Assembly: GCF_000377905.1 (NCBI RefSeq) | Contig: NZ_KB898871.1 | Span: 407,001 to 471,000, forward strand | DNA: 64,000 nt | Direction of reading: 5' to 3' | Origin: Thioalkalivibrio sp. ALMg11 | GTDB taxonomy: Bacteria > Pseudomonadota > Gammaproteobacteria > Ectothiorhodospirales > Ectothiorhodospiraceae | Shown here: one piece after another, positions 1 through 64,000 of the stretch | How the letters are laid out: each line of letters begins with the position of its first letter | Numbering within the stretch: the stretch's first letter is position 1 | Translations under genes and position numbers: made by a program | The notes under the pieces: generated by a model | Told to the model about the DNA's origin: nothing | The model's input: only the letters and a program-made list of their open reading frames with translations | Databases searched by the model: none

Positions 1-281
1 CCACCAGTGGGGGCGCCAGCGCCGCCGCGCGCACCGGATACACGCCGCTGACCGACGACGAGATGGACGCCGAGCTCGACCGCATCGAGGACGAGCAGGC
101 CGATCTGCGCCGCCAGCGCGAGGCGCGTCAGTCCGGGAGCGTGCCCGCCACCGACGCCCCCGCCGATCCGGCGGCCGAGGGCCAGGGTGGCGAGGACCAA
201 GCTGACGGCGGCCAGCCCGAAGAAGGTTTGCGCGACGCGGACGCATCGCAGGAGGATGGCAATACGGGGCGCGATCGCTGA
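1..281 (+). CDS. C-terminal end of an unidentified hydrophilic protein (partial)
   Basis: An open frame runs in from the left edge (first whole codon at base 3) and stops at 281. The visible part is about 92 residues: a short Gly/Ala-rich stretch, then an acidic, charged, probably coiled segment (LDRIEDEQADLRRQREARQ), then a Gly/Ala/Asp/Gln-rich disordered tail. There is no membrane segment and no motif I recognise. A Met at base 63 could start a 72-residue protein, but the frame is open upstream of it with no visible ribosome site, so I read it as internal. It is about 100 bases upstream of gpmI on the same strand. Function unknown. Confidence 0.5.
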   Translation, partial: TSGGASAAARTGYTPLTDDEMDAELDRIEDEQADLRRQREARQSGSVPATDAPADPAAEGQGGEDQADGGQPEEGLRDADASQEDGNTGRDR

Positions 282-337
282 GTCACTCGCAGACGGCCGT
301 ATTTGTGCAGGCCTGCGCCCCGCCAAGCATCGGAAGT

Positions 338-346
338 TGCTAAAAT
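338..346 (+). promoter_or_regulatory. Candidate extended -10 promoter of gpmI
   Basis: TGCTAAAAT gives an extended -10 (TGn followed by TAAAAT) about 40 bases upstream of the gpmI start. No good -35 box lies at the usual distance, which fits an extended -10 promoter. This is inference from base pattern alone. Confidence 0.35.
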
Positions 347-383
347 ACCCGGGTAACCCATTGACCCAGGTAATGATCCCGCG

Positions 384-1934
384 ATGGCACACCCGCGTCC
401 CACCCCCCGCCGCCCTGTCCTGCTGATCATCATGGACGGGGTGGGCGTGAACCCGTCCAAGCTGAACAATGCCTACGCCGAGGCCGACACCCCGCGTCTC
501 GACGAGTACCTCTCCACGCATACCCACACGACGCTGGACGCCTGTGGTCGTGCCGTCGGGCTGCCGGATGGGCAGATGGGCAACTCCGAGGTCGGGCATC
601 TGACCCTGGGTGCGGGCACCGTGATCAATCAGGACCTGGTGCGCATCGACGACTCCATCACCGATGGCAGTTTCTACGAGAACGACGCCCTGGTCAGCGC
701 CGCGCGCGCCGCGGCCGCGAAGGACCAGCCGCTGCACCTGATCGGCCTGGTGTCCGATGGGGGTGTGCACTCGCATATCCGCCACCTGCGCGCCCTGGTG
801 GAGATCTGCCAGCGCGAGGGTGCGCGCCCGATGGTGCACATGATCACCGACGGCCGCGATACCGCGCCGCGCTCCGCGCTCCACTACCTGGATCCGCTGG
901 AGGAAGAGCTGGCGAACGCCGGCGGCGCCATCGCCACCGTGTGCGGGCGCTACTATGCGATGGACCGCGACAAGCGCTGGAAGCGCACGGAAAAGGCCTT
1001 CCGCGCGATGGCCTACGCCGAGGGCGAGGCCGCCGGCTCCGCCCGCGAGGCGATCGAGGCGGCCTATGCCGCGGGCGAGGATGACGAATTTATCAACCCG
1101 CGCATCATCAACGGCGGCGAGCCGCTGGGACAGGATGCGGTCTGCGTGCTGTTTAACTTCCGTAACGACCGCCCGCGTCAGCTGACCGCGGCCCTGGGCA
1201 TGGACGACTTCGACGGCTTCGACCGCGGGGACTTCCACTCGGTCTCCGAGACCTGCCTGACCGAGTACGACCCGCGCTTCCTGTCACCGATCGCGTTCCC
1301 GCCGGAGCGCCCGTCGACGACCCTGGGCAGCACCATCGCCTCCGCCGGCATCCCGCAGTTCCACTGCGCGGAGACCGAGAAGTACGCCCACGTGACCTTC
1401 TTCTTCAACGGTGGCAAGGAAGAGCCCTACGCCGGCGAGCAGCGCGTGATGGTCCCCTCGCCGTCGGTGGACACCTACGACGAGCAGCCGGAGATGAGCG
1501 CAGTCGAGGTCGCCGACCAGACCATCCAGGCGATGGAAAGCGGCCGCTACGGCTTCATTCTGGTCAACTTCGCCAATGGCGACATGGTCGGCCATACGGC
1601 CAAGCGCGAGGCCCTGATCGAGGCCGTCCAGGTCCTGGACCGCGAGGTCGGGCGCGTGCTGGACGCGTCGAAGAAGCTCGACTATTCGGCCATCGTCACC
1701 GCCGACCACGGCAACTGCGATGAGTACGTGGACCCGGTGACCGGCGCCCCCCACACCCAGCACACCATCTATCCCGTGATGTGCATGATCACCGACTCGC
1801 AGCGCTGGCGTCTGCGCACCGGCGGCGGCCTGGCCGACGTGGCCCCAACCGTGCTGGAGCTGATGGGCGTGCCCAAGCCCTCCGCAATGGGTGGGCAAAG
1901 CCTGCTGTTCGAGGAAGTACCCGCCTCGGCCTGA
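384..1934 (+). CDS. gpmI: 2,3-bisphosphoglycerate-independent phosphoglycerate mutase
   Basis: Interconverts 3- and 2-phosphoglycerate in cytosolic glycolysis/gluconeogenesis through a phosphoserine intermediate and two Mn2+ ions. The 516-residue length is normal for the family. The N-terminal metal motif MDGVGVN, the catalytic serine in MGNSEVGHLTLGAG (Ser68), the ITDGRDTAPRSA segment, NGDMVGHTA and the C-terminal TADHGNCDEY metal site are all intact. The start follows a weak ribosome site (AGGTAA). A cupin gene begins 13 bases after the stop, so the two are probably cotranscribed. In an autotroph this enzyme draws fixed carbon towards PEP and pyruvate. Confidence 0.96.
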   Translation: MAHPRPTPRRPVLLIIMDGVGVNPSKLNNAYAEADTPRLDEYLSTHTHTTLDACGRAVGLPDGQMGNSEVGHLTLGAGTVINQDLVRIDDSITDGSFYENDALVSAARAAAAKDQPLHLIGLVSDGGVHSHIRHLRALVEICQREGARPMVHMITDGRDTAPRSALHYLDPLEEELANAGGAIATVCGRYYAMDRDKRWKRTEKAFRAMAYAEGEAAGSAREAIEAAYAAGEDDEFINPRIINGGEPLGQDAVCVLFNFRNDRPRQLTAALGMDDFDGFDRGDFHSVSETCLTEYDPRFLSPIAFPPERPSTTLGSTIASAGIPQFHCAETEKYAHVTFFFNGGKEEPYAGEQRVMVPSPSVDTYDEQPEMSAVEVADQTIQAMESGRYGFILVNFANGDMVGHTAKREALIEAVQVLDREVGRVLDASKKLDYSAIVTADHGNCDEYVDPVTGAPHTQHTIYPVMCMITDSQRWRLRTGGGLADVAPTVLELMGVPKPSAMGGQSLLFEEVPASA

Positions 1935-1947
1935 GCGCGAGATCGCC

Positions 1948-2304
1948 ATGCATACGCACTACAGTGACATACCGGCCTACGACACCAAGGACGGCTCCGA
2001 GATCCGCGAGTTGATGCACCCCGATGTGCATGGCAATGCGGCTCAGAGCCTGGCCGAGGCCGTGGTCGAGCCGGGCGCCATCACGCGCCTGCATCGCCAT
2101 GCCCGCACCGAGGAGATCTATCACGTGACCCGCGGGCAGGGCGAGATGCGCCTGGGCGAGGAAACCTTCCCGGTGGCCGTGGGTGACACCGTCTGTATCC
2201 ATCCCGGCACGCGGCACAACATCCTCAATACAGGCACCGAGCCGCTGCACATCCTCTGCAGCTGCTCCCCGGCCTACTCGCACGACGATACCGAACTGCT
2301 GTAG
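1948..2304 (+). CDS. Small single-domain cupin protein
   Basis: A 118-residue cytosolic protein that is almost wholly one cupin barrel. Cupin motif 1 is seen as GAITRLHRHARTEEIYHVTRGQG (key residues H-x-H...E...G) and motif 2 as GDTVCIHPGTRHNILNTG (key P...H...N), so a metal is probably bound by the two His of RLHRH, the Glu of EEIY and the late His. I start it at ATG 1948; an upstream in-frame ATG at 1891 would lie inside gpmI. It follows gpmI closely. Related small cupins include mannose-6-phosphate isomerase-like and dioxygenase-like proteins; the substrate cannot be told from sequence. Confidence 0.8.
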   Translation: MHTHYSDIPAYDTKDGSEIRELMHPDVHGNAAQSLAEAVVEPGAITRLHRHARTEEIYHVTRGQGEMRLGEETFPVAVGDTVCIHPGTRHNILNTGTEPLHILCSCSPAYSHDDTELL

Positions 2305-2370
2305 CGCCGAGCGCCATACGCCGCCACCCCGCGTGATGCCGCGGCGCTGCGGCGCCATTCGGGTGGAGCG

Positions 2371-3006
2371 CTAGACCCCGTATTCAGCGCGGTAGGTCCG
2401 CAGGGCCTCCAGGTGTTCGGGGGCGCGCCCGGTATCCTCCAGCATGGTCACGAGATCGGTCAGTCCGGCGACGCGGATGACCTGCAGGCCCAGGTCGGCC
2501 TCGACCTCCTGGATCGCCGAGCGCTCACCACGGCCGCGTTCCTCGCGGTCCAGGGCGATCGCCACGCCCACCGGGGTTGCCCCGGCCGCACGGATCAGGT
2601 CCACCGATTCGCGGATGGCGGTGCCGGCGGTGATCACATCGTCCACGATCAGCACCCGGCCCTGCAGCGGCGCGCCGACGATGTTGCCGCCCTCGCCGTG
2701 GTCCTTCACTTCCTTGCGGTTGAAGGCCCAGGGGCGGTCCATGCCGTGGTCGCGGAACAGGGCCTCGGTGACCGCCGCCGCCAGCGGGATGCCCTTGTAG
2801 GCCGGACCGAACACCAGGTCGAACTCGATGCCCGAGTCCACGATCGCGCGGGCGTAGAACTCGCCCAGGCGGGCCAGGTCGGAGCCGCGGTTGAACAGGC
2901 CCGCGTTGAAGAAGTACGGACTGGTTCGCCCGGACTTCAGCGTGAACTCGCCAAAGCGCAGGACATCGCGTTGCAGGGCGTATTCCAGGAAGGCGTGGGC
3001 GGTCAT
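2371..3006 (-). CDS. pyrE: Orotate phosphoribosyltransferase
   Basis: Transfers ribose-5-phosphate from PRPP to orotate to make OMP in de novo pyrimidine synthesis. The 211-residue protein has the type I PRTase PRPP loop [13 protein letters not shown], the N-terminal [13 protein letters not shown] substrate segment and the [13 protein letters not shown] flexible loop, all matching bacterial PyrE. The start at 3006 (MTAHAF) matches the family; longer in-frame starts run into the divergent nuclease gene. It is divergently arranged with the ExoIII/Crc-like gene, the same pairing seen around pyrE and crc in pseudomonads. Confidence 0.96.
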
Positions 3007-3109
3007 CGGGGTGCTCCGGTCGTAAAACGCCGTATTCTGACACAGGGGCACGCGGATTCCGCAGGCAGGCCCTTTCCCGGGCGGGCGCGCGCCGGTATCG
3101 TTCCCCGCC

Positions 3110-3886
3110 ATGCGCATACTCTCGATGAACGCCAATGGCATCCGTGCCGCCGCCCGCAAGGGTTTCTTCGACTGGCTCCCGGGGACCGAGGCGGACGTGG
3201 TCTGCATCCAGGAGACCAAGGCCCAGATCCACCAGATCCAGGGTGAGCCCTACCATCCACCCGGCTTCCACAGCGTCTACGTCGATGCTGTGAAGCCCGG
3301 CTACAGTGGCGTGGCCCTGTACAGCCGGCGTCAGCCGGACGAGGTGATCACCCGCATCGGCTTCGAGGAGGCCGACAACGAGGGCCGCTATGCCGAGATG
3401 CGTTTCGGCAACCTTTCGGTGGTCTCGCTGTACCTGCCGTCGGGTTCCTCCGGCGACCATCGCCAGGATTCCAAATGGCGCTTCCTGGAGTTCTTCCGGC
3501 CCTGGCTGACCGAGCGCATGCAGGACGGACGCGAATGGGTGATCTGCGGCGACTGGAACATCGCCCACCGCGAGATCGACCTGACCAACTACAAGTCCAA
3601 CCGCAAGAATTCCGGCTTCCTGCCGGAAGAGCGGGCCTGGCTGGACCACCTGTTCGACGAGATCGGCATGGTGGACGTGTTTCGCCGGCTGGACGAACGT
3701 CCCGAGCAGTACACCTGGTGGTCCAACCGCGGCCAGGCCTGGGCGAAGAACGTGGGCTGGCGGATCGACTACCAGATCGCCACCCCGGGCATCGCGGCCA
3801 CCGCGCATCACCACCCGTACATCCATACCGACGACCGTTTCTCCGACCACGCGCCGTTCTGGATCGACTATGACTACCAGCCCTGA
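3110..3886 (+). CDS. Exodeoxyribonuclease III family protein (XthA/Crc-like)
   Basis: A 258-residue endonuclease/exonuclease/phosphatase-fold protein. By position next to pyrE and by overall sequence it resembles Pseudomonas Crc (for example [20 protein letters not shown] and [10 protein letters not shown]), but unlike Crc it keeps the residues of an active AP endonuclease: the Glu of CIQETKAQ, the Asp/Asn of [12 protein letters not shown] and the Asp-His of FSDHAPFW. It should act on abasic or 3'-blocked DNA in base excision repair. Whether it also has a Crc-like RNA role cannot be read here. The start at 3110 gives the standard [15 protein letters not shown] terminus. Confidence 0.88.
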
Positions 3887-3922
3887 TCGGGGCATATCCC
3901 TCGCATCCGGTGACGTCGGCGC

Positions 3923-5332
3923 ATGACCGGAGTCGCTGAAGCGCAGCGTTCCCCGAACCGCGACTGGCGCGCGGCCCTCGCGGTCTACCGCCACCCGCGG
4001 GTCATCGGGATGTTGTTCCTCGGCTTTGCCGCAGGGCTGCCGCTGCTGCTGACCGGCGGGACCTTCACCGCCTGGCTGCGCGACCTCGGGGTGGAGCTGG
4101 CCTCCATCGGCTTCCTGTCCTGGGTCGGGATGGCCTACAGCATCAAGGTGTTCTGGGCGCCGGTGGTCGACCGCCTGGCCCTGCCGATCCTGACCCGGGT
4201 ATTCGGGCGCCGCCGCGCGTGGATGCTGTTCGCCCAGGCCGTGATCATCCTCGGGCTGGTCGGGATCGCCCTGACCGACCCGGTCGAACAGCTCTGGCTG
4301 GTTGCGGTCCTGGCCGTGCTCACCGCCTTCGGTGCCGCCACCCAGGACATCGCCATCGATGCCTACCGCATCGAGGCCGTCAGCCAGGAGCGCCAGGGCG
4401 CCATGGCGGCGGCCTACGTGTTCGGTTATCGCGTCGCGCTGCTGACGGCGGGGGCCGGGGCGCTGCACATCGCCGCCGTGGGTAGCTGGAGCCTGTCCTA
4501 TGCCGCCATGGCTGCGTTGATGCTGGTAGGCGTCGTCTGCACGTTGATCGTGCGTGAACCCGAGGTCGCGAGGCGCGATTCCGCCACGGCCCGGCTCGAG
4601 GACCGCGTGGTCCACTACCTCGACAGCACCGCGGATACCGGCTGGTGGCGGGATCTCAAGGCCTGGCTTATCGGCGCGGTGGTCTGCCCCTTTGTCGAGT
4701 TCTGGCAGCGTTTTGGCCGGATCGCCCTGATCGTTATTGCATTCATCGCGGTCTTTCGCATCAGCGACATCTTCATGGGCGTGATGGCCAACCCGTTCTA
4801 TCTGGACATCGGCTTCACCAAGGAAGAGATTGCCAATATCGCCGCCGCCTTCGGCCTGGCCATGACCCTGACTGGCGCGGCCCTGGGCGGACTGCTGGTG
4901 GTGCGCTTCGGTATCATGCGCATGCTGATCGCGACCGCGATCCTGGCACCGCTGACCAACCTCACCTTCTCCTGGCTGGCGACCGTCGGTCCCGAGACCT
5001 ACGGCCTGGTGTTCGCGATCATGGCCGACAACCTCTCCGGCGGCATGGCGATCTCGGTGTTCATCGCCTATCTCTCCAGCCTGACCAACAGCGCCTACAC
5101 CGCCACCCAGTACGCCCTGTTCAGCTCCATCATGACCCTGCCGGGGCAATTCCTCGCCGGCTTCACCGGCGTGCTCGCCGAGCACATTGGCTGGGTCTGG
5201 TTTTTCGCCAGCTCGGCCCTGATCGGCATCCCCACCATCCTGCTGGCCTTCGCCTTGATGCGCTGGGCCAACCCCGACCGAATGCCCCAGCCGGGCCGTC
5301 CGGACACCTCGCCCCCGCCGGTCCGCGACTAG
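3923..5332 (+). CDS. ampG: AmpG-type muropeptide permease (MFS)
   Basis: A 469-residue inner-membrane major facilitator protein with about 12 hydrophobic segments. AmpG imports anhydromuropeptides from the periplasm for cell-wall recycling. Family signs are the first helix GFAAGLPLLLTGGTF, the WAPVVDR loop after helix 2, and the TAFGAATQDIAIDAYRIE segment in helix 4. A longer hydrophilic loop with acidic and aromatic residues lies mid-protein between the six-helix halves. It follows the ExoIII gene by 36 bases on the same strand and may share its promoter. Confidence 0.85.
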   Translation: MTGVAEAQRSPNRDWRAALAVYRHPRVIGMLFLGFAAGLPLLLTGGTFTAWLRDLGVELASIGFLSWVGMAYSIKVFWAPVVDRLALPILTRVFGRRRAWMLFAQAVIILGLVGIALTDPVEQLWLVAVLAVLTAFGAATQDIAIDAYRIEAVSQERQGAMAAAYVFGYRVALLTAGAGALHIAAVGSWSLSYAAMAALMLVGVVCTLIVREPEVARRDSATARLEDRVVHYLDSTADTGWWRDLKAWLIGAVVCPFVEFWQRFGRIALIVIAFIAVFRISDIFMGVMANPFYLDIGFTKEEIANIAAAFGLAMTLTGAALGGLLVVRFGIMRMLIATAILAPLTNLTFSWLATVGPETYGLVFAIMADNLSGGMAISVFIAYLSSLTNSAYTATQYALFSSIMTLPGQFLAGFTGVLAEHIGWVWFFASSALIGIPTILLAFALMRWANPDRMPQPGRPDTSPPPVRD

Positions 5333-5364
5333 CCGTCGGAACCCCTTCGGCTTCCTGCAGACAC

Positions 5365-5392
5365 AAAAAAGCCCGCACCGAGAGGTGCGGGC
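5365..5392 (-). terminator. Rho-independent terminator of the porin gene
   Basis: A perfect 9-bp stem GCCCGCACC with loop GAGA, preceded on the plus strand by six A, so the minus-strand transcript ends in a U run. It lies 27 bases past the porin stop. It may also slow transcription coming from ampG, but the plus-strand tail is not U-rich. Confidence 0.85.
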
Positions 5393-5419
5393 TAGTATTC
5401 CCTTCCGGGTAGCGCGCGA

Positions 5420-6460
5420 TCAGAAGCTGTAATGCATCCCGACCATGAATACGTTGTTGCTGCCGTCGCCGGGACCAAAGCCGGCCGGATCGCTGCCCGT
5501 GTCGCGGGCCTTGAACTCCGGCACGGCGCCGGTGGATTCTTCTTCGTAGTAGTACTCGGCGAACAAGGTCAGGCCATCCATCCAGTTGAACGCATAGCCC
5601 AAGTGGTAAATGTTTTCGCCGTAGTTGTCCACGTTGGCGTACGTACCATGGAAGGTGTGCTGACCCATGGTGTAGGCCGCATAGATGTTGGCGGCCACAT
5701 CGCCGTCGTCACCAAAGGCGGCAGCGTCCTGATCGCTCTGGATGTACTCAACTTTGGCGGCGAGGGAAAGCGGACCCATGCTGTGCATTGCGGACAGGCC
5801 CCAGATGCGAGTGTTGTCCGCACCATCAAGATCGTCCACCCCGACGGATAGAGTCGTGTCACCCATGGTGTAGGACCCGGTCATCTGGTAGCGGTCATCG
5901 CCATCGGCACCGGAGTTAGCGCTGTACGCGCCGGCGAACGAAAAGCCGTCAAAATCCGGCGAGTAGTACATGACGCTGTCGCTTTCGCGGAAGGTGGTGT
6001 AGGTCGCGAATCCGCTCTGGTAGGAGTAGAACATGTCCACCGGGAAGGCGATCGCGTTGTAATAGGGCATCCAGTCGCGACCGTACGCGACGGTCCCGAA
6101 TGCTCCGTCCAGCCCAATCTTTCCGATACGAATATCTTCGTTTTCACCGTTGAAGGGGTCCTGGATCTTTCCGTTGGCCAGATCGATCGGGACTTCCAGC
6201 TGCGCGAAGGCATTCACGTCTTCGTTGATTTCGTAGTTGGCATTGAAGCCCATGCGCGAGTACGCATCACGGAAACCGTCGTAGCTGTCGGCGCCTTTCG
6301 GGTCTGCGGCTTCGTACTGCAGGCGCAGGGAGCCATAGAAATCAAATTCCACGCCGCCTGCGCCTTCCTGCTGTGCGAAAGCGGCGTTCGGGCCCAGGAA
6401 CAGGGCGAGGGCGACGGCACCGGAAAGGGGTGCCAGGGTCCAGCTCATCGTCTTCTTCAT
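5420..6460 (-). CDS. Gram-negative general porin (OmpC/Porin_4-like beta barrel)
   Basis: A 346-residue outer-membrane protein. Residues 1-29 form a signal peptide ending in NAAFA, followed by QQEG. The rest is rich in alternating aromatic strands and short acidic turns, and the last residue is Phe (MHYSF), the usual signal for outer-membrane barrel assembly. VEFDFYGSLRLQYEA is typical of the first strand, and the ...PYYNAIAFPVDMFYS region probably forms the constriction loop. It is divergent from the MarR regulator and the amide/ureido gene cluster, so it may be the outer-membrane entry route for that substrate (inference). Its promoter carries a palindrome over the -10 box. Confidence 0.85.
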   Translation of the reverse strand: MKKTMSWTLAPLSGAVALALFLGPNAAFAQQEGAGGVEFDFYGSLRLQYEAADPKGADSYDGFRDAYSRMGFNANYEINEDVNAFAQLEVPIDLANGKIQDPFNGENEDIRIGKIGLDGAFGTVAYGRDWMPYYNAIAFPVDMFYSYQSGFATYTTFRESDSVMYYSPDFDGFSFAGAYSANSGADGDDRYQMTGSYTMGDTTLSVGVDDLDGADNTRIWGLSAMHSMGPLSLAAKVEYIQSDQDAAAFGDDGDVAANIYAAYTMGQHTFHGTYANVDNYGENIYHLGYAFNWMDGLTLFAEYYYEEESTGAVPEFKARDTGSDPAGFGPGDGSNNVFMVGMHYSF

Positions 6461-6541
6461 TGCGATCCTCTCTGGTCGGGCGGTTCGGGTGTCGCCAGAG
6501 GCCTTCCTGGGCGGACACGGGGGGTGTCTCTTTATTTTGAT

Positions 6542-6584
6542 CAGTCCAGGGACTGCTTATAAGCAGTTTCTAATGCGTTGTAAA
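6542..6584 (-). promoter_or_regulatory. Sigma-70 promoter of the porin with overlapping palindromic operator
   Basis: On the minus strand TTTACA (6584-6579) and TATAAG (6561-6556) are separated by exactly 17 bases. A perfect 16-bp palindrome ACTGCTTATAAGCAGT (6552-6567) covers the -10, and a second inverted repeat CAGTCC-AG-GGACTG (6542-6555) abuts it downstream. Such overlap suggests repressor control of the porin. Transcription would start near 6549, giving a leader of about 90 bases. Confidence 0.65.
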
Positions 6585-6798
6585 TAGGATACGTGAGCCT
6601 AGCCTACTGTGGTGTGACCACGACACTCGCTCCGTGTTCCCGCTTGCAACCGCCAGGCTTCGAGGTATTTCGATCGCACGACTCCGGGCCGGCCGGAGCT
6701 GGGTTTCTTCCAGCGGGCGGCTCGCCAACCCATCCATTTAGTGCGCGGGGAGCGATTTCGCCAGCCCGTGGCACCGCAGGCGCAAGTTGCAATAAAAC

Positions 6799-6816
6799 TA
6801 TTTTTGTACAAAAATA
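6799..6816. promoter_or_regulatory. Perfect 18-bp palindrome, likely MarR operator
   Basis: TATTTTTGTACAAAAATA is a perfect palindrome centred 42 bases upstream of the MarR start and about 340 bases from the porin start. MarR dimers commonly bind such palindromes over their own promoters. It is AT-rich, unlike its surroundings. The rest of the 383-base intergenic interval shows no gene I can support. Confidence 0.6.
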
Positions 6817-6849
6817 AATAGACGAATGATTTGACTGCGAGAAGTGTTG

Positions 6850-7386
6850 ATGACATCCACCCAAGCCGTGTCCCGCGCACCCGAAGACGAATCTGGCGCC
6901 GCTGCCGGTACGAATGCCGAGCCGGATGTCGCGCGTTCGGTGATCCGCCAGCTGCGCGTGATCATTCGCGCCCTGCAGGGGCATTCGCGGACGGTGGAGC
7001 GTGCCTGCGGCATCAGCGCCTCGCAGTTGTGGGCGTTGTGGGAGTTGCAGCGCACGCCGGGGCTGAACGTCAGTGACCTGTCGCGCCGGCTCTCGGTACA
7101 CGCTTCCACTACGTCCAACCTGCTGGACAAGCTGGAACATCGCGGTCTGATCGAGCGCCGGCGCCCGGAGAAGGACCAGCGCATCGTCCGGCTTTATGTC
7201 ACCGATGCGGGACTGGAACTGCTGGAGAGGGCGCCGGCCGCTCCGCAGGGCGAACTGAACCGCGCCCTGCAGTCGTTGCCGAAGGGGCGTCTCGTGGAAC
7301 TGGACCAGGGCCTGGACCTGCTGGTCGAGGCGATGAACACCACCGAGCCCAAGGCCGGGCTGCAGCCGTTCGACGGCAAGGCCTGA
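6850..7386 (+). CDS. MarR-family transcriptional regulator
   Basis: A 178-residue dimeric winged-helix repressor. After a ~25-residue variable N terminus come the dimerisation helix (VIRQLRVIIRALQGHSRTVERACGISASQLWALWEL) and the wHTH: NVSDLSRRLSVHASTTSNLLDKLEHRGLIERRR, with the wing EKDQRIVRLYVTDAGLELL. I chose ATG 6850, preceded by GAGAAG; GTG 6844 is also possible. It heads a same-strand run of catabolic genes and is divergent from a porin, so the natural reading is a ligand-responsive switch for that locus (inference). A perfect palindrome upstream suggests autoregulation. Confidence 0.87.
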   Translation: MTSTQAVSRAPEDESGAAAGTNAEPDVARSVIRQLRVIIRALQGHSRTVERACGISASQLWALWELQRTPGLNVSDLSRRLSVHASTTSNLLDKLEHRGLIERRRPEKDQRIVRLYVTDAGLELLERAPAAPQGELNRALQSLPKGRLVELDQGLDLLVEAMNTTEPKAGLQPFDGKA

Positions 7387-7408
7387 AACGTCTGACGCGG
7401 AGGCCCTG

Positions 7409-7816
7409 ATGCGATTCTTTCGCGCGCTGCTGCCGTTTCTTCTCTGCCTTCCGCTGGCGGCGGGGGCGCAGCCCACGTTTGACGCGCCACCCGAGCGCTC
7501 AACGGATGGCGGCTTCACCCTGGCCTGGGAGGCGGATGCCCCCGTTGTGCTGGAACAGGCCTCGGGCCCCGACCACGCGAATGCGCGCATCCTCTACGAG
7601 GGCGGCGATACCAGCACCGTCATCAGCGGCCTGCCCGATGGTGACTACCGCTTTCGTTTGCGCGCCGCGGATGCCGACGCCGAACAGTGGGCCGACCAGG
7701 CCACGGTGACGGTGAAGCATCACAGCCTGGCCCGTGCCTTCGGCTTTTTTGCCGTGGGCGCGGTCGTCTTTCTGGTCCTGATCGGGGCCATCCTGCGCGG
7801 ACGTCCGCGCAGCTGA
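7409..7816 (+). CDS. Signal-peptide, Fn3-like, single-TM protein of unknown function
   Basis: A 135-residue envelope protein. Residues 1-20 are a signal peptide (FLLCLPLAAGAQ). Residues 25-105 look like one beta-sandwich of fibronectin type III kind (FTLAWEADAPVVLEQAS...STVISGLPDGDYRFRLRAAD). A C-terminal transmembrane helix (FGFFAVGAVVFLVLIGAIL) is followed by RGRPRS, so the domain should sit in the periplasm anchored to the inner membrane. A strong GCGGAGG ribosome site precedes it. It lies 22 bases after the MarR gene. It could be a periplasmic binding or scaffold partner for the neighbouring transporter, but nothing in it proves this. Confidence 0.65.
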   Translation: MRFFRALLPFLLCLPLAAGAQPTFDAPPERSTDGGFTLAWEADAPVVLEQASGPDHANARILYEGGDTSTVISGLPDGDYRFRLRAADADAEQWADQATVTVKHHSLARAFGFFAVGAVVFLVLIGAILRGRPRS

Positions 7817-7897
7817 TTCACTTGGTCCAGCCCTGCCGATCCGTGTCGAGGTAACGTTCTCGCGTGAGCCTGGGTGGACCCGCTTTCGGAGGTATCC

Positions 7898-9139
7898 ATG
7901 ACGGATCTCAAGATCAACATGCAGCGCCTGCAGCAGGACATCAACGATCTCGCGCAGATCGGGCGCGATGCCGACCGTGGCCTGCATCGTCGCGCATTCA
8001 GCGACGGCGACCGCGCCGGGCGGGAGTGGTTTCGCGGGCGTCTGGAGGCCGCCGGCCTGGATGTCTGGCAGGACGGTGCGGCCAACCTGCACGGGCGCCT
8101 GGACTACGACGGCAAGCGGCCCGTAGTGGCCATGGGCTCGCATCTGGACACCGTGCCTGGTGGGGGGCCGCTGGACGGGGCGCTGGGGGTGCTGATCGGG
8201 CTGGAGGTGCTGCGCACCGCCAAGGAGAACGCCGTCGATCTGGCCTACCCGCTCGAGGTGATCGACTTCACCGACGAGGAAGGCCGCTTCGGCGGCATGT
8301 TCGGCTCGCAGGCCATGGCCGGAAAGCTGACCCCGGAAAGCATCACTCATGCGCGCGATCTTGAGGGCGTGACCCTGGTCGAGGCCATGGCCAACTGGGG
8401 TCTGAACGCCGATGACGCCCTGGCCGCACGGCGCGATCCGCACAGCCTGCATGCCTTCATCGAGACCCATATCGAGCAGGGCCCGGTACTGGATCGACGC
8501 GGCCTCAGTGTCGGGGTGGTCGAGGCGATCACCGGGCTGTTCAAGTGGGAAGTCCGTCTGAAGGGCCAGCCCAACCACGCCGGCACCACGCCGATGGACA
8601 TGCGCATCGATCCCTTCCAGGGGCTGGCCGAATTCGGCTGCGAGATCAACCGCCTGCTGGAGGAGCACGGCAGCCCGAATTCGCGCGCCACCATCGGTCG
8701 CGTGGAGCTGGCGCCGGGTGCGGCGAATACCGTGCCGGGCACGGCGACCTTTTCCTTCGAGGTGCGCGACACCGACGAGAAGGTCCTGACTGCGCTGGCC
8801 CATGCGGCCCGCCGCACCCTGTCCAGCCTGGCGCGCCGGCGCGACCTGATGTTCGAGTTCGACGTCCTCTCCGAGATCGATCCGGTGCGCTGTGACCCCG
8901 GCGTCGTGCAGACCATCGAGGCGCAGGCCGAACGCATGGGCCTGGAGTACATCACCATGCCCAGCGGCGCGGCCCACGATACCCAGAGCATGAGCCGGAT
9001 CACCCGCACCGGCATGATCTTCGTGCCGAGCTTGCAGGGGCGTAGCCATTCCGCCGCGGAATGGACAAACTGGGAAGACATCGAGACCGGCGCCAATCTG
9101 GCCCTGCAAAGTGCCCTGGCGCTGGCGGCCCGGCAATAA
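7898..9139 (+). CDS. M20-family N-carbamoyl-amino-acid/allantoate amidohydrolase
   Basis: A 413-residue zinc hydrolase of the HyuC/AllC/beta-ureidopropionase group, which cleaves N-carbamoyl groups from amino acids or ureido acids to give CO2, ammonia and the amine. The di-metal residues are visible: GSHLDTVPGGGPLDGALGVLIGLEV (His, Asp), the TDEEGRFG pair of acids, and IETHIEQGPVLD. The dimerisation/lid segment QPNHAGTTPMDMRID and the late GAAHDTQSM are also family-typical. The ATG at 7898 follows GGAGG; a GTG at 7874 lacks this. It stands in a co-directional cluster with an isochorismatase-like hydrolase, a Na+/solute symporter and a carbamoyltransferase. The exact substrate is not known. 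Confidence 0.85.
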   Translation: MTDLKINMQRLQQDINDLAQIGRDADRGLHRRAFSDGDRAGREWFRGRLEAAGLDVWQDGAANLHGRLDYDGKRPVVAMGSHLDTVPGGGPLDGALGVLIGLEVLRTAKENAVDLAYPLEVIDFTDEEGRFGGMFGSQAMAGKLTPESITHARDLEGVTLVEAMANWGLNADDALAARRDPHSLHAFIETHIEQGPVLDRRGLSVGVVEAITGLFKWEVRLKGQPNHAGTTPMDMRIDPFQGLAEFGCEINRLLEEHGSPNSRATIGRVELAPGAANTVPGTATFSFEVRDTDEKVLTALAHAARRTLSSLARRRDLMFEFDVLSEIDPVRCDPGVVQTIEAQAERMGLEYITMPSGAAHDTQSMSRITRTGMIFVPSLQGRSHSAAEWTNWEDIETGANLALQSALALAARQ

Positions 9140-9164
9140 AACGCGACTAGAGGAACTGCCTGGA

Positions 9165-9908
9165 ATGGCCGAAAACGACAACGTCTCCCACCTGACCGAT
9201 TACGACTCCCTGGACCCGCTGCGCGAGCAGTACCAGGAGAGTCTGATCACCACGCCGGTCCTGCGTCAGGAGCTGCGGGAACACCATGTAGCGCTGTTGT
9301 GCATCGACCTGCAGTACCTGGATGCTGCGCGTGGCCACGGGGTGTTCGCGAATTCCGCCGACTCCGGCGTGCCGCTGGAGGCCCAGGAGTATTACTTCAA
9401 CCGCCTGGAGCAGACGGTGCTGCCCAATGTGCGCCGCCTGCAGGATGCGTTCCGCGAGGAGGGGCTGGAGGTGATCCATACCCGCATCCGCTCCCTGACG
9501 CACGACGGTCGCGACCGCAGCCCGGGCCACAAGCGCCTGCATCTGCATGCCGCCCCCGGCTCCAAGGATGCCGAGTTCGTCGAAGAGGTGGCCCCGGTGG
9601 GGGACGAGATCGTGCTGGACAAGACCGCCAGCGGGGTCTTCAACTCCACCAACCTGCACTACATCCTGCGCAACCTGAACATCAGCGCGCTGTTCATCGT
9701 GGGTGTGTATTCCAACGAGTGCGTGTCCACCGCCGTGCGCGATGCCTGTGACCTGGGCTTTTATGTCACGCTGATGGATGACGCCACGGCCACGGTGACG
9801 CCCGAGATGCAGAAGGCCACGCTCACCACCATCAAGGATCGTTACGCCCGGGTCATGAGCACGGACGAGGCGATCCGCGAGATCAAGAAGGTGCAGGAGG
9901 CTTCGTGA
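9165..9908 (+). CDS. Isochorismatase-family cysteine hydrolase
   Basis: A 247-residue cytosolic hydrolase with the full catalytic triad: Asp in LLCIDLQYLDAARG, Lys in VLDKTASGVF, and Cys in GVYSNECVSTAVRDA. Relatives hydrolyse amide or carbamoyl bonds (N-carbamoylsarcosine amidase, ureidoacrylate hydrolase, biuret hydrolase) or vinyl ethers (isochorismatase). Lying between an N-carbamoyl amidohydrolase and a symporter, amide or ureido hydrolysis is the likelier chemistry. The start at 9165 follows AGAGGA; its stop overlaps the symporter's GTG start by 4 bases, so translation is coupled. Confidence 0.83.
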   Translation: MAENDNVSHLTDYDSLDPLREQYQESLITTPVLRQELREHHVALLCIDLQYLDAARGHGVFANSADSGVPLEAQEYYFNRLEQTVLPNVRRLQDAFREEGLEVIHTRIRSLTHDGRDRSPGHKRLHLHAAPGSKDAEFVEEVAPVGDEIVLDKTASGVFNSTNLHYILRNLNISALFIVGVYSNECVSTAVRDACDLGFYVTLMDDATATVTPEMQKATLTTIKDRYARVMSTDEAIREIKKVQEAS

Positions 9909-11362
9909 CCGGTCTCGACGACCCGATCCTCCCGACCTCCATTGCCTGGGGGCTGCTGGCGGCGTTCAGCGTCCTCTGGGTGGTGCTGGGCTGGTGGCTG
10001 GGTCGTCACAACAAGACCGCCGAGGACCACATGCTGGCCGGGCGCAACGTGGGCCTGGCCCTGGCCACCGCCACCGCGATGGCCACCTGGGTCACCGCCA
10101 ACACAACGATGACCGCGCCGCAGCTGGCGCTGCAACTGGGCGTCTGGGGCATGCTCGGCTACTCGCTGGGTGCCCTGGGCCTGATCCTGTTCGCGCCGCT
10201 GGCGCGGCGCATCCGCGAGCTGATGCCCGCTGGCTTCACCTCCGGCGACTTCATCCGCCTGCGCTACGGCAAATTCACCTGGCGGGTGTTCCTGGTGGTG
10301 TCACTGATCTACGCCTTCGGCTGGCTGGTCTCGATGGCGATGGCCGGCGGCGTTCTGATTAATGCCCTGGCCGGAATCGACTACCGCGTGGGGATGACCG
10401 TAATCCTGACCGTCTGCGTGCTCTACACCCTGCTGGGTGGCCTGCGCGCGGTGATCGGGACCGATTTCATTCAGACCGTCATCATTATCGCGGGGGCGGC
10501 GTTCATCGCCTGGCTGACCATCGACAAGGTCGGCTTCGAGGCGATCCACTTCAACCTGATGGAAGAGCGCCCGGAGCTGCTGAACCTGCTGTTCCCGGCC
10601 GCGATCATGTTCCTGTTCAACAACCTGCTGTTCGGGGTCGGCGAGATCTTCCACTCCAATGTCTGGTGGTCGCGCGCCTTCGCCTTTGGCCGCAACGTGG
10701 GTTTCCGGGCCTACCTCTTTGGCGGCCTACTTTGGCTGCCCATCCCGATCGTGGCCGGCTTCATCGCCCTGGCCACGCCGGCGCTGGGCATCAACGTGCC
10801 CGCCGCGGACATGGTCGGGCCGCTGGTCGCCGCCGAGGTGCTGGGTCTGACCGGGGCGATCGTGGTGTTCATCGTGGTCTTCGCCGCGCTCGCCTCCAGT
10901 CTCGACTCGCTGCTGGCGGCCACCTCGGACCTGGTGACCCGCGACATCTACCGCGGCCACATCCGCCCGCATGCCAGTGAACAACACCAGTTCCGCGCGA
11001 CCAAGGTGATTGTGGTGCTGCTGGGCCTCGTGACTTGGCTGGCAGCGAGCTACCGTGGCGAGTTGCCGATCGTTGGCTCGCTGGCCGAACTTTTGTACTT
11101 CACCGGCGCCTTCGTGGCCTCCGCGATCTGGCCGATCGTCGCCGGGCTGTACTGGCAGCGGGCGAACCCGCAGGGTGCGGCCTGGTCGATGATACTGGGG
11201 TCCGGCATTGGCCTGGCCAGCTACTTCCTGATCGGATTCTATGTGGCCGCGCTGGTCGGGGCCGCTGTCTCGCTGGCCGTGATGGTGCTGAGTACCTGGC
11301 TGATGCCGCGGCCGTTCGACTGGGGCCGTCTGGCCCGTCCTGACGGGGAGGTTCCGGCATGA
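9905..11362 (+). CDS. Sodium:solute symporter (SSS family)
   Basis: A 485-residue inner-membrane protein with about 13 hydrophobic helices and the LeuT-like fold of the SSS family, which couples Na+ entry to uptake of proline, pantothenate, urea, acetate and related solutes. Family signs are AEDHMLAGRNVG near the N terminus, TWVTANTTMTAPQLALQLG in the first core helix, and SLDSLLAATSDLVTRDIYR in the region of the second sodium site. It starts with GTG in a 4-base overlap with the hydrolase and ends in an ATGA overlap with a 40-residue membrane peptide. It is probably the importer for the compound degraded by its neighbours. Confidence 0.87.
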   Translation: MTGLDDPILPTSIAWGLLAAFSVLWVVLGWWLGRHNKTAEDHMLAGRNVGLALATATAMATWVTANTTMTAPQLALQLGVWGMLGYSLGALGLILFAPLARRIRELMPAGFTSGDFIRLRYGKFTWRVFLVVSLIYAFGWLVSMAMAGGVLINALAGIDYRVGMTVILTVCVLYTLLGGLRAVIGTDFIQTVIIIAGAAFIAWLTIDKVGFEAIHFNLMEERPELLNLLFPAAIMFLFNNLLFGVGEIFHSNVWWSRAFAFGRNVGFRAYLFGGLLWLPIPIVAGFIALATPALGINVPAADMVGPLVAAEVLGLTGAIVVFIVVFAALASSLDSLLAATSDLVTRDIYRGHIRPHASEQHQFRATKVIVVLLGLVTWLAASYRGELPIVGSLAELLYFTGAFVASAIWPIVAGLYWQRANPQGAAWSMILGSGIGLASYFLIGFYVAALVGAAVSLAVMVLSTWLMPRPFDWGRLARPDGEVPA

Positions 11363-11481
11363 CGATCTCCACTACAGCCCTGTCCGTGATCGTGATCATC
11401 GCCACCCTGGTGGCAACCCTGACCCCGATCCTGCTGATTGCTTTGTTTATCCGCGACTGGAAAAAAGGATGCCTCTGGTGA
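11359..11481 (+). CDS. 40-residue single-TM peptide coupled to the symporter
   Basis: An ATG overlapping the symporter stop (ATGA) opens a 40-residue frame: a short polar start, one long hydrophobic helix (about residues 8-32, LSVIVIIATLVATLTPILLIALF) and a positive tail RDWKKG. The exact coupling to the gene before, and the GTGA or near overlap with the gene after, argue that it is translated. It could be a small accessory subunit of the symporter, as seen in some SSS systems, but no named family is recognised. Confidence 0.6.
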   Translation: MTISTTALSVIVIIATLVATLTPILLIALFIRDWKKGCLW

Positions 11482-12551
11482 ACTACACCGAAGATCCCCT
11501 GCACGTGCTCCATCCGAAAGACGGCGCCGCCGGTACCGACCGGCCGAAGGCGTTGCTGGACGCGGTGGAGGAAGACCCCGACCCGCTGCTCAAACTGGCG
11601 GCCTCGCATGTAGTCTCCAGCCAGCAGTTCTCGCGCGACGAGCTGCTGCAGCTGTTCCGCCTGGCGGCGCAGTACGAGACCACGCCGGCGCTGATGCACC
11701 TGCCACTGGCGGGCAAGATCCTGATCAGCGCGTTCTACGAGCCGTCCACGCGCACGCGGCTGTCGTTCGAGAGCGCCTGGCATCGCCTGGGCGGGTCGGT
11801 GATGTCGATCACCGACCCCAAGAGTACCGGGATCGCCAAGGGCGAATCGCTGGCGGACATCGCCGAGATGTTCAACAACTACGGCGATGTACTGGTGCTG
11901 CGCTCCTCGGACGGCGAGGCCGCGCACAACATGCTGGAGAACCTGCGCATCCCGCTGGTGAACGCCGGCAACGGCATCGACGAGCACCCGACCCAGGCGC
12001 TGGCGGACGTCTACGCCATGGCCAAGTGGCGCCCCGAGTTGTTCACCGGCGAGGTGCCCCCGGAAAAGCGCATTAAGGTCGGGATCATCGGGGTTCCCTC
12101 GCGCATGCGCACGGTGCGCTCTCTGCTGCGCATGCTGAGCCTTTTCCCTCAGGCGATCGAGGAGGTTGTGCTCGTCTCGCACGAGGACGAGAACTTCGAT
12201 CCGGGCCAGCGTGAGGAACTGGAAGAGGCCGGGATCTCGCTGCGCGTGGTGCGCGACCTGGACCCGGTGCTGCCGGATCTGGATGTCGTGTACATCAACG
12301 CGATCGCCTGGGTGGGCGACACCTTCGAATCCATGGGTGACGGTCTGAAGCTGGATCGGAACTCACCGCTGAAGGAGGGTGCGATCATCCTGCACCCACT
12401 GGCGCGGGGCGAGGAGTTGTCTACCGACCTCGATGCCACCCCGCACAACTGGTACTTCGCCCAGGCTCGCGGGGCCGTGTTCGTGCGCATGGCGCTGCTG
12501 ACAACGGTGGTGCGCCGCATCAGCGCGGTGATGGACACCCCGGACGGCTGA
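11469..12551 (+). CDS. Aspartate/ornithine carbamoyltransferase-family protein (PyrB-like paralogue)
   Basis: A ~360-residue carbamoyltransferase. It carries the carbamoyl-phosphate motif FYEPSTRTRLSFESA, the mobile loop TGIAKGESLAD, the HPTQALADVY segment and a C-terminal HPLARGEELSTDLDATPHNWYFAQ, close to PyrB but with PLAR for PLPR. It has about 45 extra residues at the N terminus. ATG 11469 is given; GTG 11478, preceded by AAGGA at good spacing and overlapping the upstream stop as GTGA, is an equally good start. In this catabolic setting it may run in either direction with carbamoyl phosphate (for example aspartate, oxamate or ureido compounds) rather than serve pyrimidine synthesis; this is inference. 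Confidence 0.8.
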   Translation: MPLVNYTEDPLHVLHPKDGAAGTDRPKALLDAVEEDPDPLLKLAASHVVSSQQFSRDELLQLFRLAAQYETTPALMHLPLAGKILISAFYEPSTRTRLSFESAWHRLGGSVMSITDPKSTGIAKGESLADIAEMFNNYGDVLVLRSSDGEAAHNMLENLRIPLVNAGNGIDEHPTQALADVYAMAKWRPELFTGEVPPEKRIKVGIIGVPSRMRTVRSLLRMLSLFPQAIEEVVLVSHEDENFDPGQREELEEAGISLRVVRDLDPVLPDLDVVYINAIAWVGDTFESMGDGLKLDRNSPLKEGAIILHPLARGEELSTDLDATPHNWYFAQARGAVFVRMALLTTVVRRISAVMDTPDG

Positions 12552-12647
12552 CGCGACCTTTTAACTGAACCGCGAGTGGCGTGGCGCGCCGGGCATGCCC
12601 TGCCCGCGCCCCGCTCGCACCAAGGAATCGACCCAAGGAGACATGCC

Positions 12648-14666
12648 ATGTGCGGCATCGCAGGAATCTTTAACGCCGACCCGACTCGCAAGGTCGACCC
12701 GCAAACCCTGGTCAACATGGCTGCGATCCAGTACCACCGCGGCCCCGACGGCTTCGGCTACCGCACCCAGGATGACCGCGGGGTGGGTTTTTCCCATGCG
12801 CGCTTGTCGATTATCGACCTGGACGAGAACCGTGGTCGTCAGCCGTTCTGCATGGACAATGGCGAGATCATGACCGCGGTCAACGGCGAGCTGTACGACT
12901 ACAAGCGCATCCGCACGGATCTCACCTCGCGCGGGGTCAAGTTCCACACCAAAAGCGACTCCGAGATGGTCATGCACCTGTACCAGCGCGAGGGCCTGGA
13001 AGAGGCGATCCGGCATTTTCGCGGGGAGTTCGCGATCTCCCTGTACGATCGCAAGCACGATCGGCTGGTCCTGATCCGCGACCGCTTCGGCATCAAGCCG
13101 CTGTACTTCACCGAGGCCAACGGCAGCTTCGTGTTCGGCTCCGAGCTGAAGGTACTGTTCGCCAACCCCGACGTGCCGCGCCAGTTCTCCGATGAAGGCC
13201 TCTACCACCAGCTGATGCAGACCATGGTGCCCGGCACCACCGCGTTCGAGGGCATCCAGCAGGTGAAGCCCGGCCATATGGTGATCGTCGAGCGCGCCCA
13301 CGGGAAGCTGAAGATCCGTCAGGAAAAGTACTGGGACATGGACTTCCCGCTGGCCTCCGAACGCCCGCCCGAGAGCGAGACCGACGAGGAATACTGGATC
13401 GAGGGCGTGCGCGACCAGCTGATGGAGGCGGTGCAGTTGCGCCTCGAGGCTGATGTCCCGGTCGCCTGCTATCTCTCCGGCGGGATCGACTCCTGCATCA
13501 CCCTGGGGCTGGCCTCGGCCAGCCAGCAGTCGCCGGTCAAGGCCTTCACCATCGGCTTCGACAATTCGGATTACGACGAGACCGCGATCGCCCGCGAGAT
13601 GGCCGAGAGCGTGGGCGCCGACCAGGACATCATGACCCTGGATGCCAATCACCTCTATGACAACTTCGAAGAGGCCCTCTGGCACGCCGAGCGCACCATC
13701 TACAACACCCTCGGTGTCGCCAAACTGCTGATGAGCCGCCACGTGAACAAGGCCGGCTACAAGGTCGTGGTCACCGGCGAGGGCTCGGACGAGCTGTTCG
13801 GCGGCTATCCGGCCTTCCGCCGCGACATGTTCCTGCACGGCCTGGACACCCTGCCGGAGGCCGACCGCCAGGCCTGGCAGCAGATGCTGAACGAGTCCAA
13901 CGAGCTGGTCTCCGGTGCGATGCTGGCCGAGGACGAGGTCAACGACCCCGATTTCACGAAGATGATGGGCTTCACCCCGTCCTGCCTGCAGCCGTGGCTG
14001 GCCGCGGCCGACCACGTTCCGGGCCTGCTGCATCCGAAGCGTCGCGAGCGCATGCAGGACTACAAGCCGGGCAAGGCCATTGCCAATGCCCTGGACGACG
14101 ACATGCTGGAAGGCCGGCATCCGCTGGACAAGGCCCAGTACGTCTGGATCAAGACCATGCTGGAGGGCCAGATCCTGACCTGGGGCGGCGACCGCATGGA
14201 CATGGCCAACTCGATGGAGGCCCGCCCGCCGTTCCTCGATCATCACCTGGCCGAGTTCGCCGCCCACCTGCCGCCGACCATGCGCATCAAGGGCTCAACC
14301 GAGAAGTACGTGCTGCGCGAATCGATGAAGGGCCTGTTGCCGAAGGTGCTCTACGAGCGCGAGAAGTTCGCCTTCATGGCGCCGCCCGCGCACACCGACC
14401 CGGTCAAGTGGGCGGCGATGAAGGCCCTGGCCGATCGCTACCTGTCCCCGGAGAAGGTCGCCGAGGCCGGGCTGCTGGACCCGGAGGGCGTGCGTCAGGT
14501 GTTCGAGCTGCACGAGTCCGAGGACACGCCGGCCGCCACTCAGGTTCAGCTGGACGCGGTGATCAACCACATGATCGGGGTCCAGGTGCTGCACGACAAG
14601 TTCGTCGCCACCGACATCCCGGCGCTGGCGCGGCAGAAGGCCGAGGAGTTCGGCTGGCACGCCTGA
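12648..14666 (+). CDS. asnB: Glutamine-hydrolysing asparagine synthetase-type amidotransferase
   Basis: A 672-residue two-domain protein. The class II glutaminase domain begins with the catalytic Cys2 (MCGIAGIFN), which fixes the start at 12648, and shows the YHRGPDGFG and NGELYD motifs. The C-terminal synthetase domain has the ATP-pyrophosphatase loop YLSGGIDS and GEGSDELFGGY. It moves amide nitrogen from glutamine to an acid, normally aspartate to asparagine. It is somewhat longer than E. coli AsnB and is nearer to the long family that includes peptide-amidating synthetases, so another acceptor is possible. It lies 96 bases after the carbamoyltransferase and ends the run with a terminator. 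Confidence 0.86.
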   Translation: MCGIAGIFNADPTRKVDPQTLVNMAAIQYHRGPDGFGYRTQDDRGVGFSHARLSIIDLDENRGRQPFCMDNGEIMTAVNGELYDYKRIRTDLTSRGVKFHTKSDSEMVMHLYQREGLEEAIRHFRGEFAISLYDRKHDRLVLIRDRFGIKPLYFTEANGSFVFGSELKVLFANPDVPRQFSDEGLYHQLMQTMVPGTTAFEGIQQVKPGHMVIVERAHGKLKIRQEKYWDMDFPLASERPPESETDEEYWIEGVRDQLMEAVQLRLEADVPVACYLSGGIDSCITLGLASASQQSPVKAFTIGFDNSDYDETAIAREMAESVGADQDIMTLDANHLYDNFEEALWHAERTIYNTLGVAKLLMSRHVNKAGYKVVVTGEGSDELFGGYPAFRRDMFLHGLDTLPEADRQAWQQMLNESNELVSGAMLAEDEVNDPDFTKMMGFTPSCLQPWLAAADHVPGLLHPKRRERMQDYKPGKAIANALDDDMLEGRHPLDKAQYVWIKTMLEGQILTWGGDRMDMANSMEARPPFLDHHLAEFAAHLPPTMRIKGSTEKYVLRESMKGLLPKVLYEREKFAFMAPPAHTDPVKWAAMKALADRYLSPEKVAEAGLLDPEGVRQVFELHESEDTPAATQVQLDAVINHMIGVQVLHDKFVATDIPALARQKAEEFGWHA

Positions 14667-14694
14667 TCACGGGCGCAAGGCTCGAGTGATACAG

Positions 14695-14728
14695 AAGGCC
14701 CCGCGGCTCTTGGTCCGCGGGGCCTTTT
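14695..14728 (+). terminator. Rho-independent terminator after asnB
   Basis: Arms AAGGCCCCGCGG and CCGCGGGGCCTT form a 12-bp stem with loop CTCTTGGT, followed by TTTT on the plus strand. It ends the marR-asnB direction of transcription 30 bases after the asnB stop. The 125 bases between it and the next hairpin hold nothing I can name. Confidence 0.88.
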
Positions 14729-14854
14729 CGTTCTTGCCGGCAGGGACAGGCGTGGTCTCGAGAGGGGATGACGCTCGCTGCCCGGCGTTCTTCCGGCGCG
14801 CGGGTGGCGCCATCACCCGTTGCCCGCCGTGCACGGGTCGCCCGCGACAGCCAC

Positions 14855-14892
14855 AAAAAAGCCGCCCGCGGCCAGGGGCCGGGGGCGGCTGA
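14855..14892 (-). terminator. Rho-independent terminator of glnA
   Basis: On the minus strand a GC-rich hairpin (GCCGCCCCCGGC pairing with GCCGCGGGCGGC, one mismatch, loop of about 4) is followed by TTTTTT. It lies just past the glnA stop at 14929. Confidence 0.8.
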
Positions 14893-14928
14893 TGGCTTCG
14901 CGGCCCCGAAGGGCCGGAAGCGGGTGCC

Positions 14929-16338
14929 TTACAGGCTGTAGTACATGTCGAACTCGATCGGATGGGTGGTCATGCGCATCTGCGTGACGTCTTCCATCTT
15001 CAGGTCGATGTAGGCATCGATCATGTCGTCGGTGAACACGCCACCCTGGGTCAGGTATTCGCGATCCTGGTTCAGGGCTTCCAGCGCCTGGTCCAGCGAA
15101 TGGCAGACCTGCGGGATGCCCTTCTCTTCTTCCGGCGGCAGGTCGTAGAGGTTCTTGTCCATCGCATCGCCCGGGTGGATCTTGTTCTGGATGCCATCCA
15201 GGCCGGCCATCAGCATCGCCGCGAACGCGAGATACGGGTTGGCGGTGGAGTCCGGGAAGCGGAGCTCGACGCGACGGCCCTTCGGGTTCATCACGAACGG
15301 GATACGCAGCGAGGCGGAACGGTTGCGCGCGGAGTAGGCCAGCATGACCGGCGCCTCGAAGCCCGGCACCAGACGCTTGTAGCTGTTGGTGGACGGGTTG
15401 GTGAAGGCATTCAGCGAGCGGGCGTGCTTGATGATCCCGCCGATGTAGTACAGCGCGGTCTCGGACAGGCCGCCGTACAGGTCACCGGAGAACAGGTTCT
15501 TGCCGTCCTTGGACAGCGACTGGTGCACATGCATGCCGGAACCGTTGTCACCAACGATCGGCTTGGGCATGAAGGTCGCGGTCTTGCCGTGGACGTGGGC
15601 CACGTTCTGGATCACGTACTTGAGGATCTGCACCTCGTCGGCCTTCTGCGTCAGGGTCGCGGGACCCACGCCGATCTCGCACTGGCCGGCGGTCGCCACC
15701 TCGTGGTGGTGCACCTCGGTCTCCAGGCCCATCTCGGTCATCACTTCGCACATGGTGGAGCGAATGTCGTGCAGGCTGTCGACCGGCGGGACCGGGAAGT
15801 AGCCGCCCTTCACGCCCGGGCGGTGACCGATGTTGCCGTCCTCGTAGACGCGCTCGGAGTTCCAGGAGGCCTCCTGGGAATCCACGCGGCAGTAGGAGCC
15901 GGACAGGGTGGTGCCCCACTTCACATCGTCAAAGATGAAGAACTCGTTCTCCGGGCCGAACAGCGCGGTGTCGGCGATGCCGGTGCTCTGCAGGTAGGCC
16001 TCGGCGCGGCGCGCCAGGGAGCGCGGGCAGCGATCGTAGCCCTGCATGGTGGCCGGCTCGACCACGTCGCAGCGGATGTTCATGGTCATGTCTTCGAAGA
16101 ACGGATCGAGGACGGCCGATTCGGCATCAGGCATCAGGATCATGTCGGACTCGTTGATCCCCTTCCAGCCGGAGATCGAGGAGCCATCGAACATCTTGCC
16201 TTCCTCGAAGGTATCTTCCTTGATTTCGTGGGCCGGCACGGTCACATGCTGTTCCTTGCCCTTGGAGTCGGTAAAACGGAAGTCGATGAAGCGAACTTCC
16301 TTTTCCTTGATCTGGTTCAGCACGTCGGCTGCGGACAT
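14929..16338 (-). CDS. glnA: Type I glutamine synthetase
   Basis: Makes glutamine from glutamate, ammonia and ATP; the central enzyme of ammonium assimilation, a cytosolic dodecamer. The 469-residue length equals the classical enterobacterial enzyme. Visible family segments are [39 protein letters not shown], and [11 protein letters not shown]. The adenylylation-site loop [10 protein letters not shown] (Tyr in NLYDLP) marks it as covalently regulated type I-beta. Start 16338 follows GGAGAT; an ATG 33 bases upstream lacks one. Upstream lie a sigma-54 promoter and two NtrC boxes. Confidence 0.97.
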
Positions 16339-16419
16339 GGGGATCTCCTTGGTCTTTACTTGGGTATTCAAAGGTGGCCGGCCGGCTCGTCGGGCCTTGC
16401 GCGGCGTCGCGGTTCATTA

Positions 16420-16435
16420 TGCAGGCATCATGCCA
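16420..16435 (-). promoter_or_regulatory. Sigma-54 (-24/-12) promoter of glnA
   Basis: The minus strand reads TGGCATGATGCCTGCA: GG and GC separated by exactly 10 bases, matching the TGGCAc-N5-TTGCa consensus at nearly every key base. It lies about 80 bases upstream of the glnA ATG, and the two NtrC boxes lie 65-105 bases further upstream, the same layout as E. coli glnAp2. Confidence 0.85.
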
Positions 16436-16499
16436 TCCGGTCCTGTTTGGCCCGGGCGCGCGAAAAACGGGCACCTGGGGCACCCCGCCGCGTCCTGAT

Positions 16500-16516
16500 T
16501 GCACTAATGTGGTGCT
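16500..16516. promoter_or_regulatory. NtrC (GlnG) binding site 1 for glnA
   Basis: TGCACTAATGTGGTGCT matches the enterobacterial NtrC consensus TGCAC-N7-GTGCA in every conserved base but the last. It sits about 75 bases upstream of the sigma-54 promoter and next to the 3' end of the CDF transporter gene. Confidence 0.85.
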
Positions 16517-16521
16517 TTATT

Positions 16522-16538
16522 TGCACAAGTTTCGTGCG
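16522..16538. promoter_or_regulatory. NtrC (GlnG) binding site 2 for glnA
   Basis: TGCACAAGTTTCGTGCG has the same TGCAC-N7-GTGC form. Its centre is 22 bases from that of site 1, two helical turns, so two NtrC dimers could bind cooperatively on one face. Confidence 0.78.
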
Positions 16539-16556
16539 CACCCTGGTGGCGCGCAC

Positions 16557-17828
16557 CTAATGAGTGCAGGGGCGATAGAGTAGCGTGACATCGCCCAGCA
16601 TGTCGCCTACCCCGGGATGGCGGTGCAGCCGGTCGGCCAGGGCCTGGGCGCGGGCCTCGAGGTCAGCGGGTGTGGTTGCCCCGTCAAGGCGCAGGGTCAG
16701 CGTCATGTGCACCCGCCCGCCGAGATAATGCAGCGACAGGTGCTCCACCGCCTCCAGCTCCGGGGTGTCGGCCCAGGCCTCGCGCAGGGCCTCCACCAGT
16801 GTCGGGCGCAGTGGCAGCGTGGAGCTCCGGGCCTGGTCCGCGTCATTCTCCGGGTCCACGTGCACGGTGATGTCGTTCACCCGGTCATGGTCGTCGGTCA
16901 CAGCGTGGAACACCGCATCGGCGATCCGGTGACCCTCGGAGACCGAGATCATCGGCGCGACCTGGATATGCACGTCCACGACCACCTCGCTGCCGTGGCG
17001 GCGGGTGCGCAGCATGTGCGCATCCTTGACCCCGGGCACATCCAGGATTGTTCGATGGATGCGCTCGACCTTCTCCGGCTCCAGGGCCGTGTCGATCAGC
17101 TCCGCCGCGCTACGCACGATCAGGCGCCCGGCGACATGCAGGATGAACAGCGCCACGATCAGCGCCGCCAAAGCGTCCGCCCACGGGAAGCCGGCGACCG
17201 CCGCGGCCACCCCGACCAGTACGAATAGAGACGAGATCGCGTCCGTGCGGTGGTGCCAGGCATTGGCATCCAGCATCCGCGAGTGCAGGCGCTTCGCCAC
17301 CCGGTGGGTGTACTGGTACAGGCTTTCCTTGGCCACCAGGGTCAGCAGGGCAAAGGCGATCGCCATGTTCGCGGGGCCGGTCATGGCCTCGGGCTCGACC
17401 AGGCGGTTGCCGGCGGCCCAGGCAATTGCCAGGCCCGCGAGCGCCAGAAAGACCCCGACGATCACCGTCGCCAGGGTTTCGATCCGCGCGTGACCGTAGG
17501 GATGTTCCTGATCGGGTGAGGCGGCGGCCTTGCTGGCGGCGAACAGCACCACGCCGTCGGTGATCAGGTCCGACAGGGTGTGCACGCCGTCCGCCACCAG
17601 GGCCTGGGAGTTGAGCAGCCAGCCACTGACCAGCTGCGCCACGGCGAGGAAGCTGTTCACGGTCGCGCCCACCAGTGTGACCCGGCGGGTATCGCGATAG
17701 CGCTGGCTGTTCTCCGGCGTGACCGAAGGCCCGGAATTGGCGAGGGGGTCGCTCAGGGCCGCTCTCCCGAACAGAATCAAGGCCCCAGTATGGGCGCGCT
17801 TCGGCTGCATGCAAAACGCCCGCGCCAA
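16557..17828 (-). CDS. Cation diffusion facilitator (CDF) metal transporter
   Basis: A 423-residue inner-membrane proton-coupled exporter of divalent metals (Zn, Fe, Co, Mn type). Six hydrophobic helices are followed by a cytoplasmic domain of about 100 residues. The CDF metal sites are visible as [13 protein letters not shown] in helix 2, HPYGHARIE after helix 3, and the HRTDAISS segment in helix 5. The C-terminal part is longer than in E. coli ZitB/FieF and looks like a second metallochaperone-like repeat ([21 protein letters not shown]). The start is uncertain: ATG 17828 or 17810. It is divergent from glyQ. Confidence 0.85.
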
Positions 17829-17896
17829 CGCGAGCGGTGGCCGCGGCCGAAGCCGGGCCGATATACTGTCGGCTTTGCCCTGACCCGGGATCCCGC

Positions 17897-18841
17897 ATGT
17901 CGCAAGAACGCACCCCGCCCAGCAGCAGTCCGACCTTCCAGGACCTGATCCGTCGCCTGCAGGACTACTGGAATGACCACGGCTGTGTGGTCCTGCAGCC
18001 GTACGACATGGAGATGGGCGCGGGCACCTTCCACCCGGCGACCTTCCTGCGCTCCATCGGACCGGAGCCGTGGCGTGCGGCCTATGTGCAGCCGAGCCGC
18101 CGCCCGACCGACGGGCGCTACGGCGACAACCCCAACCGTCTGCAGCACTACTACCAGTTTCAGGTCCTGCTGAAGCCCTCGCCGCCGGACATCCAGGCGC
18201 TCTACCTGGGCTCGCTGGAGGCGCTCGGGTTCGACACCCTGACCCATGACGTCCGCTTCGTGGAGGACAACTGGGAGTCCCCGACCCTCGGCGCCTGGGG
18301 GCTGGGCTGGGAGGTCTGGCTCAACGGCATGGAGGTGACCCAGTTCACCTACTTCCAGCAGGTCGGCGGGCTCGACTGTCACCCGGTCTCCGGCGAGATC
18401 ACCTACGGCCTCGAGCGCCTGGCGATGTACCTGCAGGGGGTGGAAAGCGTCTACGACCTGGTCTGGACCAACGGCCCGGACGGCCGCGCGATTACCTATG
18501 GCGACGTCTACCACCAGAACGAGGTGGAGCAGTCCACCTACAACTTCGAGCACGCCGACCGCGACGCCCTGTTCGCCGCGTTCGATCAGCACGCGACCGA
18601 GAGCGATCGCATGATCGAGCTGGGCCTGCCATTGCCGGCCTACGAGCAGATGCTGCGCGCCTCGCACAGTTTCAACCTGCTGGATGCGCGCGGCGCGATC
18701 TCGGTCACCGAGCGGCAGCGCTACATCCTGCGCGTGCGTGAGCTGTCGCGGAACGTCGCCCGGAAGTATTACGACTCGCGCGAGGCCCTGGGCTTCCCGC
18801 TGTGTGCCGACGACGACGCGAACAAGCCCGACGCCGCCTGA
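17897..18841 (+). CDS. glyQ: Glycyl-tRNA synthetase alpha subunit
   Basis: Catalytic subunit of the bacterial alpha2beta2 glycyl-tRNA synthetase, which charges tRNA-Gly. The 314 residues show the highly conserved start [40 protein letters not shown], the motif [26 protein letters not shown] and the class II motif 3 region [15 protein letters not shown]. The start at 17897 gives the family N terminus. glyS follows after 71 bases. Confidence 0.97.
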
Positions 18842-18912
18842 ATCCCGCAATCCCGCGCCGGCCGGCCCCCCATGGGTCGCGTGGCGCGTACTGGACCCAA
18901 CCTGGACCCGAC

Positions 18913-20994
18913 ATGGCCGAAGCCCGCGAACTCCTGATCGAACTTGGCACCGAGGAGCTGCCCCCGACCGCGCTCGCGCGCCTGCGCGATGCCCTGGCCG
19001 AGGGGCTGACCACCCGCCTGCGCGACGCCGGGCTGGAACCGGGCGATCCCGAGACCTTCGCCACCCCGCGGCGCCTGGCCGTGCTGTTCCCGAACGTGCC
19101 TGCGCGCCAACCGGATCAGCTGCAGGAGCGCCGCGGCCCGGCGGTGGCAGCGGCCTTTGACGACGCCGGCGAGCCGACCAGGGCGGTACTGGGCTTTGCC
19201 CGATCCTGTGGTGTCGAGGTCGAGCGCCTGGAGCGCGAGACCACCGACAAGGGCGAGTACCTGGTGTTTCGCCAGCTGCAGCCGGGGCGCGCCCTCGGTG
19301 AACTGCTGCCGGAGATGCTGGAGGCCGCGCTGGACGCCCTGCCCACACCCAAGCGCATGCGCTGGGGCAGCAGCCGTACCGAATTCGTGCGGCCCGCGCA
19401 CTGGCTGGTCGTCCTGCACGGGCCCGACGTGCTGGAGATGACGGTGCTGGAACAAGCGTCCGGTCGGGTGACCCACGGCCACCGCTTCCATCAGCCCGGC
19501 GCCCTGGAGCTCAAGCGCGGCAGTGACTACGCGGAGCGGCTGCGCAGTCCGGGGTTTGTCGAGCCGTCCTTCGAGGCGCGCCGCGAGCGCATCCTCGAGC
19601 AGGTCCACGAGCAGGCGAAGGCCCTGGGCGGGCGCGCGCTGGTGGATGCGGACCTGCTGGACGAGGTGACTGCGCTGGTCGAGTGGCCGGTGGCCCTGAC
19701 CGGCGGCTTTGATCCGCGTTTCCTGGATGTTCCGCAGGAGGCGCTGATCTCCACCATGCAGGACAACCAGAAATACTTCCCGGTGGTCGACGAGGCCGGC
19801 CGGATGCAGCCGCATTTCATCGTGATCAGCAACATCGAGTCGCGCGACCCGCACGCGGTGCGCGATGGCAACGAGCGCGTGCTACGCCCGCGCTTCGCCG
19901 ATGCCGAGTTCTTCTGGCAGCAGGACCGCAAGAAGCGCCTGGAGGAACGTCTGGAGGCGCTGGACTCGGTGGTGTTCGAGAAGCGCCTGGGCACGCTGCG
20001 CGACAAGTCGGCGCGGCTCGAGGCGTTGATGCAGCGCCTCGCCGGGTTGATGGACCTGGATGCGAACCTCGCCGCGCGCGCGGCACGCCTGGCCAAGTGC
20101 GACCTGGTCACCCAGATGGTGTTCGAGTTCACCGATCTGCAGGGCACGATGGGTCGCTATTACGCCCTGCACGACCGCGAGGACGAGACCGTCGCCGCCG
20201 CGATCGAGCAGCATTACTGGCCGCGCCAGTCCGGCTCCGAGCTGCCGGACGCCCCGCTGGCCCAGGCGCTGGCGCTGGCCGATCGCCTCGACACCCTGGT
20301 CGGGATCTTCGCGATCGGCAAGCAGCCCAGTGGCACCAAGGACCCGTTTGCCCTGCGCCGCGCCGCGCTGGGGCTGGTGCGTATCCTGGTCGAGCGCGAA
20401 GTGCCGCTGGCCCTGACCCCGCTGCTGCAGGCCGCCGCCGAACCGATTCGCGAGCGTGTGCCGGAGGCCGATCAGGCCGTTGAACCGGTGCGCGAGTACA
20501 TCCTGGAGCGCCTGCGCGGCTACCTGCTGGAGCAGGGTCAGGCGCACGAGACCATCGAGGCGGTGGCCGCGGTCGCGCCGGATGCCCCACTGGATTTCGT
20601 CCGTCGCGTGCGCGCGGTCAGCCTGTTCCGCGAGCGCCCGGAGGCCGAGGCCCTGGCCGCGGCCAACAAGCGCATCCACAACCTGCTGCGCAAGGCCGGC
20701 GAAGAGGCCGAGGCCGAACTCGACCCCGAGGCCCTGGTGCTGGACGAGGAACGCCAGCTATACCAGGGTCTGCAGGCCGTGCGCCCGGGCGTCGAGCAGG
20801 CGGTGGCCGATGGTGACTACCTGCATGCGCTCGGTGAACTGGCAGGCCTGCGTGATCGCGTGGACACCTTCTTCGACCAGGTGATGGTGATGGCCGAGGA
20901 CGCCGCCGAGCGCCGCAACCGCCTGGCCCTGCTGCGCGAACTGCGTCGCGCGTTCGAGACCGTGGCCGACATCGGCCGCCTGGCGACGGGGTAG
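18913..20994 (+). CDS. glyS: Glycyl-tRNA synthetase beta subunit
   Basis: The 693-residue tRNA-binding subunit partner of GlyQ. The N terminus LLIELGTEELPPTALARL and the central block STMQDNQKYFPVVD are diagnostic. An HD-like domain lies in the middle (about residues 390-480), and the last ~130 residues form the anticodon-binding DALR-like domain (FFDQVMVMAEDAAERRNRLALL). Start 18913 (MAEAREL) matches the family. The stop is 9 bases before the acyltransferase gene, suggesting an operon glyQ-glyS-plsC-like. Confidence 0.96.
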   Translation: MAEARELLIELGTEELPPTALARLRDALAEGLTTRLRDAGLEPGDPETFATPRRLAVLFPNVPARQPDQLQERRGPAVAAAFDDAGEPTRAVLGFARSCGVEVERLERETTDKGEYLVFRQLQPGRALGELLPEMLEAALDALPTPKRMRWGSSRTEFVRPAHWLVVLHGPDVLEMTVLEQASGRVTHGHRFHQPGALELKRGSDYAERLRSPGFVEPSFEARRERILEQVHEQAKALGGRALVDADLLDEVTALVEWPVALTGGFDPRFLDVPQEALISTMQDNQKYFPVVDEAGRMQPHFIVISNIESRDPHAVRDGNERVLRPRFADAEFFWQQDRKKRLEERLEALDSVVFEKRLGTLRDKSARLEALMQRLAGLMDLDANLAARAARLAKCDLVTQMVFEFTDLQGTMGRYYALHDREDETVAAAIEQHYWPRQSGSELPDAPLAQALALADRLDTLVGIFAIGKQPSGTKDPFALRRAALGLVRILVEREVPLALTPLLQAAAEPIRERVPEADQAVEPVREYILERLRGYLLEQGQAHETIEAVAAVAPDAPLDFVRRVRAVSLFRERPEAEALAAANKRIHNLLRKAGEEAEAELDPEALVLDEERQLYQGLQAVRPGVEQAVADGDYLHALGELAGLRDRVDTFFDQVMVMAEDAAERRNRLALLRELRRAFETVADIGRLATG

Positions 20995-21003
20995 GGCCGG
21001 GCA

Positions 21004-21759
21004 ATGCTGCCCCTGATCCGAGGTCTGCTGTTCCAGCTGGGGTTCGTCGGCTCCATCCTGGTCTTCGGCCTGCTGGTGCCGCCGCTGATCTGGCCGTTTT
21101 CCCGCCCCGTCCGCTATCGTGTCCTGACCCTGTGGGGCCGGTTCAACGTCTGGTGGCTGCGCATCAGTTGCGGGATCGATTACCGGGTGCACGGGCGCGA
21201 GCACATCGACCCCTCGCGCCCGCATGTGGTGTTGTCCAAGCACCAGTCGGCCTGGGAGACGGTTGCCTTCGTCGCGATCTTTCCCATGCAGACCTGGGTG
21301 CTCAAGCGCGAATTGATGCGTATCCCCCTGTTCGGCTGGACGTTGTCCATGCTCGATCCGGTGCCGATCGATCGCGAGGGCGGGCGGCAGGCCCTGGAGA
21401 ACCTGGTGGCCGAAGGCAAGCAGCGCCTGGACCAGGGCCGCTGGGTGATCGTGTTTCCCGAGGGCACGCGCGTGGCCCCGGGCGAACACGGGCGCTACCG
21501 TCAGGGCGGCGCGATGCTGGCAGTGCGTACCGGCTATCCGGTGCTGCCGGTGGCGCTGAACAGCGGGAGCTTCTGGCCGAAGAAAGGGATCCGGCGCTAC
21601 CCGGGAACCGTCGAGGTGGTGGTGGGGGCGCCGATCGAGACCGCCGGGCGCAAGCCGGTCGAGGTGCTGTCCGAGTCCGAAAAATGGATCGAGACCGCCA
21701 TGGCCGAGATCGAGCCGCGTACCATGAACCCGCCGATGGAGAAGCCGCATGGCCAATGA
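21004..21759 (+). CDS. 1-acyl-sn-glycerol-3-phosphate acyltransferase (PlsC-like)
   Basis: A 251-residue inner-membrane acyltransferase that would acylate lysophosphatidate to phosphatidate in phospholipid synthesis. An N-terminal hydrophobic helix (about 8-30) precedes the acyltransferase domain. The catalytic motif appears as KHQSAWET (His with Glu in place of the usual Asp, common in the glyS-linked group), and substrate motif III as VFPEGTRVAPG. The Pro-containing motif IV VLPVALNSG is present. It follows glyS by 9 bases and overlaps the next gene by 11. Confidence 0.85.
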   Translation: MLPLIRGLLFQLGFVGSILVFGLLVPPLIWPFSRPVRYRVLTLWGRFNVWWLRISCGIDYRVHGREHIDPSRPHVVLSKHQSAWETVAFVAIFPMQTWVLKRELMRIPLFGWTLSMLDPVPIDREGGRQALENLVAEGKQRLDQGRWVIVFPEGTRVAPGEHGRYRQGGAMLAVRTGYPVLPVALNSGSFWPKKGIRRYPGTVEVVVGAPIETAGRKPVEVLSESEKWIETAMAEIEPRTMNPPMEKPHGQ

Positions 21760-22390
21760 GCCCGTGATCAGCGCCCCGCTGGTCGAACTGCGCGACCGGA
21801 CCATCTACCGGATCGGTGATTCGGAGCCGGCCGTTTGGCTGATCGACGACCTGGAGCTCGGCGGCATTCTGGTGAATGCGCCGGTGTATTCCGAACCGCT
21901 CCTGGAGGCGATCCGCGCCATCACCAAGCCCGCGTACCTGTTCCTGCCCAGCCGGTATGGGGCGCAGGATCTGGATGCCTGGCGCGCTGCGGGGCTGGAG
22001 ACCCTGGCCTTCGAGGCCGAGGCCCCGGCGATCCGCGCGGCGGGGGGCGAGATCGACATCGCCTTCAACCGCAAGCAGCGCCTGTCGCGGACCATCGACT
22101 TCCTCCCGATGGCCGGCGTAACCGATGGCACCTGCGCACTGCGCTTGAAGAATCTGCCCGGCGTGGTCTTCTTCGGCCCTACCCTGGCCCCGGGCGCGGA
22201 TGGCTGGCCCACCCTGATCGAGAACCCGGAGGATCATTCCTTCGAGGCGCGCCTGTTCGGTGCCCTCGGCGTGAAGGACCTGAAGTTCGCCTACGCCTTC
22301 TGCGACCGCTTCGATCCCGCCACCACGCAATACGGCCCGGACGCCGACCAGCACATCCAGGCCCGCATCGAGGCCGTCTTCGACGAGTAG
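21749..22390 (+). CDS. Degenerate metallo-beta-lactamase-fold-like protein, function unknown
   Basis: A 213-residue soluble protein. The segment GGILVNAPVYSEPLLEAIRAITKPAYLFLPSRYGAQDLDAWRAAG follows the layout of small MBL-fold proteins (buried strand, helix, then the place where HxHxDH would stand) but has no histidine cluster: the metal motif position reads LFLPSRYGAQD. Later blocks VVFFGPTLAPG and DGWPTLIENP resemble the product-side strands. It overlaps the acyltransferase gene by 11 bases. My fold reading is a resemblance only; if right, the protein cannot bind metal in the usual way. Confidence 0.5.
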   Translation: MANEPVISAPLVELRDRTIYRIGDSEPAVWLIDDLELGGILVNAPVYSEPLLEAIRAITKPAYLFLPSRYGAQDLDAWRAAGLETLAFEAEAPAIRAAGGEIDIAFNRKQRLSRTIDFLPMAGVTDGTCALRLKNLPGVVFFGPTLAPGADGWPTLIENPEDHSFEARLFGALGVKDLKFAYAFCDRFDPATTQYGPDADQHIQARIEAVFDE

Positions 22391-22400
22391 GCCGTCCGCG

Positions 22401-23147
22401 TCAGTCGCGGGCGATCAGGGTCTGGATCACGTGGCCGGCGGCGGTCAGGCCGAAGATCGCCGGCAGGTAGGAGATGGTGCCGTTGACCGAGCGCGGCCGG
22501 CCGCCGTCGCCGACCGGGCGGTGCTCGGTGCCCTTGCGCGGCTGTTCGATGGAAAACACTACCGGGTAGTCCAGGTGCGCGCCCAGGCGCCGCAGCCGCT
22601 TGCGCATCTGCCGCGCGAGCGGGCACACGCGGGTCCCGGCCAGCGGCCCCACGCGCACGGCGGTCGGGTCGATGCGCCCGCCTGCGCCCATGCTCGAAAT
22701 CACGGCCTGCCCGCGGGCCTGGGCAGTCGCGACCAGCGCGGCCTTGCAGACGATGGAGTCGATCGCGTCCAGCACGAAGTCGGCATCCTCCGGGACCAGG
22801 TCGCCGATGGTGTCGGGCTGGAGGAAGTCCTGGCGAATGATGACCTCGATGTCGGGATCAATGTCGCGGATGCGGTTCGCCATGATCTCGGTCTTGGGCC
22901 GGTCCACGGTGGAGCGCAGTGCCACCAGCTGGCGGTTCAGGTTGGAGGCTCCGACCACGTCGTGATCGGCCAGGGTCATGCGTCCGACCCCGGCCCGCGC
23001 GATGGCCTCGGCGGCATAGCTGCCCACGCCGCCCAGGCCGGCGATGAAGACATGCCGGTCGCGCAGGCGCGCAGTGACGTCATGCCCCAGCAACAGATCC
23101 GTGCGTTCGGTATAGGGATTGTGCGGGGCGTCAGCGGGCGAGTTCAT
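22401..23147 (-). CDS. tcdA: tRNA threonylcarbamoyladenosine dehydratase (TcdA/CsdL)
   Basis: An E1-like ThiF/MoeB-fold enzyme of 248 residues that uses ATP to cyclise t6A37 in ANN-reading tRNAs to ct6A. The nucleotide-binding Rossmann motif GLGGVGSYAAEAIARAGVG, the DHDVVGASNLNRQ block with its Arg, KTEIM and the DAIDSI segment are clear. The YLPAIFGLTAAGHVIQ C terminus matches TcdA rather than ThiF. It overlaps the TatD gene upstream by 4 bases (ATGA), so the two are translationally coupled. Confidence 0.9.
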   Translation of the reverse strand: MNSPADAPHNPYTERTDLLLGHDVTARLRDRHVFIAGLGGVGSYAAEAIARAGVGRMTLADHDVVGASNLNRQLVALRSTVDRPKTEIMANRIRDIDPDIEVIIRQDFLQPDTIGDLVPEDADFVLDAIDSIVCKAALVATAQARGQAVISSMGAGGRIDPTAVRVGPLAGTRVCPLARQMRKRLRRLGAHLDYPVVFSIEQPRKGTEHRPVGDGGRPRSVNGTISYLPAIFGLTAAGHVIQTLIARD

Positions 23148-23926
23148 GCAGCGGAACCGGTCGGGAGCCGGAGGACCCGGCGTGCATTTTGTGACGTGAT
23201 TATAGCCATCTCGGCCGGGTCCATGTCTCGCAGGGCCGCGAGCTGGCGGTTGACCTCGGCGGTCATGGCCGGCTCGTTGCGCTCGCCCTGGTGTCCGGCC
23301 AGCGGTTGGTCTGGTGCATCCGTCTCCACCACCAGCGCCTCCAGTGGTGCCTCGCGCACCACGCGGTGCAGTTTCTTCGCCCGCTTGTAGGTCACGGGTC
23401 CGCCGATCCCGAGTGCAAAGCCGAGATCCGCCGCCTGGCGGGCCTGCTGCGGACTGCCGATGAAGGCATGCAGGATGCCGGTGATACCGGGGTGCTGGCG
23501 CAGGCCCTTCAGGACCTCGTCAAGCGCGCGCCGGCTGTGGATGATCACCGGCAGGTCGCGTTCCCGGGCGATCGCCAGTTGCCGGGTGTAGAAGCGCCAC
23601 TGGCGGTCCCAGTCGAGGTCCTGGCGGTAGCCGTCCAGCCCGATCTCGCCGACGGCGATGGTCTCCGGGTGCGCGTCCAGCCAGGCCTCCAGCGCGTCGA
23701 GGTCGTCATCGGCATGGTCTTGCAGGAAGATCGGGTGCAGACCATAGGCGACATGCAGGCCGGCGTCCTGCCGGTGCAGGGCGTCCAGATCCGGCCAGCG
23801 CGCACGCGTGACGCCGGGCAGAACCAGCTCCTGCACGCCGGCGGCCCGGGCGCGGTCCAGCACCGCCGGGCGATCCGGATCGAACGCGTCGAGGTCCAGG
23901 TGGACATGCGTATCGATCAGGTGCAT
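23144..23926 (-). CDS. TatD-family metal-dependent hydrolase
   Basis: A 260-residue TIM-barrel hydrolase of the TatD DNase group. Metal ligands are visible: the N-terminal DTHVHLD, EIGLDGYR (Glu), IIHSRRA (His), HAFIGS (His) and VETDAPDQPL (Asp). E. coli TatD members are 3'-5' exonucleases and, for YjjV/YcfH-like members, D-aminoacyl-tRNA or DNA repair-linked enzymes; which applies here is open. HAFIGS replaces the more usual HCFSG. It is upstream of, and overlaps, tcdA. Confidence 0.87.
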   Translation of the reverse strand: MHLIDTHVHLDLDAFDPDRPAVLDRARAAGVQELVLPGVTRARWPDLDALHRQDAGLHVAYGLHPIFLQDHADDDLDALEAWLDAHPETIAVGEIGLDGYRQDLDWDRQWRFYTRQLAIARERDLPVIIHSRRALDEVLKGLRQHPGITGILHAFIGSPQQARQAADLGFALGIGGPVTYKRAKKLHRVVREAPLEALVVETDAPDQPLAGHQGERNEPAMTAEVNRQLAALRDMDPAEMAIITSQNARRVLRLPTGSAA

Positions 23927-23938
23927 CGGGACAAACCC

Positions 23939-24973
23939 CTACGGACAGGGGTAGGTGTAGCGGGCGTGGATCGCCTCGATGGCCTCTAGCACGGCGTCGG
24001 ACAGGGTGATGTCGATGGTGGCGATGTTCTCGCGCAGCTGTTCCATGGTAGTCGCGCCGACCAGGTTGCTGGTCACGAACGGCTGCTGGTTGACGAAGGC
24101 CAGTGCCAACTGGGTTGGGGTCAGCCCGTGTGCGGCGGCGAGCTTGGCGTACTCGGCGGTCGCGGCCAGACCGGATGCGTTGCTGTAGCGCTGGAAGCGC
24201 TCGAACAGGGTCAGCCGGGCACCTGCCGGCTTGGCGCCATCCAGGTATTTTCCGGAGAGCATGCCGAAGGCCAGCGGCGAGTAGGCCAGCAGGCCCGCGT
24301 CCTCGCGGATCGCCATCTCGGCCAGGCCCGCCTCGAAGCTGCGGTTGAGCAGGTTGTAGGGATTCTGGATGGAGACAATGCGCTCGGACAGGCCGCGGTC
24401 ATGCGCGCGGATCCATTCCATGAAGCCCCACGGGGTCTCGTTGGATATACCGATGGTCCGTACGCGGCCGCTGTCGACCATGGCCTTCAGGGCGGCGGCG
24501 GTCTCCTCGATCGGCGTGGCATCATCATCCGGCTTGTGGCTGTAGCCGAGCTGGCCGAAGAAGTTGGTCGCGCGGGCCGGCCAATGGACCTGGTATAGGT
24601 CCAGATAGTCGGTCTGCAGCCGCTTGAGGCTGTCGCTCAGGGCTTGTTCGATATGCTCGCGGTTCAGCTGCGGTCCGTCGCGCAGGTAGTCGATCATGCC
24701 GGGGCCGGCGACCTTGCTGGCCAGCACAACTTGATCGCGGTTCTTGCGCTGCGCCAGCCAGTTGCCAATGTAGGTCTCGGTCAGGCCCTGGGTCTCCTCG
24801 CGCGGCGGCACCGGATACATCTCGGCGGCGTCGATGAAGTTCACCTTCTGCTCCAGCGCGTAGTCGAGCTGCTCGTGCGCCTCGGCCTCGGTGTTCTGCT
24901 CGCCCCAGGTCATGGTGCCCAGGCCGATCAGGCTGACTTCGATATCGGTACGTCCCAGCTTGCGGTACTGCAT
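23939..24973 (-). CDS. NADPH-dependent aldo-keto reductase (Tas-like)
   Basis: A 344-residue (alpha/beta)8 oxidoreductase. The N terminus MQYRKLGRTDIEVSLIGLGTMTWGEQNTE is characteristic of E. coli Tas/YgdS relatives. The tetrad is visible: Asp in FIDAAEMYPVP with Tyr four residues on, Lys in LASKVAGPG, and His in LYQVHWPAR. The NADPH phosphate site region near the end (NLVGATTMEQLRENI) is typical. The natural carbonyl substrate is unknown. It is 12 bases upstream of the TatD gene on the same strand. Confidence 0.87.
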   Translation of the reverse strand: MQYRKLGRTDIEVSLIGLGTMTWGEQNTEAEAHEQLDYALEQKVNFIDAAEMYPVPPREETQGLTETYIGNWLAQRKNRDQVVLASKVAGPGMIDYLRDGPQLNREHIEQALSDSLKRLQTDYLDLYQVHWPARATNFFGQLGYSHKPDDDATPIEETAAALKAMVDSGRVRTIGISNETPWGFMEWIRAHDRGLSERIVSIQNPYNLLNRSFEAGLAEMAIREDAGLLAYSPLAFGMLSGKYLDGAKPAGARLTLFERFQRYSNASGLAATAEYAKLAAAHGLTPTQLALAFVNQQPFVTSNLVGATTMEQLRENIATIDITLSDAVLEAIEAIHARYTYPCP

Positions 24974-25001
24974 GCCTTCTCCCGGGGTGGGGTGGTGCGT
25001 T

Positions 25002-26132
25002 TCAGGTGAACAGGGTCAGGACCCCGGTGTAGCCGTACAGGCGGTTGGCGAAGATCTCGCCATTGGCGAAGAAGCCGACCAGGGGTACATCCCCCAGCCC
25101 CTTCTGCACGATAGCCAACTCCGCGCCTTCCTGCCCGAACTGGTGGCGCCCGCGCCCGACACAGGAGACGTAGAGCGCCCCGCGAATGCCGTTGGGTGCC
25201 TGGGCGCGCACCTGTTCCAGCATGCGTTCCAGGTCTTCGCGGGCGGCCTGGCCGTCGCGGCGCACGAACAGGATCTGCGACCCCGGTTCCAGTATCTCGC
25301 CGATCGCGAGTACCTCCTGGTCCAGGTCCACCCCGATGATGTTGCGCACACGATAGTCGCCGGTATCCGAGCCGGGGATGGGAAAGCCGACCAGGATGTA
25401 GCCCAGCGCGCGCTCGAGATCACGCGACAGGACATCGCCAATGATGCCCTTGAATGCCGGCAGGGCCTGCTGTCCGTCCAGACGCACGATGATGTTGCGC
25501 CAGGTCTCGGTCAGCTCGTGCTGGCCGGGCAGCGGTGTGCAGCCCTGGCTGTGGCGCGCGGCGATGGCGACATCGTCGCGCAGCGCGAGCCCGGTGATGC
25601 CCGAGGCGGAGACCCCGTCGGCGATCTGTACCCCGCCGGGCTCGCCGGAGTTGACGCCCCCGATGGCAAACCAGGCGGTCTGCTCGCCGATTTCGGTCAG
25701 TATGCCTTCCAGGCCCTCCATGTGGGGGTCGGCGTTCAGGATCAGACGGCCCGGGGTCTGCGGGTCGAGGAACCCGTCCAGTTCCTTTACCAGGTCCTCG
25801 AAGCGACGTACCGGGCGGTAGATGACCCGAACGCTGGATGCCGGGAACTCGCCGATCATCAGGGTCGCACCGGGCTGCTCGTAGAGCTCGTCGTGCGGGC
25901 CGATGATCGCCATGGCCATGCCGCCGACAAAGTGATCGATCCCCAGGCCTTCGCGCAGGTGTTTCAGCAGGCTGCGGGCGTGGCGGCTCAGGGGGTCGGA
26001 GAGATAGATGAAGCCGACGCGTACCTGATCATCGCCACGCACCGGCTGTTCGCCGAGCTCGGCGATCAGGGCGGTGGCCAGGGCCCCGGGCTCGTCGCCG
26101 CGGGCGGAGGCACTGCGAAAGGGTGTGGTCAT
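25002..26132 (-). CDS. FIST-domain sensory protein
   Basis: A 376-residue soluble protein with an N-terminal FIST_N part (VRVGFIYLSDPLSRHARSLLKHLREGLGIDHFVGG) and a C-terminal FIST_C part ending in the family's GALYVSCVGRG...VPLVGFFANGEIF...LYGYTGVLTLF. FIST domains are thought to bind small ligands such as amino acids, usually as input to signalling proteins; here it stands without an output domain. The start at 26132 gives ATGA overlap with the gene upstream; a much longer frame reaching into phosphoribulokinase is an artefact. Confidence 0.83.
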   Translation of the reverse strand: MTTPFRSASARGDEPGALATALIAELGEQPVRGDDQVRVGFIYLSDPLSRHARSLLKHLREGLGIDHFVGGMAMAIIGPHDELYEQPGATLMIGEFPASSVRVIYRPVRRFEDLVKELDGFLDPQTPGRLILNADPHMEGLEGILTEIGEQTAWFAIGGVNSGEPGGVQIADGVSASGITGLALRDDVAIAARHSQGCTPLPGQHELTETWRNIIVRLDGQQALPAFKGIIGDVLSRDLERALGYILVGFPIPGSDTGDYRVRNIIGVDLDQEVLAIGEILEPGSQILFVRRDGQAAREDLERMLEQVRAQAPNGIRGALYVSCVGRGRHQFGQEGAELAIVQKGLGDVPLVGFFANGEIFANRLYGYTGVLTLFT

Positions 26133-26587
26133 AAACCGAGATGCTCCAGCATGCTGAGGGCCTCGTTGTCGTCGACCGGAAGGCCGGTGTGCACGTGCAG
26201 ACCACCGTCTTCGGCGAACACCAGGCGGGCGTGGTGGCGAGTGTCCAGTTCTTCCAGGAACCAGGCGATCTCGGAGGGATGCACGGCGTGCTTCCCGCGC
26301 GTCAGGTGGCGCACGAGGATGGCGTCCTCGCGTACGTCCAGAAACAATGGCTGGGGTAGCTCCAGCGGCAGGATGTGGTTCTGCACCAGCCATTCCACCG
26401 GGGTGGGTCGCCGCCGCGGCAGCGGTCGGCTGTCCATGCGGAAGTAGCCCCCGCCGCCCGGCTGCTTGATGAGCTCCTCCAGCCAGTCCCCGTTGAAACC
26501 CTGGTGCACGATCAGCGAGCGTCCGTCGTAACGGCTGCGGAAGCGCTCCATCTGTTGGGCCGGCCGTGGCCCGAAAAGTCCGAACAC
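26129..26587 (-). CDS. Hypothetical protein coupled to the FIST gene
   Basis: A 152-residue soluble protein of no family I recognise. It has a basic/aromatic N terminus, a block SLIVHQGFNGDWLEELIKQPG, a Pro/Arg-rich turn, then ...LFLDVREDAILVRHLTRGKHAVHPSEIAWFLEELD. No membrane segment or cofactor motif is visible. Its stop overlaps the FIST start by 4 bases, so the pair is probably made together and may function together. Confidence 0.65.
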   Translation of the reverse strand: MFGLFGPRPAQQMERFRSRYDGRSLIVHQGFNGDWLEELIKQPGGGGYFRMDSRPLPRRRPTPVEWLVQNHILPLELPQPLFLDVREDAILVRHLTRGKHAVHPSEIAWFLEELDTRHHARLVFAEDGGLHVHTGLPVDDNEALSMLEHLGL

Positions 26588-26644
26588 GCCAACTCCGTCC
26601 TGTCGGTGAAAGCCCGAATCCTAGCGGAATGCCCGGCCTTAAAC

Positions 26645-26671
26645 GAAAAAAGCCCCGCCGGAGCGGGGCTT
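26645..26671 (-). terminator. Rho-independent terminator of phosphoribulokinase
   Basis: An 8-bp perfect stem AGCCCCGC with loop CGGA, followed on the minus strand by a T run (AAAAAA on the plus strand before it). It is 25 bases past the prk stop. Confidence 0.87.
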
Positions 26672-26695
26672 GGGAACTTCTTCTGGGCTTGCGGA

Positions 26696-27586
26696 TCAGC
26701 CGCGACGCGACAGCATCTCGTGGATGATCGGGGCCAGGATGACCTCCATCGCGAAGCTCATCTTGCCGCCCGGGACCACCAGGGTCTTGGGATCGGACAT
26801 GAAGGAGTCCGGGATCATGTTCAGCAGGTACGGGAAGTCGATGCCGAACTTCGCCGGATCCTTGAAGCTGATGACCACCATCGACTCGTCCGGGGTCGGC
26901 ACGGCGCGGGCGATGAACGGGTTGGAGGTGTCCACCGTCGGGACGCGCTGGAAGTTGATGTCCGTGTAGCCGAACTGCGGGGTGATGTAGTTCACGTAGT
27001 CCGGCATGCGACGCAGGATCGTGTCGACGATCGCCTCGGCGGAATAGCCGCGCTCGGCGTTGTCGCGGAAGATCTTCTGGATCCACTCGAGGTTCACGAT
27101 CGGCACCACGCCGATACCCAGGTCCACGTGCTGCGCGGCGTCCACTTGGCCATTCACGACCAGGCCGTGCAGGCCCTCGTAGAACATCAGATCGGTGCCC
27201 GGCTGGATCTCTTCCCAGGGAGTGAATTCGCCCGGTCCGAGGTTGGTGCCAAGGCGCTCGTTGTGCTCGGCGGCCTCTTCGTCGGAATGCAGGTAGTAGC
27301 GCTTCTCGCCCTGGCCGGTCTCGCCGTAGGTCTTGAACAGCCCCTCGATGCGGTCGAACAGGTTGGCGTCGGGGCCAAAGTGCGAGAAGTGATCGTTGCC
27401 GTCGGCGGCGGCCTTCTGCATCGCCTCTTTCATCGCCTTGCGGTCATAGCGATGGAAGCTGTCGCCCTCGATCACGACCGGGCTGATCTGCTCGCGACGG
27501 AAGATGGACTCGAAGGAGCGCTTGACGGTGGAGGTGCCGGCACCCGAGGAACCGGTCACCGCAATCACGGGATGCTTCTGGGACAT
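26696..27586 (-). CDS. prk: Phosphoribulokinase (proteobacterial class)
   Basis: Phosphorylates ribulose-5-phosphate to ribulose-1,5-bisphosphate, the CO2 acceptor for RubisCO, in the Calvin cycle. At 296 residues it is the short octameric proteobacterial form. The P-loop is GSSGAGTSTVKRSFE; GDSFHRYDR holds the catalytic Asp region and RuBP contacts; FYEGLHGLVVNGQVD gives the Walker B-like acid. There is no CP12-linked extension. A strong GGAG ribosome site precedes 27586. It follows an SLC13 permease by 46 bases and may be cotranscribed with it. It is the best sign that this organism is an autotroph. Confidence 0.95.
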   Translation of the reverse strand: MSQKHPVIAVTGSSGAGTSTVKRSFESIFRREQISPVVIEGDSFHRYDRKAMKEAMQKAAADGNDHFSHFGPDANLFDRIEGLFKTYGETGQGEKRYYLHSDEEAAEHNERLGTNLGPGEFTPWEEIQPGTDLMFYEGLHGLVVNGQVDAAQHVDLGIGVVPIVNLEWIQKIFRDNAERGYSAEAIVDTILRRMPDYVNYITPQFGYTDINFQRVPTVDTSNPFIARAVPTPDESMVVISFKDPAKFGIDFPYLLNMIPDSFMSDPKTLVVPGGKMSFAMEVILAPIIHEMLSRRG

Positions 27587-27632
27587 GGAATTTCTCCTTG
27601 CAAACGGGTTGCTAAAGGTTGCGTTTAACAGA

Positions 27633-29477
27633 CTAGAAAATCAGGTTGAGCATGAACATGGCGACTACGGCGAACAGGATGGTCATGATGCCGCCCGCCT
27701 TCATGAAGTCCTTCACCCGGTAGCCGCCGGGGCCCATGATCAGGGCATTCACCTGGTGGGTCGGGATCAGGAAGGAATTCGAGGTGGCGATCGCCACGGT
27801 CAGCGCGAACACGCGCGGGTCGGCATCCATGCCCGCGGCCTGCGCGGCGATCGCGAAGTTGATCGCCAGCGGCACCAGCAGCACGGTCGCGCCGACGTTC
27901 GACATCACCAGGGTAAAGAACGTGGCCAGGGCGAAGATCGTCGCCTGCAGTACCCAGGGCGGCACGGTGCCCAGCATGTCGAGCGTGTTCTGTGCGATCC
28001 AGGCGGCGGTGCCGGTGTTCTCCACCGCCATCCCCAGCGGGATAAGCGACGCGAGCAGGAAGACCGTCTTCCAGCTGACCGCGCGGTAGGCGTTGTCGAG
28101 ACTGATGACGCCGGTCAGGATCATGCCCAGCGCGCCGGTGAGCAATGCCACCGACAGCATCAGGTCGGTGAGCACGATCAGACCCACGGTCAATACCAGG
28201 AAGAACAGGGCATGCGGGACCTTGGACGGGCTCAGCTCCTCGTGCGGATAGTCCGAGGTGATCACGACGAAGTCGCGGTCCTTGTCCAGGCGCGCCAGCG
28301 ATTCCCAGCTGCAGTGCACCACCAGGATGTCTCCGGTCGCCAGCGGGATGTCGCGCAGGCCTTCGCCGTAGGTATCGTTGCCGCGCTGGATGCGCATCAC
28401 CGAGAGGCCGTAGGTCTGGCGCATGGCCAGTTCGGTGACGGTCTTGCCGGCGAGGTTCGAGCCGGGCGCGATCGCCACCTCGGCGACCCCGGAGCGGCCG
28501 CTGTCGAGGGCGTTGGCAAATACGTCGAGGTGCGTGGTAGGGCGCTTGCGCGTGCCCTCGCACAGCTTCTCCATGCGGGTCGGGCTGGCGAGCACGGCCA
28601 GGTGCGAATTCGCCTGGATCTCGTAGCCGGTCCACGGTGCCATGCGCAGCTCGTCGCGCACGTAGGACCCGACGATCGCGACACCGGTATCGCGCTCGAT
28701 CTCGGCCACGGTGCGTCCGACCATCGGGTCGTTCTCCGGCACGAACAGCTCGTGGACCTCGTAGGACAGTCCGTACACGCGCTGGAAGTAGTCCTGTGCG
28801 CTCTCGCTCTGAGCCGACTTGGTCTTCACCGACGGCAGCACAAAGCGACCCAGCAGCACGAAGTAGACGATGGCGGTGGCCAGCAGGGCCAGGCCGATCG
28901 GGGTCACGTCGAACAGCTGGAACGGTTCCATGTCCGACGGCAGCAGGTCGTTCAGCAGGATCAGCGGGCTGGAGCCGACCAGGGTAATGGTGCCGCCGAC
29001 GATCGCGGCGAAGCCCATCGGCATCAGCAGGCGCGACAGTGGGATGTTCAGGCGGTTGGAGATGCGGCTCATCACCGGCATGAACAGCGCGGCTGCGCCG
29101 ATGTTCTGCATGAAGCTGGAGATTACGCCGACCGTGCCGGAGACCGTCGGGATGATGGTCTTCTCGGTGGTGCCACCCACGCGCATGATGAACGCCGCCA
29201 CCTTGTGCATCACGCCGGTCTTGTCCAGACCGGCGCCGATGATCATCACCGCGATGATCGAGATCACCGCATTGGAGGCGAAGCCGCTGAACAGCTCTTC
29301 CTGGCCGACCAGCATCCCGAGTCCGGGCACCAGCGTCAGCAGGCCCAGCAGGACCATCACCGAGATCGCTGCCAGGTCGACCCGGACGATCTCGGAGACA
29401 AACAGGAAGATCGTGAACGCGAGCAGCGCAAGCACCACGATCATCTCGGTGGTCAGCGTAAGGTTTTCCATGTTCAA
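27633..29477 (-). CDS. SLC13/DASS-family permease with paired TrkA-C domains
   Basis: A 614-residue inner-membrane transporter: an N-terminal group of helices (about 10-215), a cytoplasmic insert with two RCK_C/TrkA-C-like domains (about 235-400; EVHELFVPENDPMVGRTVAEIER and VAEVAIAPGSNLAGKTVTELAM), then a second helical group. The inverted-repeat hairpins include SSFMQNIGAAALFMPV and MSNVGATVLLVPLA, the SNT/SNV-like substrate loops of divalent-anion symporters. Members carry sulfate, dicarboxylates or phosphate; the RCK_C insert is typical of the group often annotated as sulfate transporters. Placement before prk suggests a metabolic anion used or released in autotrophic growth, but the substrate is not shown. 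Confidence 0.85.
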   Translation of the reverse strand: MNMENLTLTTEMIVVLALLAFTIFLFVSEIVRVDLAAISVMVLLGLLTLVPGLGMLVGQEELFSGFASNAVISIIAVMIIGAGLDKTGVMHKVAAFIMRVGGTTEKTIIPTVSGTVGVISSFMQNIGAAALFMPVMSRISNRLNIPLSRLLMPMGFAAIVGGTITLVGSSPLILLNDLLPSDMEPFQLFDVTPIGLALLATAIVYFVLLGRFVLPSVKTKSAQSESAQDYFQRVYGLSYEVHELFVPENDPMVGRTVAEIERDTGVAIVGSYVRDELRMAPWTGYEIQANSHLAVLASPTRMEKLCEGTRKRPTTHLDVFANALDSGRSGVAEVAIAPGSNLAGKTVTELAMRQTYGLSVMRIQRGNDTYGEGLRDIPLATGDILVVHCSWESLARLDKDRDFVVITSDYPHEELSPSKVPHALFFLVLTVGLIVLTDLMLSVALLTGALGMILTGVISLDNAYRAVSWKTVFLLASLIPLGMAVENTGTAAWIAQNTLDMLGTVPPWVLQATIFALATFFTLVMSNVGATVLLVPLAINFAIAAQAAGMDADPRVFALTVAIATSNSFLIPTHQVNALIMGPGGYRVKDFMKAGGIMTILFAVVAMFMLNLIF

Positions 29478-29735
29478 GTCGTGTCCTGAGGACCCGCGCC
29501 GGACGGCGCGTGGCCAGAAGCCGAAAGGGGACTCGCGCCGGGCGCAGGCGCCGAGGCGGGTCGGAGGAAACGGATTCCGCCTTTCCCTTGAAAGCGCGGG
29601 ATTATTTCATCCTGCGGGCAAGGACGCAAAAAATGCGCCGGCGCCGGGTTGGCGGTTCGGCCGGCGCGGCCCCGCGTACTGGCGTTTGCCGGCATGTCGG
29701 TTATGCTTGGAAAAAAGTCCAGGTGGAGACCCCGC

Positions 29736-30584
29736 ATGTCCGAATCCGATGCCCCGCTGTGCCGTTTTGAGACCATCGTCCTGGCGACGGATGGCTCCGA
29801 ATTCAGCGAATCCGCCGAGAATGTGGCGCTGGATCTGGCGCAGCGTTGTGGTGCGCGCCTGATCGTCGCACGGATTATCCGCACCGATACCCAGCACGAC
29901 GCGTTGTCTCCGCCGCGCAGCCACGAGGCAAGTGTCGCCGGTCAGGCCGATCTGGACGCGCTGGAAAAGCGCGCCCGCGAAGTGGGCATCGATGCCTCCA
30001 TGATCCTGCGCCACGGGGTCGACCGGCACCAGGAGATCGTCGCCATTGCCGAGGAGTTCAAGGCCGGGCTGATCGTCATCGGCCGGCGCGATCGCGGCGA
30101 CCTCTCGCGCCTGATGGTGGGCGACTCCACGCGCAAGGTCGTGGGGCTTGCGCCCTGCAACGTGATGATTGTCCCGCGTGGCGCCCAGGCGCCGCATCGC
30201 GGGTTGCTGGTGGGCACCGACGGCTCTGACCTCGGAGACCAGGCCGCGCGCGCCGCAATCGAGCTCGCCAGCTATTGCAAGCTTCCGATCACCATCGTGT
30301 CGGTGGCGGTCCCGGGGCAGAACGAGGAACGGCGTCAGGAGGGTGTGCAGGCCATCCAGCGTCTGCAGGGCGAGGCCCGCGAGAAGGGGCTGGAGGCGGA
30401 TGCGACCTTCGAGGAGGGGCGCCCCGAGATTACCCTTCTGGAGGTCGCTGCGCGCGACCATCGCGATCTGGTGGTGGTCGGCAGCCACGGGCGTACCGGG
30501 CTCAAGCGCCTTCTGATGGGCAGTGTCTCCGAGCGCGTGATCGGCGGGGCTGACTGCCCGGTCCTGGTGGTCAAGAACGTCTGA
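29736..30584 (+). CDS. Tandem universal stress protein (two UspA domains)
   Basis: A 282-residue cytosolic protein of two UspA folds, residues about 10-150 and 155-282. Domain 1 starts FETIVLATDGSEFSESAENVALDLAQ and ends LMVGDSTRKVVGLAPCNVMIV; domain 2 has LLVGTDGSDLGDQAARAAIELA and the ATP-binding signature VVGSHGRTGLKRLLMGSVSERVI, so nucleotide binding is expected in the second half, while in the first the site reads VIGRRDRGDLSRLMVGD. Start 29736 follows GGTGGAG. It stands alone, in a 258-base interval from the SLC13 gene where I see no other gene. Confidence 0.88.
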   Translation: MSESDAPLCRFETIVLATDGSEFSESAENVALDLAQRCGARLIVARIIRTDTQHDALSPPRSHEASVAGQADLDALEKRAREVGIDASMILRHGVDRHQEIVAIAEEFKAGLIVIGRRDRGDLSRLMVGDSTRKVVGLAPCNVMIVPRGAQAPHRGLLVGTDGSDLGDQAARAAIELASYCKLPITIVSVAVPGQNEERRQEGVQAIQRLQGEAREKGLEADATFEEGRPEITLLEVAARDHRDLVVVGSHGRTGLKRLLMGSVSERVIGGADCPVLVVKNV

Positions 30585-30588
30585 GCCG

Positions 30589-30607
30589 ACCCGGCATCGC
30601 GCCGGGT
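30589..30607. terminator. Possible bidirectional hairpin between Usp and trmB
   Basis: ACCCGGC-ATCGC-GCCGGGT forms a perfect 7-bp hairpin in the 27-base gap between convergent genes. Neither side has a proper T run, so it may only slow polymerase or protect the 3' ends. Confidence 0.4.
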
Positions 30608-30611
30608 ATCG

Positions 30612-31343
30612 TCAGGCAGGTTCGTCGGTGCGCCGGTAGAGCAGATCGGCGACCTTGTGGCCGCGTTGCTCGCCACGCCGCTCGAACTTGGTTACCGGCC
30701 GCTCCGGCGGCCGGCCAGGCGCCGGTACCGGGCCGTCCGGCTCGAACCAGGGGGCGCATTCCTGCATCACGGCGATCATGTGCTCGGCGTACTCGGCCCA
30801 GTCGGTGGCCAGGTGCAGCCGCCCGCCCGGTCGGATGCGCGTCGCCAGGTGGCGCACGAAGGCCGGCTGGATCAGGCGGCGCTTGTGGTGACGCTTCTTG
30901 TGCCACGGATCGGGGAAGAACACCTGCACGCAGTCCAGGCTGTCCGGCGTCAGGTAGTGCTCCAGCAGTTCCACCGCATCGACGTCGCTGACCCGCACAT
31001 TGGTCAGGCCACGCTGCTCCACCGCGCGCAGTAGATGCCCGACCCCCGGTCGATGGACCTCGGTGCCGATGAAGTCGCGTTCTGGCTGGTTCGCGGCCTG
31101 CTCGGCCAGGCTCTCGCCGTCGCCGAAGCCGATCTCCAGGGTCACGGGTGCCGTGCGCCCGAATACCGCGGCCAGATCCAGCGGCGCGGCAGGCGCCGGG
31201 AGCTGCAGGCCAAACCGTGGGGACAGGTCGTCCAGCGCCCGCTGCTGGCCGGGGGTTAGCCGGCCCTCGCGGCGCACGAAGCTGCGGATACGGCGGTAGA
31301 ACGGTTTGTCGTCGTCGGCCCCGGTGTTGGTCTGGTCGTTCAT
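30612..31343 (-). CDS. trmB: tRNA (guanine-N7)-methyltransferase
   Basis: Methylates G46 in the variable loop of tRNAs using SAM. The 243-residue protein has the SAM motif LEIGFGDGESLAEQA, IGTEVHRPGVGHLL, the VFFPDPWHKKRHHKRR block diagnostic for TrmB, and the C-terminal TKFERRGEQRGHKVADLLY. Family N-terminal residues RRIRSFVRREGRLTPGQQ are also present. The gene begins 2 bases after the thiG stop, so it belongs to the thiS-thiG-trmB transcription unit. Confidence 0.95.
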   Translation of the reverse strand: MNDQTNTGADDDKPFYRRIRSFVRREGRLTPGQQRALDDLSPRFGLQLPAPAAPLDLAAVFGRTAPVTLEIGFGDGESLAEQAANQPERDFIGTEVHRPGVGHLLRAVEQRGLTNVRVSDVDAVELLEHYLTPDSLDCVQVFFPDPWHKKRHHKRRLIQPAFVRHLATRIRPGGRLHLATDWAEYAEHMIAVMQECAPWFEPDGPVPAPGRPPERPVTKFERRGEQRGHKVADLLYRRTDEPA

Positions 31344-31345
31344 GC

Positions 31346-32152
31346 TTAGTTGAAGAACAGGCCGGTCTGCGGCGAGGAGGCCGAGGCGTAGCGCCGCGGC
31401 GCCATGCGCCCGGCACGGAAGGCCTGACGCCCGCCGATGATCGCGTGGCGCATGGCCGAGGCCATCATCACCGGGGCATCGGCGGCGGCGATGGCGGTGT
31501 TCATCAGCACGCCGTCGCAGCCCAGCTCCATTGCGATGGCGGCGTCCGAGGCGGTGCCGACCCCGGCATCCACCAGTACCGGAACCGAGGCGTTCTCCAC
31601 GATTTCGCGGATGTTGTAGCGATTCTGGATCCCCAGCCCCGACCCGATCGGCGCGGCCAGCGGCATGATCGCCAGGCAGCCGATGTCTTCCAGGCGCTTC
31701 GCCAGCAGCGGGTCGTCGGTGGTGTAGACCATCACGTCGAAGCCTTCGGCCACCAGCGTCTCGGCGGCCTTCACGGTCTCGAAGACGTCCGGGTACAGGG
31801 TCTTCTCGTCGCCCAGGACCTCCAGCTTCACCAGGTTATGGCCGTCCAGCAGCTCGCGCGCCAGGCGGCAGGTGCGGATCGCATCCTCGGCGTTGAAGCA
31901 GCCGGCGGTATTCGGCAGCAGCGTGTAGCGCTCCGGCGAGATCACGTCCAGCAGGTTGGGTTCGTCCGGATTCTGGCCGATGTTGGTGCGGCGGATCGCG
32001 ACGGTCACGATCTCCGCCCCGCTCGCCTCGATGGCGTCGCGGGTCTGGTCGAGATCACGGTACTTGCCGGTCCCCACCAGCAGGCGGGAGGTGAACTCGC
32101 GCGTGCCTACGCGGAACAGGTCGTCGGCGGACGCAGCGGCCGATTCGGTCAT
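31346..32152 (-). CDS. thiG: Thiazole synthase
   Basis: Forms the thiazole ring of thiamine from DXP, dehydroglycine and ThiS thiocarboxylate. The 268-residue TIM barrel has [23 protein letters not shown], the Schiff-base Lys in [16 protein letters not shown] and the phosphate loop [31 protein letters not shown] start at ATG 32152 because AAGGA lies 6 bases before it; the ATG at 32158 sits directly against that site. It follows thiS by 49 bases. Confidence 0.95.
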
Positions 32153-32201
32153 GGTCATTCCTTCGTTGAAAAGTGGTCGCAGGCCGGGGCGGATGGGCAA
32201 T

Positions 32202-32408
32202 CTAGCCGCCCCCGATCGCCTGCACGATCTCCACGCGATCCCCGGATTTCAGGGGATGGGCCGCGTGCTCGCTGCGCGGGACCAGCTCTTCGTTCACCTC
32301 CACCGCCAGACGGCGGCCGCCAAGGCCGCGCACCTCGATCAGCGCCGCCAGGGTGGCCTCGCGATCGTCGGGGAGTTCGAAGGGTTCGCCGTTCAGCTGA
32401 ATCTGCAT
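32202..32408 (-). CDS. thiS: Thiamine sulfur carrier protein
   Basis: A 68-residue ubiquitin-like protein ending in Gly-Gly-Gly (VQAIGGG); the C-terminal Gly is adenylylated and turned into a thiocarboxylate that hands sulfur to Thi[26 protein letters not shown] and [14 protein letters not shown] are family-typical. Start 32408 chosen by family length. It lies upstream of thiG on the same strand, divergent from the tRNA-Gly gene. Confidence 0.92.
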
Positions 32409-32473
32409 GGTTCTTCGACTGCTCAGTTTACCGTTGAGCCGGAGGCCGACAAGGCCTACAATCGGCGGCGCAA

Positions 32474-32547
32474 GCGGGTGTAGTTCAATGGTAGAACGGG
32501 AGCTTCCCAAGCTCTTAATGTGGGTTCGATTCCCATCACCCGCTCCA
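32474..32547 (+). tRNA. tRNA-Gly (anticodon CCC)
   Basis: A 74-base cloverleaf including an encoded CCA end. Acceptor arms GCGGGTG/CACCCGC pair fully; the D arm reads GTTCAATGGTAGAAC; the anticodon arm GGAGC-TTCCCAA-GCTCT gives anticodon CCC; the T arm is TGGGT-TCGATTC-CCATC. It lies between thiS and the Fur-family regulator. Confidence 0.95.
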
Positions 32548-32636
32548 TTCCTTCATTCTATCAGGCTTCCCGGCCGCATCATCCCCGGAAAGCGGGATAT
32601 GGACTTGCTCCAGACCCCTGTTATATCGTCGGAATC

Positions 32637-33074
32637 ATGAACATCGACTCCAACAATCCGGATCTGCTCTCGGTCGACGCGGCGCGCGAACTGCTGCGCG
32701 AACACGCAATCTCCCCGACCGAGCAGCGCGTCGAGATTGCCCGCGTGATGTTCGCCCGCCACCAGCATCTGAGCGCCGAGCAGATCCTCGGGCAGCTAAT
32801 GCGGCATGCCTCGCGGGTATCCAAGGCCACGGTGTACAACACCCTGAACCTGTTCGCCGAGAAGGGGCTGGTGCGCGAGGTCCTGATCGATCCCACCAAG
32901 CTGTTCTACGACTCCAACCTGAATCCGCATCACCACCTGTTCCATACCGATACCGGGGAACTGGAAGACGTGGACCCGGCGCGGATCGACATCTCCGATC
33001 TGCCCGCCCTGCCGGAAGGCAAGGAGCTCGAGGGTGTGGACGTCGTCTTCCGCGTGGGTCGCCGCCGCTCCTGA
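32637..33074 (+). CDS. Fur-superfamily regulator of the Irr type
   Basis: A 145-residue dimeric DNA-binding protein. Residues 25-85 form the winged helix (PTEQRVEIARVMFARHQHLSAEQILGQLM...SKATVYNTLNLFAEKGLVREV). The C-terminal half has the histidine run NPHHHLFHTDTGELEDV and ends LPEGKELEGVDVVFRVGRRRS, which is closer to rhizobial Irr (HHH run, PEGYEI...DMVVRLR end) than to Fur. It lacks the CxxC zinc pairs of typical Fur. I infer haem- or iron-status sensing. Start 32637; a longer frame would run through the tRNA-Gly gene. It lies between two tRNA genes. Confidence 0.85.
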   Translation: MNIDSNNPDLLSVDAARELLREHAISPTEQRVEIARVMFARHQHLSAEQILGQLMRHASRVSKATVYNTLNLFAEKGLVREVLIDPTKLFYDSNLNPHHHLFHTDTGELEDVDPARIDISDLPALPEGKELEGVDVVFRVGRRRS

Positions 33075-33147
33075 GCCTGTTGCCGGCCGATTGTCCGGGC
33101 TCGCCGGATTGTGGTCGGCCCCGGCCCTCGCTATCATGTCGCGCTTC

Positions 33148-33223
33148 GCCGGTGTAGCTCAGTTGGTAGAGCAATCGATTCGTAATCGATAGGTCGGAGG
33201 TTCGACTCCTCTCGCCGGCACCA
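33148..33223 (+). tRNA. tRNA-Thr (anticodon CGT), probable ICE attachment gene
   Basis: A 76-base cloverleaf with encoded CCA. Acceptor GCCGGTG/CGCCGGC, D arm GCTCAGTTGGTAGAGC, anticodon arm ATCGA-TTCGTAA-TCGAT (anticodon CGT), T arm GGAGG-TTCGACT-CCTCT. The ICE integrase gene begins 265 bases beyond its 3' end, the usual arrangement when a tRNA 3' end serves as att site. The second att copy would lie beyond the window. Confidence 0.94.
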
Positions 33224-33230
33224 AACTTGC

Positions 33231-33260
33231 TGTCATCGTCGGATCAAGGGGACGATGACA
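33231..33260. repeat. Perfect 10-bp inverted repeat just after tRNA-Thr
   Basis: TGTCATCGTC and GACGATGACA flank a 10-base spacer, 8 bases past the tRNA CCA. It has no T run. It may be an integrase or excisionase arm site, or part of tRNA 3' processing. Confidence 0.5.
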
Positions 33261-33301
33261 GACCAGAGCCAGGGACCGGTCCGCCCTATTCGGACCATCG
33301 G

Positions 33302-33335
33302 AAGGGCGGTGTTGGTAGCACCGCCCTTCTTTTTC
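33302..33335 (+). terminator. Rho-independent terminator downstream of tRNA-Thr
   Basis: AAGGGCGGTG and CACCGCCCTT form a 10-bp stem with a 7-base loop, followed by CTTTTT. It would end the tRNA-Thr transcript. If the ICE/chromosome junction is at the tRNA 3' end, this terminator belongs to the element. The 150 bases from here to the integrase stop hold nothing I can name. Confidence 0.82.
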
Positions 33336-33487
33336 GCGTCCCCCGCTCGAATGTCGAGGCGTACTGCCAGGTGGCACGTACTGACTGGCTACAGGTGGCA
33401 TGTGAAGCCACCCGATCCTTTACTATCCCATATCGGAATCCACAGTCAAGCAAGGGTTTGCGTGTCTGCGGTGATCCGGCACGCTGG

Positions 33488-34417
33488 CTAGGATCGGCCC
33501 GGTTGGGGGAGGTGGTCAACCAGCTGGCGCAGCTGCCCCATATCGGGTTCCACGTATTGCATCGTAGTCGATAGGTTGGTGTGTCCCAGCAAGTGCTGCA
33601 GCGCGCGAAGCGGAGGGTTCTCCTGACGCCCCACCTCGGTCCCCAGCGTATGCCGGAGACGGTGCGGCGAAATGGGCTGACCCAAGACCTCGCTCAGCTT
33701 CCGGAAAAAGCCGCTGACCTGCTCAACGCGAATGCCCTTCCCCTGGTAGCGAGCTTCGCCCCGATGCAGGCCCAGGTCGAACACTTGCGAGTGCTCAAGG
33801 CCCCGAGGCCCGCGGAGCGCGATGGTCCTGTCATACAGTTCCCGCAATGGCTCAAGCAAGGGCGCTGGAACCGGAATATCCCACTCGCGGTGGGTCTTCG
33901 ATCCCGCCACCGATAGCCGCAGTACGTTCTGATTCCAGCACACGTCGCCCCACGTCAGCGCCACCAGTTGCCGCCTCCGCATGCCGGTGTAGTAGAAGGT
34001 GAGCAGCACTACGAGCCAGAACCAGCGGGGCTCAAGGCAACGATTCTCGGAATCATCGAGCGCCGCGATCGCCTGATCCAGAAGGTCGCGCGAAACGGTC
34101 TTGATCCGGCGATCTTCAGGCGCCGCGTCGACCCGTTCCAGGGGGTCATGGCTGATCCATTCCGCTTCCATGGCGAAGCGCCACATCGCGCGGAAATGGC
34201 GACGGTAGTAGTTCCAGGTCGTCGCGCGGGCGCGCTGCAGGACCTGGCTGCGCCATTCCAGCAGCGTGTCGCGCTGAATCTCGTCCAGCGTCCTGACGCC
34301 CATGTCGTTTTGAAACTGTCGAACAACCTGTTGGTAGCGGATGGCGGTATCGGGCCGCAAGATCCGCTCGCGCAGATAGATCTGCACCAGGTCGTCGAGG
34401 GTGCGGTGGGTTTCCAT
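33488..34417 (-). CDS. Tyrosine recombinase, ICE integrase
   Basis: A 309-residue site-specific recombinase. An N-terminal SAM-like core-binding domain (about 5-95, LVQIYLRERILRPDTAIRYQQVV) is followed by the catalytic domain with Arg in FYYTGMRRRQLVALTWGDV, Lys in VAGSKTHREWDIPVP, His-x-x-Arg in ISPHRLRHTLGTE, His in LLGHTNLSTT and the nucleophile Tyr in MQYVEP. It should insert and excise the element at the neighbouring tRNA-Thr. I prefer ATG 34417 because GGGGAGG lies only 2 bases before ATG 34426 but 10 before 34417. No excisionase gene is obvious beside it. Confidence 0.9.
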   Translation of the reverse strand: METHRTLDDLVQIYLRERILRPDTAIRYQQVVRQFQNDMGVRTLDEIQRDTLLEWRSQVLQRARATTWNYYRRHFRAMWRFAMEAEWISHDPLERVDAAPEDRRIKTVSRDLLDQAIAALDDSENRCLEPRWFWLVVLLTFYYTGMRRRQLVALTWGDVCWNQNVLRLSVAGSKTHREWDIPVPAPLLEPLRELYDRTIALRGPRGLEHSQVFDLGLHRGEARYQGKGIRVEQVSGFFRKLSEVLGQPISPHRLRHTLGTEVGRQENPPLRALQHLLGHTNLSTTMQYVEPDMGQLRQLVDHLPQPGRS

Positions 34418-34530
34418 CGCGGGCATGGCCTCCCCTGTAACGGGTTCAAGTCACGCCCCTGGCATCACTGAAGTTAGCACACGGGCTCCCTGCCAGGCGC
34501 GCGTCCTCACGAATCCAGCAGTGAAACCGC

Positions 34531-34842
34531 CTACTCCGTTTGCGATGGAGCCGAAATTTCCTGGGAGGATTGACGTCGTTCCCGCAACGCTTCGCGCACG
34601 ATCTCCACGCTCTCGGGGGCCTCGATGCCGAGGCGCGCCTTGCGATGGTCGACGTACTCCATACGGACGGGGCCGTCCGGGTGGTGAAGGGTGATCCGGC
34701 TGCCTGGGGTATCCCACTCGACATTGAGACCGGGCGCGCATGCCGACAGTCGAAGTGGTGCTTCCTGGGTCTGCACCGCGACCACGAGGGCGCTATCCCC
34801 CACGTACAGTGCTTCCCCGTCCTTCAGGGTCAAAACCAACAT
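34531..34842 (-). CDS. CsrA/RsmA-family RNA-binding regulator with a ~39-residue insertion
   Basis: A 103-residue protein. Residues 1-16 (MLVLTLKDGEALYVGD) and 60-90 (VRMEYVDHRKARLGIEAPESVEIVREALRERR) align with the first and second halves of CsrA, and Arg83 takes the place of E. coli Arg44. Between them, about residues 17-55, sits an insertion with its own strand-like pattern (NVEWDTPGSRITLHHPDG). The RNA-contact pair Arg6-Arg7 is Leu-Lys here. CsrA binds GGA-bearing leaders to control translation; ICE-borne paralogues (CsrT of Legionella) control element and host traits. Its own leader holds several GGA motifs. Confidence 0.78.
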   Translation of the reverse strand: MLVLTLKDGEALYVGDSALVVAVQTQEAPLRLSACAPGLNVEWDTPGSRITLHHPDGPVRMEYVDHRKARLGIEAPESVEIVREALRERRQSSQEISAPSQTE

Positions 34843-34868
34843 TCCTTTTCCTCCTCCTTGCTTCCTTG
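34843..34868 (-). promoter_or_regulatory. GGA-rich leader of the CsrA-like gene
   Basis: Directly upstream of the start the minus strand reads AAGGAAGCAAGGAGGAGG then AAAAGGA before TG: five GGA triplets in about 25 bases, overlapping the ribosome site. GGA is the CsrA-family core target, so self-repression is a fair inference. Confidence 0.55.
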
Positions 34869-34891
34869 CCCGTTTGCCAGCTCCCTCTGTA

Positions 34892-34955
34892 TTTCTTCCG
34901 AATATTCGATTGTTATGATTCCGGAAGAAACTGCGGAGAATATTCCGTTATTGCT
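34892..34955. repeat. Inverted repeats and two GAATATTC palindromes upstream of the CsrA-like gene
   Basis: TTTCTTCCG (34892-34900) and CGGAAGAAA (34932-34940) are perfect 9-bp inverted arms. GAATATTC occurs at 34900-34907 (extended to CGAATATTCG) and again at 34948-34955. The interval is AT-rich and lies between the relaxase stop and the CsrA-like gene, so it is a likely regulated promoter. Confidence 0.5.
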
Positions 34956-34997
34956 CCCGTGTCACACGCCCGTAACTATCCGGGCAAGACGGCTGGC

Positions 34998-36839
34998 TTA
35001 CGCTTCGGCGGCGGGTGTCAGGTGGTCGTTGGGTGAGGGTATCCAGTCCGGGCCGAAGACAACGGAGGTGTCACGGATCAGGAGACCGTTGATACGGCTG
35101 GTCTGGCGCTCGCCCCGCACCACATAGCGATGGATGTTGGTGCCTTCGGAGGACTTCTCGTGCAGCTGTAACCGCTGAAAGCGCTTCTGGGCAGCGTTCC
35201 ACGTGTGGCCCGTCGCATTCGCAAAGTCGCGGAAGATCCCGGGACTAATGAGAAGCACGCCCTCGGGGACGACGTGGATCCGGGCCTCTCGCGTGTTCAC
35301 CAGGAGCGACCCGTCCGCGACACCTCGTCGGATCCATTCGAGACAGGCATCCCCCGGGTCTTCAGGCAAGGGGGCGTCCGCACCCGAATCGCAGGATGCC
35401 GTCGACTGCGGCGGTGGCTCGGCCGTCGGCTCGTCAGTGGCTTCATCCAGGACGCCGTCGAGCCCCGGAGGGAGCGGCAGATCGTCAACACCGCCGGATA
35501 CGGGCGGGCAGTGGGGTGAGTGACGTTCCTCCACCTCGTCAGACTGACCTGTCTGGATTACGACGGTCCTCGCCGTGGGCGGATCTGCCGCAGGGGCGGC
35601 CGGCTCTTCAGGTGAAGAGCGGCTTGGCGATCTGTCGCCAGACTCCGTTGTCCCCTCGGCCGATGCCTCGCCAAGCGGAGTCACGGTACCCTCGAACACC
35701 ATCGGCATCGCATCAGGATCGGACCAAATGCGGGCCACCGGCAGGCGGATGAGAGTCAGCTCGTGCGACCAGCCGTCACTGGCAACCCGGGCCCTCCAGA
35801 TGGCGCGGTCCCCGTTGGCGGTCAGCAATCCGTGCTCCTGCAGTGTGTCGAAGATCCGGTCGTTGTTTGAAGGAATGCCGGAATGCCCCTCCTCGCGGAG
35901 GTGTGCCCGCAGCGCGTCGGCTGCGCGCTTCGACACTAGCCACAGATCCGACTCCGTGCGCCAGCCTGCCGCCCCATTGCGGTTCAGCGGCAGATCTTCG
36001 CTGCTCAATAGGTGTCGAAGCGATGTCATCAACTTCTCGTGAAGCGGCTTCGTAGGCGTGGGCAGTCGGTCCGGTGATTCGCCGCCCAGGTTCCGCGCCA
36101 CCGACTCCCGGTCGGCCTGCAGGATGATCTGTCCCAGCGCCCCCGCATCCTCCAACTGCCCGTGGATTGCATGGATCCACGCCTGCAGTAGTTCCTGGTG
36201 TTTAGCTATCCAGGACATGCCTTCCGGCGGTAGGACCCAATGCGCGACGAGACTGGATGCTGGTTCGTGGAGTTTGTGAACGCGACCGCGCCTGTACCGC
36301 ACGGAATACCAGTGCGCACCCGGTCGCTCGATCATCGGTCCGTGCCAGGGTTCCCAGCGCCCCAGGCGGTTGCCCAAGGCGCCGTACACGGCGATCTCCT
36401 GGTCGACGACGGGTTTGCCCACATCGTGCAGCAGAGCGGCGGAGAAGACGCCGTAGGACCAGGCGTCCGCTTCATGGGAAAGCCGTTCAGTTTCGGCCCC
36501 GGGTGGCAGGAGGTACCCCCGGCGGATCTGCAACGCCTTGAGCGCGACCTCGAGTCCGTGGTCGAGCATGCCCCCTCGGCTGGAGTGGTGGTGAACCTCG
36601 GACGCGGGCACTTCCTGGACGAATGCCGCGTACCGGCGCAGGCTGGCAACGACATATCGTTCGGAGCACTCCGACGGGAGCGCGAGAAGGCCGGTGATCT
36701 GGCGCAGTAGTGACCTGCGGTGGGGTGGCTGCAGCAGCTCTTCCGCGGTCTCGACCGGCAGCAGGCCAGCCTTCGGCGGTGTCTCCTGCCGACTGGCATG
36801 TGCTGTAGCAGGCGGCTTGCGACGGAGAAACGGCAGCAT
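34998..36839 (-). CDS. MobH-family conjugative relaxase (TraI_2 type)
   Basis: A 613-residue relaxase that should nick the ICE at oriT and pilot the strand. The N-terminal TraI_2 domain (about 30-330) has the histidine-rich metal motif VHHHSSRGGMLDHGLEVAL and the HD-like LLHDVGKPVVDQE, marks of MobH. A Pro/Glu/Asp-rich disordered linker (about 400-500) leads to a C-terminal DUF1528-like winged domain (GVLLISPGIFRDFANATG...QKRFQRLQLHEKS). Start 36839 (MLPFLRRKPP) matches relatives; the longer frame to 36959 lacks support. It shares strand with the integrase. Confidence 0.86.
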   Translation of the reverse strand: MLPFLRRKPPATAHASRQETPPKAGLLPVETAEELLQPPHRRSLLRQITGLLALPSECSERYVVASLRRYAAFVQEVPASEVHHHSSRGGMLDHGLEVALKALQIRRGYLLPPGAETERLSHEADAWSYGVFSAALLHDVGKPVVDQEIAVYGALGNRLGRWEPWHGPMIERPGAHWYSVRYRRGRVHKLHEPASSLVAHWVLPPEGMSWIAKHQELLQAWIHAIHGQLEDAGALGQIILQADRESVARNLGGESPDRLPTPTKPLHEKLMTSLRHLLSSEDLPLNRNGAAGWRTESDLWLVSKRAADALRAHLREEGHSGIPSNNDRIFDTLQEHGLLTANGDRAIWRARVASDGWSHELTLIRLPVARIWSDPDAMPMVFEGTVTPLGEASAEGTTESGDRSPSRSSPEEPAAPAADPPTARTVVIQTGQSDEVEERHSPHCPPVSGGVDDLPLPPGLDGVLDEATDEPTAEPPPQSTASCDSGADAPLPEDPGDACLEWIRRGVADGSLLVNTREARIHVVPEGVLLISPGIFRDFANATGHTWNAAQKRFQRLQLHEKSSEGTNIHRYVVRGERQTSRINGLLIRDTSVVFGPDWIPSPNDHLTPAAEA

Positions 36840-37401
36840 GGAGGATCGTCTCGGGAAGTTGGTGACGTACCGTGCTAACCATGATGGATGTTGCCCGGCA
36901 CACTGTCCCCGAGAAAACCTCAGCGGGATCTTGAGAGTTTCCGACGCTGTTACGCGCAATGCCCGGCGCGGTTGAGTTCGCGCCGCGTCCCCACCTGATC
37001 CCAGCTTCCACGCCGGGATATTTGGGGATCAACGGGAGGGGATCGATGCCTTCGAGGCCAGCAGGGAACCGAGAGACTTCCTCCCAGGCGCCGAGCTCGC
37101 CATAGTCGCTGCCCCAAAACCGCCGCTGAATAGTCCTCCCATTCTCCGGTACTTCCGCGCCGCCCACGCTCAGTATTTGTGTCGCGTTTCCCCGTGCGCG
37201 CGGTCTCGCTCAGGAATGGCTGGATACCGCTTATTGCTGATATGCCTTTCGGCCGCCGCCCCGCCCACCAGGCGGCGCACGGTAGCAAGGAGCAATTACC
37301 GCGATCTGCGCCTGACGCCCGTTGTGTCAGGCGCTCCTTGGACGATTCGCGAGATTACAGTACATTGCCGTAACTTTGCAGCCACTCCGCGAAGACCTCG
37401 G
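36840..37401. other. Interval without an assigned gene; possible oriT region
   Basis: Between the relaxase and the ribbon-helix-helix gene lie 562 bases. A minus-strand frame (about 36850-37167, containing GLEGIDPLPLIPKYPGVEAGIRW) is unusually protein-like but has no family I know and would overlap the relaxase start. A perfect 9-bp inverted repeat lies at 37308-37334. MobH elements often hold oriT beside the relaxase gene, so this is where I would look for it. Confidence 0.3.
37308..37334. repeat. Inverted repeat upstream of the ribbon-helix-helix gene
   Basis: GCGCCTGAC and GTCAGGCGC flank a 9-base spacer, 68 bases before the RHH start. It could be an operator for that regulator, an oriT hairpin or a terminator lacking a T run. 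Confidence 0.4.
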
Positions 37402-37680
37402 ATGGCCGCCACCAAGACCGCGACCGTCACCCTCCGCATTGATCTCGCCGTCAAGGATGTGCAGCGTACTGCCGCCGTCCGCGAGCATCGCTCCATAGCC
37501 TGCATGGTGGCGGCGCTGATCCGGGGTCTTTGCGACAAGCACAACATCTTCAACGACAAGGGGAAGACCGTCGCTGGCCCCTTCCTTCCCGGGCCGCCAA
37601 ACCAAGTAGCCGCCGGCCATGTTGGCCAGCAAGGTCGCTATCGACCACTCAAACCAGGCCGCCCCCAATGCCGGACATGA
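37402..37680 (+). CDS. Ribbon-helix-helix DNA-binding protein
   Basis: A 92-residue protein. Residues 1-50 (ATKTATVTLRIDLAVKDVQRTAAVREHRSIACMVAALIRGLC) match small Arc/CopG-like regulators carried by plasmids and ICEs, with the DNA-reading strand TATVTLRID followed by two helices. After about residue 52 the sequence becomes Pro/Gly-rich and unlike the family, which normally ends soon after, so the 3' end may be a junction with foreign DNA. It ends 10 bases before the methyltransferase start and may repress that system. Confidence 0.62.
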   Translation: MAATKTATVTLRIDLAVKDVQRTAAVREHRSIACMVAALIRGLCDKHNIFNDKGKTVAGPFLPGPPNQVAAGHVGQQGRYRPLKPGRPQCRT

Positions 37681-37690
37681 ATCTTAGAGA

Positions 37691-40600
37691 ATGGAACCCG
37701 TGCCGATGACAAACCGAGAAAAATTTCAAGCGCTGCTGCGCGAGCTTTTTCAGTTCGACTGTGCGGACCTGGATTTCGGTATCTACCGCATCATGAATTA
37801 CAAGCGGGACGTGATCGAGAAGTTCATCTCGACCGACCTGCCCGAGCTGATTGGTGAGGAGCTGAATCGTGACGCCCTGGCCGATCAGTCACAAGCCGCA
37901 GCGGAGCTTGCCGAAACTGCGGAGGAGATTGCCAAAACGCTTGGTAAGGACGCTTTGGACGCCGATGGCAATCTTGTCCGGTTCCAAGGGACGGAAATCG
38001 GCAAGAAGTATCTGAGCTTGCAGGCGAAGGCAGCCGGCGGCCGTGGGTGCGAGGCGCTGGAGGCTACCATCTTCAATCACCTGTACACATTCTTCAGCCG
38101 CTACTACCAGGACGGTGATTTTATCTCCAAGCGCCGTTACTCCAGGCGACAGAAGTACGCCATCCCCTACAACGGCGAGGAAGTCTACCTGCACTGGGCC
38201 AACCAGGACCAGTACTACGTCAAGACCGCCGAGCATTTCCACGATTACACCTTTACGTCACAAGGCGTGACCGTGCACTTCAAGCTTACCGCCGCCAACG
38301 TCGAGCAGAACAATGTTAAGGGCGAGAAGCGGTTCTTCCTGCCCCGCGTCAAGAGCACCGACTGGCTGGAAGAGGCAAACGAGCTGGTCATTCCCTTCGA
38401 ATACCGGCCGCTGACCGACCAAGAGAAGGCTACCTACACGACGAAGAGCCAGCAGGAAAAAATCATCGCGGAGGCCTGTGAGGCCATTCCAGAGGCCCTG
38501 AAAAAGGCGAAAAAGGCTCTCTCCGCCATTATCGCCGAGCGTCGCAAGGACAGCGAAAACCGGCCGATCACGTTCCTGGAGCATCATCTACGGCAGTACA
38601 CCCGCAAGAACACGTCCGACTTCTTTATCCACAGGAACTTGAAGGTTTTCCTCTCGCGTGAGCTGGACTTCTATCTGAAGAACGAAGTGATGAGCCTGGA
38701 CGAAATTGAAGCCGCTGGCGAGGACCGCTCCGAGGGCTGGTTTCAGGTCTTGCGGGTGATCAAGGCCGTGGGCGGCCGGATTATCGACTTCCTCGACCAG
38801 ATCGAGTCATTCCAGAAAATGTTGTGGGAGAAGCGGAAATTCGTCACCGAGACCCAGTACTGCATCACGGCCAGCGCTATCGACGAAAGCTTTTACCCCG
38901 ACATCGCTGCGTGCGATGCCCAATGGGATGAATGGAAAGAACTTTTCCGCATTGGCGAGGAGCAGGCCGATCTCTTTACGAGTGACGAGAAGAAACAAGA
39001 ACGTCGTGTGGCGTTCCTGAAGGAACACCCGACGCTCGTAATCGACACCTCACATTTCGAGCAAAATTTCAATGACAAGTTGCTGGAGTCATTTGGCGAC
39101 CTTGATGATAATATCGATGGCATCATGTTACACAGCGAAAATTGGCAAGCACTCAATTTTATTGCCCCAAAATTTGGGAAACAAATTGAGTGCCAATACA
39201 TAGACCCAAACTACAATACCGAAAAAGATGTTTTCCCTTACAAGGATGGATACAAACGGTCCACGTGGCTGACAATGATGGAACAGCGCGTCCAGCTCGC
39301 TCGGCAGTTATTGAAAGATTATGGGTTCTTCTACTGTAGTATCGATGAACATGAAACATCTAGGCTCCGTGAGCTTGGGGAGAGGATTTTCGGTCAAGAA
39401 TGTTTTGCGGCTGAGCTTATCTGGAATACGCAGCATAGCCAGCAGAGCGGCCTCTTTACCCCCTATCATGAATATGTGCAAGTGTTTTGCACGCATTCAC
39501 CGAAAACGTATGAAAATTTTTCAGGAAAACCCGGGGAAATCGTCGCGGGTGCCATGAAGAAAGTTTCTAGCGCAAACCCGGCTAGCGATTTCGAATTCCC
39601 GGCCGGAACGCCGTGGTATGCCACGGACGGAAAAGAGCTTAAAGGGGAATGGGGCGACACTGAGGTCGTGAAATTGATTCAGGGCGAAATGATATGTGAG
39701 GCGCAAAAACTAAAATATCCAGTAACGCTGCGTGCAGGGTGGACTCAAAAGCGGCAAATGGAGAAATACTTCTCAGGCAAAAGGCCGGTTTTTGATTCAA
39801 AAGGGCAGGAAGTAACCGGATTTTACTTTAATGGTTCCGGGAAGTTGAAGATAACCAAGCAGCGTTCAAAATCAACCCCAAGCACGCTCTTGCCTCAGTT
39901 TGGTACCACATCCCAATCTACTGCGGCGCTCGAGCACGTTCTTGGGGAGGCTGTTTTTGGTCGACCAAAGCCTGTTTCAATGATTGAACACTTAGTATCT
40001 TTGTCTCTCCCGGAGGGTTCTGAGGGAACGGTCGCGGATTTTTTTGCTGGATCTGGGACAACTGGACACGCGGTTATAAATCTGAACCGCCGTGATGGGG
40101 GGCGACGCCGATTCATATTGGTTGAGATGGGCCAGTATTTTGACTCCGCTATTGTTCCGAGAATGAAAAAGGTGACCTTTGCACCAGAGTGGGATGGTGG
40201 CAAGCCTAGCCGCATGGCCACCGCCGAAGAGGCCGATCGCAGCCCGCGTATCGTTAAGTTTATCCGTTTGGAGTCGTACGAAGACGCCCTGAATAACATC
40301 AAGTTCCACGAAGTCTCCAGCGGGGCGGCGCTAGAGTTTGACGATTACCTTCTCAAGTACATGCTGGCTTGGGAGAGTCGCCATAGCGAAACGCTCCTGA
40401 ACGTCGAGCAGCTCGCCAAGCCGTTCAGCTATAAGCTCACCGTCGCCAAGGGCGATGAAACCATCGAAAGGACGGTCGATATACCCGAGACCTTCAACTT
40501 CCTGCTCGGCCTGCACGTCAGCAGACGCAAGGTGTGCGACGATGAGGGGCGCCGATACCTGGTCTATCAAGGCCACATTGACCATCGACGCATCGCGGTT

Positions 40601-40783
40601 ATCTGGCGTGAGATGGAGAGCTGGCAAAAGAACGACCTAGAGCGAGACAAGGAATTCGTCGCTGAACAGAAGCTCGCCGAAGGTGCGGATGAGGTGTTCG
40701 TCAATGGCGACTCGTTTATCCCGAACGCCAAGGCTCTTGAGCCTGTGTTCAAGGCTCGGATGTTCGCGCCGGTGGAGGCGTAA
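37691..40783 (+). CDS. Type III-like DNA adenine methyltransferase (Mod), large form
   Basis: A 1030-residue beta-class methyltransferase. Motif IV is at 505-510 and reads DPNYNT rather than DPPYNT; the target-recognition region follows (about 520-760); motif I is ADFFAGSGTTGHA at 782-794, with ILVEMGQYF after it. Residues 1-450 are a long, mostly helical extension absent from short Mod proteins, and 840-1030 form another domain. Bases about 39055-40190, the whole catalytic core, are clearly more AT-rich and use different codons from the rest. With the helicase/nuclease gene 3 bases downstream it forms a restriction-modification pair that should methylate adenine in a short asymmetric site. 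Confidence 0.85.
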   Translation: MEPVPMTNREKFQALLRELFQFDCADLDFGIYRIMNYKRDVIEKFISTDLPELIGEELNRDALADQSQAAAELAETAEEIAKTLGKDALDADGNLVRFQGTEIGKKYLSLQAKAAGGRGCEALEATIFNHLYTFFSRYYQDGDFISKRRYSRRQKYAIPYNGEEVYLHWANQDQYYVKTAEHFHDYTFTSQGVTVHFKLTAANVEQNNVKGEKRFFLPRVKSTDWLEEANELVIPFEYRPLTDQEKATYTTKSQQEKIIAEACEAIPEALKKAKKALSAIIAERRKDSENRPITFLEHHLRQYTRKNTSDFFIHRNLKVFLSRELDFYLKNEVMSLDEIEAAGEDRSEGWFQVLRVIKAVGGRIIDFLDQIESFQKMLWEKRKFVTETQYCITASAIDESFYPDIAACDAQWDEWKELFRIGEEQADLFTSDEKKQERRVAFLKEHPTLVIDTSHFEQNFNDKLLESFGDLDDNIDGIMLHSENWQALNFIAPKFGKQIECQYIDPNYNTEKDVFPYKDGYKRSTWLTMMEQRVQLARQLLKDYGFFYCSIDEHETSRLRELGERIFGQECFAAELIWNTQHSQQSGLFTPYHEYVQVFCTHSPKTYENFSGKPGEIVAGAMKKVSSANPASDFEFPAGTPWYATDGKELKGEWGDTEVVKLIQGEMICEAQKLKYPVTLRAGWTQKRQMEKYFSGKRPVFDSKGQEVTGFYFNGSGKLKITKQRSKSTPSTLLPQFGTTSQSTAALEHVLGEAVFGRPKPVSMIEHLVSLSLPEGSEGTVADFFAGSGTTGHAVINLNRRDGGRRRFILVEMGQYFDSAIVPRMKKVTFAPEWDGGKPSRMATAEEADRSPRIVKFIRLESYEDALNNIKFHEVSSGAALEFDDYLLKYMLAWESRHSETLLNVEQLAKPFSYKLTVAKGDETIERTVDIPETFNFLLGLHVSRRKVCDDEGRRYLVYQGHIDHRRIAVIWREMESWQKNDLERDKEFVAEQKLAEGADEVFVNGDSFIPNAKALEPVFKARMFAPVEA
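39055..40190 (+). other. AT-rich island inside the methyltransferase gene
   Basis: Over about 1.1 kb, codons such as AAA, AAT, ATA, TTT and GAA replace the GC-ending codons used before and after, with no break in frame. The island covers motif IV, the recognition region and motif I. It looks like a domain-sized replacement by homologous exchange. Borders are by eye. Confidence 0.6.
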
Positions 40784-40786
40784 CCC

Positions 40787-43700
40787 ATGTCCCAGGGACG
40801 AAACGCCAAACCGGAGTACGTTAAGCTGGAACAACGGCTGGTGCTGCTGACCTGGCTGAACAGCCTGTTCGGTTATGAAAGCAACCGTCATCTGCTGGCT
40901 GACCTGCGCGAGGCTGGCGAGGGTTTTGACGCCAGCGGCCGCAGTTACGTGTGCCACCGGCTCATTGCCCGCGGTGACAAGGTCCAAATCACGACCGCAG
41001 ACCTAGCGCGGTACGACGACAACATCCGTGAGCACCTGGGCGCGATGAATGCGCGTCGGTCGGATCCAATCACGCTTCGATACTTCCAGCATCTGGCGTT
41101 GCTCTACACGGAGATATTCCTCGATGGCTATTTCAATTATCGGGAAGCGCGTCTGCGGTCTCTGAACGAATTCGTGGCGAAGCGGAATCTCTCCAAGAAC
41201 TCCGGAGAGGTGAAGGACGCCAGGTTCAGTGAAACCGACCTCAAGAAGCTGGCGTACTGGATGGCAACCGGCAGCGGCAAGACGTTGATCATGCATATCA
41301 ACTATCGGCAGTTCCTGCGATACAACAACTCGCCGCTAGACAATATCGTGCTGATCACGCCGAACGAGGGGCTGAGCGAGCAGCACATCGAGGAGATGAC
41401 GGCATCCAATATCCCCTGCCGCCGGTTCGACCTCAATGAAAGCGGCTTGGGAATCTCCGAGCCCGATGCCGTGCGCGTCATCGAGATCACGAAACTGGTG
41501 GAAGAGAAGCGCGGTGGTGGTCAGAGCGTGCCCGTCGAGGCCTTCGAGGGCAACAACTTGATCTTTGTCGATGAAGGCCACAAGGGTTCGGGCGGCGAGG
41601 CATGGCGCAGCTTTCGCGACGCGCTGGGGCAGACCGGATTTACCTTCGAGTACAGTGCGACTTTCGGTCAGGCCCTGACGGCGGCTCGGAATGACAAGCT
41701 GACCGAAGAGTACGGTAAGGGCATAGTATTCGACTACTCCTACCGGTACTTCCACGGCGACGGATACGGGAAGGACTTCCGTATCCTCAACCTGAAGGAA
41801 GAAGCGGTCGAGGACAAAACCGAGATGCTGCTGTTGGGGAACCTGCTGTCGTTCTACGAGCAGCAGCGGGTTTTCGAGGAAGGTGGCGAGGCATTACGGC
41901 CGTACAACCTGGAAAAACCGCTCTGGGTGTTCGTCGGCAGCAGCGTGAATGCTGTCTATACCGAGAACAAGCAAAAACGCAGTGACGTGCTGACCGTCGC
42001 CCGCTTCCTGCATCACCTGCTGGAGAACAAGAAGGGCTGGGCGGTCAAGGCGATCAAAATGCTGCTCGATGGGAAGACCGGCCTGGAGGGGGACCCGGAC
42101 GGACAGGACATCTTTGCCGAGAAGTTCCAGTACCTGAAAGATGCCGGCATCGATGCGGAGACGGCCTACCATGAGCTGCTGGGAAAAGTCCTGCACTCGC
42201 CCACAGGCGGCGGCCTGCATCTGTGCGATCTGCGGGGCAGTCCCGGCGAACTGGGGCTAAAGGCCAGTGGGGGCGAATATTTCGGTCTGATCTATATCGG
42301 CGATACCAGCGCCTTCAAAAAGCTGGTGGAGGTGGATGACGCCGGCATCACTGTCGAGGAAGATGCGATTGCCGATTCGCTTTTTGAGGGCATCAACGAG
42401 CCGGAGACGAGCGTCGAAATATTAATTGGCGCTAAGAAGTTCATGGAGGGGTGGAACTCCTGGCGCGTCTCCAATATGGGGTTGCTCAACATTGGCCGGA
42501 AGGAAGGCTCGGAAATCATCCAGCTTTTCGGGCGCGGCGTGCGACTACGGGGCAAGGACTTCACGCTAAAGCGAAGTTCTGCGCTCGACGGCAGCCATCC
42601 CGAGCATTTGCCGGTGCTGGAGACGCTCAACATCTTTGCGGTCCGTGCGAATTACATGCCCCAGTTTCAGGAGCACCTGGAGAAAGAAGGTGTCGAGACA
42701 GAAGGCCACGTCGAGCTTTCACTGCCGATCCGGACGAACGATGACTTTCTAAGACAGGGTCTGGTCGTACCGCGCATTCCGGACGACCGAAGCTTCGCCG
42801 ACGAAGCCGCCGTGCTTCTGGATGTCGATCCGGCGATTCGTGTGCGCGTCGATATGTCGCTCAAGGTGCAGACGTTCGAAAGCGGGGTCGACGGTTTTAC
42901 CGCAGCCGCAGTGAAGGCCGGTTGCGAGAGGGCCGTTCCCGACGCGAGCCTGAATCTTGTGGACTGGGAGCGCGTCTACCTGGAGCTCCTGGAGTACAAA
43001 GAGCGGAAAGGCATGCGCAACCTGGCCATCCGCCCCGATTTGCCGCGAGCCATCTTTGATAAGAAGGAGCCATCCCGTCTATACAGCGTGGTTGCTGATG
43101 ATAACGTCGTTCAGCCGGTCTCCTTCGCTGGAACCGCATTGCTTCACGAAGCTGTCCTGACGGTCCTGAGAAAGTACACAGATAAGTTCTATCGCGTGCA
43201 GCAAGAGCGATGGGACTCGGAGAATATGGTCTACAAGGCTCTGGGTATCGAGGACTCGAACTTCCAGGACTACATCGTCAAGGTCCCCAGAGGCGACGTG
43301 ACTCTGATCGGAGCCATTCAGAAACTGATCGACGATGCCGATAGCATCTACGGCCAAGATTTGACCCGCTTGCCGACGATCCACTTCGACCGTCACCTGT
43401 ATCAGCCGCTGTTGATCGAGCGAGGCAACAAGGTGCGAAGCGATCCGCCCGGTCTCAAGGCGAGTGAACGGCAATTTGTCGATGACCTACGTGCCTACTG
43501 CCGCGCGGAGCGGGACGGCGCCCTTGCGTATGCCGAAGTTTACCTGTTGCGGAACCTGAGCCGAGGCAAGGGGATCGGCTTCTTCGAGACGCGAGGCTTC
43601 TACCCAGACTTTATCCTCTGGATCAAGACCGCCCATCAGCAACGCATCGTGTTCGTGGAACCCCACGGGATGCTCCGAGCCGAAGCTTATAAACACGACG

Positions 43701-43933
43701 ACAAGGCGCGACTGCACGAATCGCTCCCGAAATTGGCGAAGGCCATGTGCACGCGGACGAACATGACTGATGTCGTCCTCGATTCGTTCATCGTCTCCGC
43801 GACAACGTTCGATGATCTGCGCACCAAGTACGACGACGGGGGCTGGGATAAGGACAGGTTCGCGTTGGCGCATATCCTGTTTCCGGTACGGGACAACGAC
43901 TACGACTACATCAGACGCATCGTCGAGGGATAG
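40787..43933 (+). CDS. Type III-like restriction subunit (Res): SF2 helicase with C-terminal nuclease domain
   Basis: A 1048-residue ATP-dependent translocase/nuclease. Walker A is MATGSGKT (159-166), motif II is DEGH (262-265), and motif III is SAT (about 290); motif VI is IIQLFGRGVRLRGKD. A long middle region leads to a C-terminal domain with GFYPDFILWI (P940-D941) and VFVEPHGM (E958-P-H960), the layout of a PD-(D/E)xK nuclease but with His where Lys is usual. Cleavage would depend on the site specificity of the upstream methyltransferase, whose stop lies 3 bases before this start. The pair is likely phage or plasmid defence carried as ICE cargo. Confidence 0.84.
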   Translation: MSQGRNAKPEYVKLEQRLVLLTWLNSLFGYESNRHLLADLREAGEGFDASGRSYVCHRLIARGDKVQITTADLARYDDNIREHLGAMNARRSDPITLRYFQHLALLYTEIFLDGYFNYREARLRSLNEFVAKRNLSKNSGEVKDARFSETDLKKLAYWMATGSGKTLIMHINYRQFLRYNNSPLDNIVLITPNEGLSEQHIEEMTASNIPCRRFDLNESGLGISEPDAVRVIEITKLVEEKRGGGQSVPVEAFEGNNLIFVDEGHKGSGGEAWRSFRDALGQTGFTFEYSATFGQALTAARNDKLTEEYGKGIVFDYSYRYFHGDGYGKDFRILNLKEEAVEDKTEMLLLGNLLSFYEQQRVFEEGGEALRPYNLEKPLWVFVGSSVNAVYTENKQKRSDVLTVARFLHHLLENKKGWAVKAIKMLLDGKTGLEGDPDGQDIFAEKFQYLKDAGIDAETAYHELLGKVLHSPTGGGLHLCDLRGSPGELGLKASGGEYFGLIYIGDTSAFKKLVEVDDAGITVEEDAIADSLFEGINEPETSVEILIGAKKFMEGWNSWRVSNMGLLNIGRKEGSEIIQLFGRGVRLRGKDFTLKRSSALDGSHPEHLPVLETLNIFAVRANYMPQFQEHLEKEGVETEGHVELSLPIRTNDDFLRQGLVVPRIPDDRSFADEAAVLLDVDPAIRVRVDMSLKVQTFESGVDGFTAAAVKAGCERAVPDASLNLVDWERVYLELLEYKERKGMRNLAIRPDLPRAIFDKKEPSRLYSVVADDNVVQPVSFAGTALLHEAVLTVLRKYTDKFYRVQQERWDSENMVYKALGIEDSNFQDYIVKVPRGDVTLIGAIQKLIDDADSIYGQDLTRLPTIHFDRHLYQPLLIERGNKVRSDPPGLKASERQFVDDLRAYCRAERDGALAYAEVYLLRNLSRGKGIGFFETRGFYPDFILWIKTAHQQRIVFVEPHGMLRAEAYKHDDKARLHESLPKLAKAMCTRTNMTDVVLDSFIVSATTFDDLRTKYDDGGWDKDRFALAHILFPVRDNDYDYIRRIVEG

Positions 43934-44526
43934 GTGACCGACAGAACACACCGAAGCGTAGCAGATGCTTCCGGATCGTCCGTCACGCCGCTTGCATACG
44001 GTGCCGCCAAGGTGCGCCGTGCCAGCATCGTTGACCCCGAACCGTCCTGGCAGCTTCTGCAGTTTCAGCCCTCGCTGCCCAGGGCGGTGATTCCATGGGC
44101 CTTTCTGAAGCCCGCCGCAGCCCTCGCTGCCAGAGTCCGCTTGCGAGCGGTTTACCCGGCACATCCGGCCACCCTTGCGATCGTCCCTCAGGCCCCTGTA
44201 GGACGCTCAGGAGCCTTTCCCGGGGTCACCGCACCGATTGGGTGCTCGCGCGGTTCCGGCAGCCTGCCACGCTCACGGCTGGTTCGTCCTCGGGGCCCAG
44301 GCGGGATGCGCTTGGTCCTGCCATCAGCGCGGCCGGGGACAGGGCGCCCGCGGTGTGAAGGTCCCCCCCGGGGTTGTCCGACCGCGCCCGGTTCATCCAG
44401 CGCTCCTGGGCCGACGGATCCGGCTCGATGGACGATTCGCTGATCCGTCCAACTCCTGGGGGCTAGCCCTTTCTTCCCTTTCTGGATAAGTCCCTTGCCG
44501 TTCACCTTCCATTCCCTTCCCCTCAT
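43934..44526. other. Interval without a supported gene
   Basis: About 590 GC-rich bases follow the Res stop. Frames on both strands are open but low-complexity (Pro, Arg, Gly, Ser) with no ribosome site or motif. A near-repeat CAGCCCTCGCTGCC occurs twice (about 44070 and 44120). It may be decayed DNA left by transposition. Confidence 0.4.
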
Positions 44527-44798
44527 TTACCATTTCACCGCCAAGTCCGACGCGGAACCTTCACAATACCCACCACGGGGCTTCTCGCGTGCCCTTTCCT
44601 CCAGCTGAGTCACTGCTGCCTTGAAAGCCGGACACCAGTACGTCGCGCACCGTGCCAGGGTAGCCGATTCGCCCCCCACTCACGCGTCGACGCGAACTCT
44701 CCGAGAAGGCCGCGACGGATTAACATCCGGTAGAACCGGTACTGATTTCGGTCAGGGATGACCTTGAGTAGGCGAATCTCAGTCAGCGGCATGGTCAC
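44527..44798 (-). pseudogene. Small WGR-domain protein broken by two frameshifts
   Basis: The frame from ATG 44798 reads EIRLLKVIPDRNQYRFYRM then LLGEFASTREWG, the first half of a WGR domain. It then leaves frame at a run of six C (plus strand, about 44672-44677). In the next frame RIGYPGTVR follows, and in the third FKAAVTQLEERAREKPRGGY to a stop at 44527: the rest of a normal ~90-residue WGR protein. So two single-base insertions separate three pieces. WGR domains bind nucleic acid. Its start overlaps the resolvase gene's 3' end by 20 bases. Confidence 0.75.
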
Positions 44799-45360
44799 GG
44801 AGTGCTGCCCGGCCGCCGGGAAAGTGGCGATAGAGCGTGGCGGGCGAAACGCCCAGCTGCTTCGCGATCGCTCGGACCGATGTATCCGTATGGAGCATCA
44901 GGGTCAGTGCAAGACCTGCCTGCTCTTCGCTGAGCGCGGGAGGACGACCCCCGGTGCGGCCACGCTGGCGCGCTGCATCGAGACCCGCACGGGTCCGCTC
45001 CTGCATGATGGAGCGCTCGAACTCGGCCACTGCGCCAAAGACGTGGAACACGAGCTTGCCGCCGGGTGTCGTGGTGTCGATGGATTCCGTCAGGGACTGG
45101 AACTCGATCCCGCGCTCCTCCAGGTCCCCGACAGTGGTGATGAGCTGCCGCATGGATCGGGCAAGCCTATCCAGTCTCCAGACCACCAGGACGTCGCCCT
45201 GCCGCATGTAGTCCAGGGCCTCGCGAAGCTGCGGGCGATCACGCTGGGCTCCCGATGCGCGGTCCTCGTAGATCCGATCGCACCCGGCCTGCCGCAGAGC
45301 ATCGGTCTGGAGCGATGGGTCTTGGTCACGGGTTGAAACGCGAGCGTACCCGACTTTCAT
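44779..45360 (-). CDS. Serine recombinase (small resolvase/invertase)
   Basis: A 193-residue Tn3-type resolvase. The nucleophile Ser is in GYARVSTRDQDPSLQ; Arg residues follow in VVWRLDRLARSMRQL; the long E helix is VFGAVAEFERSIMQERTRAGLDAAR; the C-terminal helix-turn-helix is SVRAIAKQLGVSPATLYRHFP. It may resolve cointegrates or dimers or be the remnant of a transposon. No transposase gene is nearby. Its upstream 230 bases hold a 14-bp palindrome that may be part of its res site. Confidence 0.9.
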   Translation of the reverse strand: MKVGYARVSTRDQDPSLQTDALRQAGCDRIYEDRASGAQRDRPQLREALDYMRQGDVLVVWRLDRLARSMRQLITTVGDLEERGIEFQSLTESIDTTTPGGKLVFHVFGAVAEFERSIMQERTRAGLDAARQRGRTGGRPPALSEEQAGLALTLMLHTDTSVRAIAKQLGVSPATLYRHFPGGRAALRDHAAD

Positions 45361-45484
45361 AGGCTTGGTCTCTCGAAACTCGTCTCCATGCTAGGTTCTG
45401 CGACAAAGAGTTTCAAGACACAGTTTTGAGATGCTTGACCACAAGCAATGGGGTGGCATCGCTGGATTCGGTCTGACCCTCTCG

Positions 45485-45498
45485 AAAACGATCGTTTT
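45485..45498. promoter_or_regulatory. 14-bp palindrome, possible resolvase res/operator site
   Basis: AAAACGATCGTTTT is a perfect palindrome 125 bases upstream of the resolvase start and 95 before the antitoxin start. Small resolvases bind such AT-ended sites in res. Only one clear copy is visible. Confidence 0.4.
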
Positions 45499-45565
45499 TG
45501 ATACTGGCTGTTCGGTGATCGGCGGGGTGGACGCGGGGCCGGGTACCGCGCTAACTTGATATAAG

Positions 45566-45582
45566 GTAATACCACGTAATAC
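45566..45582 (+). promoter_or_regulatory. Direct repeats GTAATAC upstream of the antitoxin, likely operator
   Basis: GTAATAC occurs at 45566-45572 and 45576-45582, exactly 10 bases apart, between a TATAAG-like -10 (45560-45565) and the antitoxin start at 45593. Ribbon-helix-helix antitoxins bind such in-phase repeats for autoregulation. Confidence 0.5.
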
Positions 45583-45592
45583 GAGGGCCACC

Positions 45593-45865
45593 ATGGCAAC
45601 GTCCCTGAAAATCGATGACGCGTTGAAAGATCGCCTCCAGGATCTCGCCGCCCAACGCCGGAGGTCGCCTCACTGGATCATGCTGGAAGCCATCCGCCAG
45701 TACGTTGACCGCGAGGAAGCCCGCGAGAGTTTCCGGCAGGAAGCCCTGGCGTCCTGGTCGGCTTACCGGGAAACCGGGCAGCACCTGACCGGGCAGGAAG
45801 CCCGCGACTGGTTGAGTACATGGGGCACTGACGTTGAAGGAGCCGCGCCCGAGTGCCACGAGTAA
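45593..45865 (+). CDS. Ribbon-helix-helix antitoxin (ParD/CopG-like)
   Basis: A 90-residue protein. The N-terminal RHH domain is SLKIDDALKDRLQDLAAQRRRSPHWIMLEAIRQYVDREEA, which should dimerise, bind the operator upstream and repress its own operon. The C-terminal part (SFRQEALASWSAYRETGQHLTGQEARDWL) is the usual toxin-wrapping tail. A GAGGG ribosome site precedes it. The toxin gene starts inside its last codons (13-base overlap). It is probably a stabilisation module for the ICE. Confidence 0.85.
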   Translation: MATSLKIDDALKDRLQDLAAQRRRSPHWIMLEAIRQYVDREEARESFRQEALASWSAYRETGQHLTGQEARDWLSTWGTDVEGAAPECHE

Positions 45866-46146
45866 TCGTCACCGCAGGCGCCGCAGAAGGTTTGGAGCGA
45901 TGCAGGCGCGCTCTCGCCACTAAAGCCCCGGATGCCGCCAGGCGCGCGGGCCAGGCGATCGAGCGGCAATTCCTGCTGCTGGAAACGGCCCCCGATATGG
46001 GGCGACCGGATCCTGAAGTCCCCGAACTGCGTGAGTTGGTGATTGCCTTCGGCGACTCCGGATTTGTGGCTCTGTACCGACACGAACCGGCCGACGATGC
46101 CGTGTATGTCCTCGCCTTCCGGCACCAGAAAGAGGCGGGTTACTGA
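45853..46146 (+). CDS. ParE/RelE-superfamily toxin
   Basis: A 97-residue toxin starting with GTG inside the antitoxin gene. It has the fold pattern of ParE/RelE: a helical hairpin (GLERCRRALATKAPDAARRAGQAIERQFLLL), then strands with RPDPEVPELRELVIAFGDSGFVALYRHE and VYVLAFRHQKEAGY. The final FRHQKEAGY is typical of ParE-like toxins. The target, gyrase or ribosome, is not decided by sequence. Coupling to the antitoxin by overlap is normal. Confidence 0.85.
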   Translation: MPRVIVTAGAAEGLERCRRALATKAPDAARRAGQAIERQFLLLETAPDMGRPDPEVPELRELVIAFGDSGFVALYRHEPADDAVYVLAFRHQKEAGY

Positions 46147-46244
46147 ATCCGGAGCCTGAGCATCAACTGCGTGTGCCGCGCTTGCGTCCATGGCTCGGCT
46201 GCGCTAAACGTGTAGTAATAGCCACAAGAAACAATGGGTAGCTT

Positions 46245-46586
46245 ATGGGCCTCCTTCTAACTCTGATCCTTCTATTCCTGGTCGCAGGTGTAGGGACCGC
46301 CGTGCGCCAACATGGCTGGGCGCAGGGTGTACGGCGCTATGGCGCAGGGTTGGCCGGCTTGGGTGCGGGCGCGGCGCAGGCTGTTGGTTTCACCGGTGAT
46401 GCCGATAGCGATACGTCGGGCGGCGATGCACCCGATGGGCCGGTTAGTCAGGATGACTCTGTGACAACGTCAGCGATGCCCGGCGATGCGAAGATCCCGG
46501 GATTCTACACCTACGAGGAGACCAGGGATCTGTGGAGGCATCCGACCAATCTCTGGCACGACTCGATCTTCGAGGAAGACGATTAG
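46245..46586 (+). CDS. Small membrane-anchored ICE protein of unknown function
   Basis: A 113-residue protein opposite in strand to the conjugation operon. Residues 1-20 are a hydrophobic helix (LLLTLILLFLVAGVGTAV), then a basic/Gly-rich stretch, an acidic Asp/Ser/Gly linker (50-80), and an ordered-looking C terminus IPGFYTYEETRDLWRHPTNLWHD. A weak ribosome site precedes ATG 46245. It is convergent with traG. I recognise no family. Confidence 0.5.
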   Translation: MGLLLTLILLFLVAGVGTAVRQHGWAQGVRRYGAGLAGLGAGAAQAVGFTGDADSDTSGGDAPDGPVSQDDSVTTSAMPGDAKIPGFYTYEETRDLWRHPTNLWHDSIFEEDD

Positions 46587-46619
46587 CCTGCTCTATCGCG
46601 GGGCGGCTGCTCTCGGCTC

Positions 46620-46638
46620 CCACGCTTCTGGAGCGTGG
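46620..46638. terminator. Possible hairpin between convergent genes
   Basis: CCACGCT-TCTGG-AGCGTGG forms a perfect 7-bp stem between the 113-residue gene and traG. No T run follows on either strand, so a terminator role is only suggested by position. Confidence 0.35.
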
Positions 46639-46680
46639 TCTGCGCGCAATGGCGGTAGCTGACGCTCTCCTACTTATTGA

Positions 46681-48210
46681 TTAGCGGCGTCGGCTACCTT
46701 CCATAAGTTTGCCACCGGCGGCTGACCCTGCGGCGGATCCCTTATCGGCCATCGATCCGGTGGTCTGGCTGTTCGCGTTCAGGCTGTCTTTCAGCTTAAA
46801 CCCTGCCCATCCCACGATCATGCTGAATATCAGGGGCAGGCCGATGTGCAGCAATCCGACGGCCATGGTGATCATGCTGTCCTTCATGCCCAGGTCTGGT
46901 GACATCAGCGAACCGAACGCCGGACCTATGAAGCCACCTGCGCCGTCCGGATACATCGCGGCCGTCATGTTGTCCTCCAGCCAACGACTGACGGCCCACA
47001 GGTAGCTCCAGAAGGTGATCGTCAGGATTGCCATGGTGGCGACGAACACGGGCCCCCAGGAATACAGAGACACCACGAGCAAGATCGGCAGCAGCATGTA
47101 GATCCCCATCAGGAGAAAGCTCTGTACGATCGGGGCCGCTTCGCGGATCGTGAGCATCAGAGGTCCGTGAGCGAACATTTCCTGTCGCGCGATTCCGAAC
47201 GAAGCCGTCAGGCGGGAGAATAGGCCGGCATTGGTATCGGAGTTGACCAGGCCACTCGTCACATGCGGTGCGCGGACTGCGGACTCCTCGACCAGCCGCC
47301 GGATCATGCGGTCCTCTAGTTCCTCGTCCGGCGTTCCGAACCAGCCGGACATGCTATCCCGAGCGCCCTCCCAAAACGTCGGCTCCATTTCGCCCAGGAT
47401 CTGCTGCCGCAGACCGGGTCCTCCGTTCCCGCTCCACCAGTCCGCGCAGTGCGGGCGTCCGAAATCCGGTTCCGCGCCCTCGTTGTAATCTGGATCGTCG
47501 CGTTCCGGGACGTAGTTGAAGCCGTGTACGGGGCTATCGGCCCTGTAGCGGTCATAGAATCCTTCGGTTTGCAGGTAGACCCGGGAACCGATGAACTCCG
47601 GATCGTCCTGGCCGTGCTGTTCGAGAAGGGCCGAGACGTCCGGCCGGTCTTTCTGGAAGCGGGACCGAGCCGGGACGAAACATTCGTTCATAAAGCGCTG
47701 TACGTTCTGCGCCACCTCCGGATCCGAAATCCGCTGGAGGTCCAGCTCGATTCGGGTCCGCACCATATCCTCGGGGCACCCGATCCCCGCGATCGCCGCG
47801 CCCGTGATCCCCTTCGAGATCGCCATGGTCGCGTACCACCAGACCGGGACCGACGCGTTCGTGAGGTTGAAGGTGTCCGAGTACGTGGTGTCTTCGATGT
47901 CGGAAACATCCGGTATCTGATCGCAGCTGTTATCAAACTCCAGCTCACTGAGCGAGAGGGGCCAGATCGGCTGCGCAGCCAGTACGACGACCGAGAGCGC
48001 CTTTACGATCTCGACCTCCATCATGTGGACGGATTTCCGGCTCCCGGCCTTGGCCTCCTGTCCCGTGTAGTTGTCCACGAAGGCCCGGATCACGATGATC
48101 AGGAAGGGGATGAACGCGATCCCCGAGAACACGAGGATGTCCCACAGGTTCTGAAACTGCATCCAACCGAAAATGGTGGTGAATGCTTCGAGGGGATGCC
48201 CAACGGTCAT
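46681..48210 (-). CDS. traG: TraG-like mating-channel inner-membrane protein
   Basis: A 509-residue protein of the TraG_N family of ICE and F-like systems, acting in mating-pair formation in the inner membrane. An N-terminal helix pair (IFGWMQFQNLWDILVFSGIAFIPFLIIVIRAFV), a long periplasmic region with Cys residues (about 90-320), and four or more C-terminal helices (EAAPIVQSFLLMGIYMLLPILLVV onwards) are visible. It is shorter than F TraG and lacks the long C-terminal exclusion domain, as usual for PFGI-1-type elements. Start 48210 overlaps the upstream gene by 4 bases. It is the last gene of the conjugation operon here. Confidence 0.83.
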   Translation of the reverse strand: MTVGHPLEAFTTIFGWMQFQNLWDILVFSGIAFIPFLIIVIRAFVDNYTGQEAKAGSRKSVHMMEVEIVKALSVVVLAAQPIWPLSLSELEFDNSCDQIPDVSDIEDTTYSDTFNLTNASVPVWWYATMAISKGITGAAIAGIGCPEDMVRTRIELDLQRISDPEVAQNVQRFMNECFVPARSRFQKDRPDVSALLEQHGQDDPEFIGSRVYLQTEGFYDRYRADSPVHGFNYVPERDDPDYNEGAEPDFGRPHCADWWSGNGGPGLRQQILGEMEPTFWEGARDSMSGWFGTPDEELEDRMIRRLVEESAVRAPHVTSGLVNSDTNAGLFSRLTASFGIARQEMFAHGPLMLTIREAAPIVQSFLLMGIYMLLPILLVVSLYSWGPVFVATMAILTITFWSYLWAVSRWLEDNMTAAMYPDGAGGFIGPAFGSLMSPDLGMKDSMITMAVGLLHIGLPLIFSMIVGWAGFKLKDSLNANSQTTGSMADKGSAAGSAAGGKLMEGSRRR

Positions 48211-48545
48211 ACCACTAACTCCACGGCACGGCCCAGCAGGTTCTGTCCCAGCAGGATTTCCAGGATCATGAGCCAGCCCGCGACTCTCCAGCGCGCGTCC
48301 ACCAGACGCCGTTGCGACTCCGGCGGGAGGTGCCCGCCAAGCCAGGTCACCCAGTACCGCCAACCCAGCACGACCGCCGCGATCAGCAGCCAACGCCAAC
48401 CGGCCAGCAGCCATTCAGCCCGATCCAGTCGGGCGCGTACCACCTCCGCCCCTTCGATCATGTTCCACGCGAGGCCCGCCACGATGACGACCGCAAAGGC
48501 CGCGATGACCCCGATCAGGAGGTGGCGCGGGATTCGCGAGATCAT
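48207..48545 (-). CDS. Small membrane protein of the conjugation operon
   Basis: A 112-residue protein with two or three hydrophobic helices (HLLIGVIAAFAVVIVAGLAW; WLLIAAVVLGWRYWVTWLGG; VAGWLMILEILLG). It overlaps both neighbours by 4 bases. Relatives sit between the TIGR03755-like gene and traG in similar ICEs, but I know no function. Confidence 0.7.
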   Translation of the reverse strand: MISRIPRHLLIGVIAAFAVVIVAGLAWNMIEGAEVVRARLDRAEWLLAGWRWLLIAAVVLGWRYWVTWLGGHLPPESQRRLVDARWRVAGWLMILEILLGQNLLGRAVELVV

Positions 48546-49885
48546 GGCCGTGGCACCACGCCGCCACGCATCGGAGCGGTCTCAAGCGGGTGAGGCGATG
48601 GCGTACCCTGGGACGAGCGGGTGCGGCGCTGCGCTTCACGCAGGATCGACCCGGCCGTATTCGACACCACGGCCTGACGCGCCTCGATCTCCATCATCAG
48701 CGTGTCGATCTCGGCGGTGATCTCCTCGACGCCGTCCCGGATGTCTTCGCGGGCGACGCCGGCCGCGTCGATCTCCGGTGCCTTCCGCCCGCTCAGCAGC
48801 ATGCGACGGGTCAGAAGGGCCTGCTCCATCGTGCGCGCGGTCGCGACTTCCTGTGCCAGCCGTCCCGCCGCCACCATCCGGTCGGATTCCGGGAGTTCAC
48901 GCAGTGCCTCGATCAGGCCGCGCGACACACCCACGCCGGGGGCCGAGACGTCGCGCAGATTGCTCCGTGTCGGATTGGTCGCTCCCGAGACGAGCTGCAT
49001 CAGGTCTTCGCGGACCTGCTGGTTGGTTTCTTCGAGGATGGGCAGGAGGCCCACGCCGGGGGTGGTCTCGCTCTCGCAGCCCTGGCAGGTGCGGATGTGC
49101 TTGTCCCCGAGCACCCGGGTTGCCCATTCCTGTGCCTCCTGTGGGCTGCTCCAGGTCCGCGCGAGGAGGGGCGTATCACCGCCTCCTGCATAGGGTGTTC
49201 CGGCGTTCGGGGGCCGGTCCAGGGTGATGTTGTAGCCCGCCTTGACGGTATCGCTGATCACGTCAATCGGCTCCTGCCCCTGTCCGCCCCGGCGGCCCCC
49301 GATCCATTCGGCCCCATCGTTCCCGGCGTTCTGATCAATCTCCTCCTGGACCTGCACGATGTCGCCCCCGGAGCCCATGGCCGCGCGCCAGTCATCGCCC
49401 TTCGAGAGCGTGACCCACTCCTGATAGGGGTTGCGGCCGTCGGCGATGGCGGCCTCCATTTCCTCGCAGCTCTGCGTGGCGAGTGACAGCTCTGCCTCGG
49501 CGCGCAGCAGGTTGTTCTGGAACAGGTCGTACAGACCCGGATTGGACCGCTGGAGCACCATGGCCGGCAGGGAGGCGATCGCATTCGTGGCGGCCTGGAC
49601 CATCTGATCGACCATGTCTTCCATGCCCTGAGCGACTTCGTTCAGGGTGTTCTCGATGCTCAGCAGGGGATCGAAGCTGCCACAGCTATACCCCGCACTG
49701 GCCTCCGCGCCGAAGGCCAGCCGGGTCGTGGTGACATTGGGATTCGGGGCATTGGAAATGGGCTCGGCACCGCCCACTTCGTAGTACCAGAACCCGTCTT
49801 CGGACGGCACGAGGGCATGGCCGGCGGTAGGTCCCCAAAGCGCCGCGCAGGCTGTAGCAGCGATCAGTGTTTTCCGCATCCGCAT
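48542..49885 (-). CDS. Conjugal transfer protein, TIGR03755-like (TraH-like)
   Basis: A 447-residue exported protein. Residues 1-24 are a signal peptide (LIAATACAALWGPTAGHA); then LVPSEDGFWYYEVGGAEPISNAPNP, a feature of this ICE family, and a pair of Cys regions (YSCGSFDPL; TCQGCESETTPG) that may form disulfides. The C-terminal third is helical. It is thought to work in the periplasm in pilus assembly. Start 49885 has AGGAGA upstream at good spacing; the upstream gene ends 10 bases before. Confidence 0.8.
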   Translation of the reverse strand: MRMRKTLIAATACAALWGPTAGHALVPSEDGFWYYEVGGAEPISNAPNPNVTTTRLAFGAEASAGYSCGSFDPLLSIENTLNEVAQGMEDMVDQMVQAATNAIASLPAMVLQRSNPGLYDLFQNNLLRAEAELSLATQSCEEMEAAIADGRNPYQEWVTLSKGDDWRAAMGSGGDIVQVQEEIDQNAGNDGAEWIGGRRGGQGQEPIDVISDTVKAGYNITLDRPPNAGTPYAGGGDTPLLARTWSSPQEAQEWATRVLGDKHIRTCQGCESETTPGVGLLPILEETNQQVREDLMQLVSGATNPTRSNLRDVSAPGVGVSRGLIEALRELPESDRMVAAGRLAQEVATARTMEQALLTRRMLLSGRKAPEIDAAGVAREDIRDGVEEITAEIDTLMMEIEARQAVVSNTAGSILREAQRRTRSSQGTPSPHPLETAPMRGGVVPRP

Positions 49886-49895
49886 GATCCGTCTC

Positions 49896-50933
49896 CTAGA
49901 ACGTGACAGAGCCGAGGTAGACCTGGCCCCCGATTTCGCAGCAGTTGTAGGGACGCCATAGGGTCCACACGTAGTTGCCCTTGAGGTTGGTCTTGTCACT
50001 GGACCAGCCCTCCTTGTCCTCGGTGTCATCCTCCCCGAACACCTCGCAGGCGTTGGTGTCCGTGGGCATGTGCATCTGGAACGTGCCGGTCTCTTCGTCC
50101 CGCTCCACCAGTTCGGGGGGAAGCCACACGCGGTAACCGTCCTCATGCACCACGTCGTCGCCCGGGAGCTGCTCGTAGACATGCCCCGACTGGTCTTCCC
50201 GAGTGGTAATGTCGCCCGCCCGCTGCGCGACGATCGCGGCCGCCTTGGCATCCTCCGGCTGGGAGACATAACCCGACCGGGGGTACACCGCACCCCAGGT
50301 GTAGTCGTCCCACTCTCCGATCTCCCGTTCACCCTCCTGGAGGGATTCGAGGTAGAACATTTCGGGCACCGCGTAGCGCCAGGCGAGTACGCTGGTCGCG
50401 GACTGGTAGTAGGGGTGGAAGGCTTCGGCCGTGGCCGCGCCCGGACAAATGTACGGGACGTCGATGTACTCCAGGATCTCCATGAAGGGGTGCCCGACTA
50501 CATCCGCTTCCTTGAATCGAAGCTGACGGGCATCGCGGGAATGGCGCCCCTCCAGCGTGTTTCCGCCTCCGACAAAAGCATCGAACGACAGGATCGATTC
50601 GGCGGCGGATTCCTGTGCGGACCCCAGCGCTCCCCGGATTTCCGCCCACGGGTTTTCGCCGGTGTTCTGGTAGGCCGAAATGACGGCGTCCGGGACGTAG
50701 TGCCGGATCCGTTCGGTGGTGACCACGCTGCACCCGGTAATGGTGCAGCGCAGCCACAGACAGACCCCGATGATCTCCCAATTCAGGCAGGACGAGAGGG
50801 CGCTGCTCGTCTGTGAAGTGATCTCGGAGGTACTAATGGTGTCCGGATCCTCGGCCTTCGCGGGGCTGCCCACCAGCAGGCAGAGCGCGGCCACGATTCC
50901 GGCGCCGGTGCTGCGCATGGACCCCCGGATCAT
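49896..50933 (-). CDS. Conjugal transfer protein, TraU/TIGR03756-like
   Basis: A 345-residue periplasmic protein: signal peptide (about 1-27, GIVAALCLLVGSPAKA), then a Cys-rich domain with SSCLNWEIIGVCLWLRCTITGCSV, a clear TraU trait, and late NCCEIGGQVYLGS. TraU-like proteins are needed for DNA transfer. Start 50933 forms an ATGA overlap with the gene upstream; a Met five codons later is also possible. Confidence 0.82.
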   Translation of the reverse strand: MIRGSMRSTGAGIVAALCLLVGSPAKAEDPDTISTSEITSQTSSALSSCLNWEIIGVCLWLRCTITGCSVVTTERIRHYVPDAVISAYQNTGENPWAEIRGALGSAQESAAESILSFDAFVGGGNTLEGRHSRDARQLRFKEADVVGHPFMEILEYIDVPYICPGAATAEAFHPYYQSATSVLAWRYAVPEMFYLESLQEGEREIGEWDDYTWGAVYPRSGYVSQPEDAKAAAIVAQRAGDITTREDQSGHVYEQLPGDDVVHEDGYRVWLPPELVERDEETGTFQMHMPTDTNACEVFGEDDTEDKEGWSSDKTNLKGNYVWTLWRPYNCCEIGGQVYLGSVTF

Positions 50934-51334
50934 GGCCGCCACCGTTCATACTCGCGCAGGCCGCGCGCGAGATCCGTTGTGCCATACACCACGGCCTGGC
51001 CGTCGAAGACGATGGCCGGTACTTGTTCAATGTTCAGACGATAGGCGCGCAGCAGCGGCTCGTAGGCGTCTTCGAGATCCCGATGCGCCCGGGCGTCCAG
51101 GCGCTCCTGGGCGATCGCGGCCGCGGCCTCGGGGTCGGCTGGAAGCCCCTGACTCAGGGCCTCCGTTGCCCGGTCCACGGCGTCCACATGATGGATCTCG
51201 ACGGGGATCCCCCGGCGGTCGGCCGGCGTGGTGGACACGGTCGTACCGGTGGTCACGAAGACCTCGATCTGCCCCGGGTCGGCACTGGCGGGGCTGATCC
51301 CCACCAGGAGCAGCACGGCAATCATTCGTCGCAT
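50930..51334 (-). CDS. Conjugal transfer protein, TIGR03757/TrbC-like thioredoxin-fold
   Basis: A 134-residue exported protein. Signal peptide MIAVLLLVGISPASA, then IEVFVTTGTTVSTTPADRRGIPVEIHHVD and LLRAYRLNIEQVPAIVFDGQAVVYGTTDLARGL, a thioredoxin-like fold with the cis-Pro segment VPAIV but no CxxC. This matches the small TIGR03757 ICE family, which resembles F TrbC. AGGAGG stands 6 bases before ATG 51334, which decides the start. Confidence 0.82.
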   Translation of the reverse strand: MRRMIAVLLLVGISPASADPGQIEVFVTTGTTVSTTPADRRGIPVEIHHVDAVDRATEALSQGLPADPEAAAAIAQERLDARAHRDLEDAYEPLLRAYRLNIEQVPAIVFDGQAVVYGTTDLARGLREYERWRP

Positions 51335-51747
51335 GAGCGGCCTCCTGCGCTGGATGTCGAGGGAAGGTGAAGCTGCGCCCGGAAGCGGCGTTGGGGGTCG
51401 TTCAGCATGCGCTCGCACACGCGGCCTTCTGCCTCAGCCAGTCGGATCGCCAGATTCCGCAGCGGGCCCGCGAGCACCTCGCCCTGCTCGAACTCGCGGG
51501 CCAGTGTCACGGCCGAATGCCCGTGCAACGTCAGTTCCATGAGAACGACGTCGCGCTGAGCATCGGTGAGCCAGCCGCCCTTGTGGATCAGCTGTCCCTC
51601 GCCCTGCAGAGGGAGGGTGTGGATCTCCAGTCGTTCCGGGCCACCCTTGTTCTCGGGCATCAGGAACAGGCCTTTGCGCCCCCCGGCGACCAGCAGCCAT
51701 TCGGTCCAGGCAAAGTCGCCGGCCCAAAGGGTGTGTTGATTGATCAC
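51322..51747 (-). CDS. Conserved ICE protein of unknown function
   Basis: A 141-residue soluble protein (INQHTLWAGDFAWTEWLLVAGGRKGLFLMPENKGG...LHGHSAVTLAREFEQGEVLAGPLRNLAIRL). It begins with GTG in a GTGA overlap with the VirB4 stop, and overlaps the next gene by 13 bases. The longer frame to 52143 is only the shadow of VirB4. No motif is recognised; position suggests a cytoplasmic accessory of the transfer ATPase. Confidence 0.65.
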   Translation of the reverse strand: MINQHTLWAGDFAWTEWLLVAGGRKGLFLMPENKGGPERLEIHTLPLQGEGQLIHKGGWLTDAQRDVVLMELTLHGHSAVTLAREFEQGEVLAGPLRNLAIRLAEAEGRVCERMLNDPQRRFRAQLHLPSTSSAGGRSCDE

Positions 51748-54488
51748 GATGCGTCCCCTCCGATCCGGCGCGCGACTTCTTCGGCGGCTTCGACTTCCGA
51801 GCACCCCAGCTCGTCCATGATCTTTCGGCGCTCCGATTTTTCGTGCTTCTCGGTCATCGCCAGGGCCAGGGCGATCGGGGGTGGGACGTTGCGGAACAGC
51901 GTTTCCACCTGGTCGGCCAGGACCACGCCCTCGACGTACTTGCCGGGTTCCTTGCGGGCTCCGAGCAGCAGGCTCTTCTGTTCGCTGGTGAGGTCCTTGA
52001 AGCGGGCGATCTGCTCGATCTCCTCCTTCGGCATCACCAGGCACATCCACCACTCCATCATGTTGAGCATCTTCCGGGACGCATCCGGGAAGTCCTCCAG
52101 GTTCTGCGTGGCGATCCAGAACCAGGCCCCGAGCTTTCGCCACATCTTCGTGATCTTGACGACGTAGGGCGCGAGGAGGGGATTGGTCGTGATCATGTGG
52201 CCCTCGTCGGTGAGCACGAGGGTCGGGCGTTCGGAGTGCTGGTGTTGCTCGACCAGGTCGTTGATATGGTTCATCAGGCCGACATAGGCCACCGTGAGCT
52301 GATCCTCGTAGCCCTCGCGCGCCATGATCCCCATATCGACGATCGTTACGTCGGCCTCCGGCCAGCGCTCGCCGGCCCGGTTGAAGACCTTGCCGGCGAA
52401 CCCGTGACAGAACACCTCCATGGACTGCGCCATTTCGCTGACGCGCTTGCGGCGTTCGGGGGAATCTTCTTCCTTCGCGACCTCGTGCAACCCGGCGACC
52501 ACGTCTTCGGTCAGGACCTGTTCGCGCCCCGCCGCGCGGACGTTCTTGGCGGCACGGAGTATGCCGTTGGCGATGGCTGTGTTGTCCGGGCGGCGCATGT
52601 GCGCCTCCTCGCGCGGATCACCCCCGGTGATCATGATCTTCGCCGCGATCTGCATTTCGCCGAGCAGGTCGCGCCCCTCCTCGATGTCGTCCTCGTCGTC
52701 CTCGTCGGAGGCCTCTTCCTCGATCTTCTTGTCCACCAGGGGGTCGTCCAGGAGCTGGGTCGCCGCCGCGAACGGCGGCAGGCTGACCCGCTCCTTGGGG
52801 TTCAGGGAGACCTGATTGACCGAGACGCCCCGGTGGTCCAGGTACTGTCCCAGCAGACCGAACGAGTTGCCCGCCTCGATGATGAAGATCCGGGGCCGGT
52901 AGACCGCCACCATCTGCAGGATCAGATAGGTGAGCAGGGCGGATTTGCCGGCCCCGGTGGGGCCGAGGATCAACGCGTGGGCGTTCTTCTTCCGGTCCGA
53001 GGGATGCAGCGGATCGAACATCAGCGGCTCGGCGCCCCGGTTGTAGAACAGAAACCCGGCGTGGTCCGTCCCCTTCGTGCGCCCGTAGAGCGGTAGCAGG
53101 GCGGCGAGGTGGTCGGCGTACACGTAGCGGCTCCGGCGCGTTACGCGCTCCAGGGCCGGGTCATAGGCCATCGGGAGCGCTCGCAGATAGGTGTCCAGCG
53201 GGAGCAGCTCGGCCTCTCGGGCGATGATCTGGAGGCCGTTCGCCACCAGACGCGAGGCCAGCTCGTTGCGCCGGCGCACCAGCTGCGTGTCGTTCTCCGC
53301 GCGGATATAGAAAGCGATTTGGGTGGGGTAGAGCTTGTTGCCGCGCGCGAGTTCTTCCTGCGCCGTCTCCACCTCCTCCAGTGCCAGCCGCGATTCGATG
53401 TTGTCCCCACGGGACGCGGCGTGGATCTGCCCGATGTGATTGGAGACCTGGTCCTGCGGCTGGATGGTGATGGTGACCGAGAGGATCGTGCCTTCGGGGG
53501 CGCGATCAAACAGCGCATAGATGTTCTCGCCGGCCTGGCGTTCCGCCGTGAAATGCCCCGTCTTGGGCGCCTGACGCAGGCTCTGGACGTTCAGGACCGC
53601 ATGGGGCATCCCGTCGAAGCGCCAGACCCCGGCCTCGGCATCCGACACCGGCATTGAATAGGTGAACAGTTCGGCCAGGTCGCGACCGAACGGGAGATCC
53701 TCGTCACCCGGGTAAGGGGCGACGTTCAGCAGCTTCTCCGGGTCGCCATCGGCCACCTCGGGACGCGGGTTGAACCACGGGACGAGCCACTCATACAGAT
53801 CCTGCGCCTTGCAGCGCTTCACGCCGACCCCGACGGCTTCCAGGGAGGTCGCCCATTGGGCGGCGACCTGGTTGAGGGTCTCCTCGGGTGACAGGTCGCC
53901 CGAGATCGAGCGGCGGTACAGGCAGGCGCGCACGCGACGTTTCTGCCCGCGCCACGCGCCCCCGGTGACCTGCTGATCGACGAAGAGACCGCCCTCCTGC
54001 GAGATCCGGTGCAGATGGTCGTCCACCTCCGCGAGGTAGGCGTCCCGAAACGGATTGTCCTCGGACCGCTCGCGGGCGTAGGCCCGGATATGGTCGGTGA
54101 CCCCGCCCAGGGCGGGGTCGTCCTGCACGAAGACCTGTAGCACCCACGGCGAACCGTCCACCTCGGGGACCGAGTCGGTCAGCGCACCCTGGATCTGTTG
54201 GCGCAGGTCCTCCATGTATTCGGGCGTGCGCGCTTCGGAGCTGGCCGGGGTCAGCTCGAACAGGGCGCCAACGCTGTTTTGGTCCTCCAGGAGGAACACC
54301 TGAGTCGCCGGGTCGTAGTCCGTCCACGGGAGCAGGTCCGTGAACGAGTTGGGCCGGCGGTAGAGATCCTTGACCTCGGCCTGTGTCACCGGCCGCGACC
54401 CGCCCAGGTTCGGGTCGGGCCCCTGGTTCTCGTCTTCCTCCCTCGCCGAACGGCCGGGGAGGAGCGAGGTGAGCATCTTCAGCATCAT
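51744..54488 (-). CDS. traC: VirB4/TraC-type transfer ATPase
   Basis: A 914-residue ATPase that powers pilus assembly and substrate passage at the inner membrane. An N-terminal domain (TraC_F_IV-like, about 40-450) precedes the motor domain with Walker A LILGPTGAGKSALLTYL and Walker B LVLTDEGHMI. KMWRKLGAWFWIATQNLEDF is also typical. An acidic patch (EEEASDEDDEDDIEEGRDL) lies inside the motor domain, about residues 590-610. The start overlaps the lipoprotein gene by ATGA. Confidence 0.92.
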   Translation of the reverse strand: MMLKMLTSLLPGRSAREEDENQGPDPNLGGSRPVTQAEVKDLYRRPNSFTDLLPWTDYDPATQVFLLEDQNSVGALFELTPASSEARTPEYMEDLRQQIQGALTDSVPEVDGSPWVLQVFVQDDPALGGVTDHIRAYARERSEDNPFRDAYLAEVDDHLHRISQEGGLFVDQQVTGGAWRGQKRRVRACLYRRSISGDLSPEETLNQVAAQWATSLEAVGVGVKRCKAQDLYEWLVPWFNPRPEVADGDPEKLLNVAPYPGDEDLPFGRDLAELFTYSMPVSDAEAGVWRFDGMPHAVLNVQSLRQAPKTGHFTAERQAGENIYALFDRAPEGTILSVTITIQPQDQVSNHIGQIHAASRGDNIESRLALEEVETAQEELARGNKLYPTQIAFYIRAENDTQLVRRRNELASRLVANGLQIIAREAELLPLDTYLRALPMAYDPALERVTRRSRYVYADHLAALLPLYGRTKGTDHAGFLFYNRGAEPLMFDPLHPSDRKKNAHALILGPTGAGKSALLTYLILQMVAVYRPRIFIIEAGNSFGLLGQYLDHRGVSVNQVSLNPKERVSLPPFAAATQLLDDPLVDKKIEEEASDEDDEDDIEEGRDLLGEMQIAAKIMITGGDPREEAHMRRPDNTAIANGILRAAKNVRAAGREQVLTEDVVAGLHEVAKEEDSPERRKRVSEMAQSMEVFCHGFAGKVFNRAGERWPEADVTIVDMGIMAREGYEDQLTVAYVGLMNHINDLVEQHQHSERPTLVLTDEGHMITTNPLLAPYVVKITKMWRKLGAWFWIATQNLEDFPDASRKMLNMMEWWMCLVMPKEEIEQIARFKDLTSEQKSLLLGARKEPGKYVEGVVLADQVETLFRNVPPPIALALAMTEKHEKSERRKIMDELGCSEVEAAEEVARRIGGDAS

Positions 54489-54904
54489 CGGGCTCCCGCC
54501 TCTCCGGGGAGTGCATAGTGGTGGCGGTCATACATCGGGAACGACGTCGAATACCCGGGCACGGGCACCTCGTCGCGACCGGCCAGGTGCGGGTACACGA
54601 ACATCACCAGGGTCGGATTGGGGACCCGACTGAAACGGGTTTCGATTTCGTCGTGAGCGGACCGGGTGTAGCCCGCGAGATCCGCCGTGCCGTCCTGGAC
54701 GTCTCGGCCGATCGGCTGTTGCAGCGCCTGACGCGCGGCATCGACATCGGTGCGCCCCATGGACTCGAAGTGTCCTTCATACACCTCGTTCATCGTGGGG
54801 CCGTCCTTCGGGATCACCTTGTCCGCCGAAGTGGAGGCGCAGCCGGCGGTCAGGACCGCACTAATCAAGAGTGCGATGGGTAGAGCGGCGCTCGAACGCT
54901 TCAT
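54485..54904 (-). CDS. Conjugal transfer lipoprotein (TIGR03751-like)
   Basis: A 139-residue lipoprotein. The signal sequence ends in the lipobox LTAGC, Cys at about residue 22, followed by AST, which favours outer-membrane sorting. The body has KDGPTMNEVYEGHFESMG and VPVPGYSTSFPMYDRHHYALPGE, traits of the short PFGI-type lipoprotein that takes the TraV/VirB7 place in the core complex. ATG 54904 is preferred to 54931 because it begins the signal peptide directly. Confidence 0.8.
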   Translation of the reverse strand: MKRSSAALPIALLISAVLTAGCASTSADKVIPKDGPTMNEVYEGHFESMGRTDVDAARQALQQPIGRDVQDGTADLAGYTRSAHDEIETRFSRVPNPTLVMFVYPHLAGRDEVPVPGYSTSFPMYDRHHYALPGEAGAR

Positions 54905-56249
54905 GGGAGACCCTTCTGCCTTCAAGTTCATAATCGATCCTCAGTTCCCGGTCGAGGTGGATGGCGACCGTTTCGCCGGCGGGGGCGAAGACCGCGTCGA
55001 AGTGGCTTTCCTGGCGTTCCCGCAGCCACTGGGCGAGTTCGCGAGCGGCGCCGGATGCCGCGCGGCCGGCGATGAACTCCCCGGTGTCGCCGGTGACGAT
55101 GTTCTGCGTGAATCCCTCCTGCCCGACGATCTGCGTGGTCTGAGCGGCTGCGGCTGCGTCGGCGGCGGCCTGCGCCGTGACGATGCCGGTGGACTGCGCC
55201 AGATAGGCCGCTGCATTGGAAATGCGATCACCCGCAATGCAGGGCACGCCCCGCTCGTTGGAGATCCAGCCGAGGGCGTCGCCGGAATCTCCGTCGGGGT
55301 CCGGCAGGGTGCGAACGGTGCCGTCCTGGAAGACAAAGGTGACCGACTCCAGCGACCCACGGACGCAGGACAGCGTCCAGTCGCCAATGGCGGTGCCGGA
55401 GAAAATCATGCCTTCGATGTTGGGGATCTCGATGTCGTTGGCGGCCAGGTTGCGTTCGCCCACGATCACCTTGAATGGCACCGGGTCCTCCACCGTCCCG
55501 CCGTGCGGTACGCGACCGATCAGGGCCGTCATGGCGGTCGAGCCCATCAGGGTCGAGTTGCGCGGCACCGTGTACCGGGGATCTTCCTCCGGCGTATCCG
55601 TGCCGGTGGCGCGCGCCGCCGTGTCGCGGGCGTGCTCCACGCCAGCGGCGCCGCGATCCCGGATGGTGCCGGCCACCGACCGGCTGCGATCGAGGAGCCC
55701 GCCCCCTTCTTCTTCGGGGTCATAGCCCACGGGATTCGTCCAGCGCAGGGTGTCGGCGGACTCGGGTTCGGCCGTGCGCGTGCGGTCCTGAATGACCGGG
55801 GCCTCGTCTTCCCGGATGCCTAGACCGATCGGAATGTCGCTCCCGGGCACCAGGTCGGGATCTTCGTCGCGCTGCTCCAGCTGCTGCCCCATGTCCTGTA
55901 CGCGGGAACTGAGCTGGTCCATGCGCCCGAGGAGTCCCTCCAGGTGGCTCTGGCGCTCGGGGTCCGGCTCCTGCCGTGCTTCCTCGGCCAGCTGCTCGCG
56001 CATCCGCTGGTTGTCTTCGCGCAGTTCGCGCAGCTGTCGGCGCGTCTCGCGCTGCTCGGCCGTCAGGGTGCGGATGGTGTCGGTGGCCGTGTCCGCGTCC
56101 GGTTGCGCCGCCGCCTGCCGCTGGTCCAACGAGTCCGGTGCCCCGGACGCCGGCTCGGTGCCGCATGAGCGCAGCATCACCACGATCATCAATGCCCCGA
56201 CGGCCAGGCCGATGATCGGCAGGAGTCGATTGCCCTTGGTGGAAACCAT
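54861..56249 (-). CDS. TraB/TrbI-like core complex protein (TIGR03752-like)
   Basis: A 462-residue inner-membrane protein spanning the periplasm, the VirB10-like part of the T4SS. One N-terminal helix (LLPIIGLAVGALMIVVML), a coiled coil (about 60-130, TLTAEQRETRRQLRELREDNQRMREQLAEEA), a linker, then a beta-rich C-terminal domain with GSTAMTALIGRVPHGGTVEDPVPFKVIVG and FTQNIVTGDTGEFIAGRAASG. Start 56249 gives a TGATG junction with the TraK-like gene. Its 3' end overlaps the lipoprotein gene by 44 bases, an unusually long overlap. Confidence 0.84.
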   Translation of the reverse strand: MVSTKGNRLLPIIGLAVGALMIVVMLRSCGTEPASGAPDSLDQRQAAAQPDADTATDTIRTLTAEQRETRRQLRELREDNQRMREQLAEEARQEPDPERQSHLEGLLGRMDQLSSRVQDMGQQLEQRDEDPDLVPGSDIPIGLGIREDEAPVIQDRTRTAEPESADTLRWTNPVGYDPEEEGGGLLDRSRSVAGTIRDRGAAGVEHARDTAARATGTDTPEEDPRYTVPRNSTLMGSTAMTALIGRVPHGGTVEDPVPFKVIVGERNLAANDIEIPNIEGMIFSGTAIGDWTLSCVRGSLESVTFVFQDGTVRTLPDPDGDSGDALGWISNERGVPCIAGDRISNAAAYLAQSTGIVTAQAAADAAAAAQTTQIVGQEGFTQNIVTGDTGEFIAGRAASGAARELAQWLRERQESHFDAVFAPAGETVAIHLDRELRIDYELEGRRVSHEAFERRSTHRTLD

Positions 56250-57031
56250 CAGCGCACCCCCCAAAAGCTCTCGTCAAAGGGGCGGTCCGACACGACATAC
56301 ACGGCGGTCGTGTCGGCTTCGTGGCCGGCCGGGTGCAGCCGCGCATGCTGAAAGGTGGCCGTCAGCCAGTCGCCCCGCAGGTCGCGGGGGTCGAGCGTGA
56401 CCGCGGATTCCGTAGCGTTGCGCAGCTTGACGGCGGTGACATACCAGCGCCCGCCACGCCAGGCCGCGAGCGGTTCGGCGGTGACGGCCGCGCCCCGGAC
56501 CAGCCGGACCGGTTCCCGGTTCAGCGAAACCTGGCGCACGCCAGGCATCTGCGGGGCGAGCCGGCTGGGGCCATACAGGGATTGGGACGCGAATCGCGTC
56601 AGCGCCACGTAGTCCAGGTTCTGGTGGTCGGGTTCGGCGTCGGGGACGTCCGTCGCGCGGTCCCGGCGGCTCCCCGGTCGATGAATGACGACCTCATTGG
56701 CGCGCGCCCCGTCTTCGGCCGAAAGGTCGAGCATGAACGTCGCCCCGGACTCGACGTCGGCAATGACGGCGCGGGTGGGGCCGAACGAGGATTGCGCCTT
56801 GAGGTACACGATCCCGTCGTTCGAGAACACGCGGACCTGCTCATCGATGTGGGGTGGAAGCCCCACGCGGACGTGCCCTGCAGGGAAGCGAATCAGCCGC
56901 TCCTGCCCCACGGGCAGGGTGACCTGAACGGGCGAGCCGTCCCACGTAATGCGGTCGGAGCTGTCGTCGGCGGTGGCCGACACCGGGCCCGCGAGGGCCG
57001 CGATAAGGGCAATGGCGAGGATCGGGCGCAT
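56249..57031 (-). CDS. TraK-like secretin-family core protein (TIGR03749-like)
   Basis: A 260-residue exported protein with signal peptide ILAIALIAALAGPVSA, then a beta-rich domain ITWDGSPVQVTLPVGQERLIRFPAGHVRVGLPP, which resembles the N-terminal VirB9/TraK domain, and a second domain (VALTRFASQSLYGPSRLAPQMPGVRQVSL). It should form the outer-membrane ring with the TraB-like protein and the lipoprotein. One-base overlaps (TGATG/ATGA type) tie it to both neighbours. Confidence 0.83.
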   Translation of the reverse strand: MRPILAIALIAALAGPVSATADDSSDRITWDGSPVQVTLPVGQERLIRFPAGHVRVGLPPHIDEQVRVFSNDGIVYLKAQSSFGPTRAVIADVESGATFMLDLSAEDGARANEVVIHRPGSRRDRATDVPDAEPDHQNLDYVALTRFASQSLYGPSRLAPQMPGVRQVSLNREPVRLVRGAAVTAEPLAAWRGGRWYVTAVKLRNATESAVTLDPRDLRGDWLTATFQHARLHPAGHEADTTAVYVVSDRPFDESFWGVR

Positions 57032-57657
57032 TACTGCTCCTCCTCCGGGTCGATGCGATAGGGATCTTGGGCGAAGCCCGCGAGGGCGAGCCCCCAGGGG
57101 TTCGATTCAGGGTCGATGTCGTAGGCGACCACCCGCAGGGGGTAGCGGATGAAGACCTGCTTGACGCGTTCGCCGTCGATGCGCTCCTCGACCTCCACGT
57201 CCAGCCATACCGTCCACGTCCCGTCCCCCGTGGCCTGCACGCGGTCCGGGGTGTAGCGCAGGCCGTCGATCTCCCGGATGAACCGGCTGCGATCCCGCAG
57301 TTCACCGCGCCGCTCGCGTTGTTCGCGGTCGGCTTCGAGGGTTTGCTGAAACCGTGGCGTCAGGAACGCCTGCAGCGACCACAGGTTGTCCGGGTAGTCC
57401 GCGCGCCCGTCCTCGGGCCAGCGATGGAGCTGCTGCCAGATATAGAACGCGAAGGTGTACACCGACGCGGGATGCACCTCTCCGGCTTCCAGAACCCCGC
57501 CGGTGCGAAGCTCCGGGGGGATGTGCACCGTCAGGCGGTCGGGGGCCTGCTGCCATCCAAACCAGAGGCCGAGGGCCACGAGCGCCATGACGCCAATGAC
57601 GCCCCGGAGGGTGTTGATGTGCGATCGGGCGCTGTCGAGTTCCTTGCGGTATCTCAC
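57031..57657 (-). CDS. VirB8/TraE-like protein (TIGR03746, DUF2895)
   Basis: A 208-residue bitopic inner-membrane protein: helix at about 17-35 (LRGVIGVMALVALGLWFGW), then a periplasmic NTF2-like domain with VYTFAFYIWQQLHRWPEDGRADYPDNL and RFIREIDGLRYTPDRVQATGDGTWTVWLDVEVEERIDGERVK. VirB8-like proteins nucleate the T4SS. It overlaps the upstream gene by 4 bases. Confidence 0.84.
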   Translation of the reverse strand: MRYRKELDSARSHINTLRGVIGVMALVALGLWFGWQQAPDRLTVHIPPELRTGGVLEAGEVHPASVYTFAFYIWQQLHRWPEDGRADYPDNLWSLQAFLTPRFQQTLEADREQRERRGELRDRSRFIREIDGLRYTPDRVQATGDGTWTVWLDVEVEERIDGERVKQVFIRYPLRVVAYDIDPESNPWGLALAGFAQDPYRIDPEEEQ

Positions 57658-58013
57658 GAACGTCTCCCCAGGTCCCAGGTGCCGCTGCGTAGCGTCACCG
57701 GGACCTTGCGCAGGCCGCTCCGGTGAAGGGCGAGCATGGCGCGTTGTTGGTAGTAGCCGGTGGGGCGGCCCCGCTTGATCTTCTGGAAGATCGTGGCGGT
57801 GATGAATACGGTCCCCAGCACGGCGACCGCCGCGAATCCGACGCCCATCATCGGAGCGCCGACCACGAAACCGAGCAGGATCCCGACGGGTAGCCAGCCG
57901 ATCACGGCGAGCACGAGAATGGCGAGCAGCTCACTGGAGGAGCAGCCGCGAAAGATGGGCGGCTCCTCGTTGAGCCGCTCGGCCATTCGGTTTTCGAGTC
58001 CGGGTGTCGCCAC
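57654..58013 (-). CDS. TIGR03750-like (DUF3487) conjugal membrane protein
   Basis: A 119-residue protein with two hydrophobic helices (LLAILVLAVIGWLPVGILLGFVVGAPMMGVGFAAVAVLGTVFITATIF) between basic ends. LNEEPPIFRGCSSSELLAI and the C-terminal PTGYYQQRAMLALHR are traits of the family, which has a TraL/VirB3-like place in the operon. Overlaps the next gene by 4 bases. Confidence 0.82.
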   Translation of the reverse strand: MATPGLENRMAERLNEEPPIFRGCSSSELLAILVLAVIGWLPVGILLGFVVGAPMMGVGFAAVAVLGTVFITATIFQKIKRGRPTGYYQQRAMLALHRSGLRKVPVTLRSGTWDLGRRS

Positions 58014-58019
58014 GCGGCA

Positions 58020-58391
58020 TTACTCCATGATCGAAATGGCCTGATTGACGAAGAAGCTCAGGACGAGGAGCACCACGGCACCCACCACGCCAAGCAGACC
58101 CACCTCGCCCCATTCGGCCTTGCCTTGGCGGGCCTCATTGAATTTGGTCAGCGCGGTCCAGGACACCCACAGGAAGGAGGCGACGGCGATCAGCGTGCCG
58201 AGGACGATCGCCCCCTCGAAGATGTAGCCGCGCATGAGGTCGATCCAGTTGCCGTCCTCGAACCCTCCGTCGGGCTCGGGTGCCGTCGGCAGGTTCTGCG
58301 CCCAAGCGGGCGTGGAGTGGAGGGCGACCACGACTCCAGTCATGAGGATGTGGCGGGCGCGGGCCCATTGGCGTTTGCAGGTATTGAGCAT
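58020..58391 (-). CDS. TIGR03745-like (DUF2976) pilin-candidate protein
   Basis: A 123-residue protein. An N-terminal export signal ends near STPAWA, followed by a short linker LPTAPEPDGGFEDGNWIDLMRGYIF and two hydrophobic helices (GAIVLGTLIAVASFLWVSWTAL; GLLGVVGAVVLLVLSFFVNQAI) separated by a charged loop. This signal-plus-two-helix form is that of TraA/VirB2-like pilins; that role is inferred. Confidence 0.8.
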   Translation of the reverse strand: MLNTCKRQWARARHILMTGVVVALHSTPAWAQNLPTAPEPDGGFEDGNWIDLMRGYIFEGAIVLGTLIAVASFLWVSWTALTKFNEARQGKAEWGEVGLLGVVGAVVLLVLSFFVNQAISIME

Positions 58392-58403
58392 CGGAAAGTC
58401 CTC

Positions 58404-58637
58404 CTATGGACGGATGAAGTAACCCACGAGCATCACCACGACGGCGGCCCGTACAGAGACCCAAAGCAGGTCGAACATGGGTGTCTCGCGATCGCTCCAG
58501 GCGCGGAATTGGCCCATCACGACCCACATGAGCCAGATCAGATAGGTGACCGCGACAATGGCCGCGATCGCGAGCCCCAGGTCGGCGCCACTCGCGCCGG
58601 CCCACTGCTCGAACTGACTGGAGGCATCGCCGCTCAC
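58404..58637 (-). CDS. TIGR03758-like (DUF3262) small membrane protein
   Basis: A 77-residue protein with two helices (GLAIAAIVAVTYLIWLMWVVMGQF and LLWVSVRAAVVVMLVGYF), the DUF3262 pattern. It overlaps the RAQPRD gene by 4 bases and lies next to the pilin candidate, a constant pairing in PFGI-1-type systems. Its function is not known. Confidence 0.8.
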   Translation of the reverse strand: MSGDASSQFEQWAGASGADLGLAIAAIVAVTYLIWLMWVVMGQFRAWSDRETPMFDLLWVSVRAAVVVMLVGYFIRP

Positions 58638-58936
58638 CGGCGGTAATCACCACTGAGGGGCTCGACCCGGCGCGGTTGGGCGCGCGGTGCCCGGAGGTGC
58701 TCCTCGATGCCGGCCTGAACCCGATCCAGGTCGTGGCGCAGCCAGTCGTACTGGAAGCGGATCCGTGCGTCGGGGTCGGCATGGGCTTCCGCCTGATCAA
58801 CCAGTGCGTGCAGGGCCTGAATCTCGTGAGCGAGTCGGCTCAGGCTCTCGCGTTCCGCATCGCGGTCGGCCAGGGCCGCCGGTGTGAGGGTGATCATCAC
58901 CACGCCCGTAGCGAGCGCGACAAGGGTCCTGTGCAT
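58634..58936 (-). CDS. RAQPRD-family conjugal transfer protein
   Basis: A 100-residue exported protein: signal peptide (LVALATGVVMITLTPAALA), a helical body (ESLSRLAHEIQALHALVDQAEAHADPDARIRFQYDWLRHDLDRVQAGIEEHL) and the name-giving motif as PRAQPRR (last Asp replaced by Arg) before VEPLSGDYRR. The family is found in PFGI-1-type ICEs; role unknown, probably periplasmic. Start 58936 begins the signal peptide. Confidence 0.85.
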   Translation of the reverse strand: MHRTLVALATGVVMITLTPAALADRDAERESLSRLAHEIQALHALVDQAEAHADPDARIRFQYDWLRHDLDRVQAGIEEHLRAPRAQPRRVEPLSGDYRR

Positions 58937-59245
58937 GGCGTGTGACTCCGAGGCGTTAGCGTGAGCCACAGTCTTCTGATTCCCGGCCGTGGCGACTACG
59001 AAAAATCCTCAAACCGATCGCGAGGGTTTTTCGGACGCCAGGGTTGAGCCCCTGCGCCGTGCTATTCGAGCCTTCGGAAAGGGCGGGTTTGGCGAGGGTG
59101 AAACGTGGGTGGGCCGAGCAGACTGCATCGCAAGCCCGAGCGGGAGTGCGGCGTCGAACGTCGGTGGTAAGGGGTTTGGCGTCCGGCCGTCCGGGGGTGG
59201 AGAAACGCTATGCGCTCGTGACACTCGCAGCGGCGGGTGGGGTTC
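58937..59245. other. 309-base interval in the transfer operon, with one hairpin
   Basis: This is the only gap over 100 bases in the operon. It holds a terminator-like hairpin at 59001-59031 and otherwise no gene I can support; a minus-strand frame here is Pro/Ser/Arg-rich and low complexity. An internal promoter for the RAQPRD-to-traG half may lie here. Confidence 0.4.
59001..59031. terminator. Terminator-like hairpin in the transfer operon
   Basis: AAAAATCCTC and GAGGGTTTTT form a stem with one G-T pair and an 11-base loop; T runs flank it on both strands. It would partly end minus-strand transcripts coming from traD and the DUF4400 gene. Confidence 0.55.
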
Positions 59246-59989
59246 TCAGAGGTATTTCTTGAAGCTCGAAGCCGTAATGGCGATGGTGATCGCATTGAGC
59301 AGGGCGAACGGGAGAATGACCCAATTCGGGTGGACCGAAAACGGCAGTGCGAGGTAGACCACCCAGGCCATGGCGATCGAGGGCGCCATCAGCCGTTTCG
59401 CGTGGTGGTAGACGAACGACGATTCGCGGCCACCCCCCCAGCGGCGCAGATCGCGCTGCACGAGTCCATCGACCAGGGCGACCATGGCGAACAGGACGAA
59501 CACCGGCATGGCGAGGGTCAGCACCCCCAGGCGGAGGGCGAAGACCTGCGTGATCGCCATGCCGGCCAGGACATAAGGCTCAATGGAGTGATACCCGTTG
59601 CGCAGAGAGTGCACGATCCGGCCATCCTCGGGGTGCGCGGGAATCGACAGCCACTCCACGAGCGAGTGGATCCCCGTGTACTCAAACAGGAAGCGATAGG
59701 ACACCTCCGCGAAGCTGCGCGCGTAGCCCCCTGGATCCGCGGTCAACATGGACTGACGAAAGTCCTCGTTGAGGTAGCCGATCTCGCGTTCGAGCATCTG
59801 CTGGCTGTGCTGGATGCCTTGCTCCGGCCAGATCCAGGTCATGCCGACCCATTCCGCCACCAGGGAAAACAGCAACGCCGCGAGCAACCACAGGACGATC
59901 TGGCCCGCGAGGTTCAGCGTTCGCCCGATCAGCCCCGGGTCGCGCTGCTGCGCGGGGTGACTCGATGTCTGCCGGCGTGCGCTCGCCAT
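59246..59989 (-). CDS. TIGR03747-like (DUF4400) membrane protein
   Basis: A 247-residue inner-membrane protein with helices at about 25-45 (GQIVLWLLAALLFSLVAEWVGM), 150-200 and 215-240. WPEQGIQHSQQMLEREIGYLNEDF and RSSFVYHH-like HHAKRLMAPS match the DUF4400 family that follows traD in these ICEs. Start 59989 makes a TGATG junction with traD. Function unknown; it may help the coupling protein. Confidence 0.82.
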   Translation of the reverse strand: MASARRQTSSHPAQQRDPGLIGRTLNLAGQIVLWLLAALLFSLVAEWVGMTWIWPEQGIQHSQQMLEREIGYLNEDFRQSMLTADPGGYARSFAEVSYRFLFEYTGIHSLVEWLSIPAHPEDGRIVHSLRNGYHSIEPYVLAGMAITQVFALRLGVLTLAMPVFVLFAMVALVDGLVQRDLRRWGGGRESSFVYHHAKRLMAPSIAMAWVVYLALPFSVHPNWVILPFALLNAITIAITASSFKKYL

Positions 59990-62070
59990 CAGGCGGGTTC
60001 CTGCGGGGCGACCGGCATGGCGGTGTCCTGCCACCAGTGCTCGGCGGTGGTGTAATCGCGCTGCATGCGCTCGGCGATGTCGGTGAGCGACCCGGGCATC
60101 ACCGGGTCCGCCTTACTGTCCGGGAGCGGCATGCGGATCTTCCAGAGCTGCCCCCCCTCGATCAGGGCGAACGCCTGACCCTTGGGCAGGGTGACGATGT
60201 CGGACGGCGTGAGCAGCGGGACCTCGGTTACCGTGATGCGGTCTTCGTTGCGGCTGGAGAAGTGCTGGTCGGATTCGGGATCGGCCGAATCGTTGGTGCC
60301 GGATACCTGCATGAGCGTGTTGATCTCGACCTGCGGAAGCTGCTCGGTGAGCATTTCGGCCGTCTCGTACTCCTTCACCCTGAGCATGACCAGCGTGTTG
60401 AAGTTACCGGCCACCTGGCCGGCCTTGGGCTTGGATCCGATCCGGGCCTCGACGTCGGACCAGGTCTGCGTATAGGCCGTGACCTGGAACCCCGCGCCAC
60501 CGGCCTTGTTCAGCAGAGGGATGAACTCGTCGCCGATCAGCTCGTTGAACTCGTCCGCATGCACGTTGACGGTCGGGAGCCCCGACCGACCACCATCCGG
60601 TAGCCCGTCGTCCTGCCCATGCTTGTACAGCTGACCCGCGACGGAGCAGAGATCCGCGAACATCGAGTTGCCCACGGCCGCCGCCACGTCGGCATCCGAG
60701 AGCGCGTCGAGGCCCACGTAGACGATGCCGCCGGTGCGGATGATCTCCCGCCAGGAGAAGATCGGGCGCGGATCGTCGGTGTCGAGATAGTCGGGGGCGA
60801 TCAGCTCCGCCGTCTTGCCGGTGGTCAGCTTTTCCATCAGGGGGAGCAGCGAAGCCACGATCTTGTCGAAATAGGTCTTGTCGTACTCGAAGGCGCTGCG
60901 CAGTCCGTCGGCGACCGGGTCGAACAGCCCCTGCTCCTTGGCGTAGAGCATCAGGGCGACGGCACGCTTGTCCCGACCCTGCAGGTTGCGCGGTAGCTGG
61001 CGTTCGTTGGTGTTGGCCTCGCGCCGCCCCACTTCCTCTTTCCAGCCTTCGGGTGCCACGCTGGGGAGCCAGTGCTCGTAGTATTCGATCAGCAGCGGCT
61101 CGATGTAGGTGATGTGCCGGAGGATCTGTTGGTAATCCGGGCGTCGGCCCAGCGCCACGATCGCCTGAGATACGATGTTCACGAATCGCCACGCGAACTC
61201 CTTGAAGGCGGCACTGTTGCCTTCGCTCGGGAGCTGGTTCGAGACACGGGTGGCGACCTCGGTAATGCGGCTGAATGACCCGACGGCGTTGTAGCGTGCC
61301 GAGTGGTCGGGGTAGCCCAGGTGAAACATATAGAACTGGTCTTCGCGCCCCGCGCGCCGGGCCTCCGCATACATACGCTTGAGCAGCTCGGCATCCCCCT
61401 TGGGGTCGATCACGATGATGACGTCGCCGCGCCGGATGTCCTGAGTGATCAGCACTTCGGCCAGCCGCGTCTTGCCCACCCGGGTCGTACCCAGTACGAG
61501 GGTGTGCCCCACGCGCTCACCGAGATCCGTCCAGGCATCTTCCTCATCCGGCTCAACGGCGTGCAGCGCGGGTTTTCCCCCCACGGGAGGCAGAGGGGCC
61601 AGGGGGTTCCACCAGGACCGTTTCCCGAGTGCGCGCGCAATGCCGCGCAGCCCGGGGGTGGACTCCCACTGGACCTCCTTGCGCCGCGCCCAGCGGTACA
61701 GGTGGCCGGGATCCACGTAATGCTGGACCTCCGGTCGGATCGTGTCCCGCAGGCGCTGCGTGTGCTTCTGTGTCCAGCGGAACCCCCGTCCGAGGTAGAG
61801 CTTGCGGCGCGAGACGGGGATCTGTTTCGCGCTCATGGAAAACTCGGGCAGCTGTCGGAGGTGGCGGTGATACCGCACGATCCGCCACCCCTGTCGCGCC
61901 CGGTGCACGGCCAGTGCCCCGAGCATCGCCGCCGCGACCCAGGCGATCGAGGGGGTCATCATCAGGGCCCAGGGCGCGGCGACCGCGATGACGGCGGCGG
62001 CGCCGGCCACAAAGGCGGAGTAGAACTCGACCGGCGGCCGTAGCAGGGCCTCGACGGGCAGCTGGCTCAT
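59989..62070 (-). CDS. traD: Type IV coupling protein TraD (SXT/PFGI type)
   Basis: A 693-residue hexameric ATPase that brings the relaxase-DNA complex to the secretion channel. Two N-terminal helices (about 15-55) anchor it. Walker A is LGTTRVGKTRLAEVL; VIVIDPKGDAELLKRMYAEARRAG follows; the Walker B region is TVNVHADEFNELIGD; the arginine/TQTWSD segment AYTQTWSDVEARIG is family-typical. It overlaps the next gene upstream by 4 bases. Confidence 0.92.
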   Translation of the reverse strand: MSQLPVEALLRPPVEFYSAFVAGAAAVIAVAAPWALMMTPSIAWVAAAMLGALAVHRARQGWRIVRYHRHLRQLPEFSMSAKQIPVSRRKLYLGRGFRWTQKHTQRLRDTIRPEVQHYVDPGHLYRWARRKEVQWESTPGLRGIARALGKRSWWNPLAPLPPVGGKPALHAVEPDEEDAWTDLGERVGHTLVLGTTRVGKTRLAEVLITQDIRRGDVIIVIDPKGDAELLKRMYAEARRAGREDQFYMFHLGYPDHSARYNAVGSFSRITEVATRVSNQLPSEGNSAAFKEFAWRFVNIVSQAIVALGRRPDYQQILRHITYIEPLLIEYYEHWLPSVAPEGWKEEVGRREANTNERQLPRNLQGRDKRAVALMLYAKEQGLFDPVADGLRSAFEYDKTYFDKIVASLLPLMEKLTTGKTAELIAPDYLDTDDPRPIFSWREIIRTGGIVYVGLDALSDADVAAAVGNSMFADLCSVAGQLYKHGQDDGLPDGGRSGLPTVNVHADEFNELIGDEFIPLLNKAGGAGFQVTAYTQTWSDVEARIGSKPKAGQVAGNFNTLVMLRVKEYETAEMLTEQLPQVEINTLMQVSGTNDSADPESDQHFSSRNEDRITVTEVPLLTPSDIVTLPKGQAFALIEGGQLWKIRMPLPDSKADPVMPGSLTDIAERMQRDYTTAEHWWQDTAMPVAPQEPA

Positions 62071-62597
62071 TGTTCGATCCCCTCGCGCGAGATCAGGACC
62101 GGGTAGACGTCGAGCTGCAACCGCTCGGCGAGATCATCGCCGTGCGAGAGCTGGACCGGGATCCCGTGCGCGGTGTCGCGCACCCGTTCAAGGTCCTCGG
62201 GGGCCTCCGCCTGAACGAGCATGCACACGGCCCCCGCCTGCATGAGCGCGACCCGGTGGTGTTCCAGCCAGGCGAGCGATTGCGGATCCGAGCCCACCAA
62301 ACAGAGTGGACGTGGCATGTGCTGAAGCGTCTCGCGGACATGCGCCGGCGGCTGTCCCTGCAGCGGTGCCACGCGCAAGCGGGAGGGTTCGATGGGCAGC
62401 ATGCGCTCGGCCGCGTCGTTCAACGGGGGGAGTGCGGCCGTATTGCGAGGTGTGGGCTTCTCGGCGCCCTCCAGGCGTTCCAGGTAGGGGGCCGCCGAAC
62501 GGCCCTCACCCGTATCGAGGATCACCTCCAGGGCCTGCGCAGAGGCAGAGACGAAGAGAAGGGGCAGCAGGGCGGCCAGGGGGGACTTCACGATCAC
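62067..62597 (-). CDS. TIGR03765-like ICE protein (PFL_4695 type)
   Basis: A 176-residue exported protein with signal peptide (LAALLPLLFVSASAQA), then LEVILDTGEGRSAAPYLERL and a C-terminal domain MPRPLCLVGSDPQSLAWLEHHRVALMQAGAVCMLVQ...LQLDVYPVLISREGI. It starts with GTG at 62597 in a GTGA overlap with the transglycosylase stop, and overlaps traD by 4 bases. Role unknown; always beside traD in this ICE type. Confidence 0.8.
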   Translation of the reverse strand: MIVKSPLAALLPLLFVSASAQALEVILDTGEGRSAAPYLERLEGAEKPTPRNTAALPPLNDAAERMLPIEPSRLRVAPLQGQPPAHVRETLQHMPRPLCLVGSDPQSLAWLEHHRVALMQAGAVCMLVQAEAPEDLERVRDTAHGIPVQLSHGDDLAERLQLDVYPVLISREGIEQ

Positions 62598-63217
62598 GGC
62601 AGAGCCTCCAGATGGTGTTGGACGCGGGCCCGGTGGCGGGCGGCGTTGGTGGTGTTCGAGGGCGCGTGATAGAGGCCGCTGGCTTCCAGCCAGTGGCCGC
62701 TGCGTTCGTACTGCTCGCGCAGGATCGCGGCACCGATGCGGAGATTGCGATAGGGGTCGAGGGCCCGCGCCGGGTCCTGAAGGCGCTCCTCGTGCCAGTG
62801 CCAGTTGACCTGCATGAGGCCTATATCGATGTTCCGCTTCCCGGCCGCGAGGTGGCGCTCCAGGGCGTCCAGCGCCTCCCGGTACGTGCGGTATCGCTCC
62901 GGTCGCCCACCCACGTTGAGGGTCCAGGGCCACGGCCGCGCGGCACCCGTGGAAAGCCGTGCGCCGGATTCGGCGGCGGCGAGGGCGTACAGGACATCGG
63001 CCGGAACACCCTCGGCCTGAGCGACGCGGTGGTAGCCTTCAGGGACGCCGGCTGCCGCCTGGGTCGCGAGCGTTAGGGCAAGACCGGCTGCCAGCGCTGC
63101 CCGGATTGCCGCAACAGCGAGGGCGTGTCGTGATCGGCCAGCGTGCCGTCGTCGTGATTGAGGGTGATACGACCGGCTCGCACCAGGTCGATCGGGACCG
63201 TGTTCTCCGCCGCCCAT
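62594..63217 (-). CDS. Lytic transglycosylase (SLT domain) of the ICE; start uncertain
   Basis: A peptidoglycan-cutting enzyme that opens the wall for the T4SS. The SLT core shows VAQAEGVPADVLYALAAAESGA (catalytic Glu in AAAESG), GLMQVNWHWHEERLQDPARALDPYRNLRIGAAILRE and ASGLYHAPSN. A signal peptide lies at about 63130-63060 (ALAVAAIRAALAAGLALTLATQAAAG), but no ATG, GTG or TTG stands just before it in frame; the nearest ATG, 63217, overlaps the upstream gene by 145 bases. Either the overlap is real or a start was lost. Confidence 0.75.
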   Translation of the reverse strand: MGGGEHGPDRPGASRSYHPQSRRRHAGRSRHALAVAAIRAALAAGLALTLATQAAAGVPEGYHRVAQAEGVPADVLYALAAAESGARLSTGAARPWPWTLNVGGRPERYRTYREALDALERHLAAGKRNIDIGLMQVNWHWHEERLQDPARALDPYRNLRIGAAILREQYERSGHWLEASGLYHAPSNTTNAARHRARVQHHLEALP

Positions 63218-63843
63218 CGGCGCACCTCCTGATCCGCATCGGTATCCGTCAGAAAGACGTCCAGCCGCCACTGTGCCCCGTCCTGCAAGCGCTCCACGGC
63301 GCGTTCCAGGATGTCCCCGCAGCGGCCGCAGTCGCGGGCGGCGACCAGAACCACGCGATCATCCGCACCGAGGTCGTCCAGGGTGGGGGGCCTCGGCTCG
63401 CTGATTCTCGGTTCGGCACCGTCCGCAGCGCCGGACCGATCACGCGGCTCGATCAGCACCCGATCCGGGTAGAGGCGATCCCACGCGGCATCGTAGGCAT
63501 GCTGGAAGGCCAGTTCGCCGGTGACGCGATTGCGCTCCTGCTCCACGGCCAGTTCGGCGTAGTACCGGCGCTCTCGGTCCGACTCCGCATGAATCCCCAG
63601 GACCCATATCGGGTCCAGACCCGGCGACCAGAGTCCCCGTGGACCCTCCATGATGGCGTCGTAGCGTTCCCACTCGGCGTCGGAGAGATCCCAATGCCGG
63701 GTCCGGGCCGGCGCCGTCTCGACGCCTTCGGACGCTCGGGCCTCGGCGCGGGTCGCGTCGGACTCGACCGAACTGGCCTGAACGGTGCCGGAGAGTCCGG
63801 CCGCGACCAGCAACGCGATCACGGAGTAGCGAGGCCGGGTCAT
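63073..63843 (-). CDS. TIGR03759-like ICE protein with thioredoxin-like domain
   Basis: A 256-residue exported protein: signal peptide (SVIALLVAAGLSGTVQA), then HWDLSDAEWERYDAIMEGPRGLWSPGLDPIWVLGIHAESDRERRYYAEL, the TIGR03759 mark, and a C-terminal thioredoxin-like part with VVLVAARDCGRCGDILERAVE (CGRC) and WAAENTVPIDLVRAGRITLN (cis-Pro region VPIDL). It may keep disulfides of Cys-rich transfer proteins such as TraU. ATGA overlap with the partial gene upstream. Confidence 0.82.
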   Translation of the reverse strand: MTRPRYSVIALLVAAGLSGTVQASSVESDATRAEARASEGVETAPARTRHWDLSDAEWERYDAIMEGPRGLWSPGLDPIWVLGIHAESDRERRYYAELAVEQERNRVTGELAFQHAYDAAWDRLYPDRVLIEPRDRSGAADGAEPRISEPRPPTLDDLGADDRVVLVAARDCGRCGDILERAVERLQDGAQWRLDVFLTDTDADQEVRRWAAENTVPIDLVRAGRITLNHDDGTLADHDTPSLLRQSGQRWQPVLP

Positions 63844-64000
63844 GGGTGCCCCCGCATGCAGGGTCGCCCATCAATGAAATAGACCCGCTGTTCCCATTTG
63901 GACGAAAGATCGGCTTCGACCCGAGTCCGCTCGGCGACCCGGTCAAGGCAGGTCGGGGGTGGCTCGGGAATCGCGACGGGCTCGACGGGGGGCGGATCGG
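63840..64000 (-). CDS. C-terminal end of an ICE protein (partial)
   Basis: The frame enters from the right edge and stops at 63840 with an ATGA overlap. About 53 residues are seen: a Pro-rich stretch (PEPPPTC), then LDRVAERTRVEADLSSKWEQRVYFIDGRPCMRGHP with two Cys. Too little is present to name it; position suggests another exported transfer protein. Confidence 0.55.
   Translation of the reverse strand, partial: DPPPVEPVAIPEPPPTCLDRVAERTRVEADLSSKWEQRVYFIDGRPCMRGHP

Follow-up and report, generated by a model that had tools for sequence, protein, structure and literature searches.

A probable compact tandem CsrA encoded between the integrase and relaxase genes of a Thioalkalivibrio ICE

In the 64,000-nucleotide stretch of Thioalkalivibrio sp. 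ALMg11 DNA analysed here (the window), an ICE carries a gene whose product, P0002 (103 codons, all intact; N-terminus MLVLTLKDGE), resembles CsrA at both ends and holds about 39 extra residues in between. The usual working form of CsrA is a swapped homodimer in which two RNA sites are present, and the question raised by this locus is what the lengthened chain makes of that arrangement. The original prediction had taken the extra residues as an insertion that splits the hairpin of a single CsrA. Membership of the CsrA family is not in doubt and the gene is a genuine one: the Pfam model PF02599 matches P0002 in two stretches with 44.9 bits (E 1.1e-11) against a gathering score of 27, bearing out the predicted similarity at both protein ends, whereas the NCBIfam csrA equivalogs, which describe the standard CsrA, stay below their cut-offs (36.5 bits against 73 and 34 against 70.1). 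The host genome (3.04 Mb in 18 contigs) has a separate, ordinary csrA on contig C6 (88.7 bits), and copies of P0002 at 93-97% identity are present in Thioalkalivibrio sp. ALE14, T. halophilus HL17 and Thioalkalivibrio sp. ALJ16.

The position of the gene is as first described, between the genes for a tyrosine integrase (PF00589) and a MobH relaxase (NF041494) on an ICE with conjugation genes (Table 1). It begins 155 bases after the end of the upstream mobH gene and ends 104 bases before the start of the integrase gene downstream, all three on the minus strand. Identical 27-base repeats lie at contig positions 440197-440223 and 491726-491752, and beyond the tRNA-Thr 3' end itself the genome holds one further exact copy; the ICE is about 51.5 kb long, because the 27-base tRNA-Thr end recurs at 491726-491752 and these att repeats bound it. 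MobH, TraD, a TraC-type ATPase, a tyrosine integrase and direct att repeats at a tRNA gene are all found, which makes it an ICE of the PFGI-1/TOL kind, and 7 of the 10 ORFs tested in the conjugation region match named families. In the three relatives named above the DNA match runs from the neighbouring chromosome through the integrase gene and the tandem csrA into mobH and stops at 36767-36779, so that the place between integrase and relaxase is kept in four of four genomes. Among the cargo (window 37691-43933), an N6_N4_Mtase DNA methylase gene adjoins a ResIII-type helicase gene in a restriction-modification-like arrangement.

Table 1. Features of the csrA-like gene and its ICE (window coordinates)
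Feature	Position	Strand	Basis
Probable compact tandem (double) CsrA gene, 103 aa	34531..34842	-	Pfam, profile, family alignment, AlphaFold2, dN/dS
CsrA copy 1, residues 1-47: beta1-beta5, without helix; Leu4 retained, Arg44 without an equivalent Arg	34702..34842	-	Ungapped to CsrA profile 1-37; model strands
CsrA copy 2, residues 48-96: beta2-beta5 and C-terminal helix, without beta1; Arg83 = Arg44	34555..34701	-	Single sequence to CsrA 25-52, family profile 11-53; model
Leader, possibly an autoregulatory target; five GGA, three of them ANGGA, within 40 bases upstream of the start codon	34843..34882	-	GGA count
ICE tyrosine integrase	33488..34426	-	PF00589, E 8e-21
MobH relaxase	34998..36959	-	NF041494, 350.2 bits against cut-off 200
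ICE attachment repeat = 3' end of tRNA-Thr gene (gene 33148-33223)	33197..33223	+	Identical 27-base second copy outside the window
ICE conjugation genes: TraC-type ATPase, TraD coupling protein, TIGR03749, TIGR03752, TIGR03755, TIGR03759, TIGR03765	46681..63843	-	

If the extra block were an insertion, P0002 would be a single CsrA with a 39-residue subdomain between its first strands and the VRxGV strand and would pair into an ordinary homodimer that has two RNA sites; when P0002 and single CsrAs are put into a general multiple alignment, a gap of about 39 columns does open there. The block, however, follows on in register with CsrA positions 17-37, after which positions 11-27 come a second time. 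A profile built from single CsrAs aligns P0002 residues 1-37 without gaps to its positions 1-37 (15.9 bits) and residues 64-91 to positions 25-52 (22.4 bits), so positions 25-37 are used twice, by residues 25-37 and again by residues 64-76; in the genome search the Pfam model likewise matched at profile positions 1-37 and 25-51 (20.3 and 24.4 bits, each alone below 27). When a family of seven Thioalkalivibrio sequences was used in place of P0002, its two halves separately matched CsrA with E 1e-13 (CsrA 1-37) and 5e-14 (CsrA 11-53), and within the middle of the protein residues 17-47 alone aligned to CsrA 17-37 and residues 48-66 alone to CsrA 11-27. The scores of these two middle parts were equalled by none of 150 column-permuted controls, and the same was true of both parts in an 11-sequence set to which plasmid and phage members had been added.

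With nothing but the four near-identical ICE copies as input, the middle falls short of significance (the score is reached by 139 and 133 of the 150 controls), so the tandem reading rests on the relatives. Shuffle tests with P0002 alone gave p 3.5e-4 for residues 17-37 and p 0.012 for residues 17-45 when the register was fixed, and were not significant for the best match in any register (p 0.39). Compared with each other by hhalign the two copies are barely alike, the probability being 0.1% from the ICE copies, 10% from seven sequences and 61% from eleven. One relative is a protein from another Thioalkalivibrio genome (L017), 39% identical to P0002 residues 1-90, in which two CsrA domains both exceed the Pfam cut-off (29.1 and 53 bits, profile positions 1-40 and 11-50) within 99 aa of an open frame of 105 aa; two such clear domains again argue against an insertion. 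Of the original description, then, the roughly 39 additional residues stand, and their reading as an insertion that divides the hairpin of one CsrA does not, positions 25-37 being matched twice; an ICE-borne CsrA variant next to an integrase and a relaxase is likewise upheld, its inserted form is not. The block reads instead as the end of one CsrA copy followed by the start of a second, degenerate copy, and P0002 probably consists of two CsrA units in a single fused chain, which would recreate the greater part of the domain-swapped dimer.

Structure prediction with AlphaFold2 from the four near-identical ICE copies failed (pLDDT 40.5). A second input combined these copies with 15 single viral CsrAs, whose rows are nearly empty at residues 27-65, and gave five models with pLDDT 81.3, 80.1, 75.2, 64.4 and 62.6 (best pTM 0.70). 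In the best model strands are predicted at residues 2-5, 11-14, 18-25, 28-35, 40-45, 49-54, 57-65, 70-74 and 81-83 and a helix at 84-96, an order that can be read as beta1-beta5 of one CsrA and then beta2-beta5-alpha of another; the beta1-beta5-alpha fold thus appears in this second model, though not in the failed job with close copies, as two copies of which the second has no beta1. Nine strands in CsrA order also speak against the insertion, a reading that we consider quite improbable and have rejected on the double profile coverage and the relatives. The original prediction was to fall if no CsrA fold was predicted or if homologues lacked the two CsrA halves; strand order in the model is of the CsrA type and the halves are there in homologues. 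Searched against solved structures the model gave no match at E <= 0.001, and the CsrA-family chains among the best 50 matches align over 37-45 columns at 2.0-2.6 Å with one exception (101 columns, 9.2 Å). Among predicted viral proteins the top match is an 88-aa protein aligned over 88 columns (E 4.7e-4, 4.3 Å) and the second is a 114-residue phage 'carbon storage regulator' (E 3.5e-3, 12.3 Å).

Weak matches to RsmF/RsmN chains (E 0.036 and 0.041, residues 39-87) bring in a further alternative, a rearranged CsrA of the RsmN/RsmF type. Like P0002, RsmN/RsmF of Pseudomonas aeruginosa is related to CsrA and has a longer chain that follows a different topological route. Its beta2 and beta3 are separated by a helical insert of 16 residues, and it lacks a C-terminal helix (PMC3791407, in part), whereas in P0002 strands 11-14 and 18-25 are joined by a three-residue link, strands are predicted for the extra block and the model places a C-terminal helix at 84-96. 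RsmN, moreover, is built as a homodimer, its single units each having the inserted helix and binding one RNA hairpin (PMC3791407, in part), unlike P0002. As the kind and the place of the extra block differ, an RsmN-like rearrangement was rejected, and we give it hardly any credence.

For the tandem reading the consequence lies in the RNA-binding surface. In RsmA one sheet has the order beta5A-beta2B-beta3B-beta4B-beta1A and has a counterpart sheet (PMC3791407, in part); in CsrA each RNA surface combines beta1 of one monomer with beta5 of the other, L4 and R44 are critical for binding, and full repression of glgC by CsrA requires both RNA sites (PMC7652899, in part). In P0002 beta5 of copy 1 would lead through a tight turn into beta2 of copy 2, and since these strands are neighbours in the normal dimer sheet the helix of copy 1 and beta1 of copy 2 would be dispensable without breaking the sheet, leaving nine strands and one helix. 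One RNA surface would be kept, made of beta1 of copy 1 (Leu4) and beta5 of copy 2 (Val79, Ile81 and Arg83), and the other would be lost with the absent beta1 of copy 2 and a beta5 of copy 1 that has no Arg44. Arg83 does occupy the place of Arg44, as had been proposed, and together with Leu4 it forms the Leu4/Arg44 surface once per chain instead of twice per dimer. Eight aligned compact tandems from five groups have six invariant columns, which include copy 1 Leu4 and the copy 2 Arg44 equivalent, while Arg at position 44 of copy 1 occurs in none of the compact tandems (alignments by eye; the phage protein has Arg at 43 and 45). Apparently, a single predicted RNA-binding site remains in the chain.

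The kept surface is itself altered. Leu6, Lys7 and Glu77 replace basic residues, and Ala85 replaces the acidic partner of position 6, by our own mapping from RsmN numbering (PMC3791407, in part); these changes of the basic RNA surface mean that binding may be weak. Leu6-Lys7 in place of Arg6-Arg7, already pointed out in the original prediction, the correspondence of Leu6 and Ala85 to the Arg8-Glu64 salt-bridge pair of RsmN (PMC3791407, in part) and Glu77 in a basic position could also speak for a compact tandem that has given up RNA binding and works by contacting proteins, for instance by serving as a decoy to the partners of CsrA. The retention of Leu4, Arg70, Val79, Ile81 and Arg83, and the invariance of the Leu4 and Arg83 equivalents across the eight aligned compact tandems, tell against such a decoy, which we regard as unlikely. 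Loss of the second RNA site, and the weak scores of the two halves (15.9 and 22.4 bits), might also be taken as signs of a decaying, functionless relic carried by the ICE. Six pairwise comparisons among the four Thioalkalivibrio genomes gave dN/dS of 0.08-0.19, however, and the gene is under purifying selection; its place between integrase and relaxase genes is conserved in all four, as is the ribosome-binding leader among the ICE copies. A pseudogene was rejected on the dN/dS values and a relic seems to us very improbable.

Returning to the two fused units as a one-site protein, we would expect the chain to fold as a single pseudo-dimer that is paired from the outset, to bind one GGA site without bridging two, and not to exchange subunits with the host CsrA, in contrast to RsmQ (PMC9928087, in part). 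Its likely role is to regulate translation through one site, with its own GGA-rich leader as target and perhaps the adjoining mobility genes as well. The five GGA of the leader are the highest count among 37 likely window genes (a hand-picked set; next highest 3, mean 1.0), the other three ICE copies have 5, 7 and 6, and ordinary csrA leaders from 25 genomes have 1 or 2. The GGA run of P0002 overlaps an ordinary ribosome-binding site. Seven compact tandems counted outside the ICE have 0 to 3 GGA, so a GGA-rich leader is not common to them, and autoregulation through this putative target, a fair guess, is limited to the ICE form. Leader folding is slightly better than that of shuffled sequences (z -2.1; 7 of 200 shuffles were equally good). 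An inverted repeat, TTTCTTCCG...CGGAAGAAA, lies in the leader (window 34843-34960); it was set aside as evidence because it is absent from two of the four ICE copies. Rfam found two tRNAs only in the window and no Csr/Rsm sRNA above the gathering score. Regulation of transfer or of host physiology, as first suggested, is plausible, and going by gene position alone the integrase or the relaxase is perhaps controlled.

The compact tandem form is rare in the genomes sampled. When 96 relatives were searched with P0002, 5 genomes matched at E 0.001. Of 47 genomes of the order, 5 gave full-length matches to a first compact-tandem profile, at 7 places in total, and 12 more of these genomes matched over the second half alone and were taken from that coverage as ordinary CsrAs. 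A second profile matched at full length in 2 of 369 genomes of the class sample (G000 and G022), with 56 others matched over the second half only, and in the phylum sample 1 of 398 genomes, the window's own, passes E 1e-11; it should be noted that at most 11 or 12 candidates were scored per genome in these class and phylum scans, so rare or divergent forms can be missed. With P0002 as query nothing was found among plasmids and phages at E 0.1, the relatives there being reached through L017. Scans of viral contigs with P0002, vsMR, P0007 and L061 found none; those with L017, P0003, L107 and L090 gave loci, some of which were used as single CsrAs.

L017 itself is apparently a transposon-borne compact tandem, lying 48 bases behind tniQ and after genes matching Mu-transpos_C, TniB and TniQ (L051:4924-10064), of which the first is read as TniA-like from the Mu-transpos_C match. 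On plasmids, full-length relatives of P0005 occur in 14 of 101 matching records, its own included (13 Xanthomonas and 1 Stenotrophomonas; two records are from one strain, 85-10, and the protein sequence was read in three of the 14). These proteins, annotated 'carbon storage regulator' (for example WP_041854964 and WP_227415728), are 34-36% identical to L017 and are compact tandems like P0002, copy 1 containing LTRK and copy 2 VHREE; unlike P0002, their copy 1 matches the profile just to position 29-32 and their leader has no GGA. On a Xanthomonas citri plasmid (L094:3001-3634) an ordinary csrA follows the compact tandem csrA after 103 bases. The record of Pseudomonas phage vsMR, which is without annotation and flagged as unverified, holds one full-length relative. 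A more divergent pair, L060 and L061 (L061:942-2508, L060:266-514), encodes an 83-aa CsrA-like double whose second half is too weak for a profile match; in L061 the gene comes immediately after one for a DEAD-box RNA helicase, and an overlapping locus, L018, shows by eye a helicase-like frame ahead of it. In Vibrio phage V-YDF132, residues 45-88 of a hypothetical protein (L095:1417-1893) form a CsrA-like half, which, judged by eye, may be preceded by a degenerate copy. Longer, linker-containing tandems of 135-144 aa occur in G000, G016 and G020 (loci L054:4122-4547, minus; L053:3808-4239, minus; L052:851-1255, plus); in the G000 and G020 proteins (L054 and L053) both copies seem by eye to keep Arg44, and these could possibly be a two-site single-chain form.

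Compared with CsrA/RsmA (PF02599), a domain-swapped homodimer, P0002 is alike in its fold units and in bringing Leu4 and Arg44 onto one surface; it differs in having two copies per chain, with copy 2 lacking beta1 and copy 1 lacking the helix and Arg44, and in having one predicted RNA site instead of two. CsrT, a CsrA paralogue on Legionella ICEs (PMC7366521, in part), resembles P0002 in its ICE location. RsmQ of plasmid pQBR103 is, like P0002, a CsrA-family regulator on a conjugative element, and it affects transfer under some conditions (PMC9928087, in part). RsmQ pairs with itself and with the host RsmA and RsmE (PMC9928087, in part), which a pre-paired P0002 chain would not be expected to do. 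No natural tandem or single-chain CsrA is described among the matches listed from the open-access literature (titles and abstract openings), and the word 'tandem' is absent from the available part of a survey of CsrA in Pseudomonas and mobile elements (PMC7366521).

As a tentative suggestion, to which we give somewhat less than even weight, mobile elements may repeatedly have taken up a CsrA with one chain and one site, in which a beta5-beta2' hairpin makes the closure; with neither exchange with host CsrA nor bridging of two sites, it would serve the element as an insulated translational switch for integration and transfer genes. If this is true, mobile elements would gain a CsrA that does not mix with that of the host, the family would show a route from a domain-swapped dimer to a monomer, and a natural one-chain, one-site CsrA would be a ready tool for separating binding from bridging.
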